A DNA stretch of 36,885 nt, taken from the NCBI GenBank assembly GCA_020627685.1, contig JAHDGK010000024.1, positions 1 through 36,885 on the forward strand, read 5' to 3'. Origin of the DNA: Granulosicoccus sp. Its GTDB lineage: Bacteria; Pseudomonadota; Gammaproteobacteria; Granulosicoccales; Granulosicoccaceae. Under the pieces are notes generated by a model. It worked only from the letters and a program-made list of their open reading frames with translations. It did no database searches and was not told the origin of the DNA. The position numbers were made by a program, and so were the translations under genes. Below are positions 1 to 36,885 of the stretch, piece by piece (position 1 is the stretch's first letter; every line of letters starts with the position of its first letter).

Positions 1-21
1 TATTAGTTCACCCAAGTAGGG

Positions 22-495
22 CTACCGTTCCGCTGCATGGATAGCGGTTTTTCGTAATAGCTTTGCTAGGGTTTTGCGTTCTGTTGGTGAAAGTGCTGCA
101 AGTATATTCTCTTGTTGAATGCTCATATGTTTGGCCACTTTTTTATGCAGCTTTCGCCCGCTAGACGTTATCGTGAGTTTCGAGCGGCGCCCGTCATCCG
201 GGTCTGGGGCACGCTCGATGTAGCCCTCCACAAGCATACGGTTGACTGCACGTGAAATGGAGTTTCGAGGTCGTCCAGTCAAACGCGATACGTCTTGTGC
301 TGTTAGTACCGGGAAGTGCGAGAGGCATAAAAGTAGTAAATACTCCGCTCTTATAATGCCGAAATCGCGCTTGATATCATCATAAGTGGGTACGATTATC
401 GCGCTGGTAACGTAGGACAGTAGCGCGGCATCCTGAAATTCCACGGTATCCAGAAATTCTGTTACGTCGGCGTATTGCGCTTTTCCGTCTGTCAT
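22..495 (-). CDS. MarR-family transcriptional regulator
   Basis: A 157-residue protein of normal MarR length. The central winged helix-turn-helix is visible: a helix around residues 64-80 (LTAQDVSRLTGR), the recognition helix RNSISRAVNRML, then the wing with the typical DPDDGRRSKLTIT pattern near residues 97-110. MarR proteins are dimeric cytoplasmic repressors, usually released by small aromatic or phenolic ligands. The gene diverges from the PanB/Rieske/GcvT-like operon that starts near 599, and the perfect inverted repeat at 571-592 lies in the shared control region. By context it probably controls that operon and perhaps itself. The ATG at 495 is the only sensible start, though no clear Shine-Dalgarno site precedes it. 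Family is sure; ligand and target are inferred. Confidence 0.93.
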   Translation of the reverse strand: MTDGKAQYADVTEFLDTVEFQDAALLSYVTSAIIVPTYDDIKRDFGIIRAEYLLLLCLSHFPVLTAQDVSRLTGRPRNSISRAVNRMLVEGYIERAPDPDDGRRSKLTITSSGRKLHKKVAKHMSIQQENILAALSPTERKTLAKLLRKTAIHAAER

Positions 496-570
496 TGAAT
501 TCTATGATTACAGGGTTCGTAGCTACCCTTTAGTGATTCACCCATTGTAAACCTTATTGAGAAATGAGAA

Positions 571-592
571 TATTGTTCCAAATGGAACAATA
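571..592. promoter_or_regulatory. Inverted-repeat operator, likely MarR-controlled
   Basis: A perfect inverted repeat: arm TATTGTTCCA, two-base centre AA, then the exact reverse complement of the arm, with 10-bp arms. It lies between the divergent MarR gene and the PanB-like gene, directly upstream of the start preferred here at 599. Size and symmetry fit a dimeric winged-helix repressor. Assignment to the MarR protein rests on position only. Confidence 0.7.
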
Positions 593-598
593 AAGGCG

Positions 599-1480
599 AT
601 GGCTAAATCGATGAGTGATAGAAAAAAGCTGACGATTCCCGAATTGGCCATAAAGAAAGCGTCCGGCGAGCGCTTGGTCATGGTTGCGGTCGGAGAGGCT
701 CTAACAGCCGCGTGGGCCGAAAGAGCAGGAGTCGATATAGTGGGTGTTGGCGATAGTCTGGGGATGACTTTGCATGGCCATGAAAATACCTTGGCTATGA
801 CTGTCGATCAAATGATCGATCATTGTAAGGCGGTACGTCGAGGCGCGCCAAACACCTTGAGCCTCGTATCAATGCCTTACGGTTCCTACGCAACTCCCGA
901 TTTGGCTGTTCTCAACGCAATACGCCTTATGAAAGAGGGGGGCGCTGAGGCGGTAAAACTCCAAGGAGGCCGCGAAATGTTTTCCATCATAAAAGCTGTC
1001 GCAGATGCTGGAGTTCCGGTCATGAGTCACGTGGGGTTGCTGCCGCACCGGGTACACACATTGGGAGGTTTTAAAATGCAAGGCCGTACCGCCACTGCTG
1101 CCATGGAAATCATTGATAACGCGTTAGCTATTGAAGAGGCGGGGGCTATTGGACTAGAGATCGAGGCAATGCCTTATGAGGTAGGCAAGGCGGTAGATGA
1201 TGCGGTCGATATCTTCACGTTTTCGATTGGTGCAGGCTCAGCAGGTACCTGCCAGTTGCTAAATGGATACGATTTAATTGGTGCTTTTGATTCGTTCAAA
1301 CCAAAGTTTGCAAAGCGCTACGGGAATATTGCGGAGGTAGCGACAAAAGCCTTTCAAGACTATGCGGCAGATGTTCGTAACGGAACATTTCCCGATGAAG
1401 ATCACAGTTATACGATGAGCCCCGAAGAGATAGCCAAGCTTGAAGTAATGCTTGCACAAAAAGAGTCAAAAAGAGATTAG
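599..1480 (+). CDS. PanB-like hydroxymethyltransferase paralogue with altered metal site
   Basis: About 293 residues; clearly the ketopantoate hydroxymethyltransferase fold along its full length (VGVGDSLGMTLHGH, LLPHRVHTLGGFKMQGR, KPKFAKRYG, and FPDEDHSY near the C-terminus). Classical PanB adds a hydroxymethyl group from methylene-tetrahydrofolate to 2-oxoisovalerate using Mg2+. Aligned by eye to E. coli PanB, Asp45 (here D52), Lys112 (K120) and the base Glu181 (E189) are kept, but metal ligands Asp84 and Glu114 become S91 and Q122. This suggests another substrate or reaction, not pantothenate synthesis. It is the first gene of an operon with Rieske and GcvT-like genes, 2 bases before the next start. 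An upstream ATG at 557 would place the operator inside the gene, so 599 is preferred; 611 is also possible, and the ribosome site is weak. Confidence 0.85.
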   Translation: MAKSMSDRKKLTIPELAIKKASGERLVMVAVGEALTAAWAERAGVDIVGVGDSLGMTLHGHENTLAMTVDQMIDHCKAVRRGAPNTLSLVSMPYGSYATPDLAVLNAIRLMKEGGAEAVKLQGGREMFSIIKAVADAGVPVMSHVGLLPHRVHTLGGFKMQGRTATAAMEIIDNALAIEEAGAIGLEIEAMPYEVGKAVDDAVDIFTFSIGAGSAGTCQLLNGYDLIGAFDSFKPKFAKRYGNIAEVATKAFQDYAADVRNGTFPDEDHSYTMSPEEIAKLEVMLAQKESKRD

Positions 1481-1482
1481 CG

Positions 1483-2568
1483 ATGGATACCCAACCAATC
1501 TACCCCATTGGACAGCGCATACCGAACGGCATGCTTGAAGATAACTACCCGCGCAATATGTGGTGGGTCGCTGCGTTAAGAGAGGAAGTGACCGAGAAAC
1601 CTCTAGCACGATGGTTATTAGAAACGCCGGTAGTTCTGTACCGAACCGAAAACGGTGATACTGCAGCGATGTATGATCGATGTCCGCACCGATGGGCGCC
1701 GCTAAGTGAAGGGCATGTCGATGGATCTCGAATTATTTGTCCGTACCACGGCATGCAGTTCGATACCAAAGGCAATTGTGTCAAAGCGCCTACCCAACAA
1801 ATGACGCCTAAGTCTGCACAGATTCCTTCCTATGAAACGAGAGAAGCTGGCGCTTACGTATGGATATGGATGGGAGATCAGTCTGCCATTGATTGTGAGC
1901 CGCCAGACGTGAGTTATCAAACTGATCCTAACTGGACCTTTATGTCCGGGTACTATGATGTTGCGGTTAATTGGGTCCTGGTGCGCGAGAATGTTTTGGA
2001 CTTAACGCATATTCCGTTTCTTCACGCGAATACGTTTAAACAAAATGATTGGGTGACAGCTCCCGAGACTTATATGGATGGCGACACTATATGCTATGAG
2101 CAGGAGTTTGATTTAGCACCACTGTCACCGCTGTTTTGCGCGGGTATGGGTTTACCTGAAGACAAGCCTATAAAACGCAAGCAAGTGGGGCGCATGCCGA
2201 CGCTTGCAGTTTCATTTTCCGACTGGATGGTACATGATCCGCAGCCCGAATCCGGTCGGAGGAGTGACTTCGTGGTGAGAGGGTGTCATATAGTGACGCC
2301 TGCGCAACGTGGTCGAACCCATTACTTTTGGGGAGCGGCTTTTGATGTGCCTGAATTAAGCGATGAAGTCATAGAAAAAACCAGCAAAAATGTGGTGGCT
2401 GCGTTTGATGAAGACAAAGATCTGTTGGAAAAAATGCAAACTCAAATTAGTAATGATCCACGCGGTTTGAATTACTTAGAAGTTACTTTGGGTGCTGATG
2501 GAGCGGGTATAAAAGTACGCCAGGTATTGAACAAAAAGTTAGAGGCGGAAGGGCGTTCATTAAAATAG
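1483..2568 (+). CDS. Rieske non-haem iron oxygenase, VanA-like
   Basis: A 361-residue oxygenase component. The N-terminal Rieske domain has C67-P-H69 and C86-PY-H89 as [2Fe-2S] ligands. The catalytic domain has the mononuclear-iron motif around residues 170-181 (ENVLDLTHIPFLH), with D173 as the probable bridging Asp and H176 and H181 as Fe ligands. Size and layout fit the single-subunit alpha type of vanillate O-demethylase VanA and related aromatic O-demethylases or monooxygenases. No ferredoxin or reductase partner (VanB type) is encoded in this window, so electrons must come from elsewhere. It sits between the PanB-like and GcvT-like genes, suggesting that oxidative removal of a methyl or other C1 group is part of this pathway. 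Substrate unknown. Confidence 0.9.
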   Translation: MDTQPIYPIGQRIPNGMLEDNYPRNMWWVAALREEVTEKPLARWLLETPVVLYRTENGDTAAMYDRCPHRWAPLSEGHVDGSRIICPYHGMQFDTKGNCVKAPTQQMTPKSAQIPSYETREAGAYVWIWMGDQSAIDCEPPDVSYQTDPNWTFMSGYYDVAVNWVLVRENVLDLTHIPFLHANTFKQNDWVTAPETYMDGDTICYEQEFDLAPLSPLFCAGMGLPEDKPIKRKQVGRMPTLAVSFSDWMVHDPQPESGRRSDFVVRGCHIVTPAQRGRTHYFWGAAFDVPELSDEVIEKTSKNVVAAFDEDKDLLEKMQTQISNDPRGLNYLEVTLGADGAGIKVRQVLNKKLEAEGRSLK

Positions 2569-2605
2569 GCATTTGAACATACGAGTATCGTTAAGAGATA
2601 AACCC

Positions 2606-3709
2606 ATGGCAGAGATCGGCCCAAACACACGATTACGTGTATCACCCTTTTATGAAGCCACCCTTAGCGAGGGTGTAACAGCGTTTTCTCCATACAACAG
2701 CATGTTGATGCCGGTGTCCTATGGAAACCCAAGTGCTGAATATGACCGCTTGATCAACGGTGTTAGTCTTTGGGATGTGGGTGTTGAAAGACAAGTCGAA
2801 TTAAATGGCCCCGATGCTGCCCGGCTGGCTCAAGTTCTCTGTGCTCGCGACATATCCACTTGCTCGGTCAATCAGGGAAAGTATGTTCCTATGTGTGATC
2901 ATCGTGGTGTTCTTATCAACGACCCTATTGTTCTCAAAATATCTGACGACTGTTACTGGCTGTCTATTGCCGATAACAATGTGATGTTGTGGGCACGTGC
3001 TATAGCTCAAGAGCGTAACCTTCGCGTTGATATACACGAACCCGATGTATCCCCTCTCGCTGTTCAAGGTCCGAAAGCAGAAGATGTACTGGTTTCTATG
3101 TTCGGAGAACAAATAAGGGACATAAAGTTTTTTTGGTTTATCGACGCCGAGATAGATGGAATACCGTTAAAGATAGCCAGATCCGGTTATTCCAAGCAAG
3201 GCGGATTTGAGTTGTATCTGATGGACGGTTCGCGCGGAACAGATCTTTGGAATAAGGTGCGTGAGGCGGGCGCTCCTTGGAATATTGGTCCGGGTAATCC
3301 AAACCCTGCTGAACGCATAGAAAGTGGATTACTCTCGTATGGCGGAGATACTGACGATCAATCCAATCCGTTTGAAGTACGCTTGGATAACTACGTCGAT
3401 ATTGATTTGGATAATGACGTCGTTGGTATTCAGGCTCTTCGTGCAGTTAAAGAAAGGGGGCCCGTCCGGCATCAACTCGGGATCAAAATAGAGGGTCACG
3501 CGAACACGCCGGGTCATCACCGTTGGTATGACATTTACGCCGATGGTGAATCAATTGGCAGTATGACCAACGGCATCTGGTCACCTCGCTTAAAGCAGTT
3601 TATAGGCTTTGCGCTCGTTGAACGTCGTTACAAAGCTGGTGATACGGTTACCGTGAACAAAGAAGGTATCTCTGTTTCGGGCACCCTGTGTGAATTGCCG
3701 TTTATTTAA
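2606..3709 (+). CDS. GcvT/DmdA-like folate-dependent C1 transferase
   Basis: About 367 residues. Matches the aminomethyltransferase (GcvT) superfamily: an N-terminal region with SLWDVGVERQVELNGPDAA and the C-terminal signature RIESGLLSYGGDTDD followed by a small beta-barrel domain (IGFALVERRYKAGDTVTV). Family members pass a methyl or methylene group to tetrahydrofolate; examples are glycine-cleavage T protein, DMSP demethylase DmdA and the aromatic O-demethylases LigM/DesA. There are no glycine-cleavage P or H genes nearby, so a demethylase role is more likely than glycine cleavage. The frame opens with a TTG at 2573, but an AAGAG ribosome site stands about 8 bases before the ATG at 2606, which is preferred. 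Co-transcribed with the Rieske gene. Confidence 0.85.
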   Translation: MAEIGPNTRLRVSPFYEATLSEGVTAFSPYNSMLMPVSYGNPSAEYDRLINGVSLWDVGVERQVELNGPDAARLAQVLCARDISTCSVNQGKYVPMCDHRGVLINDPIVLKISDDCYWLSIADNNVMLWARAIAQERNLRVDIHEPDVSPLAVQGPKAEDVLVSMFGEQIRDIKFFWFIDAEIDGIPLKIARSGYSKQGGFELYLMDGSRGTDLWNKVREAGAPWNIGPGNPNPAERIESGLLSYGGDTDDQSNPFEVRLDNYVDIDLDNDVVGIQALRAVKERGPVRHQLGIKIEGHANTPGHHRWYDIYADGESIGSMTNGIWSPRLKQFIGFALVERRYKAGDTVTVNKEGISVSGTLCELPFI

Positions 3710-3743
3710 ACTGAATTAACGGGGCCAATGCATGAGTAAAAGA

Positions 3744-3763
3744 GCGATGTCCTGAAGCATCGC
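3744..3763. other. Short hairpin between convergent genes
   Basis: Arms GCGATG (3744-3749) and CATCGC (3758-3763) enclose an 8-base loop. It lies in the 74-base gap between two convergent genes, where terminators are expected, but neither strand shows a U-run after it. Role uncertain. Confidence 0.3.
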
Positions 3764-3783
3764 GTAAGGGACGAGCCTGTTTA

Positions 3784-4539
3784 CTACTCAGCAGAGTCAG
3801 CCACAGAATAAGAAACAAGATCGTTCACTGTGATAGTTGCGTTCCGCCTTTCTATCTTCTGGATGTACTCGATCATAATGTTTGAATGTTCACGCATCAT
3901 GGACTCTGCACGAACAGCATCACCACTTTTAATCGCATCATAAATGACTTGATGTTGTGAATTTCCGATCTGTAAACGCAGCAGTCCCGTCTCTATCCTT
4001 TCAGTACTCTCAAACAAACTTCTGTCGAATACCATCGCGCCTACCGAAAGCATTGGCAAGTGTCGAATTTGCTTACAGGTAAGACTGACATAGTTGTTAC
4101 CGCAGGCATCTAATATGGTTGAGTGGAATACTTTGTTTGCCGCCAACATGTTTTGAATCATCGGCTCATCAATACGGCGTAATGCGAGTTGCTCATTAAT
4201 GGATTCGATTGCCTGAGCCATTTTGGGCAAGTACTTTTCACGCTCTGGTGACTGCGCCATCAGCCGGGCTGCCAAACTCTCTAGATGGCCGCGCACCTGA
4301 ACTGCCTGCAAGATATCGGCGACGGTCGGACTTTGTACGACGTACCCACGTCCTTCACCCCGATGGATTAAACCTTCGCTCTCGAGAGTTCTGAGTGCCA
4401 GGCGAATCGGAGTGCGCGATACCGAGTGGGTTTCGCACAGCCGGGATTCAGAAAGGCGTTCACCTTCTGCGTAGGTACCCAGAAAAATGTCGTTACGGAT
4501 TCGGGCTGCAAGTTCTGCATCAATTGGCTCCATCCCCAT
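3784..4539 (-). CDS. GntR-family (FadR/FCD) regulator of the TRAP operon
   Basis: About 251 residues. The N-terminal winged helix (IDAELAARIRNDIFLGTYAEGERLSESRL, then SRTPIRLALRTLESEGLI) is typical GntR; the rest is an all-helical FCD ligand domain with metal-type positions in NKVFHSTIL and MREHSN. FCD regulators sense small organic acids or sugars and usually repress a divergent transporter or catabolic operon, as here. Three copies of a GGGATCC-centred palindrome lie at 4550-4700 between it and the DctP gene, so it probably represses both directions. The longer frame begins at a TTG (4590) and would read through the first palindrome; the ATG at 4539 (or 4533) leaves the operator in the leader and is preferred. 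Ligand unknown. Confidence 0.9.
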   Translation of the reverse strand: MGMEPIDAELAARIRNDIFLGTYAEGERLSESRLCETHSVSRTPIRLALRTLESEGLIHRGEGRGYVVQSPTVADILQAVQVRGHLESLAARLMAQSPEREKYLPKMAQAIESINEQLALRRIDEPMIQNMLAANKVFHSTILDACGNNYVSLTCKQIRHLPMLSVGAMVFDRSLFESTERIETGLLRLQIGNSQHQVIYDAIKSGDAVRAESMMREHSNIMIEYIQKIERRNATITVNDLVSYSVADSAE

Positions 4540-4549
4540 ATTGAGCTGT

Positions 4550-4563
4550 TTTGGGATCCCAAA
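4550..4563. promoter_or_regulatory. GGGATCCC operator, site 1
   Basis: Perfect 14-bp palindrome TTTGGGATCCCAAA just upstream of the preferred start of the GntR-type regulator. Its position suggests autoregulation. Its centre is 63 bp from that of site 2, a whole number (6) of helical turns. FadR-type regulators commonly bind short palindromes of this form. Confidence 0.75.
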
Positions 4564-4612
4564 GTCAAGCGGGATATGGATTTTAGTCAACCAGTTTCCA
4601 AAAAACGCTTGA

Positions 4613-4626
4613 AATGGGATCCTAAA
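4613..4626. promoter_or_regulatory. GGGATCCC operator, site 2
   Basis: AATGGGATCCTAAA, an imperfect copy of the same palindrome. It lies 63 bp from site 1 and 74 bp from site 3 (about 6 and 7 helical turns), so all three sites would face the same side of the DNA. Confidence 0.6.
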
Positions 4627-4686
4627 CTGGTGTTTACTACAGCATCAAATCCTTAATTTCAGCGTTTCACCGGCAGAATGATCGGA

Positions 4687-4700
4687 TTCGGGATCCCAAA
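4687..4700. promoter_or_regulatory. GGGATCCC operator, site 3
   Basis: TTCGGGATCCCAAA, with one mismatch from the perfect palindrome, 40 bp before the first DctP start. A further half-site, TCGGGATC, follows at 4701-4708. It is well placed to block the TRAP operon promoter, although I could not pick out convincing -35/-10 boxes here. Confidence 0.7.
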
Positions 4701-4740
4701 TCGGGATCAAGTGTAGGGATTCCCCCATGGAGACTAATTT

Positions 4741-5751
4741 ATGAAGCTTATTCAAATTTGCAGAAATACGGTTGTAGCCATTGGATTGACGTTATCAGCG
4801 GCGAATGTCCATGCAGAGGAGCTGACAGTAGCTACCTTTGTTCCCCCTCAACACCATACCAACACTGTGATGTTTAAGTGGTTTGGCGAAGAGTTGGCTA
4901 AACGCTCGGGTGGATCATTAACAATGAAGCTTTACCCGGCAGGTCAATTAGGAGCAGGTCCCGTACAGCAATACAAGCGGGCAGTGGAGGGCGTTGCTGA
5001 CATTACCTTTGGTGTCGCTGCTTATACCCCGTCAATATTTCCAAAAACCATGCTGGCTATTCCACCTGGAAAGGCGGAGAGTTCCACTGAAGCCACTGAG
5101 CGAATGCTCGCGGTCTTTGATCAATACCTTGCTGATGAATTCAAAGACGTCAAGGTTATCGGTCTGACGACCGCTGCCGGAATTGGAATAGCCGCGACTC
5201 GTGATATGTCAACACTTGAAGGCATGGCAGGTGCCAAGGTGGTTCCTTATGCAGCACTGACCTCGCCGATCATTGAAGCAATGGGTGCAACCCCGGTTCA
5301 AATGCCCGTGACGGAAATGTACACCGGTCTTAGCACGGGCACGATAGACGGTACCTATGCGACTTATAACAATATGACACCTCCCTGGAATTTCTGGGAT
5401 GTAGCGACGCACTTTGTCACCAATGTTCCCGTGCAGCACGCTGTCATTTTTGTGGTGATGAATAAGGAGCGATACATGGGTCTTAGCGACGAGCACCGTG
5501 CCATCGTAGACGAGCTGGCCATGACTGAGTCATCAATGAAATTGGCCGAAAGCTTTGACGGTGCTGATGAGCGTTCTCTTAAGATGATGAGCGAAACCGA
5601 TGATAAGAAATACGAGCTTGTTGAAGTCACTGCCGAAGAACGTGCACGTATGGATGCAGCCGTTGCTGAAGGAATGAAGATCATCTTCGCGGACTACGCA
5701 GAGCGCGGCATCGAGAATGCGCAAGAGATCTATAACGCAATCAACCGGTAA
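4741..5751 (+). CDS. TRAP solute-binding protein, DctP family (copy 1)
   Basis: A 336-residue periplasmic binding protein with a signal peptide ending around residue 25 (LSAANVHA-EE). The DctP fold is recognised by LTVATFVPPQHHTN, the AGQLGAGP loop, GVADITFGVAAYTP, and the hinge region TGLSTGTIDG. It would capture the substrate and hand it to the DctQ/DctM permease downstream. The Arg that usually follows the GxKxR strand and pairs with a carboxylate in SiaP/DctP relatives is missing (the segment reads GAKVVPYAA), so the ligand may not be bound through a carboxylate in the usual way. First gene of a long operon, preceded by the operator cluster at 4550-4700. A paralogue follows after 15 bases. 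Confidence 0.95.
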   Translation: MKLIQICRNTVVAIGLTLSAANVHAEELTVATFVPPQHHTNTVMFKWFGEELAKRSGGSLTMKLYPAGQLGAGPVQQYKRAVEGVADITFGVAAYTPSIFPKTMLAIPPGKAESSTEATERMLAVFDQYLADEFKDVKVIGLTTAAGIGIAATRDMSTLEGMAGAKVVPYAALTSPIIEAMGATPVQMPVTEMYTGLSTGTIDGTYATYNNMTPPWNFWDVATHFVTNVPVQHAVIFVVMNKERYMGLSDEHRAIVDELAMTESSMKLAESFDGADERSLKMMSETDDKKYELVEVTAEERARMDAAVAEGMKIIFADYAERGIENAQEIYNAINR

Positions 5752-5766
5752 TCGAGGGATTTCATC

Positions 5767-6786
5767 ATGACACTCACCACTTTTTTGAAAGCTACCGTTG
5801 CCTCAGCTGTTATCGGGTTGTCGGCTCAGACTGTATCGGCTGAGGAACTCTCAGTAGCGACGTTTGTACCGCCTAGCCATGAGACTGTGACGGGTGCGTT
5901 GGCCTGGTTTGAACGTGAGATCACCGAGCGCTCTGGCGGAACGCTAACAATGAAGCTGTTTGCTGCTGGCCAGTTGGGAGCAGGTCCATCGCAGCAGTAC
6001 AAGCGTGTGATTGAGGGCGTGGCTGACATTACGTTTGGCATTGCAGCATCAACCCCGACACTTTTCCCTAAAACCATGCTGGCGATTCCACCGGGCAAAT
6101 CTATTGATGGCTTGGACTCCACCGAACGCATGTGGGCGGTGTTTGACAAATACATGGCCGATGAATGGGCAGATGTAAAAGTGTTGGCCATTGGAAATCC
6201 CGCTGGCGGCATGATCATCGCCACACGGGATGTTTCAACGATAGATGGGATGAAGGGTGCAAAAATTGTCCCTTTTGCCGCCATGACGACACCAGTTATC
6301 AAAGGCATGGGAGCGGTTCCGGTACAGCTGGATCCTACAGAGCACTACACCGGACTTAGCACCGGTACGATCGACGGCGCAGTATCCTCAATCAATAACA
6401 TCATGCCTCCGTGGAATCTTGATGAAGTTGCGGACTACGCAGTGCTCAATTCGCCTGCGACGTTTAATCCAGTTTACTTTGCTATGAATAAAGAGCGTTA
6501 TGAGAGCCTGAGTTCAGAACATCGAGCGATCATAGATCAGATCTCCGGGTTGCCGTTTTCGATGGAACTTGCGCGCTCTTTTCATGAAGCCGATCAAGCC
6601 GCACTGGAGTGGGTCAAAGAGCAGCGTGCCTCGGATCAGCTGAACGTTGAGTGGATTACGGTTTCTGACGAAGAAAGAGCAAAGATGGAAACTGCCGCGG
6701 CCGAAGGCATGGCGCAGATCTATGAAGACTATGCCGCACGTGGAATCGATAACGCGCGGGAAATTTATGAAGCACTTAACCAATAG
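5767..6786 (+). CDS. TRAP solute-binding protein, DctP family (copy 2)
   Basis: A 339-residue tandem paralogue of the preceding gene; by eye about half the residues are identical, including AGQLGAGPSQQYKR and PKTMLAIPPGK. The signal peptide ends around residue 25 (QTVSA-EE). A GAGGG ribosome site precedes the ATG. Like its twin it lacks the carboxylate-binding Arg (GAKIVPFAA). The hinge stretch TGLSTGTIDG is kept, while the segments after it differ most (about residues 205-260). This fits two binding proteins with different specificity serving one DctQM permease. Ligand unknown. Confidence 0.95.
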   Translation: MTLTTFLKATVASAVIGLSAQTVSAEELSVATFVPPSHETVTGALAWFEREITERSGGTLTMKLFAAGQLGAGPSQQYKRVIEGVADITFGIAASTPTLFPKTMLAIPPGKSIDGLDSTERMWAVFDKYMADEWADVKVLAIGNPAGGMIIATRDVSTIDGMKGAKIVPFAAMTTPVIKGMGAVPVQLDPTEHYTGLSTGTIDGAVSSINNIMPPWNLDEVADYAVLNSPATFNPVYFAMNKERYESLSSEHRAIIDQISGLPFSMELARSFHEADQAALEWVKEQRASDQLNVEWITVSDEERAKMETAAAEGMAQIYEDYAARGIDNAREIYEALNQ

Positions 6787-6863
6787 ATTTCAATCTCTTG
6801 GTGGACTGAATTCTCTTTGCTTACGATTGTGGAGCCAGTCTGTCCTGATGAGATGCATACGAT

Positions 6864-7406
6864 ATGACTGACGATAAGGAGTTGCTCCCGGGTCTTATTC
6901 GCGTGCTGGATAAAATACTCACATGGCTTGCGCTTATTCTCGGGGGAGCGACGCTCCTCTTTATGACAGTGTTCTCTGTCACGAACGTCCTCATCATGCG
7001 TAAGGCGCTAAACAATCCTATTGTCGGTGCTGAAGATCTTCTGGTGCTCTCACTCGTTGTTATCGTCGCCTTGTCTGTACCCCTGGGTGCTCGGACCGGA
7101 GCGCACATCGAGATCGAAGTGATGGAAGGCTACATGTCGGCAGGCTTTGCCAAATGGTCGAAAGTCGCAGTCAAGATTATGGGATTTGTCGTGCTCGTGC
7201 TGATGTCATGGCGTCTATGGTACGCAGGTGATACTGCGGCGAAGTTCGGTGAAACAACGCAGCAGTTACTTATTTCCTACGGGCCGTTTTATTACCTCTT
7301 GTCTGTGTCCATTGGCATTTATGCGTTCGTTTTATTACTGGATATCTGGCAGCTTATTCGCTCCGACAAAGTCATCACTCTCAAAGTTTATGGAGAGGAG
7401 CTATGA
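6864..7406 (+). CDS. TRAP transporter small permease, DctQ family
   Basis: A 180-residue membrane protein with four predicted hydrophobic segments (about residues 16-40, 54-75, 95-115, 135-157), the normal DctQ layout. The conserved patterns FSVTNVLIMRKALNNPIVGAEDLLVLSLVVIVAL and GAHIEIEV are those of the family. DctQ forms the small subunit of the Na+-driven TRAP complex in the inner membrane. The gene overlaps the DctM start by 4 bases (ATGA), so the two are translationally coupled. The 77-base gap upstream shows no terminator. The ribosome site is weak. Confidence 0.93.
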   Translation: MTDDKELLPGLIRVLDKILTWLALILGGATLLFMTVFSVTNVLIMRKALNNPIVGAEDLLVLSLVVIVALSVPLGARTGAHIEIEVMEGYMSAGFAKWSKVAVKIMGFVVLVLMSWRLWYAGDTAAKFGETTQQLLISYGPFYYLLSVSIGIYAFVLLLDIWQLIRSDKVITLKVYGEEL

Positions 7407-8764
7407 TGAGCATGACGCTAATAGGTATCCTGGGTCTTCTGTCGCTCTTCGTCCTGTTGGCATTACGCATGCCGGTGGGATTATCGATGTTGGGTGTTGG
7501 TCTCGTCGGGACTGTCGTCGTAAATGCCAATCAGTTCATCACGGTGGGCATGTCCTCAGATCAAGCCTGGGCGCGAGGGCTTCGAATTGCCTATTCCAAT
7601 TTATCGGGTGAGACATTTGAGGCCGCGTCTAACTACAACCTTCTGGTTATTCCCATGTTCGTGCTTATGGGAAGCCTTGCCGGTGTTTCCGGTATGTCGA
7701 ATGATTTATTTAAGGCAGCGTATCGTTGGATGGGGCACATGCGAGGAGGCCTTGCCTCGGCTACGATAGCTGCTTGTGCCGGATTTGCAGCACTCTCAGG
7801 TTCATCGCTGGCATCTGCAGTCACCATGGGGCGAGTCGCGCTACCCGAAATGAAGCGCTACAAATACGATGATGCTTTGTCTACAGGATCTGTAGCTGCC
7901 GGTGGCACCCTTGGCTTTTTAATACCACCTTCGGGCGGCATGATCATTTATGCGGTCTTGACTGAGCAATCAATCGGCCGTTTGTTTATGGCAGGTGTTA
8001 TACCGGGTATTTTGCTCACGCTTCTATTTATCGGCGCCATCCTTTTCACGGTAACAAGAAACCCTGCTGCAGGGCCACGAGGCGAACGCGCAACTCGATC
8101 AGAACGCAAATCCGCATTAATCAGTGCACTGCCAATTTTCGCTGTTGTCGGCATCACCATAGGCGGTATGTACACCGGATTCTTTACCCCTGTAGAGGCA
8201 TCATCAGTGGGTGCGTTTCTGACTTTCTGTGTGGCATTGTTTCGAAGGTCACTCAGCATGGGGGCCCTAAAAACGGTTGTGCTGCAAACGATGAATGCTA
8301 CTTCCACCGTTTTTCTGATCATCATCGGTGCGTTTGTCTTTATACCGTTTATGTCCCTAACCGAGCTACCGGCAAATTTGGTTGAAATACTTACCTCATT
8401 GCCGATCGGTGAGACTGGCATTCTCATGGTCATTATTGCAGCCTATTTGTTTCTAGGTATGTTCTTAGAATCAATGGCGATGTTGGTTCTGACTATTCCC
8501 GTTGTTATCCCCATTGCCATTGGTCTTGAATGGGACCTTATCTGGTTCGGCATTATCGTGGTTATCGCTTTAGAGATGGGCATGATTTCACCTCCTGTTG
8601 GTATCAATGTTTTCGTTGTTAAATCCATAGCGCCGGATGTACCGATGGCAAAGATCTTTTCCGGTATTTGGCCGTTTTGGATAGCGATGGTGGTGATGAT
8701 TGGTTTACTTATTATATTTCCCGAGATTGCCTTGTATTTGCCGCAAAAGTTGGTCGGAAATTAG
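7403..8764 (+). CDS. TRAP transporter large permease, DctM family
   Basis: A 453-residue integral membrane protein with about 12 hydrophobic segments, the usual DctM length. Hallmarks include ALSGSSLASAVTMGRVALPEMKR, TLGFLIPPSGGMIIYAVLTEQSIGRLFMAGVIPG, GMFLESMAMLVLTIPV and EMGMISPPVGINVFV. It is the substrate-translocating, Na+-coupled subunit that works with the DctQ encoded just upstream and one or both DctP proteins. The ATGA overlap with DctQ indicates coupled translation. The next gene begins about 45 bases later with no terminator between, so the operon very likely continues into the aldehyde dehydrogenase. Confidence 0.96.
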   Translation: MMSMTLIGILGLLSLFVLLALRMPVGLSMLGVGLVGTVVVNANQFITVGMSSDQAWARGLRIAYSNLSGETFEAASNYNLLVIPMFVLMGSLAGVSGMSNDLFKAAYRWMGHMRGGLASATIAACAGFAALSGSSLASAVTMGRVALPEMKRYKYDDALSTGSVAAGGTLGFLIPPSGGMIIYAVLTEQSIGRLFMAGVIPGILLTLLFIGAILFTVTRNPAAGPRGERATRSERKSALISALPIFAVVGITIGGMYTGFFTPVEASSVGAFLTFCVALFRRSLSMGALKTVVLQTMNATSTVFLIIIGAFVFIPFMSLTELPANLVEILTSLPIGETGILMVIIAAYLFLGMFLESMAMLVLTIPVVIPIAIGLEWDLIWFGIIVVIALEMGMISPPVGINVFVVKSIAPDVPMAKIFSGIWPFWIAMVVMIGLLIIFPEIALYLPQKLVGN

Positions 8765-8809
8765 CTGGCTTTGATGCCAGTAGCTTTATAACTAATGATT
8801 GGAAATTTT

Positions 8810-10249
8810 ATGGATGCGAAGATTGACACTTTAACGTTGCAACACTTTATTGGTGGAGAGAATGTTGGCTCTAGCGGGGGAGAGAAATTTGATGTTCTCA
8901 ACCCTCTTGACGATAGTCTGTATTGTCGAGCGGCGCGCGGTACTGGTGATGATATGCGGTCTGCAATAGCGGCTGCGAGATCGTCATTTGAATCTTACAG
9001 AGAGACTCTGCCTAAAGAGCGGGAGCGCTGGTTAATGCGTGTCGCGGACATCATGGAAGAACGCAAAGCGGAAATATTAGATTGTTTAATTGACGAAATT
9101 GGCTCGCCTATCGGCAAAGCCATGTTTGAATTCGATAAGGGCCTGTCTATGGTTCGTGCCGCTGCTGGCCTGTGCCGTAACGTTCGTGGCGAAACGATAC
9201 CCTCTGATGTCCCCGGTAAATTTTCAATGTCGATTCGTGCGCCTTTGGGTGTTGTCGGAATCATTACCCCGTTCAACGTACCGTTAATTAAAACAACTCG
9301 TCTTGTTGCCAATGCGCTGGCATTAGGTAATACCGTTGTGCATCTTCCATCAGAGATGGCACCTCATGTCACATTGTTAATGGCTGAAATTTTCAGTCAG
9401 GCCGGTATACCTGCGGGCGCTTACAATGTCGTCACCGGCATGGGCCATGAAATTGGCGACGACCTTACAAGCAACTCTGATGTCGATTTTATTACCTTCA
9501 CAGGTTCGTCTGTTATCGGTCAGCACATTAATGAAATATGTGCGAAGAGTAAAACGCCGGTGACACTCGAGCTTGGTGGTAAAAGCCCGACGGTCATTCT
9601 CAAAGATGCCGATCTCGATAAAGTAATGCCGCTAGCCGCTCGATCCATATTCATGTTTGGAGGGCAGCTGTGCATCGGTTCCAGTCGTTTTTATGTAGAA
9701 CGACCACTATACGATGAGTTCGTTAAACGCTTTGCAATGGCAGCTTCTAAAGTGGGTATGGGTGATTTGCGTGATCCGAACACCGTTGTTGCACCGATAA
9801 TTTCTGATCGCCAGCGTCAGCGTGTGAAATCCCATATAGAGGATGCGGTCAGCAAGGGGGCAACCGTCGAAGCTGGAGGCGAATGGGACGGAAACAGATG
9901 TCAGCCAACCATCCTCACGGGGGTCAACGAAGACATGACCCTGTGTAAGGATGAAACGTTTGGTCCGGTGACGTCTATCTATCCTATTGACAGCTATGAA
10001 GAAGGTCTGGAGAAAGCGAACGATACCGTGTACGGATTATCGTCTGCCATCTTCACCAACGATATAAACAAAGCACTGCACTTTGCTAAAAATATCGGTG
10101 CAGGTATGTGCCACATCAATGGACCGACTGTACACGACGAAGCCCATATTCCTTTCGGCGGTAATGGAGAAAGTGGAGTTGGGCGTGAGGGTACGGATGC
10201 GGATCTTGAAGCCATGACAGAATTGAAATGGGTAACGGTGCAGTTATGA
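8810..10249 (+). CDS. NAD(P)+-dependent aldehyde dehydrogenase
   Basis: About 479 residues, the full length of the ALDH superfamily. Catalytic Glu254 (VTLELGGKSP) and nucleophile Cys288 (GGQLCIG) are present, as is the C-terminal ETFGPV motif. One oddity: the usual KPSE motif that contacts the cofactor ribose reads HLPSE, so the Lys is replaced by Leu179. It would oxidise an aldehyde intermediate to the acid; overall it resembles the benzaldehyde/salicylaldehyde type, but the substrate is not certain. An ATG at 8795 also exists, but GGAA spaced 5 bases before 8810 favours the latter. The next gene overlaps by 4 bases. Confidence 0.92.
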   Translation: MDAKIDTLTLQHFIGGENVGSSGGEKFDVLNPLDDSLYCRAARGTGDDMRSAIAAARSSFESYRETLPKERERWLMRVADIMEERKAEILDCLIDEIGSPIGKAMFEFDKGLSMVRAAAGLCRNVRGETIPSDVPGKFSMSIRAPLGVVGIITPFNVPLIKTTRLVANALALGNTVVHLPSEMAPHVTLLMAEIFSQAGIPAGAYNVVTGMGHEIGDDLTSNSDVDFITFTGSSVIGQHINEICAKSKTPVTLELGGKSPTVILKDADLDKVMPLAARSIFMFGGQLCIGSSRFYVERPLYDEFVKRFAMAASKVGMGDLRDPNTVVAPIISDRQRQRVKSHIEDAVSKGATVEAGGEWDGNRCQPTILTGVNEDMTLCKDETFGPVTSIYPIDSYEEGLEKANDTVYGLSSAIFTNDINKALHFAKNIGAGMCHINGPTVHDEAHIPFGGNGESGVGREGTDADLEAMTELKWVTVQL

Positions 10250-11067
10250 CTTTCACTCTCTATCACCATGGTTCTTCGGTATGTGCCGCCAAAGTGCGAT
10301 TCGCAATGGCGGAAAAAGGTTTGGAATGGGATGGCGTGTATATCGACATTCTGCAAGGAGAACAATTTGAACCCGAGTATCTTAAGTTAAACCCTAAAGG
10401 GGTCGTTCCAACCCTGGTTCACAATGACATCGTCGTCCCGGACAGTACCGTCATTATTGAATACCTTGATCAACTAATGCCGGACACGGCTGTTCATCCG
10501 ACAGACCCCTGGGAACGTGCACAAGCAAGGTATTGGACGAAAGCCATAGATGAGGATCTGCACCCGGCATGTGGTGCGGTTACTTTTGTTTGCTCACATC
10601 GTCACACGGTAATGAAAAAACTGGGGCCGGAGGGTACGAAGGAATTCCTGGCATCAACGCCGTCTATGTCTGTAACGTCAGATTGGAAAAGTCAAAAAGA
10701 CGGTTTCATTCGTTACGGTTTTGATGCTCCGGGTGCAACCGAAAAAATAAAGCTCTATGACACTTATCTAAAGAAGATGGAGACTGCGCTTGCCGGTGGG
10801 CACGAATGGCTTGTTGGCAATAAGTTTTCTATCGCTGATATTGCTTTAACACCCTATGTGAACCGATTAGCCATGATGTCTATGCGGGGGATGTGGGAAA
10901 ACGGCAGAATGCCGCATGTAGAAGCATGGTTTAAACGTATTGAAGCGCTGCCAAATTTTAAACAGTGCTTGATCGATTGGGTCCCTGAAGATTTAACAAA
11001 CGATCTTCGCGACAACGGCGCCAAGAGCTGGCCTGAGGTTGCGAAAATTCTTGAAATAGAAAATTAA
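10246..11067 (+). CDS. Glutathione S-transferase family protein
   Basis: About 273 residues. N-terminal thioredoxin-fold domain (LYHHGSSVCAAKVRFAMAEKGL, then LNPKGVVPTLVHNDIVVPDSTVIIEYLD with the cis-Pro and the Ser that binds the glutathione gamma-glutamyl group) and an all-helical C-terminal domain (IADIALTPYVNRL). The start at 10246 overlaps the aldehyde dehydrogenase stop as ATGA, showing coupled translation; an in-frame ATG at 10228 is less likely. It is longer than common GSTs (about 200-220 residues) and close to the bacterial beta-etherases LigE/LigF (about 255-280). With an SDR gene next to it, a glutathione-dependent ether-cleaving or dehalogenating role is possible but unproved. 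Confidence 0.9.
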   Translation: MTFTLYHHGSSVCAAKVRFAMAEKGLEWDGVYIDILQGEQFEPEYLKLNPKGVVPTLVHNDIVVPDSTVIIEYLDQLMPDTAVHPTDPWERAQARYWTKAIDEDLHPACGAVTFVCSHRHTVMKKLGPEGTKEFLASTPSMSVTSDWKSQKDGFIRYGFDAPGATEKIKLYDTYLKKMETALAGGHEWLVGNKFSIADIALTPYVNRLAMMSMRGMWENGRMPHVEAWFKRIEALPNFKQCLIDWVPEDLTNDLRDNGAKSWPEVAKILEIEN

Positions 11068-11110
11068 TTAATTGCCTTAATCAAATTAACGAAACACATT
11101 GGAGGAGAGT

Positions 11111-11866
11111 ATGGGCCGTTTAGACAATAAAGTGGCTGTAGTTACCGGCGCCGCGCAAGGCATCGGTGCCTTGATGGCTAAGGCTTTGGCCGATGAAGGT
11201 GCAAAAGTGTTGGTTACCGATGTTCAGGATACGGCTAAATCGGTAAAAGCTATTACTGATGCCGGTGGGGTCGCAAAAGGTTTGAAGGTTGATATCACCT
11301 CCAATGAAGATCTAAAGGCAATGGTAGAAACAGCAACGGGTGAACTCGGCGGACTGGATATCATGGTCAACAACGCTGCGATATTCGCCACTCTCCAGCC
11401 CAAGCCGTTTTTTGAAATCGACGATGACGAATTCGACGCAGTTATGCGGGTTAATGTGCGCGGGGTTCATCAGGTCATGCGTGCGATCGTGCCTACGATG
11501 ATAAAAGCTGGCGGTGGCAAAGTTGTCAATATAGCGTCTGGTACGTTTTATTACGGCCCGCCGGGGTTATCTCATTACACAGCCTCGAAAGGTGCTGTAC
11601 TCGGGCTCACTCGTGGTCATGGCCGAGAGCTTGGCGATAAGAACATACAGGTAAATGCTATTGCTCCGGGTTTGACTGAGAGTGAAGGCTTGTCTGCCAA
11701 TAAAGGTTTTGACATGGCTCGCGCGCCAACAGTTGCCAGCCGTTCTATTAAACGTGACATGGTCCCTGAGGATCTACTTGGCACGTTGTTGTTCCTATGC
11801 ACTCCGGACAGCGATTTCCTTACCGGACAAACCATCAATGTCGATGGGGGCAAGATTAATCTTTAA
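11111..11866 (+). CDS. SDR-family NAD(P)-dependent dehydrogenase
   Basis: A 251-residue classical short-chain dehydrogenase. The cofactor site is TGAAQGIG (residues 12-19) with Asp37 after beta-2, suggesting NAD(H) preference; NNAA follows at 87-90. The catalytic tetrad is complete: N115, S143, Y156, K160 (YTASK). It would oxidise an alcohol to a ketone or the reverse. A strong GGAGGAG ribosome site directly before the ATG at 11111 decides the start over 11099. It sits between the GST and TAXI genes in the same operon. In the lignin beta-ether pathway SDR Calpha-dehydrogenases act before GST etherases, which is a suggestive parallel only. Confidence 0.93.
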   Translation: MGRLDNKVAVVTGAAQGIGALMAKALADEGAKVLVTDVQDTAKSVKAITDAGGVAKGLKVDITSNEDLKAMVETATGELGGLDIMVNNAAIFATLQPKPFFEIDDDEFDAVMRVNVRGVHQVMRAIVPTMIKAGGGKVVNIASGTFYYGPPGLSHYTASKGAVLGLTRGHGRELGDKNIQVNAIAPGLTESEGLSANKGFDMARAPTVASRSIKRDMVPEDLLGTLLFLCTPDSDFLTGQTINVDGGKINL

Positions 11867-11906
11867 AGTAGTTTCACCACACGATAAACAAGTTCTTGGA
11901 GGACTT

Positions 11907-12956
11907 ATGAAAAAACTATCATTAGTAACGGCAGGGGCTGTGATTAGCCTTTTCGTAGGTAATGCACTAGCACAATCAATTCTTACGGCTGAAACCGGAC
12001 CTCCGGGTACCGTGCCGTTTACGGCCATGACAACGCTTGCTGAAATTGCTGCAGCAGAAAGTGTGGCTGACTTTCAGGTCGCGGATAGTCAGACGCTGAC
12101 CAATTCCTTGCAGAACGTTGCAGAGGGAAAGACAGATATTTCAGGATCACCGCTTATCTTGACTTTTCTGATGTCGAAAGGCGCAGGTCCTTATGCCAAA
12201 TTAGGGAAAGAAGCTGGTGCTGAATTAATCGGCAACGTTCGAGTACTCTATACGTACAACTACGGCGGCTTCGGTCTATTTGCCTACAATAGTGCAAGTG
12301 TAAAAGGCTGGGATTCAGTAAAAGGTAAAACGATCCTAAACGGACCTCCACGAGGTGCTGCACTGACAAACAGCCGCGGGATTTTAACGCTGGTCAGCGG
12401 TGCTGACGACGGTAAAGACTATAAAGGAATACAAGTTAACTGGGGTCAAATGGCAAAAACCATTTCTGACGGCTCTGCTGATGGAATGATGCTACCCGTA
12501 ACGTTCCCTGACAATCGAATAACTCGTTCTTTAGCTGCTGGCGATATTACACTTTGGTCCACGCCAAAAGATATTTGGGAAGGCGAGGGGATGCAGAAGT
12601 ACATTAAGAGCCCGGGTACATCAGGATTGGTGTTTGATTTGGCTGACCTTCCTGAGCAAAAAGGGCTAACTATTGTTAGTGAGGACGGCATATGGCGCAG
12701 TCCGACAACGGTTGCCGCAGAGGTCGTCCACAAAGATATGGACTTCGATTTGGCTAAGGAATTAACAGCTGCCATGATTAGAAATACAGATAAATTCCTG
12801 AGTAAAACTCCGTATATGCGAACTACCAATATGGGATCAACGGAAACTGATAAGTCGGGTCTCTGCGGTGCTGTACCTGTCAAGTACCACCCTGGTTCAG
12901 TGGCTGCATTTGAAGAAGCAGGTATTACGGTGCCTGATTGCGCTAAGCCAGAATAA
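11907..12956 (+). CDS. TAXI-family TRAP solute-binding protein
   Basis: About 349 residues with a signal peptide (MKKLSLVTAGAVISLFVGNALA, cleaved near residue 22). The TAXI fold is suggested by ETGPPGTVPFTAM near the mature N-terminus, KGKTILNGPPRGAA, the DGMMLPV segment and the C-terminal VKYHPGSVAAFEEAGI, a family signature. It delivers its ligand to the fused permease encoded next. The open frame runs back to 11682, inside the SDR gene, but a GGAGGA site 3 bases before the ATG at 11907 plus the signal peptide fix the start. Having TAXI and DctP systems in one operon is unusual. Confidence 0.92.
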   Translation: MKKLSLVTAGAVISLFVGNALAQSILTAETGPPGTVPFTAMTTLAEIAAAESVADFQVADSQTLTNSLQNVAEGKTDISGSPLILTFLMSKGAGPYAKLGKEAGAELIGNVRVLYTYNYGGFGLFAYNSASVKGWDSVKGKTILNGPPRGAALTNSRGILTLVSGADDGKDYKGIQVNWGQMAKTISDGSADGMMLPVTFPDNRITRSLAAGDITLWSTPKDIWEGEGMQKYIKSPGTSGLVFDLADLPEQKGLTIVSEDGIWRSPTTVAAEVVHKDMDFDLAKELTAAMIRNTDKFLSKTPYMRTTNMGSTETDKSGLCGAVPVKYHPGSVAAFEEAGITVPDCAKPE

Positions 12957-12983
12957 CTAGATAGGACTTAGCGAGAGAAGTCG

Positions 12984-15350
12984 ATGTCCGGGAAAAAGGA
13001 AATGGCAGGTGGTAAGGTCAAGAGCCTTATCTATTGGCTGTCTGTATTCTTTGTGATACTTGGCATGGTGAACGCCATGCCGGGTATCCCCGGACTTGAT
13101 CAGTGGTTTATAAATTTTACGGGTAATGAAAATTTCATCATCCGAAAATTTCCTTTTGAATATTACTATCCGTTTGCTTTCGCGTTGATGATGATCATCG
13201 TCGCGTTACAGCATTCTATGTGGCGTTCATGGAAGGACAAAAGTCGGGTACGACGACGCTTTGGTTTAGGTATGGACGTGGCCCTTGTGTCAATGGCCTT
13301 GATTATCTCCTTAACTTATTTGGCGGAAATAGAATCAGTCTGTCTTGTTGATCAGTATACGGGTGACCGTGATCGTCTTATTGCAGAAAGCCTTGAGATA
13401 GAAAAAGAAAATGCAGCTCTTTTCGGATTACCCGAGCCGACAACAGTTGATGATCCACAGTGTTTGAATACGACAGGTGGTTGGCTAGTACTTATCGTTG
13501 GGTTGGCTATTGTGGTGTTTTTGGCTTACAACGTAAAGGTTTGGGGGCTGCCATTGGTTCTAGTGGCCATACTGGTTGCAACGTACACCATTGTCACAGT
13601 GCTCGTTTGGTACTTTTACGGCACCGAAGATATCAATAAATATTTAGTAACCAAGATAGGTGGGGAGCCAAGATTACTCTCCGACGGCAGACCACGAGTA
13701 CACGATATCTTGGTTAACAATGCGTCTGGTTTACTCGGACGTTTCATGGACATCATTTTAAATGAGATATTCCCGTATCTTATTTTGGGTGCGCTCTTTG
13801 GCGCGTCAGCCGGCGGAAAGTCCATGATCAAAGTGGCCTTTCGAATCACGAGAAACTTACGGGGTGGACCTGCGCACGCAGCTATCGTCTCATCAGCAAC
13901 GTTCGGTACCATATCCGGTGGTCCCATTGTCAACGTGCTCTCCACAGGGGTTTTAACCATACCTATGATGATTAGGAGTGGTTTCTCTCGTGTTTTTGCT
14001 GGCGGGATGGAAGCGGCTGCCTCCTCCGGGGGATCAATCATGCCGCCCGTTATGGGGGTTGCTGCGTTTGTCCTGGCAGCCATAACGGGGGTGCCTTACA
14101 GTGAAGTGATTATTGCGGCAGCTTTACCTGCTGTTGCGTATTTCGTTTGTTTGTTTTTGTCTGTCGTGTTTCAAGCACGAAAACAAAAAATTGCGGCTAT
14201 TGGTGAACTTACCGAAGATATGATGTTGGATCGGCAAGATTTTTATAATCTTGTCATGATCTTCTTGCCGATATTAACCATATTGGTTTTACTCCTTACC
14301 AGTAAGGAGAGCGTGGGGTGCGGATTTTTAGCGGGTCTATTGGGTGCCGAACGTACATTCACCGATGGTGGCGGCTGTCAGGTTCAGAGCTTATCTTGGT
14401 TCTTACAATTGGTGCAGAACGCTTCCGGTGATGCGGGTAGCGCCGGTTGGTGGGCGGTTATTATTTTATGTTTCGCACTGTTTCTGGATCCTGAATTACG
14501 TGCCCGTCCGAGAAAGCTTTTGGATTCGTTCTTTGACGCGGGTAAGTTAATCTCAACGTTATATTTGATGTTTCTAGCGGTATCGATCATTGATTTCTGC
14601 TTGAAGTTCACAGGTATGCCGTTCTTTATTTCCCTGGACGTTCTGAATTGGCTGCAAAGTTTGAATCTGGGCAGTGGTGGGTCGGCGCTATTCCAGTTCA
14701 TTGCACTGTTTGTCACTATGCTGTTAGCCATTTTGCTAGGTATGGGAATGCCTGCTGTGCCAGCTTATATCAATGTTGCATTGTTGATGGGCCCTGTGCT
14801 GGCTGGCTTGGGTATTTCTGTGTTCGCCGCAAATATGTTTATATTTTACTTCGCCGTGGCATCTGCCATAACGCCGCCAGTAGCTTTAGCAGCTTTTGCT
14901 GCCGCTTCAATTACTAAGGCCGAGCCCATGTCCACGGGCTTCTCTGCAGTTCGATCCGGCATTGTGATGTTTATTATTCCGTTTGTTTTCGCTTTATATC
15001 CCGAACTGTTGCTGGTTGAGGCTGCAGTTCTAGACCCTTCTTCACAGGGTGGCGTCATCGCCTATCTACCGGGCTATGATGGAGAAACCTATTTAGGGGC
15101 TCTTCTTTGGTTATTAGCTCGATTGGCGCTAGCGCTATATCTCATTGCAAGTGCCTTAGCGCAGTACGACCTTAAACATCTTGCTATTTGGGAAGTCTTG
15201 CTTAGGTTGGTGCTGGCGGCTTTTGTGATGAGTGGTGATGCCTCGATACATATTGTTGCCATCATTGCCACCATTGGCTTACTGTTAACGCATTTCAGCA
15301 CCCATAGAAAGCATCGGGCTGACGACATTAGTTCATCTATAGCAAGCTAA
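12984..15350 (+). CDS. TRAP permease, DctQ-DctM fusion (TAXI type)
   Basis: A 788-residue membrane protein with many hydrophobic segments: an N-terminal DctQ-like part (to about residue 230, with a soluble loop around residues 115-160) and a DctM-like part beginning near residue 250 (GLLGRFMDIILNEIFPYLILGALFGASAGG). Conserved permease features are ISGGPIVNVLSTGVLTIPMM, AAASSGGSIMPPVMGVAAFVLA and GMGMPAVPAYINVAL. Such 4TM/12TM fusions typically pair with TAXI binding proteins, as here. The gene starts 27 bases after the TAXI gene with a GAGAGAAG ribosome site, and the sulfotransferase gene follows after 2 bases. Confidence 0.95.
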   Translation: MSGKKEMAGGKVKSLIYWLSVFFVILGMVNAMPGIPGLDQWFINFTGNENFIIRKFPFEYYYPFAFALMMIIVALQHSMWRSWKDKSRVRRRFGLGMDVALVSMALIISLTYLAEIESVCLVDQYTGDRDRLIAESLEIEKENAALFGLPEPTTVDDPQCLNTTGGWLVLIVGLAIVVFLAYNVKVWGLPLVLVAILVATYTIVTVLVWYFYGTEDINKYLVTKIGGEPRLLSDGRPRVHDILVNNASGLLGRFMDIILNEIFPYLILGALFGASAGGKSMIKVAFRITRNLRGGPAHAAIVSSATFGTISGGPIVNVLSTGVLTIPMMIRSGFSRVFAGGMEAAASSGGSIMPPVMGVAAFVLAAITGVPYSEVIIAAALPAVAYFVCLFLSVVFQARKQKIAAIGELTEDMMLDRQDFYNLVMIFLPILTILVLLLTSKESVGCGFLAGLLGAERTFTDGGGCQVQSLSWFLQLVQNASGDAGSAGWWAVIILCFALFLDPELRARPRKLLDSFFDAGKLISTLYLMFLAVSIIDFCLKFTGMPFFISLDVLNWLQSLNLGSGGSALFQFIALFVTMLLAILLGMGMPAVPAYINVALLMGPVLAGLGISVFAANMFIFYFAVASAITPPVALAAFAAASITKAEPMSTGFSAVRSGIVMFIIPFVFALYPELLLVEAAVLDPSSQGGVIAYLPGYDGETYLGALLWLLARLALALYLIASALAQYDLKHLAIWEVLLRLVLAAFVMSGDASIHIVAIIATIGLLLTHFSTHRKHRADDISSSIAS

Positions 15351-15352
15351 TC

Positions 15353-15952
15353 ATGACTTTAAAAGTAATCGGCACGGGCTTCGGCCGCACCGGTACTGAT
15401 TCAATGCGCGTAGCGTTGAATCAATTAGGAGTAGGTCCCACACATCACATGACTTTGATTAATGAAGTCACTGGTGCTCGCGATCATTGGCTAAAGCTTG
15501 TGAACGGTGGTGTTCCAGATTGGGATGTGCTTTTTCGTGGATACAATTCGTGTGTTGATTGGCCATCGGCGTTTTACTGGCGCGCTATTGTTGATGCCTA
15601 TCCGGACGCTAAGGTACTGCTGACCATGCGACCTGCCGAAAGTTGGTGGAAGAGTTTCGAGGCAACGATACTCAAGCACATAATGGGTAGCGACGATTTA
15701 ACCGGGTTCTCACATCGTCTGGTTGCGCAACAAGTATTTCATGGCCGCCCCCATGATCGGGAGCACGCCATTTCAGTCTACCAACAGAATGTTAAAGACG
15801 TTTTGGCGTATGTGTCGCCAGAACGTTTGCTAGTCCATAATTTGGGCGACGGTTGGGAACCTCTGTGTCAGTGGTTAGATGTGCCAACACCGGAAACTCC
15901 GTATCCGAACGGAAACACGACCGAAGAGTTCAATCGTCGTATATCCAGTTAA
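15353..15952 (+). CDS. Sulfotransferase family protein (Sulfotransfer_4-like)
   Basis: A 199-residue PAPS-type sulfotransferase-fold protein. The 5'-phosphosulfate loop is GTGFGRTGTDS (residues 7-17) and the 3'-phosphate site is LLTMRPAESWW (R93, S97). The family transfers sulfate from PAPS to a hydroxyl; the substrate is unknown. It is the last gene of the operon beginning at 4741, 2 bases after the permease stop. Its stop codon shares four bases (TTAA, 15949-15952) with the stop of the convergent alkylsulfatase-like gene. A sulfotransferase next to three sulfatase-type genes suggests the compound is handled as a sulfate ester, either remade for trapping or signalling, or the enzyme acts on another acceptor. 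Confidence 0.85.
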   Translation: MTLKVIGTGFGRTGTDSMRVALNQLGVGPTHHMTLINEVTGARDHWLKLVNGGVPDWDVLFRGYNSCVDWPSAFYWRAIVDAYPDAKVLLTMRPAESWWKSFEATILKHIMGSDDLTGFSHRLVAQQVFHGRPHDREHAISVYQQNVKDVLAYVSPERLLVHNLGDGWEPLCQWLDVPTPETPYPNGNTTEEFNRRISS

Positions 15953-17244
15953 TCTTCAGCTTCCATTTCTTTTGCATAGGTCAAGCAGTAGTGTCTGGCA
16001 GTGCAGTTTATTTGTTGTCCGGCAAGCTCTTTCAGGAGCTTCGCTTTCACAGCCTTTGCCTTGTTAATTTCTTCTTGTTTATTGTCATCGTCAAGAAACA
16101 CTATGCGATCAATTAGTTGAAGCGCCCATTGAAGATCCCCTTTGTCATGAGCCTCTTCAGTGGCTCTGAATAACGCATCGACACCGCCTATCAGCGCGAT
16201 AAAACGCTCTGCCTCATCTCTAGGGGAGAGCGTGCCAAGCGACGTAGGATTTCCATCAAACCAGCCTAGAGTTCCAACACAGTAGGCACGGACGGACCAA
16301 TCTATACGTCCATAGTATTCACGTAGGTGGGGTTTTGAAGCGAGGTTCTCGGGAAGTTTCACCGAGTGTGCAAGTTGATCGATGGTGTAGCCCGCATTCA
16401 TACCTTCACGGGTTTCTGTCACCACGTGCCTGATAGCATCTCGGTAGTCGCTTAATACGGATTTTATTTCGCCGGCGTCTGTCAGAGCTTTGGTATGTCC
16501 GGGGGCCAACACCTCGGCATTAAATTCGATTAGCAGGTCGATGGTGTCAGCCCAGGTATCAAAATCCCGATAAACAGTTCCACGGATGGCGTACAGATTT
16601 GGAAATGATCTGTAAAAGTTGTCGCCGCAAAATAGAATCTTTTTATCCGGGTACCACACCACGATATGATCAGGTGTCTCACCAGGTGCCCGAACAAGCT
16701 TCAGATCAATACCGCAGATACTGAGTTCTTCGCCTTCGTCACCAATTTTGCGAGTGGGTGGCAGGTTACCTTGCCCCAGTCCTTTCATAGGTCTATCTCC
16801 GGGACCGACACCTATCCCGATAAACTCGTCTGGGTAGTTCAAACCAATTCCGAACTGGCGCTTGGTTCTTGCCTGCATCGCTTTAGCCGGTATGGGGTGC
16901 TTTGATGCGACTGCCAGAAAATCATCTGAGTATCGAGTGCTAGCGAGGATATCTGGGTTATCGGCCTCGGCGAATACAGACGCGCCGGACACATGATCAC
17001 GGTGAGAGTGCGTGTAGATGATGGTATCTACGGGCAGATCTGTTATTTGACGAAATTCGGCAAGTATATTTTCAGCGGCCCCAATGGACTCGCTGGTGTC
17101 AATAATGATGACCCCGGTATCACCGATGATCATATAAACATTTGAGGCCGCGAATCCGAAGGCTTGATAAACATTGTCCGCAAGCTGCACGATTTCCTTG
17201 CTGAAGTAAGCCGGGTGTTTTAGTAATTCTGGGTGTGTTTGCAT
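15949..17244 (-). CDS. Metallo-beta-lactamase-fold alkylsulfatase-like hydrolase (copy 1)
   Basis: About 431 residues. N-terminal metallo-beta-lactamase domain with the dizinc motif THSHRDH (H79, H81, D83, H84), then APGETPDH, LFCGDNFYRSFPNLYAIRG and PGHT. The LYxIRG...RD..W pattern and the later helical segment (DKGDLQWALQLIDRIVF) match the SdsA1/BDS1 alkylsulfatases and their dimerisation domain. Those enzymes are about 650 residues and end in an SCP2-like domain, missing here; their GEN metal motif reads GDN. Hydrolysis of a sulfate ester is likely, the exact substrate unknown. An AAGGAAG site precedes the ATG at 17244; a longer frame reaches 17295, into operator site 4. It diverges from the GST/sulfatase operon. 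Confidence 0.85.
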   Translation of the reverse strand: MQTHPELLKHPAYFSKEIVQLADNVYQAFGFAASNVYMIIGDTGVIIIDTSESIGAAENILAEFRQITDLPVDTIIYTHSHRDHVSGASVFAEADNPDILASTRYSDDFLAVASKHPIPAKAMQARTKRQFGIGLNYPDEFIGIGVGPGDRPMKGLGQGNLPPTRKIGDEGEELSICGIDLKLVRAPGETPDHIVVWYPDKKILFCGDNFYRSFPNLYAIRGTVYRDFDTWADTIDLLIEFNAEVLAPGHTKALTDAGEIKSVLSDYRDAIRHVVTETREGMNAGYTIDQLAHSVKLPENLASKPHLREYYGRIDWSVRAYCVGTLGWFDGNPTSLGTLSPRDEAERFIALIGGVDALFRATEEAHDKGDLQWALQLIDRIVFLDDDNKQEEINKAKAVKAKLLKELAGQQINCTARHYCLTYAKEMEAED

Positions 17245-17283
17245 CTGATTCTTCCTTTTTCTCAAATGTATCAGATTTGACAT

Positions 17284-17297
17284 TTTGGGATCCATAA
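17284..17297. promoter_or_regulatory. GGGATCCC operator, site 4
   Basis: TTTGGGATCCATAA, one complete half-site and a degenerate second half, 40 bp upstream of the alkylsulfatase-like gene on the minus strand. Its centre is exactly 63 bp from site 5, the same spacing as sites 1-2 near the GntR gene 12.7 kb away. Confidence 0.6.
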
Positions 17298-17346
17298 AAG
17301 AGCTTAAAAGGATGTAAATCGATAATATGGCCGCTAAATTCCTTGA

Positions 17347-17360
17347 TTTTGGATCCCAAA
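17347..17360. promoter_or_regulatory. GGGATCCC operator, site 5
   Basis: TTTTGGATCCCAAA, one mismatch from the perfect palindrome of site 1. It lies just before the ribosome site of the GST gene, so bound repressor would cover the leader or promoter of the plus-strand operon. Confidence 0.68.
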
Positions 17361-17374
17361 AAGGTGGAGAATCA

Positions 17375-18166
17375 ATGCAGTCTAATCTTCAGGGAAACTC
17401 CATGGCCATCATTGAACCAACCAATAAGTCTGTGCAGAAGTTTGAAGGGTTGCATCTGTATCACGGCGGCATTTCCAATTGTTCCATGCGAGTCCGCATG
17501 ACGTTGGTTGAGAAAGGTTTGGATTGGACAAGCCATCATCTGGATTTAAAGAAAAAGGAAAACATCTCTGATGATTATTTCGGCATCAATCCTAAAGGGC
17601 TCGTCCCGACGCTAATTCATGACGGTGTTGTTCATGTTGAATCCAACGAAATTATTGATTACTTGGACCAGGCTTTTCCAGAGCCCTCTCTGCGAGTGCC
17701 AGATAACGAGGCTGAAATGTTGGAATGGTTGACGCTGGCAACCTCAATCCATGTGCCGGCTGTTAAGCCTTACGTTTATGCCACCATGATGCAGAAAAAA
17801 TTGAAAAAGACGGCAGAGGAGGAAAAGAAATACCAGGAGCTTCAATCGAATGAAGAGCTGAAAAAATTCCACTCAAAACATGCGGGAGCCAATGCGTTTG
17901 ATGACAGTGATGTTGCTGCGGCGAAGGCAAAGCTGGAGGAGTGCTTTAGTAAACTAGATAAAACGCTGGAAGGAAGACGTTGGATAATGGGTGAGCAATT
18001 CACTCTTGCTGACATATCGTGGATACCCTTGCATTTTGTGCTTATTGGTTGTGGTTATCCTTTTGAGCAACACAAGAATATATGCCGCTGGGCTGATTCT
18101 TTTAGCGATAAAAAGTGTTATCAGGAAGGCATCTTAAAATGGTGCTCGGATTTTTCTAAGGTTTAG
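17375..18166 (+). CDS. Glutathione S-transferase family protein (second)
   Basis: About 263 residues. Thioredoxin-fold N-domain with LYHGGISNCSMRVRMTLVEKGL and INPKGLVPTLIHDGVVHVESNEIIDYLDQAFPEP; helical C-domain ending in the usual FTLADISWIP. Only distantly like the GST at 10246. The C-domain carries a charged Lys/Glu-rich insertion around residues 145-180. A GGTGGAG site six bases before the ATG at 17375 sets the start; the longer frame from 17327 would include operator site 5. First gene of an operon with a sulfatase 2 bases downstream, so it may act on the desulfated product or detoxify an electrophile. Substrate unknown. Confidence 0.88.
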   Translation: MQSNLQGNSMAIIEPTNKSVQKFEGLHLYHGGISNCSMRVRMTLVEKGLDWTSHHLDLKKKENISDDYFGINPKGLVPTLIHDGVVHVESNEIIDYLDQAFPEPSLRVPDNEAEMLEWLTLATSIHVPAVKPYVYATMMQKKLKKTAEEEKKYQELQSNEELKKFHSKHAGANAFDDSDVAAAKAKLEECFSKLDKTLEGRRWIMGEQFTLADISWIPLHFVLIGCGYPFEQHKNICRWADSFSDKKCYQEGILKWCSDFSKV

Positions 18167-18168
18167 GT

Positions 18169-19821
18169 ATGAGCACAGAAAAAGCACAGAAACGCAAAAA
18201 CGTACTGTTCATTATGTGCGACCAACTCAGGTTTGATTACCTGCGTTGTTGTGGGCACCCAACGATAAAAACCCCCAACATTGATGAACTGTCAAAAAAA
18301 GGCGTGAGATACAGCAACGCTTATTGTCAGTCCCCTATATGTGGCCCATCAAGGATGAGTACCTACACCGGCAGGTATGTTTCCTCACATGGATCGGCCT
18401 CAAATTTTGCCCCCTTAAGAATTGGTGAACGAAATATCGGCCATCATTTGAATCCTCTGGGCGTGCGAACCGTACTGGTAGGTAAGACACATATGGTTGC
18501 CGACCAGGAAGGTATGCGCCGATTGGGAGTCGACGCTAACAGCGAAATCGGAATACACCACGCGCAGGCAGGCTTCGAAGCATATGAGCGCGACGACGGT
18601 ATACACCCGGACTCAATGGTAAAACCCAATTTGGCCTATAACGAGTATCTGAAATCAAAAGGGCACACAGAAGATGACAACCCTTGGCACTGGGCGGCTA
18701 ATTCGGTCGAAACCGATGATGGTGTACGTTCTGGATTTTTCAACGATGAGGTTGACAAGCCAGCAAGGGTCTCAGACGAGGAATCTGAAACCCCTTACAT
18801 GACGCGAAAGGCTATGCAGTTTCTGTCTGAAGATGATGGTGAAACTCCTTGGCTCCTACATTTGTCGTATATCAAACCGCATTGGCCGTATGTTGCTCCA
18901 GCGCCATACAACGATATGTATAGTGCAGCCGATGTTCAGCCGGTTATAAGATCAGAGGAGGAACTCAAAGACACTAACCCGTTGATGAAGCTGTTTATGG
19001 AACGCGTAGCAGGGCAGACATTCAGCGAAGAAGAAGCTCGAGAAAAAGTTATTCCCGTCTATATGGGGCTTATAACGCAGATAGATGATCAGTTAGGTAT
19101 TTTGTTTGAGTTTATGCGCGAACGAAATCTACTGGACGACACCATGATCGTGTTCACATCAGATCACGGTGACTACTTTGGTGATCATTGGATGGGGGAC
19201 AAAGATTATTTCCATGAACCTTCCGTCAAGGTGCCATTAATCATTGTTGACCCTTCACAAGAGGCCGACAACACACGCGGTACTGTAGATGAATCACTTG
19301 TTGAGCTCATCGATCTGGTGCCAACTTTTATTGACTACTATGGTGGTGATTCGCCTAAAAATATTGTCGACGGGCGCTCGCTCCTGCCAAAGATTCACAG
19401 CCAAGATACTGAATGGCGAGAGTATGCCATTAGTGAATACGATTATTCTTGTCAGGTATTTCGCCCTCAAACCGGCAAGCAGCCATTGGACTGTCGCTCG
19501 TATATGGTGGCAACCCGTGAGTGGAAATTAGTGCACGCGCCTGGCTACCCACCGGTGTTGTTTGATTTGATAAATGACCCGGAAGAACTCACTGATCTTG
19601 GGCGCACTCCTGAGCATGAAAGCGTTCGTCAATCGCTGTTCAATTTGTTGGCTGAATGGTCCTTGCAATACCGGCAACGCGAAACCTGGTCTGAAGAGCA
19701 CAATATTAAAATGACAGGTATGGAAGAACAGCTAGGCGTTCTTATTGGTTATTGGGACGAGAAGAGCGCAGAAGGCAAGGATCCGAAAATATTGCCTGTA
19801 AGAAAACCAAAAAATTCTTAA
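18169..19821 (+). CDS. Formylglycine-dependent sulfatase (alkaline phosphatase superfamily)
   Basis: A 550-residue type I sulfatase. The N-terminal metal-binding MCDQLRFD and the signature SPICGPSRMSTYTGRY are clear; Cys58 in CGPSR would be converted to formylglycine by a maturase not encoded in this window. Metal residues D332-H333 are in FTSDHGDYFGDH. The family includes aryl- and choline-sulfatases and phosphonate monoester hydrolases. No signal peptide is seen, so it probably acts in the cytoplasm after TRAP uptake. It sits between a GST and an alkylsulfatase paralogue, giving two different sulfatase chemistries in one operon. Substrate not determined; a small sulfated organic is my inference. 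Confidence 0.93.
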   Translation: MSTEKAQKRKNVLFIMCDQLRFDYLRCCGHPTIKTPNIDELSKKGVRYSNAYCQSPICGPSRMSTYTGRYVSSHGSASNFAPLRIGERNIGHHLNPLGVRTVLVGKTHMVADQEGMRRLGVDANSEIGIHHAQAGFEAYERDDGIHPDSMVKPNLAYNEYLKSKGHTEDDNPWHWAANSVETDDGVRSGFFNDEVDKPARVSDEESETPYMTRKAMQFLSEDDGETPWLLHLSYIKPHWPYVAPAPYNDMYSAADVQPVIRSEEELKDTNPLMKLFMERVAGQTFSEEEAREKVIPVYMGLITQIDDQLGILFEFMRERNLLDDTMIVFTSDHGDYFGDHWMGDKDYFHEPSVKVPLIIVDPSQEADNTRGTVDESLVELIDLVPTFIDYYGGDSPKNIVDGRSLLPKIHSQDTEWREYAISEYDYSCQVFRPQTGKQPLDCRSYMVATREWKLVHAPGYPPVLFDLINDPEELTDLGRTPEHESVRQSLFNLLAEWSLQYRQRETWSEEHNIKMTGMEEQLGVLIGYWDEKSAEGKDPKILPVRKPKNS

Positions 19822-19834
19822 TTGAGGTATTCAG

Positions 19835-21127
19835 ATGAACCCGCATGTTGAGCTTGTTGCTCAAAATAAGCAGTTTGAAAGGCAAGTAATAGAACTTGCA
19901 CCCGATGTCTTCGGGGCAATAGGTTTTGCTGCCTCAAATGTGTACATGATTATCGGTGATGAAGGGCTGATCATCATCGACACGACGGAAACAACCAAGG
20001 CTGCTGAAAATATTCTCGCTGAATTTAGAAAGATAACCAGCAAGCCGGTAACCACGATTATCTACACCCATTCACATAGGGATCATATTAGTGGTGCAAC
20101 CGTTTTTGCCGAGGGTAACCAGGTTGAAATCATCGCCAGTGATAATTTCGAATCTGATTTAGTCGCTATTGACGATAGACACCCCAGTCCTAATAAGGCA
20201 CTGATGGCCAGAACAAAACGACAGTTTGGGATGGGGCTTAGTTTCCCTGACGAACGCGTTAGCGTCGGCGTCGGTCCGGGTGATCGACCAATGCAGGGTA
20301 TGGGTGCAGGGTACATTGAACCTACGGTTCTAATGCATGATGCTCAAACCAGTATTAGCCGCGACGGTATTACGTTAAGTTTGGTCAAAGCACCGGGAGA
20401 AACGCCCGATCACCTCGTTATTTGGTACGACGAACGTCAAATGCTTTTTTGCGGGGACAACTTCTATTCATCATTCCCGATGCTTTACGCTATACGCGGC
20501 ACCGCTTATCGTGACTTCAATGCGTGGGCGGACTCACTCGATTTGTTGCTAGAGTTCAACGCGTCAATATTAGCGACAGGTCATACGATGCCTGTTGTTG
20601 GTGCTGAAGAAGTCAAAGCTCGCTTAAGCGACTATCGAGACGCAATAAAATCACTGGTTGCACAAACGGTCGATGGAATGAATCAACAGCTGGGCCCGGA
20701 TGACTTAGCCCATAGCGTTAGTCTTCCGCCTGAGCTTGCCAATAAGCCTTATCTGAAAGAATTTTATGGAAAGGTTGCGTGGTCTGTCAGAGCTTATTTT
20801 GCAGGTACCTTGGGGTGGTTCGATGGAAATCCCACCAATTTAGCGCGGTTGTCTTCAAAACAAAGGGGTGAGAGAACCATTCAATTGGCAGGCGGTGCAG
20901 AGCAGTTACTGAAAATAGCTGAAGATGCTGCAGCTAGTGATGATCATCAATGGGCATTGGAATTGAGCGATCATTTAATCGCTGTCAATGAACAAGCTGT
21001 GGCAGCCAAGCGCTTGAAAATTTCGGCCTTGCGCGCAATGGCCGACTTAGAAATCAACGCCGCCGGGCGTAACTACTATTTGTTGTCAGCCAAAGAAATG
21101 GAAGAATCGTTGGAGGGGCAGGTATGA
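19835..21127 (+). CDS. Metallo-beta-lactamase-fold alkylsulfatase-like hydrolase (copy 2)
   Basis: A 430-residue paralogue of the divergent gene at 15949-17244, collinear in length and motif positions: H79, H81, D83, H84 (THSHRDH), E189 in APGETPDH, D208 in CGDNF, H250 in ATGHT, then LYAIRG...RD..AW. The C-terminal helical region (DDHQWALELSDHLIAVNEQAVAAKRLKISALRAMADLEINAAGRNYYL) matches the alkylsulfatase dimerisation domain. The SCP2-like C-terminal domain of SdsA1 is absent. Thirteen bases follow the sulfatase stop, with a GAGG ribosome site. The stop overlaps the next start by 4 bases (ATGA), so it is coupled to the double-OsmC gene. Confidence 0.86.
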   Translation: MNPHVELVAQNKQFERQVIELAPDVFGAIGFAASNVYMIIGDEGLIIIDTTETTKAAENILAEFRKITSKPVTTIIYTHSHRDHISGATVFAEGNQVEIIASDNFESDLVAIDDRHPSPNKALMARTKRQFGMGLSFPDERVSVGVGPGDRPMQGMGAGYIEPTVLMHDAQTSISRDGITLSLVKAPGETPDHLVIWYDERQMLFCGDNFYSSFPMLYAIRGTAYRDFNAWADSLDLLLEFNASILATGHTMPVVGAEEVKARLSDYRDAIKSLVAQTVDGMNQQLGPDDLAHSVSLPPELANKPYLKEFYGKVAWSVRAYFAGTLGWFDGNPTNLARLSSKQRGERTIQLAGGAEQLLKIAEDAAASDDHQWALELSDHLIAVNEQAVAAKRLKISALRAMADLEINAAGRNYYLLSAKEMEESLEGQV

Positions 21128-22299
21128 GTACCTTGGGTGAAGACATCATTGGATCTAGTGGCACAGCGCCTTTCTACAAGATCGCTAATGCAGATGAAAT
21201 TGATTCCCCAGCAATCCGAAAAGGCGATGCACTGAGAACCTACGTTCGATCGTTGTCCGGATTTCAAAAAGAGGCCGTAGTGCGTTCCAGTAAAACGGGT
21301 GACGCGTGGCGTTTTGTCAGTGATGAAGGACCTTACCTTAACGGCCATGACGCAGCTTGTTGCCCGCTTGCGTTCTTGTCGGTTGGCATGGTTGCAAGTT
21401 TCATGAATGAAATTCTAGCTTATGCTGAACAGAAAAATATTGAGATTCGTAAACTCAAACTTATTCAAGATAACTATTACACGATGAAAGGCTCAATGCC
21501 GCGCCGTACGATGGTGGGTGGTGCGGAGAATATTGAGTTGCAGGTCGAGATTGACTGTGATTTGGGCGATGATGAGCTAAGCAAATTTTTAACTGAAGCT
21601 ACGTTTGCTTCTCCGCTTAACGGATTGATGCGTGGACAGCTGGATAGTCTATTTAAACTGGCTAAAAATGGAACTCAATTAGCGTGTGATGAAGCGACGG
21701 AGCTTTCAAGCGACCTGCTGCCAGATCCAGGCAATGTATTTACAGCACTCCAAGCGCTTTCAAGTGATCTTTTGTTCATGGATAAGGTGGGTCCGACGCC
21801 TAAGAAGGAAGTTAAGGGCGGGACAGCCACCGGAAGCTCCTCCCTGTCTGATGAGCAGGATCGTCGGTTGAATATAGGAGCCGTCGCTGTCATGCGAGAG
21901 GATGGCATAAAGGATATCCAACAAATGCAGTACTCCCCTTATGGCACATCCTTTCGATTACTCAGTTCTGAGGACGGTCGTGCACCCGATGCAAATACAT
22001 TAATAAGTGCAGGTATCGCCTTTTGTTTTATGACGCAATTCGGTCGATTTGTGTCGATGTTAAAACTAGACCTACCGGACTATCGAATCGTACAGGATAG
22101 TCATTTCAGCCTAGGTGGAGCATCCGGTAATACGGGAAAACCGGGTGAAGCTGATCCGCTGGAGACGCATGTATATCTGGAAACCTCTGAATCCGACAAG
22201 ACAGCGCAGGAGATGCTGGATATTTCTGAGAAAACCTGTTTTCTACATGCTTTTTGCCGCACAGATTTAAAAACGAAGCTTAAAATCAATCGAGTTTAA
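21124..22299 (+). CDS. Double-OsmC-domain protein
   Basis: A 391-residue protein that I read as two OsmC/Ohr-like domains in tandem. Domain 1 (about residues 35-190) has ACCPLAFLSVGMVASFMNEILAYAEQ with a Cys pair at the OsmC first-Cys position, followed by long beta strands. A low-complexity linker (GGTATGSSSLSDEQD) lies around residues 225-240. Domain 2 (about 245-391) has ISAGIAFCFMTQFGRFVSMLKL and ends with SEKTCFLHAFCRTDL, where the second conserved Cys is expected. OsmC proteins reduce organic peroxides or act on thiol-reactive compounds. The start overlaps the upstream sulfatase-like gene, implying the two work together. Function unknown; the domain reading is by pattern, not search. 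Confidence 0.75.
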   Translation: MSTLGEDIIGSSGTAPFYKIANADEIDSPAIRKGDALRTYVRSLSGFQKEAVVRSSKTGDAWRFVSDEGPYLNGHDAACCPLAFLSVGMVASFMNEILAYAEQKNIEIRKLKLIQDNYYTMKGSMPRRTMVGGAENIELQVEIDCDLGDDELSKFLTEATFASPLNGLMRGQLDSLFKLAKNGTQLACDEATELSSDLLPDPGNVFTALQALSSDLLFMDKVGPTPKKEVKGGTATGSSSLSDEQDRRLNIGAVAVMREDGIKDIQQMQYSPYGTSFRLLSSEDGRAPDANTLISAGIAFCFMTQFGRFVSMLKLDLPDYRIVQDSHFSLGGASGNTGKPGEADPLETHVYLETSESDKTAQEMLDISEKTCFLHAFCRTDLKTKLKINRV

Positions 22300-22403
22300 G
22301 GATGGTGGAAGGCGAGTGCAGTGATTTCGGGAATATTTCTGTTCTCGCATTTCTTCGGCTTTATATGGGATAGTCGTGTCAACCCAAACATGCGATTCCA
22401 CCA

Positions 22404-23279
22404 TTGATTAACCGAAGCTGCGAACCACCTAAACCTGCCTCTCAAACGCCCGTAGTGTCGCTTCCTGAAAATGCCTGTGATTGCCATTTTCATGTGTTTG
22501 ATGAGCTATCAACGCTTATAGCCAACCGTGCTTATACGCCGCCTCAATGTACATTTGCTGATTATCACCAAATGAGCAGTACGTTGGGTTTGCAACGTGG
22601 TGTTGTCGTCCAGCCTAGTGTGTACGGTACAGACAATCGCAGTACGCTTGCTGTAGTTGCTAGACATCCTGACAAGTTTAGGGCAATAGCCGTGGTTGAA
22701 AACACAGTAAGCGAAGACGAGCTAGAGCTGTTTCATCAGCAAGGTGTTAGAGGTATTCGAATCAATGTCTCTTATGGTGCGTCTTATGAAAAAGACCAGA
22801 TCATCAAGCTTGCTCATAAGATCCAACCGTTAGGCTGGCATATTCAATTGCTTGTCGATGTTTCTCAATTCGATTTCATTTTTGATGATCTGGCTAACAT
22901 CCCTGTTCCGTTAGTTATCGATCATATGGGGCATGTGCATGTCACCAAAGGTGTTGCAAATGCAGGTTTTCAACAGCTATTGCGATCGGTAGGTGAGGGA
23001 AAATCATGGGTTAAGCTTTCCGGAACTTACCGCAATTCCAGTCATAAAATCGCTCCGTATAGCGACGCAGACCCTTTCGCTACTGAACTCTTAAAAGCGA
23101 ATATAGAGCGTTGCATTTGGGGAACTGACTGGCCACATCCGGGGCTGACAGAGGGTATGCCGGATGATACTGAGTTATTAAATGATGCAGTAAGCTGGAT
23201 GACAAACGAAGAAAGTCGTTTGAAAGTATTTGTAGAGAACCCAGAACAGTTATACGATTTTCCGAGGGCGACACGTTGA
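22404..23279 (+). CDS. Amidohydrolase_2 family, LigI-like lactonase
   Basis: A 291-residue TIM-barrel hydrolase. The N-terminal CDCHFHVFD (H28, H30) and the C-terminal GTDWPHP (D242) are hallmarks of the 2-pyrone-4,6-dicarboxylate hydrolase (LigI) branch of the amidohydrolase superfamily, and RGIRINVSYG fits the substrate-strand region. LigI opens a lactone in the protocatechuate 4,5-cleavage route; other members hydrolyse related lactones. No ATG is available: the frame is open from 22374 and TTG at 22404 is the only usual start codon, so the exact start is uncertain. About 100 bases of apparently featureless DNA separate it from the double-OsmC gene. The next gene overlaps by 4 bases. Confidence 0.88.
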   Translation: MINRSCEPPKPASQTPVVSLPENACDCHFHVFDELSTLIANRAYTPPQCTFADYHQMSSTLGLQRGVVVQPSVYGTDNRSTLAVVARHPDKFRAIAVVENTVSEDELELFHQQGVRGIRINVSYGASYEKDQIIKLAHKIQPLGWHIQLLVDVSQFDFIFDDLANIPVPLVIDHMGHVHVTKGVANAGFQQLLRSVGEGKSWVKLSGTYRNSSHKIAPYSDADPFATELLKANIERCIWGTDWPHPGLTEGMPDDTELLNDAVSWMTNEESRLKVFVENPEQLYDFPRATR

Positions 23280-23656
23280 CTGACCAAGCAAGCCATGCGT
23301 TGAACGTACTAGATAAACATATTAAGGCCTTGAATTCGCGCGATGAGGTAGCACTTGCCCGTACGTTGCATTTTCCGCATTGCAGGCTGAGTAAAGGCGA
23401 GCTCAAAGTCTGGGATACACCAGAAAATTATTTCAGTGACTTTAAGAAAAGAGCAGGTGGGGAATGGTCACATTCTGCTTTTGAAAATGCCCAGCTTGTC
23501 GGTATGTCAGCAGACAAGTTTCATATTAATGTTGATGTCGTGAGATACCGTAAGGACGGAACCGAAATTGTTCGATTCCAGTCCCTTTGGGTTATTGCTT
23601 GTATTGACGGGCATTGGGCCGCGCATATGAGATCGTCATTTGCATCTGACCCGTAG
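23276..23656 (+). CDS. NTF2/SnoaL-like small protein
   Basis: A 126-residue protein with an N-terminal helix (VLDKHIKALNSRDEVALARTLHFPHCRL) and later beta strands ending in RFQSLWVIACIDGHWAAHMRSSF, the pattern of the NTF2/SnoaL cone fold used by small isomerases, dehydratases and binding proteins. It starts with TTG overlapping the stop of the LigI-like gene (TTGA), indicating translational coupling; no ATG lies near. It probably handles a pathway intermediate, but no catalytic residues can be named. Last gene of the operon from 17375; a weak 6-bp hairpin follows at 23710-23727. Confidence 0.75.
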   Translation: MTDQASHALNVLDKHIKALNSRDEVALARTLHFPHCRLSKGELKVWDTPENYFSDFKKRAGGEWSHSAFENAQLVGMSADKFHINVDVVRYRKDGTEIVRFQSLWVIACIDGHWAAHMRSSFASDP

Positions 23657-23709
23657 GGTTAGGCTTCGCAGGCTAATTTGTGCAGGCAAGCCAAGGCCTA
23701 TCCGCTATG

Positions 23710-23727
23710 AGTACCGACAGAGGTACT
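23710..23727. other. Short hairpin between convergent genes
   Basis: Arms AGTACC and GGTACT with a 6-base loop, in the 81-base gap between the NTF2-like gene and the convergent YciI-like gene. There is no U-run, so a terminator role is only possible. Confidence 0.25.
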
Positions 23728-23737
23728 GTTCAATCCG

Positions 23738-24118
23738 TTAGATGGTGACTGATTGAGCAGAGAGTTTGATATTCATCTGGAAGCTCCCTTCATTCACCAA
23801 CCAGCGGCGAATTGTGTATTCACGTGTACCGCTCTCGTGCATCGGGTCTGCGTCAGCGATAGCCTTTGCAGCTTCCAGTGATTCGGCTCGGTAAATAATC
23901 ATGCCGACGCCTTCCATCTGTTCTCCAGAGAGATCGGACAATGGTCCAGCCATTACAAGGCTGCCTTCTTGTTCCATTTTTCCCTGATAAGCCAGGTGAG
24001 CGGGGAGGTTTTCCTGAAGTTTCTCTGGTTGAACGGGGGTGCTGACAATCGCGTACATCTCACAGGCTAACGATCCACGTTGCTGAGCTGCTTCTTTATA
24101 TTCTGACCAAGCGGGCAT
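23738..24118 (-). CDS. YciI-like (YCII domain) protein
   Basis: A 126-residue frame with a YCII-type ferredoxin-like fold: PAHLAYQGKMEQEGSLVMAGPLSD, AKAIADADPMHESGTREYTIRRWLVNEG. Such proteins appear in aromatic-degradation clusters as small dehydrochlorinases, muconolactone-isomerase-like enzymes or proteins of unknown role; the His in DADPMH is usually conserved. The family normally starts close to MYAIV, which here corresponds to an ATG at 24058, so the first 20 residues may not be translated; a GGGAAA site before 24118 leaves the longer form possible. It diverges from the nitroreductase operon across about 230 bases holding a promoter and palindromes. Confidence 0.8.
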   Translation of the reverse strand: MPAWSEYKEAAQQRGSLACEMYAIVSTPVQPEKLQENLPAHLAYQGKMEQEGSLVMAGPLSDLSGEQMEGVGMIIYRAESLEAAKAIADADPMHESGTREYTIRRWLVNEGSFQMNIKLSAQSVTI

Positions 24119-24249
24119 TGAGGTTTTTCCCAGAGTGTTGACTATTTGAGGGCAGTTGGCAGTGTAGCGCCAAGCCCCGGGAGCGTAAACTACGGCGGCT
24201 ATAACTTCGTCATTTTCATGGCTGCTTTATATTGCATATTGAACTCATA

Positions 24250-24261
24250 AATATCGATATT
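24250..24261. promoter_or_regulatory. AATATCGATATT palindrome
   Basis: Perfect 12-bp palindrome lying immediately before the -35 box of the putative nitroreductase promoter. Its reverse complement extends to TAATATC, a half-site also found near both FadR-type regulators at 30176 and 32352. Confidence 0.45.
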
Positions 24262-24263
24262 AC

Positions 24264-24292
24264 TTGACAATGTAGTGAATAATCGTCATAAA
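24264..24292 (+). promoter_or_regulatory. Sigma-70 promoter for the nitroreductase/OsmC genes
   Basis: A perfect -35 box TTGACA (24264-24269), 17-bp spacer, and -10 CATAAA (24287-24292, four of six matches). An 8-bp inverted repeat overlaps the -10 region, suggesting repression. The coding start follows about 55 bases later. Confidence 0.55.
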
Positions 24293-24300
24293 TATTCACT
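24274..24300. promoter_or_regulatory. Inverted repeat AGTGAATA-11-TATTCACT over the promoter
   Basis: Perfect 8-bp arms (24274-24281, 24293-24300) separated by 11 bases and covering the -10 box. Geometry suits a dimeric repressor. No obvious cognate regulator lies next to it. Confidence 0.45.
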
Positions 24301-24347
24301 CATTTTCAATAAATTGTTGAGCACACTGAGGCTCACAAAAAGGACTA

Positions 24348-25010
24348 ATGGCACTGACAGGCGAGGAACTAGAGCGGGCGCGTGCAGAGGCGCAAACCCA
24401 TTACCGAGAGCTGCGAGCAAGAAAAGCTCAGCTTGACGACGACTCTATCGATCTAATTCTTCGTGGTGCCCGATCGCACTATGCATGGCGTTCGGATCCT
24501 GTTTCTAAAGAAACATTACAAACCTTGTACGACATCACCGCGTCTGGGCCAACAAGCATGAACACCTGTCCGGCGAGATTTGTTTTTGTAACGTCCCAGG
24601 AAGGTAAAGCGCGTTTAGCAAAGTCCTTAAAAGATAAAAATATAGAAAAAATGATGTCAGCACCGGTGACCGCAATCATCGCGTATGACCTCGATTTTTG
24701 GACAAACCTTCCGTTTCTCTTTCCTCATGAAGATCGGCGTCCGTTTTTTGAAGGCAAGGACCAATATATAGAAGATACGGCTTATCGTAATTCGACATTG
24801 CAGGGCGGCTATTTCATGATTGCAGCTCGTGCTCTGGGCCTGGATGTCGGTGCGATGTCAGGGTTCTCTAACCAGATAGTTGATGAAGAATTTTTCGCAG
24901 ACAAAAACTGGAAGTCCAATTTTCTTTGTAATCTTGGGTATGCAGACGAGTCAGCGCTTTTTCAGAAGCTACCTCGCTTTGCATTTGATGATGTGTGTAG
25001 CTTTTTATAA
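24348..25010 (+). CDS. Nitroreductase-family reductase, RutE/HadB-like
   Basis: A 220-residue flavin enzyme. The pattern RGARSHYAWRSDPVSKETLQTLYDITASGPTSMNTCPARFVFV, then APVTAIIAYDLDFW, LQGGYFMIAARALGLDVGAMSGF and FLCNLGY closely follows the RutE/HadB branch of nitroreductases, which includes malonic semialdehyde reductase of uracil breakdown. No other rut genes are here, so a different small aldehyde, quinone or nitro substrate is as likely. A GGA-type ribosome site (AAAGGAC) precedes the ATG. It is followed after 35 bases by an OsmC gene in the same direction and has its own likely promoter. Confidence 0.88.
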   Translation: MALTGEELERARAEAQTHYRELRARKAQLDDDSIDLILRGARSHYAWRSDPVSKETLQTLYDITASGPTSMNTCPARFVFVTSQEGKARLAKSLKDKNIEKMMSAPVTAIIAYDLDFWTNLPFLFPHEDRRPFFEGKDQYIEDTAYRNSTLQGGYFMIAARALGLDVGAMSGFSNQIVDEEFFADKNWKSNFLCNLGYADESALFQKLPRFAFDDVCSFL

Positions 25011-25045
25011 AGTCTAAGCAGACCAGATAAAACACAGGAGTAAAT

Positions 25046-25498
25046 TTGAGCCCTCAATCTAAAGCAGTTCTCAGAGCGGCGGCGGTCTGCCCGTCTCATT
25101 CTCGTTCTGATATTTCTGTGCGCGATCTATCGTTCAACATAGATGAGCCGGTTGAGCGTGGTGGTACAAACACAGGCCCAACCCCAACAGATGCGGCAAT
25201 AGCAGCGCTCGTAGGTTGTACTAATGTCATCGCGCACAAATGCGCCGGCTCGCTAGGGTTTGATGTGGGGCACTTAGCGATTGATGCTAAATGCTACTTC
25301 AACCGTGGTGGTGTGACACTAGCAGAGGAAGTTGAAGTGCCGTTTGAGAAAATCATTTTAAACGTGAAATCATCGGGCGGAAAAGTAACGCAAGAGCAGC
25401 TTGATCAGATAGCCACTGAAACTGGCAAGTACTGTCCACTGTCCAAGTTGTTCCTGAATGCCGGAACCGAAATTGAGCAATCTTGGACACTCGAGTAA
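25046..25498 (+). CDS. OsmC family protein
   Basis: A 150-residue single-domain OsmC protein. The family signature PTPTDAAIAALVGCTNVIAHKCAGSLGFDVGHLAIDAKCYF carries the first conserved Cys (VGCTNV) and KYCPLSKLF near the C-terminus carries the second, the redox pair used for peroxide reduction in Ohr/OsmC enzymes. It begins with TTG placed 5 bases after a good AGGAG site, so the start is well supported. It pairs with the nitroreductase upstream and may deal with reactive intermediates of the pathway. It is distinct from the double-OsmC gene at 21124. Confidence 0.9.
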   Translation: MSPQSKAVLRAAAVCPSHSRSDISVRDLSFNIDEPVERGGTNTGPTPTDAAIAALVGCTNVIAHKCAGSLGFDVGHLAIDAKCYFNRGGVTLAEEVEVPFEKIILNVKSSGGKVTQEQLDQIATETGKYCPLSKLFLNAGTEIEQSWTLE

Positions 25499-25590
25499 GG
25501 TGCCGTTAAAAAGAGCACAATTAATTTTATTGATTAAAAGAACTACCTGAAACCAACGGGTAAAGAATAGTATTAACCGGAGAGGAAAAA

Positions 25591-26667
25591 ATGAAACACC
25601 CTATTAAAGGTATAGCCGCAATTTGTGCGTTGGGTATAGCAAGCATTTCGCCTGCGTATTCTGCGGAAAAAATTAAAGCAGTTGTCATTGATGGTTACCC
25701 TGCGAAAGCAATGTGGGTAAAAGAATTCTCAGAGTTTTTTATTCCTGAAGTTGACAGGCGGCTTGCTGAAAGCGGCAATTATGAAATGGATTGGCAAGAA
25801 AGCTACGGTGGCTCGATTGTTAAGCCCAAAGGTGTACTGGAAGGCGTCAAGCTCGGTCTTGGCGATATTGGAATTGTCACCACAATTTTCCATAACTCTA
25901 AACTGCCTAGCCAGGCACTGTCTGCAGTAACGCCATTCGTAGCAGCTGATGCACGAGCAGTTGCAAAAGCCGTTGACGAAATTGCAAAAGAATTCCCCAC
26001 CATGCAAAAGGAATTCGAAAAGCAGAATCAAGTGTATCTGGCAACGGGTGTTGTACTCGACACTTATCAAATGTTCAGCAGCAACGCTGTCTCATCTTTG
26101 AAAGACATCGAAGGTAACAAAGTCGCCGGTGCTGGTATGAATATGCGCTATGTTGAAGGCATCGAAGGAGCTGCCGGCGTCCGTGGTGGTCTGACAGATT
26201 TCTACAACATGCTTCAGACTGGCATGGTTGAGTCTGCCATGTTGTGGCCAGAGGCTGCTAAAACCTTCAAAATTGCTGAAGTTGCACCGTACATGCTTAA
26301 GGCAGATTTAGGCGCTGTAAATTCTAAGACAGTTACAGTCAACGCTGATTATTGGAAAAAACTACCTGAAGAAGTGCGCGGCGTATTGCAAGAAGTTGCT
26401 GTAGCGTACAGAGATCACGTTGCATCGGTTGCCATGGACCGCGCAGCAGCCAGCCGTGATGCTTATGTCGCTCAAGGCGGTACAGTCGTTGAAGTTTCAG
26501 ATGAAGACCGTGCAGCCTGGGCGGCTGCAATGCCTAACATTGCTTCTGAGTGGGCAAAAGGGCTGGACGAAAAAGGTGAGCCTGGTACAGACATGCTCAA
26601 GGCTTATTTAGGCAAGCTTTCAGATGCCGGTTTCACACCAGTACGTGATTGGGCTTCAGAGCTGTAA
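25591..26667 (+). CDS. TRAP solute-binding protein, DctP type (third system)
   Basis: A 358-residue periplasmic protein with a signal peptide cleaved near residue 24 (SISPAYSA-EK). DctP-type features are the GGSIVKPKGVLEGVKLGLGDIGIV segment, the hinge SLKDIEGNKVAGAGMNMRY and MLQTGMVESAMLWPEAAK. It belongs to a different branch from the two DctP proteins at 4741-6786. The Arg normally found in the GxKxR strand is also absent (GNKVAGAG). A GGAGAGGAAAA ribosome site precedes the ATG. A strong terminator immediately follows, so its mRNA should exceed that of the permease genes downstream. Substrate unknown; context suggests an aromatic acid or a ring-cleavage product. Confidence 0.93.
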   Translation: MKHPIKGIAAICALGIASISPAYSAEKIKAVVIDGYPAKAMWVKEFSEFFIPEVDRRLAESGNYEMDWQESYGGSIVKPKGVLEGVKLGLGDIGIVTTIFHNSKLPSQALSAVTPFVAADARAVAKAVDEIAKEFPTMQKEFEKQNQVYLATGVVLDTYQMFSSNAVSSLKDIEGNKVAGAGMNMRYVEGIEGAAGVRGGLTDFYNMLQTGMVESAMLWPEAAKTFKIAEVAPYMLKADLGAVNSKTVTVNADYWKKLPEEVRGVLQEVAVAYRDHVASVAMDRAAASRDAYVAQGGTVVEVSDEDRAAWAAAMPNIASEWAKGLDEKGEPGTDMLKAYLGKLSDAGFTPVRDWASEL

Positions 26668-26680
26668 CGTTTGAAAACTA

Positions 26681-26708
26681 AAGGGGTGGCTTAGGCCACC
26701 CCTTTTTT
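26681..26708 (+). terminator. Rho-independent terminator between TRAP binding protein and permease
   Basis: A perfect 10-bp stem (AAGGGGTGGC and GCCACCCCTT) with loop TTAG, running into six U residues. It lies 13 bases after the DctP stop and about 40 before the DctQ start. It probably ends most transcripts after the binding-protein gene, with some read-through to the permease. Confidence 0.93.
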
Positions 26709-26745
26709 GTCGTACTTCATCCACATTCCCTCTCAATAGATACCT

Positions 26746-27279
26746 ATGATCAGCCTACTCAGAAAAGTTGAGTCGATTGGCAGTCAGGTTGCGACAATCG
26801 CGAATGCAATAGGCACGCTTATCGTTTTAGCGCTTGTCATGGTGGTTAACTACGATGTTGTAGCACGGGGTTTTTTTAATAACCCTTTTCACGGCGCAGT
26901 AGAGCTTGTCCAGTTTTCTATGGTGCTGATTGTATTTTTGCAACTCCCAGACGTCGTCAGAGTAAACAGGCTCACACGATCCGATGGTTTCTTATCCATC
27001 GCGAGTGATCGTTGGCCATCACTGTGCAAATACCTTAACAAGCTCATTAATCTTATTGCGTTCGTTTTTATGGTGTTGATTGCTGTGGCTATCTGGCCAG
27101 AATTTGTGGATATGTTTGAAACCCGTGATTACTTCGGCGTGCCCGGTGTATTTACAGCACCGTGGTGGCCTATAAAGTTAGTCATATTCATCAGCGCAGT
27201 ACTGTGCAGTCTGCTGTTTTCGTTGAAGGTCTTACTGCCCGATGCGGATGAAGACGATAGCAATTCCTCCACGAGGTAA
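26746..27279 (+). CDS. TRAP transporter small permease, DctQ family (third system)
   Basis: A 177-residue inner-membrane protein with four hydrophobic stretches (about residues 20-42, 50-70, 100-122, 140-162). NYDVVARGFFNNPFHGAVELVQFSMVLIVFLQLP is the DctQ family core. It pairs with the DctM encoded 6 bases downstream and the DctP upstream of the terminator. No strong ribosome site is visible before the ATG at 26746. An Asp/Glu-rich tail (DADEDDSN) ends the protein. Confidence 0.9.
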   Translation: MISLLRKVESIGSQVATIANAIGTLIVLALVMVVNYDVVARGFFNNPFHGAVELVQFSMVLIVFLQLPDVVRVNRLTRSDGFLSIASDRWPSLCKYLNKLINLIAFVFMVLIAVAIWPEFVDMFETRDYFGVPGVFTAPWWPIKLVIFISAVLCSLLFSLKVLLPDADEDDSNSSTR

Positions 27280-27285
27280 CGTAGT

Positions 27286-28593
27286 GTGACTCCAATCGAA
27301 ATAGGGCTGCTGTCTGTATCAGCTATTGTCATACTGATATACCTCGGTGTTTATATTCCAATCGCCCTAGGCGTTGTCTCTTTTGTCTCCATCTGGCTGA
27401 TGCGGGACAATTTTGATCTTTCCATGAATCTTCTAAAGATTGCGCTGAGTGACAGCGTGATGGAATATACCTTTGCGACGGTGCCATTGTTTACCTTCAT
27501 GGGTATTGTCGTGTCCAAAGCTGGCTTAGGTAGTGACATATACGATGTCATGAATGCCGGTTTTCGTAAGATAAAAGGTGGTATCGGTATGGCGACTGTT
27601 GGCGCCAACGCTGTGTTCGCGGCTGTGACCGGTTCCTCCATCGCCTCAGCATCGGTTTTCTCAACGGTTGCTGTACCTCAAATGCAGCGGCATGAATACA
27701 ACCCTCGTTTTGCTGTGGGTGTTGTCGCAGGTTCTTCTGTACTGGGTATGATCATCCCACCGTCCGCCATGTTGATCATTTATTCATTTGTAGCCGAACA
27801 ATCGGTCGGCGATATGTTTTTGGCTGGTGTTGTGCCAGGAATAATGCTGGCCATTGCTTATATCGGGGCCATAGCGTTCGCCGGAAAATTCTTCCCGAAT
27901 TTTGTAGGTGGAAAGCCTGCTGAAGACTACGAACCAATGAGCAAAATGGAAGTGGCTAGTAAGACACTGCCATTGGTCTTTCTTATATTTGTGGTGCTTG
28001 GTGGTATATACACCGGTTGGCTTTCACCCGTTGAGGCGGGTGCGGCCGGAGCTACGGTTGGTTTGCTCATCGCTTTTCTGAGGCGTCGAATGACGCTTAA
28101 AATGTTCTGGCAAGCGTTAGTTGAAACCGGGCATATAACAGCAGCGATATTGTTTCTAATCACCGCAGCATCAATTTACAGTCGTATGCTTGGGTTGGCG
28201 GCATTGCCAAATGAGCTTGGCGATATCATCGCTAACAATCAGTTTAGCTTTGCCATGATTATGATTCTGTATGTTTGTCTCATGCTGTTCCTCGGAACAC
28301 TGCTCGATACGGCATCTATTATCTTAATCGTTGTACCTCTGTTTCTACCTATTATTGAATCCTTGGGCCTTAGCCCGGTTTGGTTTGGTATCGTGACTGT
28401 CGTCGGTGCAGAGATTGGATTGCTAACGCCGCCGTTGGGCATTAGCTGCTTTGTTATAAAGTCGACGTTGAATGACGATCGTATAAAACTCAAAGACGTT
28501 TTCTTGGGCGCATTGCCGTTTGCTTTTGTGATGCTGCTAGTTCTTATCCTGTTAATAATATTCCCATCGCTAAGCACGGCTATCTTGCGTTAA
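27286..28593 (+). CDS. TRAP transporter large permease, DctM family (third system)
   Basis: A 435-residue membrane protein with about 12 hydrophobic segments. The DctM signatures AAVTGSSIASASVFSTVAVPQMQRHEYNPRFAVGVVAGSSVLGMIIPPSAMLIIYSFVAEQSVGDMFLAGVVPG are complete, as are GTLLDTASIILIVVPLFLPI and EIGLLTPPLGISCFV. It starts with GTG (27286) after a GAGG site; no ATG fits. It is followed after 12 bases by the intradiol dioxygenase, and no terminator lies between them, so transport and ring cleavage are probably co-expressed. Confidence 0.95.
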   Translation: MTPIEIGLLSVSAIVILIYLGVYIPIALGVVSFVSIWLMRDNFDLSMNLLKIALSDSVMEYTFATVPLFTFMGIVVSKAGLGSDIYDVMNAGFRKIKGGIGMATVGANAVFAAVTGSSIASASVFSTVAVPQMQRHEYNPRFAVGVVAGSSVLGMIIPPSAMLIIYSFVAEQSVGDMFLAGVVPGIMLAIAYIGAIAFAGKFFPNFVGGKPAEDYEPMSKMEVASKTLPLVFLIFVVLGGIYTGWLSPVEAGAAGATVGLLIAFLRRRMTLKMFWQALVETGHITAAILFLITAASIYSRMLGLAALPNELGDIIANNQFSFAMIMILYVCLMLFLGTLLDTASIILIVVPLFLPIIESLGLSPVWFGIVTVVGAEIGLLTPPLGISCFVIKSTLNDDRIKLKDVFLGALPFAFVMLLVLILLIIFPSLSTAILR

Positions 28594-28605
28594 AGGATCT
28601 TTCAG

Positions 28606-29475
28606 ATGCGTACCGTTACAAAAGACAACATAACTGATGTTTTCGCCGGTTATTTTGGTGAAGACACCGACCCCAGATTAAAAGAGGTGCTGACCTGTTT
28701 AGCACGTCACCTTCATGACTTCGCGCGGGAAACCCAGCTCACGCACGATGAATGGCGTAAGGGTTTAGAGCTTCTCAAATGGGCAGGTGATATTACCGGC
28801 CCTGAGCGAAATGAATTTGTGTTGTTGTCTGATGTTATGGGCTTGTCCTCCTTGGTTGATATGATTCACTCAGTACCCGAAGCCACCAGCTCATCGGTGC
28901 TTGGACCATTTCACGTGTCTAATCCACCTCCGCTTGCCATTGGCGCTGATATGAAGCGTCATTACGATGGAGACGTCTTACTGGTGGAAGGTGTTGTATA
29001 CGATACGGATAACAAGCCATTAGCAGGTGCAACACTCGATATCTGGCAGACAGCACCCAACGGACTGTATTCCAGTCAAGACGAAGAGCAAGACATTCAT
29101 TCATTCCATGCCTTGATGACAACTGATGAAAATGGGCGGTATTCATTTACAACGGTTAAGCCGGTTGAATACACAGTGCCTAGTGATGGTCCGGTAGGTG
29201 AAATTCTCAAAGCTGCTGGCCGGCACCCTTGGAGGCCATCACACTTGCACTTCATTGCGCATGCAGAAGGTTGTCGATCTGTTGTAACCGAGGTGTTCCC
29301 GGACGACGATCCTTATTTGGACCAAGATACCGTATTTGGTGTCCGTGAAGATCTAGTGATGTCATACGAGCGTAAAGCTGCCGGAACGTTTCCAGAGGGA
29401 CTTGAACTTTCAGGGAAAGTGACGGGGGAGTATCTTCGTGTTGAATTCGATTTCCACTTATCAAGGGATAGTTAA
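28606..29475 (+). CDS. Intradiol ring-cleavage dioxygenase, hydroxyquinol 1,2-dioxygenase type
   Basis: A 289-residue Fe(III) intradiol dioxygenase with an N-terminal helical dimer domain (LKEVLTCLARHLHDFARE) and the beta-sandwich catalytic domain. The iron ligands Y155 (NGLYSSQD), Y189 (PVEYTVP), H213 and H215 (RPSHLHF) are all present with family spacing. SVLGPFHVSNPP favours the hydroxyquinol (1,2,4-trihydroxybenzene) branch over plain catechol, giving maleylacetate as product; catechol activity cannot be excluded. No maleylacetate reductase is in the window. The gene is joined to the third TRAP system, and its 3' end overlaps the convergent GntR gene by 15 bases. Confidence 0.9.
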   Translation: MRTVTKDNITDVFAGYFGEDTDPRLKEVLTCLARHLHDFARETQLTHDEWRKGLELLKWAGDITGPERNEFVLLSDVMGLSSLVDMIHSVPEATSSSVLGPFHVSNPPPLAIGADMKRHYDGDVLLVEGVVYDTDNKPLAGATLDIWQTAPNGLYSSQDEEQDIHSFHALMTTDENGRYSFTTVKPVEYTVPSDGPVGEILKAAGRHPWRPSHLHFIAHAEGCRSVVTEVFPDDDPYLDQDTVFGVREDLVMSYERKAAGTFPEGLELSGKVTGEYLRVEFDFHLSRDS

Positions 29476-30132
29476 TAGGTTAACCAAGTAATCGCCGGTG
29501 GTTCGATAGTGCGCGGTGAGTAAGCTGGAAGCGCTATCGACATCGCGTTCGATAGCTGCTTCAAAAATGTTTTTATGTTCCTCAACGACGTCGCGCTTGG
29601 CATAGTCCGGAGATTTGCCAGCAAGATTTCTATAGCGAACATTCAGTGAGTAGAGTTGGTCGCAAAATCGCAGGAGTATTGGCGAGTCGCAAGCACCGAT
29701 AAGTGCCATATGGAAGTCTTTATGGTGTTGTTCAAATATATGCGGAGGTTCGTGGTGTACCCGACACATGTGGTGATGGGCTAAAACAAGGTTGTCTTCC
29801 CAAGCTTTTGTGCTTTTCTCAAAGCTTGTGCGAAGCGCTAAGTCTTCAAGCTTGCAACGCAGATTGAGTATCTCTTCAAACTGCTCTTTGCTAGCTTGTG
29901 CGACGCGGAAGCCTCGTTGGTCACGCCTTTCGACCAGTTGGTCTGATGTGAGAAGGCTCAGTGCTTCCCTGACTGGGGAAGCTCCAGTGGAGAATGTCGT
30001 TTTGAGTGTTTCTACTTTAAGTTTCTCACCAGGAGCCAGCTCACCGGACAAAATGGCGTCACGCATGGCTAGGTAAGCACGTTGAGTTGTGGACTGGGTA
30101 GAGGCAAGGGAAACCTCTTTTTTTATAGTCAT
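29461..30132 (-). CDS. GntR-family (FadR/FCD) regulator (second)
   Basis: About 223 residues. Winged helix (QRAYLAMRDAILSGELAPGEKLKVETLKTTF, SPVREALSLLTSDQLVERRDQRGFRV) and an FCD domain with metal/ligand residues in DFHMALIGACDSP and AHYRTTGDY. By eye clearly related to the regulator at 31588-32250, especially in the QRGFxV wing and the segments after it. It diverges from the homocitrate-synthase-like gene with a 110-base control region, and converges on the dioxygenase with a 15-base overlap. The frame also opens at a GTG (30147), but the ATG at 30132 is preferred. Likely a repressor of the divergent gene and perhaps of the dioxygenase group; ligand unknown. Confidence 0.9.
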   Translation of the reverse strand: MTIKKEVSLASTQSTTQRAYLAMRDAILSGELAPGEKLKVETLKTTFSTGASPVREALSLLTSDQLVERRDQRGFRVAQASKEQFEEILNLRCKLEDLALRTSFEKSTKAWEDNLVLAHHHMCRVHHEPPHIFEQHHKDFHMALIGACDSPILLRFCDQLYSLNVRYRNLAGKSPDYAKRDVVEEHKNIFEAAIERDVDSASSLLTAHYRTTGDYLVNLLTIP

Positions 30133-30171
30133 TTCTATCGATTCCACGCAAGAATATGAGAGTGACGATGC

Positions 30172-30200
30172 TTGATAATATCGTTATTTTATAGTTAAAT
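30172..30200 (+). promoter_or_regulatory. Promoter with overlapping GATAATATC palindrome
   Basis: TTGATA (30172-30177), 17-bp spacer, then TTAAAT (30195-30200). The symmetric GATAATATC (30174-30182) overlaps the -35 box, and TAATATC within it recurs at 24250 and 32352. It would drive the DRE-TIM gene at 30243 under control of the adjacent GntR-type regulator. Confidence 0.4.
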
Positions 30201-30242
30201 GAAAAAATCATACAGATTTTTAGATCAATCGGAAATATAAAG

Positions 30243-31460
30243 ATGCGCGAAACACATTCGGTAGATGGTCAATGGTGGGTAAGCCCCTACAATTTCAAAT
30301 CTGACGTCCGTTCAGGGCTGGAGCTTCCCCCTAAGGTTGAAATCCACGATGCCACTTTGCGAGATGGTGAGCAAACTCCAGGCGTAGTCTTCTCAGTAGA
30401 TGACAAAATTCAAATTGCTACAAAGTTGAGTGAAGTCGGTGTTGAACGCATCGAAGCAGGCATGCCTGCAGTTTCGCCACAAGATGCACAGGCGATAAAA
30501 GAGATTTCAAAGCTGGGTTTGAACTCCCGTATTTTCACGTTCGCCCGTGCAATGAAACAAGACATTGACATGGCACTCGAGTGTGGTGCCGATGGCGTCA
30601 TCATCGAAGTACCGATTGGCTATCCGAAGTTGGTCACGCAATTTGGTTGGACTTGGGAAGATGTATTTAAGAAGAGTAAGGAAGTTATCAACTACGCGAA
30701 AGAGCAGGGCTTGTATACGGTGTTTTTTCCATATGACACAACCCGTGCACGTGAAGAAGATTTAACTAACCTGTGTAAAGCCATTACAAATGAAGCAATG
30801 CCTGATTCCATTGGAATCGTAGACACGATGGGCTGTGCTACTCCAGAGGCCATTAAGTATATGGTTCGCTGGGTAAGAGATATGACCGGCTTACCTATTG
30901 AAATTCATACGCATAACGATTTTGGAATGGGCGTAGCCACCGAGCTAGCGGCTGTTACTGCTGGTGCAGTATGTGTGCATAGTTGCGCCAATGGACTAGG
31001 TGAGCGTACGGGTAATGCTGCACTTGAAGAGTTGATGCTCGGTCTAGAACTGCTTTATGGTTACGAGACTGGATACAAGCTAGATAAATTACCTGAGTTG
31101 GGTGATCTACTGTCTTCTTTATCCAATATTCCTATTGCGCGAAACAAGCCTGTTTTAGGTCACGGTAATTTCATCCGTGAATCCGGTATCGGCATCCAGT
31201 ATGTGATGGAAGATCCACTCGTTATGTTTGGTACGCATCCGGCGCTGACAGGTCGCAGTGGTGAAGTTGTGCTAGGCAAGAAGAGTGGTAAGGCGTCTAT
31301 CGTTTACAAATTGGGTGAGCTTGGCTTAGGTGAAGCTGAGGACGATCTAGTCAGCGAGATGCTTAATCGCGTGAAGCAAAAAGGTATCGAAAAGCGCGAT
31401 ATCTTAAGTGATGAAGAATTTACATCTATTGTGAATGAGGTTAGGGACGCCGCGGCGTAA
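30243..31460 (+). CDS. Homocitrate/2-isopropylmalate synthase-like DRE-TIM enzyme
   Basis: A 405-residue DRE-TIM metallolyase. The active-site strand is HDATLRDGEQTPGVVFS (D36, R40, D41), the metal ligands are H222 and H224 (IHTHNDFG, with N226), and CANGLGERTGNAALEEL is the characteristic loop of alpha-isopropylmalate and homocitrate synthases. It has the subdomain after the barrel (HGNFIRESGI...GTHPALTGRSGEVVLGKKSG) but not the C-terminal Leu-binding regulatory domain of LeuA. These enzymes condense acetyl-CoA with a 2-oxo acid. The N-terminus carries an unusual 30-residue extension rich in Trp and Tyr. It is flanked by two related GntR-type regulators, pointing to inducible catabolic rather than biosynthetic use. 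Acceptor unknown. Confidence 0.86.
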   Translation: MRETHSVDGQWWVSPYNFKSDVRSGLELPPKVEIHDATLRDGEQTPGVVFSVDDKIQIATKLSEVGVERIEAGMPAVSPQDAQAIKEISKLGLNSRIFTFARAMKQDIDMALECGADGVIIEVPIGYPKLVTQFGWTWEDVFKKSKEVINYAKEQGLYTVFFPYDTTRAREEDLTNLCKAITNEAMPDSIGIVDTMGCATPEAIKYMVRWVRDMTGLPIEIHTHNDFGMGVATELAAVTAGAVCVHSCANGLGERTGNAALEELMLGLELLYGYETGYKLDKLPELGDLLSSLSNIPIARNKPVLGHGNFIRESGIGIQYVMEDPLVMFGTHPALTGRSGEVVLGKKSGKASIVYKLGELGLGEAEDDLVSEMLNRVKQKGIEKRDILSDEEFTSIVNEVRDAAA

Positions 31461-31493
31461 GTAAAACTTCTAAGTAATATGCAGTGGTATTTT

Positions 31494-31528
31494 CAGCCCG
31501 GTATTGTCAGTTTTGATATACCGGGCTG
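31494..31528. other. Strong hairpin between convergent genes
   Basis: Perfect 11-bp arms (CAGCCCGGTAT at 31494-31504 and its complement at 31518-31528) around a 13-base loop, in the 127-base gap between convergent genes. Neither direction has a U-run directly after the stem, so it may protect mRNA 3' ends or act as a weak bidirectional terminator. Confidence 0.55.
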
Positions 31529-31587
31529 TAGTAAAAACGAAGTTGAGCGTGAACAAAACCTAAAGACAAGCTTGTGGTTCTTTACCC

Positions 31588-32250
31588 TCAATCAGGGTCA
31601 AACGCTTTGAGTGTGTGATCTAACCCAAGCGTAATATGTTTTTCGAGAATAGATTGAGCTTTCTCGGCTTCGCGATTTAGCGCGGCATCAAACATGGCTT
31701 TATGTTCTTTAACTGCAACGACACCGCGATTTGTCAGAACCGACATTTGATAGCGTAGATACTTGTTGTAAAGCACGGAATGTAGTGAAAGTAAGTTCGC
31801 TGAGTTACAGGCACTTATGAGTGCTTGATGAAACTCGCAGTCGTAGCGTTTCCAATTTTCTTTTGCAGAATCATCGCCCTCAAGTATTTGCTTTTCAGTC
31901 ACTTGTAGCTTGTGATACGCCGCAACCAAATTAGCCTCCCATTCAGTGTCGCCAAGCTCTATTGAAGTCTTCAAGGCGGTGCACTCTAAAAGAACCCGAA
32001 GATGTGTAATTTCAATCAGGTCTTCTTTGGATAATGGCGCTACAAAAAACCCGCGCTGTTCCTCAGCGACTACAAAACCTTCGCTTGCCAGTCTGGTTAA
32101 GGTTTCCCGAAGTGTGGATATGCTGACTAAATATTGCTTCTTCATTGCGTCCAGCTTCAGCTTGGTACGCGGAGCCAACACACCGAAAATAATATCTTTT
32201 TTAATTGTCTCGTAGGCGGTAGAACCGACTGTACCCACGTACTTTGACAT
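31588..32250 (-). CDS. GntR-family (FadR/FCD) regulator (third)
   Basis: A 220-residue regulator with a winged helix (YETIKKDIIFGVLAPRTKLKLDAMKKQYLVSISTLRETLTRLASEGFVVAEEQRGFFV) and an FCD helical domain (DCEFHQALISACNSANL, ILEKHITLGLDH). It is a paralogue of the regulator at 29461-30132; the two enclose the DRE-TIM gene, one on each side. It diverges from the QuiC1-like gene, so it likely controls that gene, and possibly the DRE-TIM gene too. The control region 32251-32531 contains the palindrome TAATATC-A-GATATTA. The ATG at 32250 has only a weak ribosome site. Confidence 0.9.
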   Translation of the reverse strand: MSKYVGTVGSTAYETIKKDIIFGVLAPRTKLKLDAMKKQYLVSISTLRETLTRLASEGFVVAEEQRGFFVAPLSKEDLIEITHLRVLLECTALKTSIELGDTEWEANLVAAYHKLQVTEKQILEGDDSAKENWKRYDCEFHQALISACNSANLLSLHSVLYNKYLRYQMSVLTNRGVVAVKEHKAMFDAALNREAEKAQSILEKHITLGLDHTLKAFDPD

Positions 32251-32351
32251 GATGATTGCCCTGGCGCTAATGGAAGGAGGAGACGAGAACTACTCAATGG
32301 CCCAATTTTACCAGAGATTTTGTGGGTTTCTAGAATTCTAAAAATATGAAA

Positions 32352-32366
32352 TAATATCAGATATTA
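32352..32366. promoter_or_regulatory. TAATATC-A-GATATTA palindrome
   Basis: Perfect 7-1-7 palindrome in the AT-rich 281-base region between the divergent GntR gene and the QuiC1-like gene. Related half-sites follow (AAATATC at 32371, TAATATT at 32381). A second palindrome, TAGAATTCTA, lies at 32331-32340. Best candidate here for the FadR-type operator; apart from these I see nothing distinctive in the region. Confidence 0.55.
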
Positions 32367-32531
32367 AGATAAATATCATTTAATATTGAAGTGGCGCTGC
32401 GAATCGCACCCAGCCAATGCTGTGTCGGAAACGGGGGCGAATTGGGTGAGCTTCCAAAGACTATTGAATTCGGAGATCTTTTTTAAGGTCTGCTTTTTAT
32501 TGAAATATGAAAGCTCATTGGGAGTTTTGTT

Positions 32532-34385
32532 ATGTACGCATCAATTGCGACCGTATGCCTTAGTGGAACACTCAGTGAAAAAGTGGCGGCGATTGCTGCT
32601 GCTGGTTTCAAACACATAGAAATATTTGAGAACGATCTTATCTCCTTTGATGGCAGTGTTAAGGAGGCGTCTGCACTAATACAAGACAATGGGCTGCAAG
32701 TGGTTACGTTGCAACCTTTTAGAGATTTCGAAGGACTACAACAAAGAGACAGAGTTCTGGCTTTCGATCGTGCCAAATTAAAGTTTGAGCAGATGCATGA
32801 GCTTGGAACAGAGCTTCTTATGGTTTGTAGCTCAACTCACCCTAACTCTGTTGGGGGCATAACACGACTTGCAGATGACTTTAATGAATTGGGTGAACTA
32901 GCATCGTCCTGCGGGATGCGCGTTGCGTATGAAGCTCTGGCTTGGGGTAAGCATATAAATGATTATAGGGACAGCTGGGAGGTAGTACGTCAAGCTAATC
33001 ATCGCGCGGTAGGGCTCGTGCTGGATTCGTTTCATATTTTTAGCCGCGGTACAGACCTCAATGCCATTCAAAATATTCCAGGAAATCAAATATTTTTGGT
33101 GCAAACCGCAGATGCTCCTAAATTGTCTATGGATCATCTGTCCTGGAGCCGACACTACCGAAGCTTTCCAGGGCAGGGTGAATTAAACATTGAAGCCTTT
33201 ATGAACGTGTTGGCAAGCACGGGATATGACGGGCCTTTATCGCACGAAATCTTTAATGACATTTTTAGGCGAAGTGATCCCATGCAGACTGCTGTCGATG
33301 GCTACCGCTCTTCACAGTATCTTTTATCCATGTTGCCACAGCAACAAAACTCAGTTCCGGAGCCTGTGCCGCTGAGTGGTTTCGACTTTGTTGAGATTGC
33401 CACTCAAGCTAAGCATCAAAAGCCTTTGCATGCATTGTTGGGTGCGGTGGGTTTTGTAAAACAGGGTAAGCATCGAGAGATGCAGGCCGAACATTGGCGA
33501 TGTGGTGATGTTCAGTTCGTTTTGAATTCTGACCCTGAATTTGCAAACCAATTTTTAGAAAAACGTGGAACCGGGGTTGTGGCTTTAGGGTTAAAAGTAG
33601 ATAGTGCTTATGCCACTACCAAGCGGGCAAATTTTATGGGTGTACCCGTTGTAGAGCCTGCCCAAGTCAATGCGCTGCATAGTATGGTGGGAATGGAAAA
33701 TGTAGACGGTACCGTATGGTATTGGGTCGATGCGTCCACCTCACAGCATGCATTTGATAGTGCTTTTGAATCCCTTAAGGTTGAAGATGAAAAAACAGCC
33801 ATTCCCCTGATTGATCGGGTAGACCACATCTCGTTATCACAAAGCTATCCGGATTTTTTAAGTTCATTGTTAGGGTTCAGAGTTATCTTCGATTTGGATA
33901 TAGCGCCTGCATTTGATGTGTTTGATCCTCAAGGTCTGATTCAAAGCCAGGTTGTGCATAATCGTGATCGCTCCTTTCAGTTGGCGTTTAATGCAACGGA
34001 TGCGAAAAACACGCATAGCGCTAGATTCATTGAGCGTGCAAAAGGCTCTGGTGTTCAGCACATTGCCTTGGCTACTCCTGATATTTTTAGCTGTGCTGAA
34101 GCCATACAAAATGGGGGAGTAGATTGCATTCGTATTCCTCAAAACTATTACCCGGATTTACAAGCGAGATTTGGGCTGGAAGATGCGCTTTGTCAAAAGC
34201 TTATGCGTTTTAACATTCTTTATGATCAAGATGATAACGGCGTTTTCTATCAACTTTATACAATGCCCATTGAGGGCAGACTGTTTTTCGAGTTTGTACA
34301 ACGCGAAAATAACTATCAGGGTCTTGGGGCTGCGAATGCTTGGTTGCGCGCATCTGCCCAACAGTTAAGTGAAGTTGCCGGTTAG
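32532..34385 (+). CDS. quiC1: 3-dehydroshikimate dehydratase fused to HPPD-like domain (QuiC1 type)
   Basis: A 617-residue two-domain enzyme. The N-terminal sugar-phosphate-isomerase TIM barrel (about 1-275) has metal ligands E134, D165, Q191 and E239, the set described for Pseudomonas QuiC1, which converts 3-dehydroshikimate to protocatechuate. The C-terminal half (about 285-617) resembles 4-hydroxyphenylpyruvate dioxygenase and keeps the iron triad H432 (VDHISL), H510 (GVQHIAL) and E587 (LFFEFVQR). The start at 32532 is followed by the expected MYASIATVCLSG. It supports quinate or shikimate use; protocatechuate ring-cleavage genes are not in the window, although a LigI-like lactonase is. 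The divergent GntR gene is the likely regulator. Confidence 0.92.
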   Translation: MYASIATVCLSGTLSEKVAAIAAAGFKHIEIFENDLISFDGSVKEASALIQDNGLQVVTLQPFRDFEGLQQRDRVLAFDRAKLKFEQMHELGTELLMVCSSTHPNSVGGITRLADDFNELGELASSCGMRVAYEALAWGKHINDYRDSWEVVRQANHRAVGLVLDSFHIFSRGTDLNAIQNIPGNQIFLVQTADAPKLSMDHLSWSRHYRSFPGQGELNIEAFMNVLASTGYDGPLSHEIFNDIFRRSDPMQTAVDGYRSSQYLLSMLPQQQNSVPEPVPLSGFDFVEIATQAKHQKPLHALLGAVGFVKQGKHREMQAEHWRCGDVQFVLNSDPEFANQFLEKRGTGVVALGLKVDSAYATTKRANFMGVPVVEPAQVNALHSMVGMENVDGTVWYWVDASTSQHAFDSAFESLKVEDEKTAIPLIDRVDHISLSQSYPDFLSSLLGFRVIFDLDIAPAFDVFDPQGLIQSQVVHNRDRSFQLAFNATDAKNTHSARFIERAKGSGVQHIALATPDIFSCAEAIQNGGVDCIRIPQNYYPDLQARFGLEDALCQKLMRFNILYDQDDNGVFYQLYTMPIEGRLFFEFVQRENNYQGLGAANAWLRASAQQLSEVAG

Positions 34386-34398
34386 TGGGTGGCTATTG

Positions 34399-35928
34399 TT
34401 AATTATTTTGTGTTTGCAACCGCTCAAGCCACTCCCGACTAAGCAGCTCATCAATATTTTCTGGTAGTGCTTCTTCCCACGCTAAATAATCTCGTGAGTC
34501 CTGCATGTTGCCGTGATGGCGCCCAGCGAATAGAGCAGATTCATCAATAGGTGATTCAATACTACCGGTTTGAATATGACCAGGATTGATGTCACTTGTG
34601 TCCCAGCAGTACCAGCCTGCTACATCCCAGCCGTGTTGTCGGAGCAATTGTGCGATTGCGATTGCATGTGTGCTGTCAGAACCAATTAATACGATAGATT
34701 CCCGCTCGTTAATAGCATCAGAAATGACGCTACTGATGTTCTTCCATTCTGACCCTTCAAGGTGTGCCTGAGAGAATGCTTTGGATGGTCGGAAATCGTA
34801 TATTTTTCCAGAGGCTTGTTGATGTGACATTAATTGATCAATCGAAAATTGAGGGCAGGGCGTTTCTAAGGCATGGTGATTTTTGTTTTCATTTTCAGCG
34901 CTTGGTAAAGCCGTTGTTAAGTAGGCAACACTCACATTAAAGCCCATGAGTTGTAACCAATAGGCCGCGAAAGCTGCACGGCTACCAGATCCATGGTCAA
35001 ACAATATAACGGGCACGTGATATCGTGCGATTGAACGATCTGTTTGCTGAATGAGATTTGTGCCGGAAACTTTGAGAATGTTGTGGCAGCCCAGTTCTCC
35101 AGAGGCTGCATCATCGGATACATCAAACAACAAATGTGATCTGTGCTTTGCCACAAATGATTCGATGTTTGCATCGTCCACTTGTGTGTGTGCAATTTTC
35201 CAAGTATCCAGAAAACGTCTGGCCGGTTTCGAGTTGGCAGATTCAGTGGCGAATAATCGATTGGCGTTGAACTCCCGCTCTAAACCATCAAGTTGCCAAG
35301 CTTGTGTACCGCCTTTGAAAATAACAAAGGGACCTTGGTAGCCAGCTGCTTTTAATGTGCATGCGCCAATGATGGATCGCGTACGTCCCGCACAATGAAG
35401 TAGTGCGCACTTGCCCGTGTCTTGCAAGGCTTCCATATTGGTTAGCAGTAAGCTGTTAGGCAAACTTTGCGACCCGGGTATAGTGAATTTAGCGTATTCT
35501 GCGGTCGGCCGGACATCAAACAAACGGGCATCCTGGTGCTGAGCCCGATAGTCTGCGGGTGTAATTTCCGGGATACCACAGGTGTGTGCCAGCACTTCGC
35601 CAAAAGCTTTAGACCAAACAAATTCTCCCTTAACAAAGCCGCCTCCAAATTCATTTGGTTTAGACGTAGCGTGGCGCTCTATGTGTGTGTAACCCAGCTC
35701 AAGTAGTAAATTTGCTGCCGCTTCACTGGCAGCGTCTTGCCAGTCGAGAAGGTGAATTGGAAAATCTAGCTCAGGCACGTAGCGTCTGATTTGTCTGGAC
35801 AGCACGGAAAGTGGGATATTGGTGCTTCCAAACCAATGGGCGTTTACGTGGTCACGACGTTCTCTGGTATCTATAAGCGCGAAAGGAATGCCTTTACTAT
35901 ACAGTGACGAGAAAAGGTGTTGGCTCAC
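34399..35928 (-). CDS. Tandem rhodanese-domain protein with four repeats
   Basis: A 509-residue cytoplasmic protein with four rhodanese-like domains, roughly residues 5-95, 120-225, 255-345 and 362-445. Each has the entry motif of the fold (ALIDTRERRDH, RLFDVRPTAEY, LLFDVSDD, KIYDFRPSKAF). Only domain 2 keeps the catalytic loop Cys (LLHCAGRTRS, C179); the equivalent loops in domains 1, 3 and 4 (HLLDWQDA, LFDHGSGSRA, LIGSDSTHA) have none. One active sulfur-transfer site with three structural domains is expected. It converges on the QuiC1-like gene (13-base gap). A link to thiol or sulfite handling in this sulfate-ester region is possible but unproved. Confidence 0.86.
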   Translation of the reverse strand: MSQHLFSSLYSKGIPFALIDTRERRDHVNAHWFGSTNIPLSVLSRQIRRYVPELDFPIHLLDWQDAASEAAANLLLELGYTHIERHATSKPNEFGGGFVKGEFVWSKAFGEVLAHTCGIPEITPADYRAQHQDARLFDVRPTAEYAKFTIPGSQSLPNSLLLTNMEALQDTGKCALLHCAGRTRSIIGACTLKAAGYQGPFVIFKGGTQAWQLDGLEREFNANRLFATESANSKPARRFLDTWKIAHTQVDDANIESFVAKHRSHLLFDVSDDAASGELGCHNILKVSGTNLIQQTDRSIARYHVPVILFDHGSGSRAAFAAYWLQLMGFNVSVAYLTTALPSAENENKNHHALETPCPQFSIDQLMSHQQASGKIYDFRPSKAFSQAHLEGSEWKNISSVISDAINERESIVLIGSDSTHAIAIAQLLRQHGWDVAGWYCWDTSDINPGHIQTGSIESPIDESALFAGRHHGNMQDSRDYLAWEEALPENIDELLSREWLERLQTQNN

Positions 35929-36017
35929 GCGTTTTTGTTCCTGAATAAAATTATGTGTTTTTATGGATGAATCTTTGCGTCATCGTGGCGCTTAATTCTG
36001 TCATTTAAGAATAAACG

Positions 36018-36029
36018 CTATGCGCATAG
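36018..36029. promoter_or_regulatory. CTATGCGCATAG palindrome
   Basis: Perfect 12-bp palindrome in the 174-base region between the divergent rhodanese and SDR genes. A direct repeat TAGTTAC (36065, 36080) lies closer to the SDR start. Either could be a regulator site; no regulator gene lies nearby. Confidence 0.35.
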
Positions 36030-36102
36030 TTGGCCAGCTTTGTTGCGTTCTCTATCAAAGCTGCTAGTTACAGTTTAAATAGTTACTAACGTAGGGGGGA
36101 TT

Positions 36103-36867
36103 ATGGATTTACAGCTAAGTGGGAAAACTGCACTTGTCACCGGGGCCAGTCAAGGCATAGGCAGAGCGACCGCGAAGTCTCTTGCAGCTGAAGGGGTACA
36201 GACCGCCATCGCAGCCAGACGTGGCGAATTACTGAGCGAATTGGCAGATGAGATTGCCGATGCGGGTCATCCCAGGCCTGTTGTCATACCGCACGATATT
36301 ATGGCTAAAGATGGACCTGAAGACTTAGCTTTGAAGGCGCTTAATGCCTTAGGTTCTGTTGATATTCTCATCAATTCAGCAGGCGGTAGTCGCAAGGTCG
36401 ATTTATACGCTGATGCCCAAACTTGGGAAGAGGGTATGAATATGAACTTCAATACGCAGCGTCGGTTAAGTCATGCACTTCTGCCTCAAATGATAGAGCG
36501 ATCGTGGGGGAGAATCATCACCATTAGCGGCAAGAATGAGCCGGAAAAGCATCCCGGAAAAATCAATGTAGCCATGTCGGCAAAAGCTGCTATCCATGCG
36601 TGGGCGAAAGGGTTGTCTAATGAAGTCGCTCAACACGGAGTGACAGTCAATTGTTTAGGGCCCGGAAAAATAATGAGCGAACAAATCCGAAAAAATTACG
36701 ATGAGGAACGCCGACGCAAATACGCTGAGGAAGAAATCCCTATTGGCTACATAGGAGAACCTGAAGATATGGCGGTAGTTGCGGCTTTTTTAAGCTCACC
36801 GCTCGCGCGTTATGTCACAGGTGTTGTAATACCTGTCGATGGAAGCTTTCGCAAATATGCGTTTTGA
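36103..36867 (+). CDS. SDR-family protein lacking the catalytic Tyr
   Basis: A 254-residue short-chain dehydrogenase/reductase fold. The cofactor loop TGASQGIG (13-20), NSAG (91-94) and the end motif YVTGVVIPVDGS are normal. S142 and K161 align with the catalytic Ser and Lys, but the Tyr of the YxxxK motif is Ala157 (AMSAK). FabG-like by overall pattern, yet classical proton transfer by Tyr is not possible, so it may use another acid, another reaction or be a binding protein. Arg40 after beta-2 hints at NADPH. A purine-rich leader (GTAGGGGGGATT) precedes the ATG. The gene ends 18 bases before the window edge, so what it belongs to downstream cannot be seen. Confidence 0.88.
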   Translation: MDLQLSGKTALVTGASQGIGRATAKSLAAEGVQTAIAARRGELLSELADEIADAGHPRPVVIPHDIMAKDGPEDLALKALNALGSVDILINSAGGSRKVDLYADAQTWEEGMNMNFNTQRRLSHALLPQMIERSWGRIITISGKNEPEKHPGKINVAMSAKAAIHAWAKGLSNEVAQHGVTVNCLGPGKIMSEQIRKNYDEERRRKYAEEEIPIGYIGEPEDMAVVAAFLSSPLARYVTGVVIPVDGSFRKYAF

Positions 36868-36885
36868 TCAATAGGCGAAAACCAC

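Follow-up and report, generated by a model that had tools for sequence, protein, structure and literature searches.

A rare PanB-fold subfamily with replaced metal-site residues and a matched oxygenase is a candidate for a new, possibly catabolic, reaction

We describe a group of proteins with the fold of ketopantoate hydroxymethyltransferase (PanB), referred to here as PanB-star, in which two acidic residues of the PanB active site are replaced throughout one clade, and whose gene has a matched oxygenase partner. PanB-star is a PanB-fold enzyme but is not to be called PanB, because its set of metal-site residues is incomplete and panC was not found in its own genome. The clade, the residue changes, the matched partner and, in three loci, a palindrome common to PanB-star and an importer are direct observations. 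As a tentative reading, held as a real possibility rather than an expectation, we propose that PanB-star is a dedicated catabolic aldolase-type enzyme on the PanB fold, acting with the oxygenase and likely with a folate acceptor.

The window, i.e., the whole stretch of 36,885 nucleotides that was analysed, comes from a Granulosicoccus sp. genome and carries the following features:

22..495, minus strand: MarR-family regulator (PF12802/PF01047), divergent from PanB-star
571..592, no strand: palindrome TATTGTTCCAAATGGAACAATA, a predicted MarR operator, between the MarR gene and PanB-star
557..1480, plus strand: PanB-star, a PanB-family protein with D84S and E114Q in E. coli numbering (PF02548, residues, clade, fold)
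1483..2568, plus strand: Rieske oxygenase with Rieske and VanA_C domains (PF00355, PF19112; Pfam), 6 bases after PanB-star
2573..3709, plus strand: GcvT/DmdA-like folate-domain protein (PF01571, PF08669)

The PanB-star open reading frame covers 557-1480 on the plus strand only if a TTG start is used; judging from where homologues begin, ATG 599 or ATG 611 is the likelier start. PF02548 was the sole Pfam family found and matched the full length of the frame (292.9 bits), and the five solved chains matched by HMMER are all PanB (alignments shown for four of the five). An AlphaFold model, built from an alignment of 24 relatives with a mean pLDDT of 83.4 (residues 68-71, 73-77 and 164-170 poorly predicted), shows the PanB fold, with 1m3u as a fold-level match at Z 30.0, rmsd 2.6 over 236 residues. 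By both fold and family, PanB-star groups with PanB.

HMMER and MAFFT place E. coli D45, S46, D84, K112, E114 and E181 at residues 66, 67, 105, 134, 136 and 203 of the frame, or 52, 53, 91, 120, 122 and 189 counted from ATG 599, where the letters are D, S, S, K, Q and E. This bears out an earlier note on this DNA, which had aligned the protein by eye and read Asp84 as Ser91 and Glu114 as Gln122, with Asp45, Lys112 and Glu181 kept; the structure prediction and PanB alignment that it suggested as a check upheld both the PanB fold (1m3u, Z 30.0) and the changed residues. Positions 45, 84 and 114 are those which we take to be the PanB metal positions (UniProt/HAMAP). Where PanB has Asp45, Asp84 and Glu114, PanB-star keeps Asp45 and has Ser and Gln at the other two. 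Lys112 and Glu181, which we assume to be among the role-bearing residues of PanB, are both present, and this holds in 42/42 relatives.

Residues were counted in a MAFFT alignment whose 82 rows, E. coli PanB among them, include 42 from the clade and 33 for comparison; the seven rows of a third PF02548 group, marked by the motif VSDTGG, were excluded from the counts. Position 114 is Gln in all 42 clade rows and in none of the 33 comparison rows, which uniformly have Glu. Position 84 is Ser in 21 clade rows, Ala in 13 and Cys in 8, against Asp in 33/33 comparison rows, while D45, S46, K112 and E181 are kept in 42/42. Further changes run through the whole clade (42/42 each), namely the loss of Tyr25, Thr23 to Ala or Ser and Gln142 to His, and Val214 is Asn in 32 of the 42. 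In the tree the 42 relatives make up a single clade (support 100/99), and the remaining PanB rows fall outside it. Read from the alignment, the replacement of D84 and E114 is a feature of the subfamily as a whole and not a chance or one-off event, because Gln114 occurs in every clade row and in no comparison row. The letter at position 84 does not strictly follow the tree, with four changes under label A (including one mislabel, L018) and three under label B; L018, a comparison row, reads Gly in the pairwise and Asp in the multiple alignment. The tree kept 81 of 111 matched sequences, after removal of those that were contained, identical or shorter than 200 residues; sequences with a stop entered only as the part after it, and midpoint rooting was used for drawing only. 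L058, which reads D/E in the pairwise comparison, was dropped beforehand.

After PanB itself, the ICL/PEP mutase superfamily is next in fold similarity to the PanB-star model, its best member being 2-methylisocitrate lyase at Z 18.2 vs 30.2 for PanB chains, so that PanB-star is not closer to these enzymes than to PanB. The resemblance lends itself to another reading, in which PanB-star would be a folate-independent lyase or hydrolase working on a hydroxylated acid in the style of isocitrate lyase or PEP mutase; the altered residues 84 and 114 and the missing Tyr25, by which canonical PanB features are removed, would agree with it. PanB is much nearer in both fold and sequence, however (1m3u Z 30.0; PF02548 only), and Lys112 and Glu181 are kept in 42/42, and we consider this reading rather unlikely.

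The own genome (99.5% complete) holds a single PF02548 gene, PanB-star itself, so the term paralogue used in the earlier note does not apply within it. Neither the second, normal panB that the note suggested looking for next to panC nor panC itself (pantoate ligase, PF02569) was found there; the pathway was judged by panC alone. With no other panB and no panC, a role of PanB-star in pantothenate synthesis in its own genome is therefore very unlikely. Among 16 other carriers of unstated completeness, panC was present in ten and not found in six. A separate PF02548 gene scoring above 340 bits occurs in five of the 16, adjoining panC in four (G063, G065, G066, G069) and lying on another contig in G071; in G067 a split PF02548 gene adjoins panC, and G059 and G072 have panC together with a second full-length PF02548 gene at 283 and 274 bits. 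By the earlier note, the lack of another panB in the genome would refute its proposal. No other panB is present, but the observation does not carry this weight, because the genome also lacks panC and because a separate PF02548 gene above 340 bits does occur in five of the 16 other carriers.

That PanB-star is an ordinary, diverged PanB making ketopantoate is nonetheless suggested by the NCBIfam panB equivalog model, which accepts it (259.6 vs a cut-off of 207.55 bits), by its standing as the sole PF02548 gene of its genome and by G060 and G070, which have panC and no second full-length PF02548 gene (completeness unstated); since these two genomes have panC in this setting, PanB-star may serve pantothenate synthesis there. 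Set against this are the panC results in the own genome and in six of the 16 other carriers, the separate panB beside panC in four carriers and the split one in a fifth, and metal positions changed in 42/42, and we regard ordinary PanB activity as highly improbable.

Relatives were sought in a collection of genome contigs, in the own family and in the orders to which the genomes G065, from Pseudophaeobacter, and G071, from Hyphomicrobiales, belong. The search in the order of G065 used an E limit of 1e-90 and scored no more than 5 to 7 first-look candidates per genome, and that in the order of G071 an E limit of 1e-85 with at most 8. Carriers numbered 8 of 341 genomes in the order of G065, 8 of 297 in that of G071 and 5 of 48 in the own family, and their labels include Chromatiales, Rhodobacteraceae, Rhodospirillaceae and Acidimicrobiales, among others. 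PanB-star is thus rare and scattered across lineages, and transfer from lineage to lineage is likely behind the scatter. Its loci divide into three main contexts, namely that of the window (A), that of SAR116 and its relatives (B) and that of the order of G071 together with a Methylobacterium nodulans plasmid (C). Plasmid matches came to 230 records, all below 60% identity, with 40 of them listed, and three records were examined: the M. nodulans gene is a member of the PanB-star clade, while those of Aminobacter and Sulfitobacter have Asp/Glu at 84/114 and adjoin panC. The third PF02548 group (VSDTGG) occurs in the own genus and family (L073-L077, L080, L081, L101, L102); both acidic residues, Asp84 and Glu114, are retained in it, its scores lie at 266-272 bits, and it makes up a clade of its own (seven rows, support 100/100) outside that of PanB-star.

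The second gene of the window has the families of both the Rieske cluster and the catalytic domain (PF00355, PF19112), with the motifs CPH..CPYH and DLTHIPFLH in its sequence, and its nearest solved chain is dicamba O-demethylase 3gb4 (E 1e-44, residues 22-354). PanB-star and the Rieske gene occur in identical genomes, 8 and 8 of 341 and 5 and 5 of 48; the Rieske search of the 341 used an E limit of 1e-70 and scored at most 5 to 7 candidates per genome, and the 341 genomes of the PanB-star, Rieske and GcvT-like searches were taken as one set on the strength of the same handles and number. Forty-five loci were compared, 43 of them with PanB-star and two (L101 and L102) with the third PF02548 group. 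The Rieske gene is present in 20, and in 20/20 loci with both genes the two are same-strand neighbours; in G027 the Rieske gene sits at a contig end, away from PanB-star.

An oxygenase-type gene, of one of four fold kinds, lies in the stretch around PanB-star in 41 of the 43 clade loci, a raw count without a random-gene baseline. A TauD-type gene follows PanB-star in nine loci (Pfam on L047). PhyH-type genes stand directly after it in L044, with a second one behind, and before it in L045, while L035 and L055 have a fatty-acid-desaturase-type gene with a Rieske ferredoxin. Eight loci of branch C carry an FA_hydroxylase-like gene, which is a weak match in L111 (38.2 bits vs a cut-off of 31) and is annotated as a sterol desaturase in L090; it lies near PanB-star, but in L117 it is about 6 kb off on the opposite strand. 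This gene was found in 7/7 branch-C genomes and in 2 of the 290 remaining genomes in the order of G071. No oxygenase was found among the neighbours examined in L042, and L100, which ends at a contig edge, has none within its stretch.

Dicamba O-demethylase is of the formaldehyde-releasing type, and as the nearest solved relative of the Rieske partner it raises the alternative that PanB-star captures formaldehyde from an oxidative demethylase, onto folate or a keto acid, as local detoxification. Formaldehyde could also be the common product of otherwise unrelated oxygenases, and according to PMC4433239 a Filomicrobium methanesulfonate cluster has a GcvT gene and a gene that is PanB by annotation. 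Against such a trap, the match of one Rieske subfamily in 13/13 genomes suggests a common carbon skeleton instead. Formaldehyde and THF, moreover, reportedly condense spontaneously, which is the subject of one study. We judge formaldehyde capture unlikely.

The third gene is related to DMSP demethylase (DmdA) but scores below the NCBIfam cut-off for that enzyme (379.5 vs 410 bits); its nearest solved chain is 3tfh (E 2.4e-84), which we take to be DmdA. A GcvT-like gene is present in 18 of the 45 compared loci. Close relatives occur in 13 of the 341 genomes, i.e., five of the eight PanB-star genomes and eight without PanB-star, in a search with an E limit of 1e-120 and at most 5 to 7 candidates per genome, which misses a more distant type (36-40% identity) that stands beside PanB-star in L031, L032, L035, L038 and L041. 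The GcvT-like gene is a loose and non-obligate partner of PanB-star.

Several other observations were made in the neighbourhoods. At 4741-6786 the window has two tandem TRAP-type solute-binding genes (336 and 339 aa, one cluster), followed by one DctM, and L095 shows the same surroundings, made up of clusters for DctM, aldehyde dehydrogenase, GST and SDR. In L093 an SBP56 protein (2561-3910, minus strand; 692.7 bits) closes a run of PanB-star, Rieske, PhyH, GcvT and HpcH genes, and its cluster, c60, is also found in L041; the SBP56 family includes methanethiol oxidase. Elsewhere in the window, a sulfatase has an alkyl-sulfatase-type metallo-beta-lactamase protein on either side (15949-17295, minus; 18169-19821 and 19835-21127, plus), and a long protein at 32532-34385 matches QuiC 3-dehydroshikimate dehydratase at 529.6 bits vs a cut-off of 1200, its second half being 4HPPD-like.

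The core of the palindrome in the window (573-590) has no other exact match there. In 14 of 30 loci a palindrome of the form TTGTTCCnnnnGGAACAA, with a TTCC-n-GGAA core, lies at most 180 bases upstream of PanB-star, and a relative of the window MarR gene stands beside PanB-star in 15 of the 30. The core is present in 13 of these 15 MarR-bearing loci; of the other two, L038 has an imperfect palindrome, and in L045 the site is ahead of the PhyH gene that precedes PanB-star. In L096 the core is there but no clustered MarR gene is, and the remaining 14 loci have neither. The palindrome is probably the MarR operator. In L032, L044 and L093, which are the three of these loci to carry one particular TRAP importer cluster, the palindrome also precedes a TRAP solute-binding gene, in a form with one or two mismatches, 21-65 bases from the called start and twice in L032 and L044. 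A scan gave 20 sites in 18 loci, one of which, in L038, has no such gene nearby. Because the palindrome precedes both genes in L032, L044 and L093, TRAP import and PanB-star are probably under a common regulator there. Between L044 and L093 the solute-binding proteins share 82.5% identity, and the solved relatives of the L093 protein include, with many others, binders of keto acids and of lactate. The palindrome was not found at the same TRAP cluster in L112 and L117 (branch C), nor at the TRAP genes of the window (4741 on, beside a GntR gene).

A forward reaction, in which PanB-star would hydroxymethylate a new acceptor and the oxygenase would process the product, has in its favour that this is the direction of PanB itself and that adjacency alone does not give the order of steps. 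The importer linked by the palindrome in three loci and the DctM, aldehyde dehydrogenase-like and HpcH/HpaI neighbours suggest breakdown instead, and we hold the forward reaction to be improbable.

According to PMC7770189, PanB forms a metal-aided enol of a keto acid and then adds the carbon of CH2-THF. The catabolic aldolase reading counts in its favour the 42-row clade, the kept and changed residues, the absence of panC, the co-occurrence with the Rieske gene, the oxygenases, the palindrome-linked TRAP genes and the reaction of PanB itself, an aldol addition to a keto acid with folate as carbon donor. What we infer for the substrate, the hydroxymethyl intermediate, the direction, folate and the altered metal use of PanB-star is that the oxygenase would oxidise a small organic acid, most simply from methyl to hydroxymethyl, and that PanB-star would then cleave a C-C bond of the product in a retro-aldol step. 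The oxygenase would be the Rieske enzyme in the window and one of the 2-oxoglutarate, fatty-acid-desaturase or fatty-acid-hydroxylase type in the sister branches. PanB-star would hand on the one-carbon unit, most likely to tetrahydrofolate as methylene-THF, in a pocket that would work with the usual acidic residues missing from metal positions 84 and 114. Taken further, the two enzymes could form a module for oxidative C-demethylation, with methyl of a small acid turned into hydroxymethyl, the carbon removed by PanB-star as methylene-THF and different branches recruiting unrelated oxygenases to the first step; such a module appears somewhat doubtful to us.

Several findings stand against the catabolic reading, namely that the GcvT-like gene is not obligate, that L042 and L100 were seen without an oxygenase, that the TRAP palindrome occurs in just three loci and is lacking at L112, L117 and the window TRAP genes, and that G060 and G070 have panC and no second full-length PF02548 gene. 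The earlier note had proposed a new reaction in the PanB family, perhaps a retro-aldol release of a C1 unit to folate. The clade, the active site, the oxygenase and the absence of panC sustain its first part, in that PanB-star is not an ordinary PanB and another reaction is probable; the substrate, direction and folate use stay conditional, although the proposed release would fit the family chemistry and the GcvT-like neighbour.

An account of this subfamily was not found in the openly licensed PubMed Central literature, nor was a PanB relative tied to homarine by title or abstract. Homarine, trigonelline and methanesulfonate were weighed as substrates and not adopted. PMC4814558 offers general background on PanB, and PMC5068391 has no bearing on the gene. 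As NCBIfam panB models accept PanB-star, a genome that lacks panC may be counted as a partial maker of vitamin B5. The search for new reactions on a well-studied fold gains a concrete candidate in this subfamily, which also offers a clean test of PanB-type chemistry without acidic residues at 84 and 114. Its substrate is open to direct search, because PanB-star is accompanied by a matched oxygenase and a recognisable palindrome, which in three loci also stands ahead of an importer.

Compared with known systems, PanB-star is most like ketopantoate hydroxymethyltransferase (EC 2.1.2.11; 1m3u, 1oy0, 3vav), with which it has in common the fold, PF02548, Asp45, Ser46, Lys112 and Glu181; it differs in the replacement of Asp84, Glu114, Tyr25, Thr23 and Gln142 in 42/42 and in its context, with an own genome without panC and a matched oxygenase partner. 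With the ICL/PEP mutase superfamily, e.g., 2-methylisocitrate lyase, it has a TIM-barrel fold in common (Z up to 18.2), but this match is far weaker than that to PanB (Z 30) and Pfam gives PF02548 only. The third gene resembles DmdA/GcvT folate proteins, 3tfh being its closest solved chain, but at 379.5 bits it falls under the DMSP demethylase cut-off of 410. The Rieske partner, finally, has the Rieske and VanA_C domains of DdmC, the oxygenase of dicamba O-demethylase (3gb4), and unlike DdmC it stands beside PanB-star in 20/20 loci that hold both.
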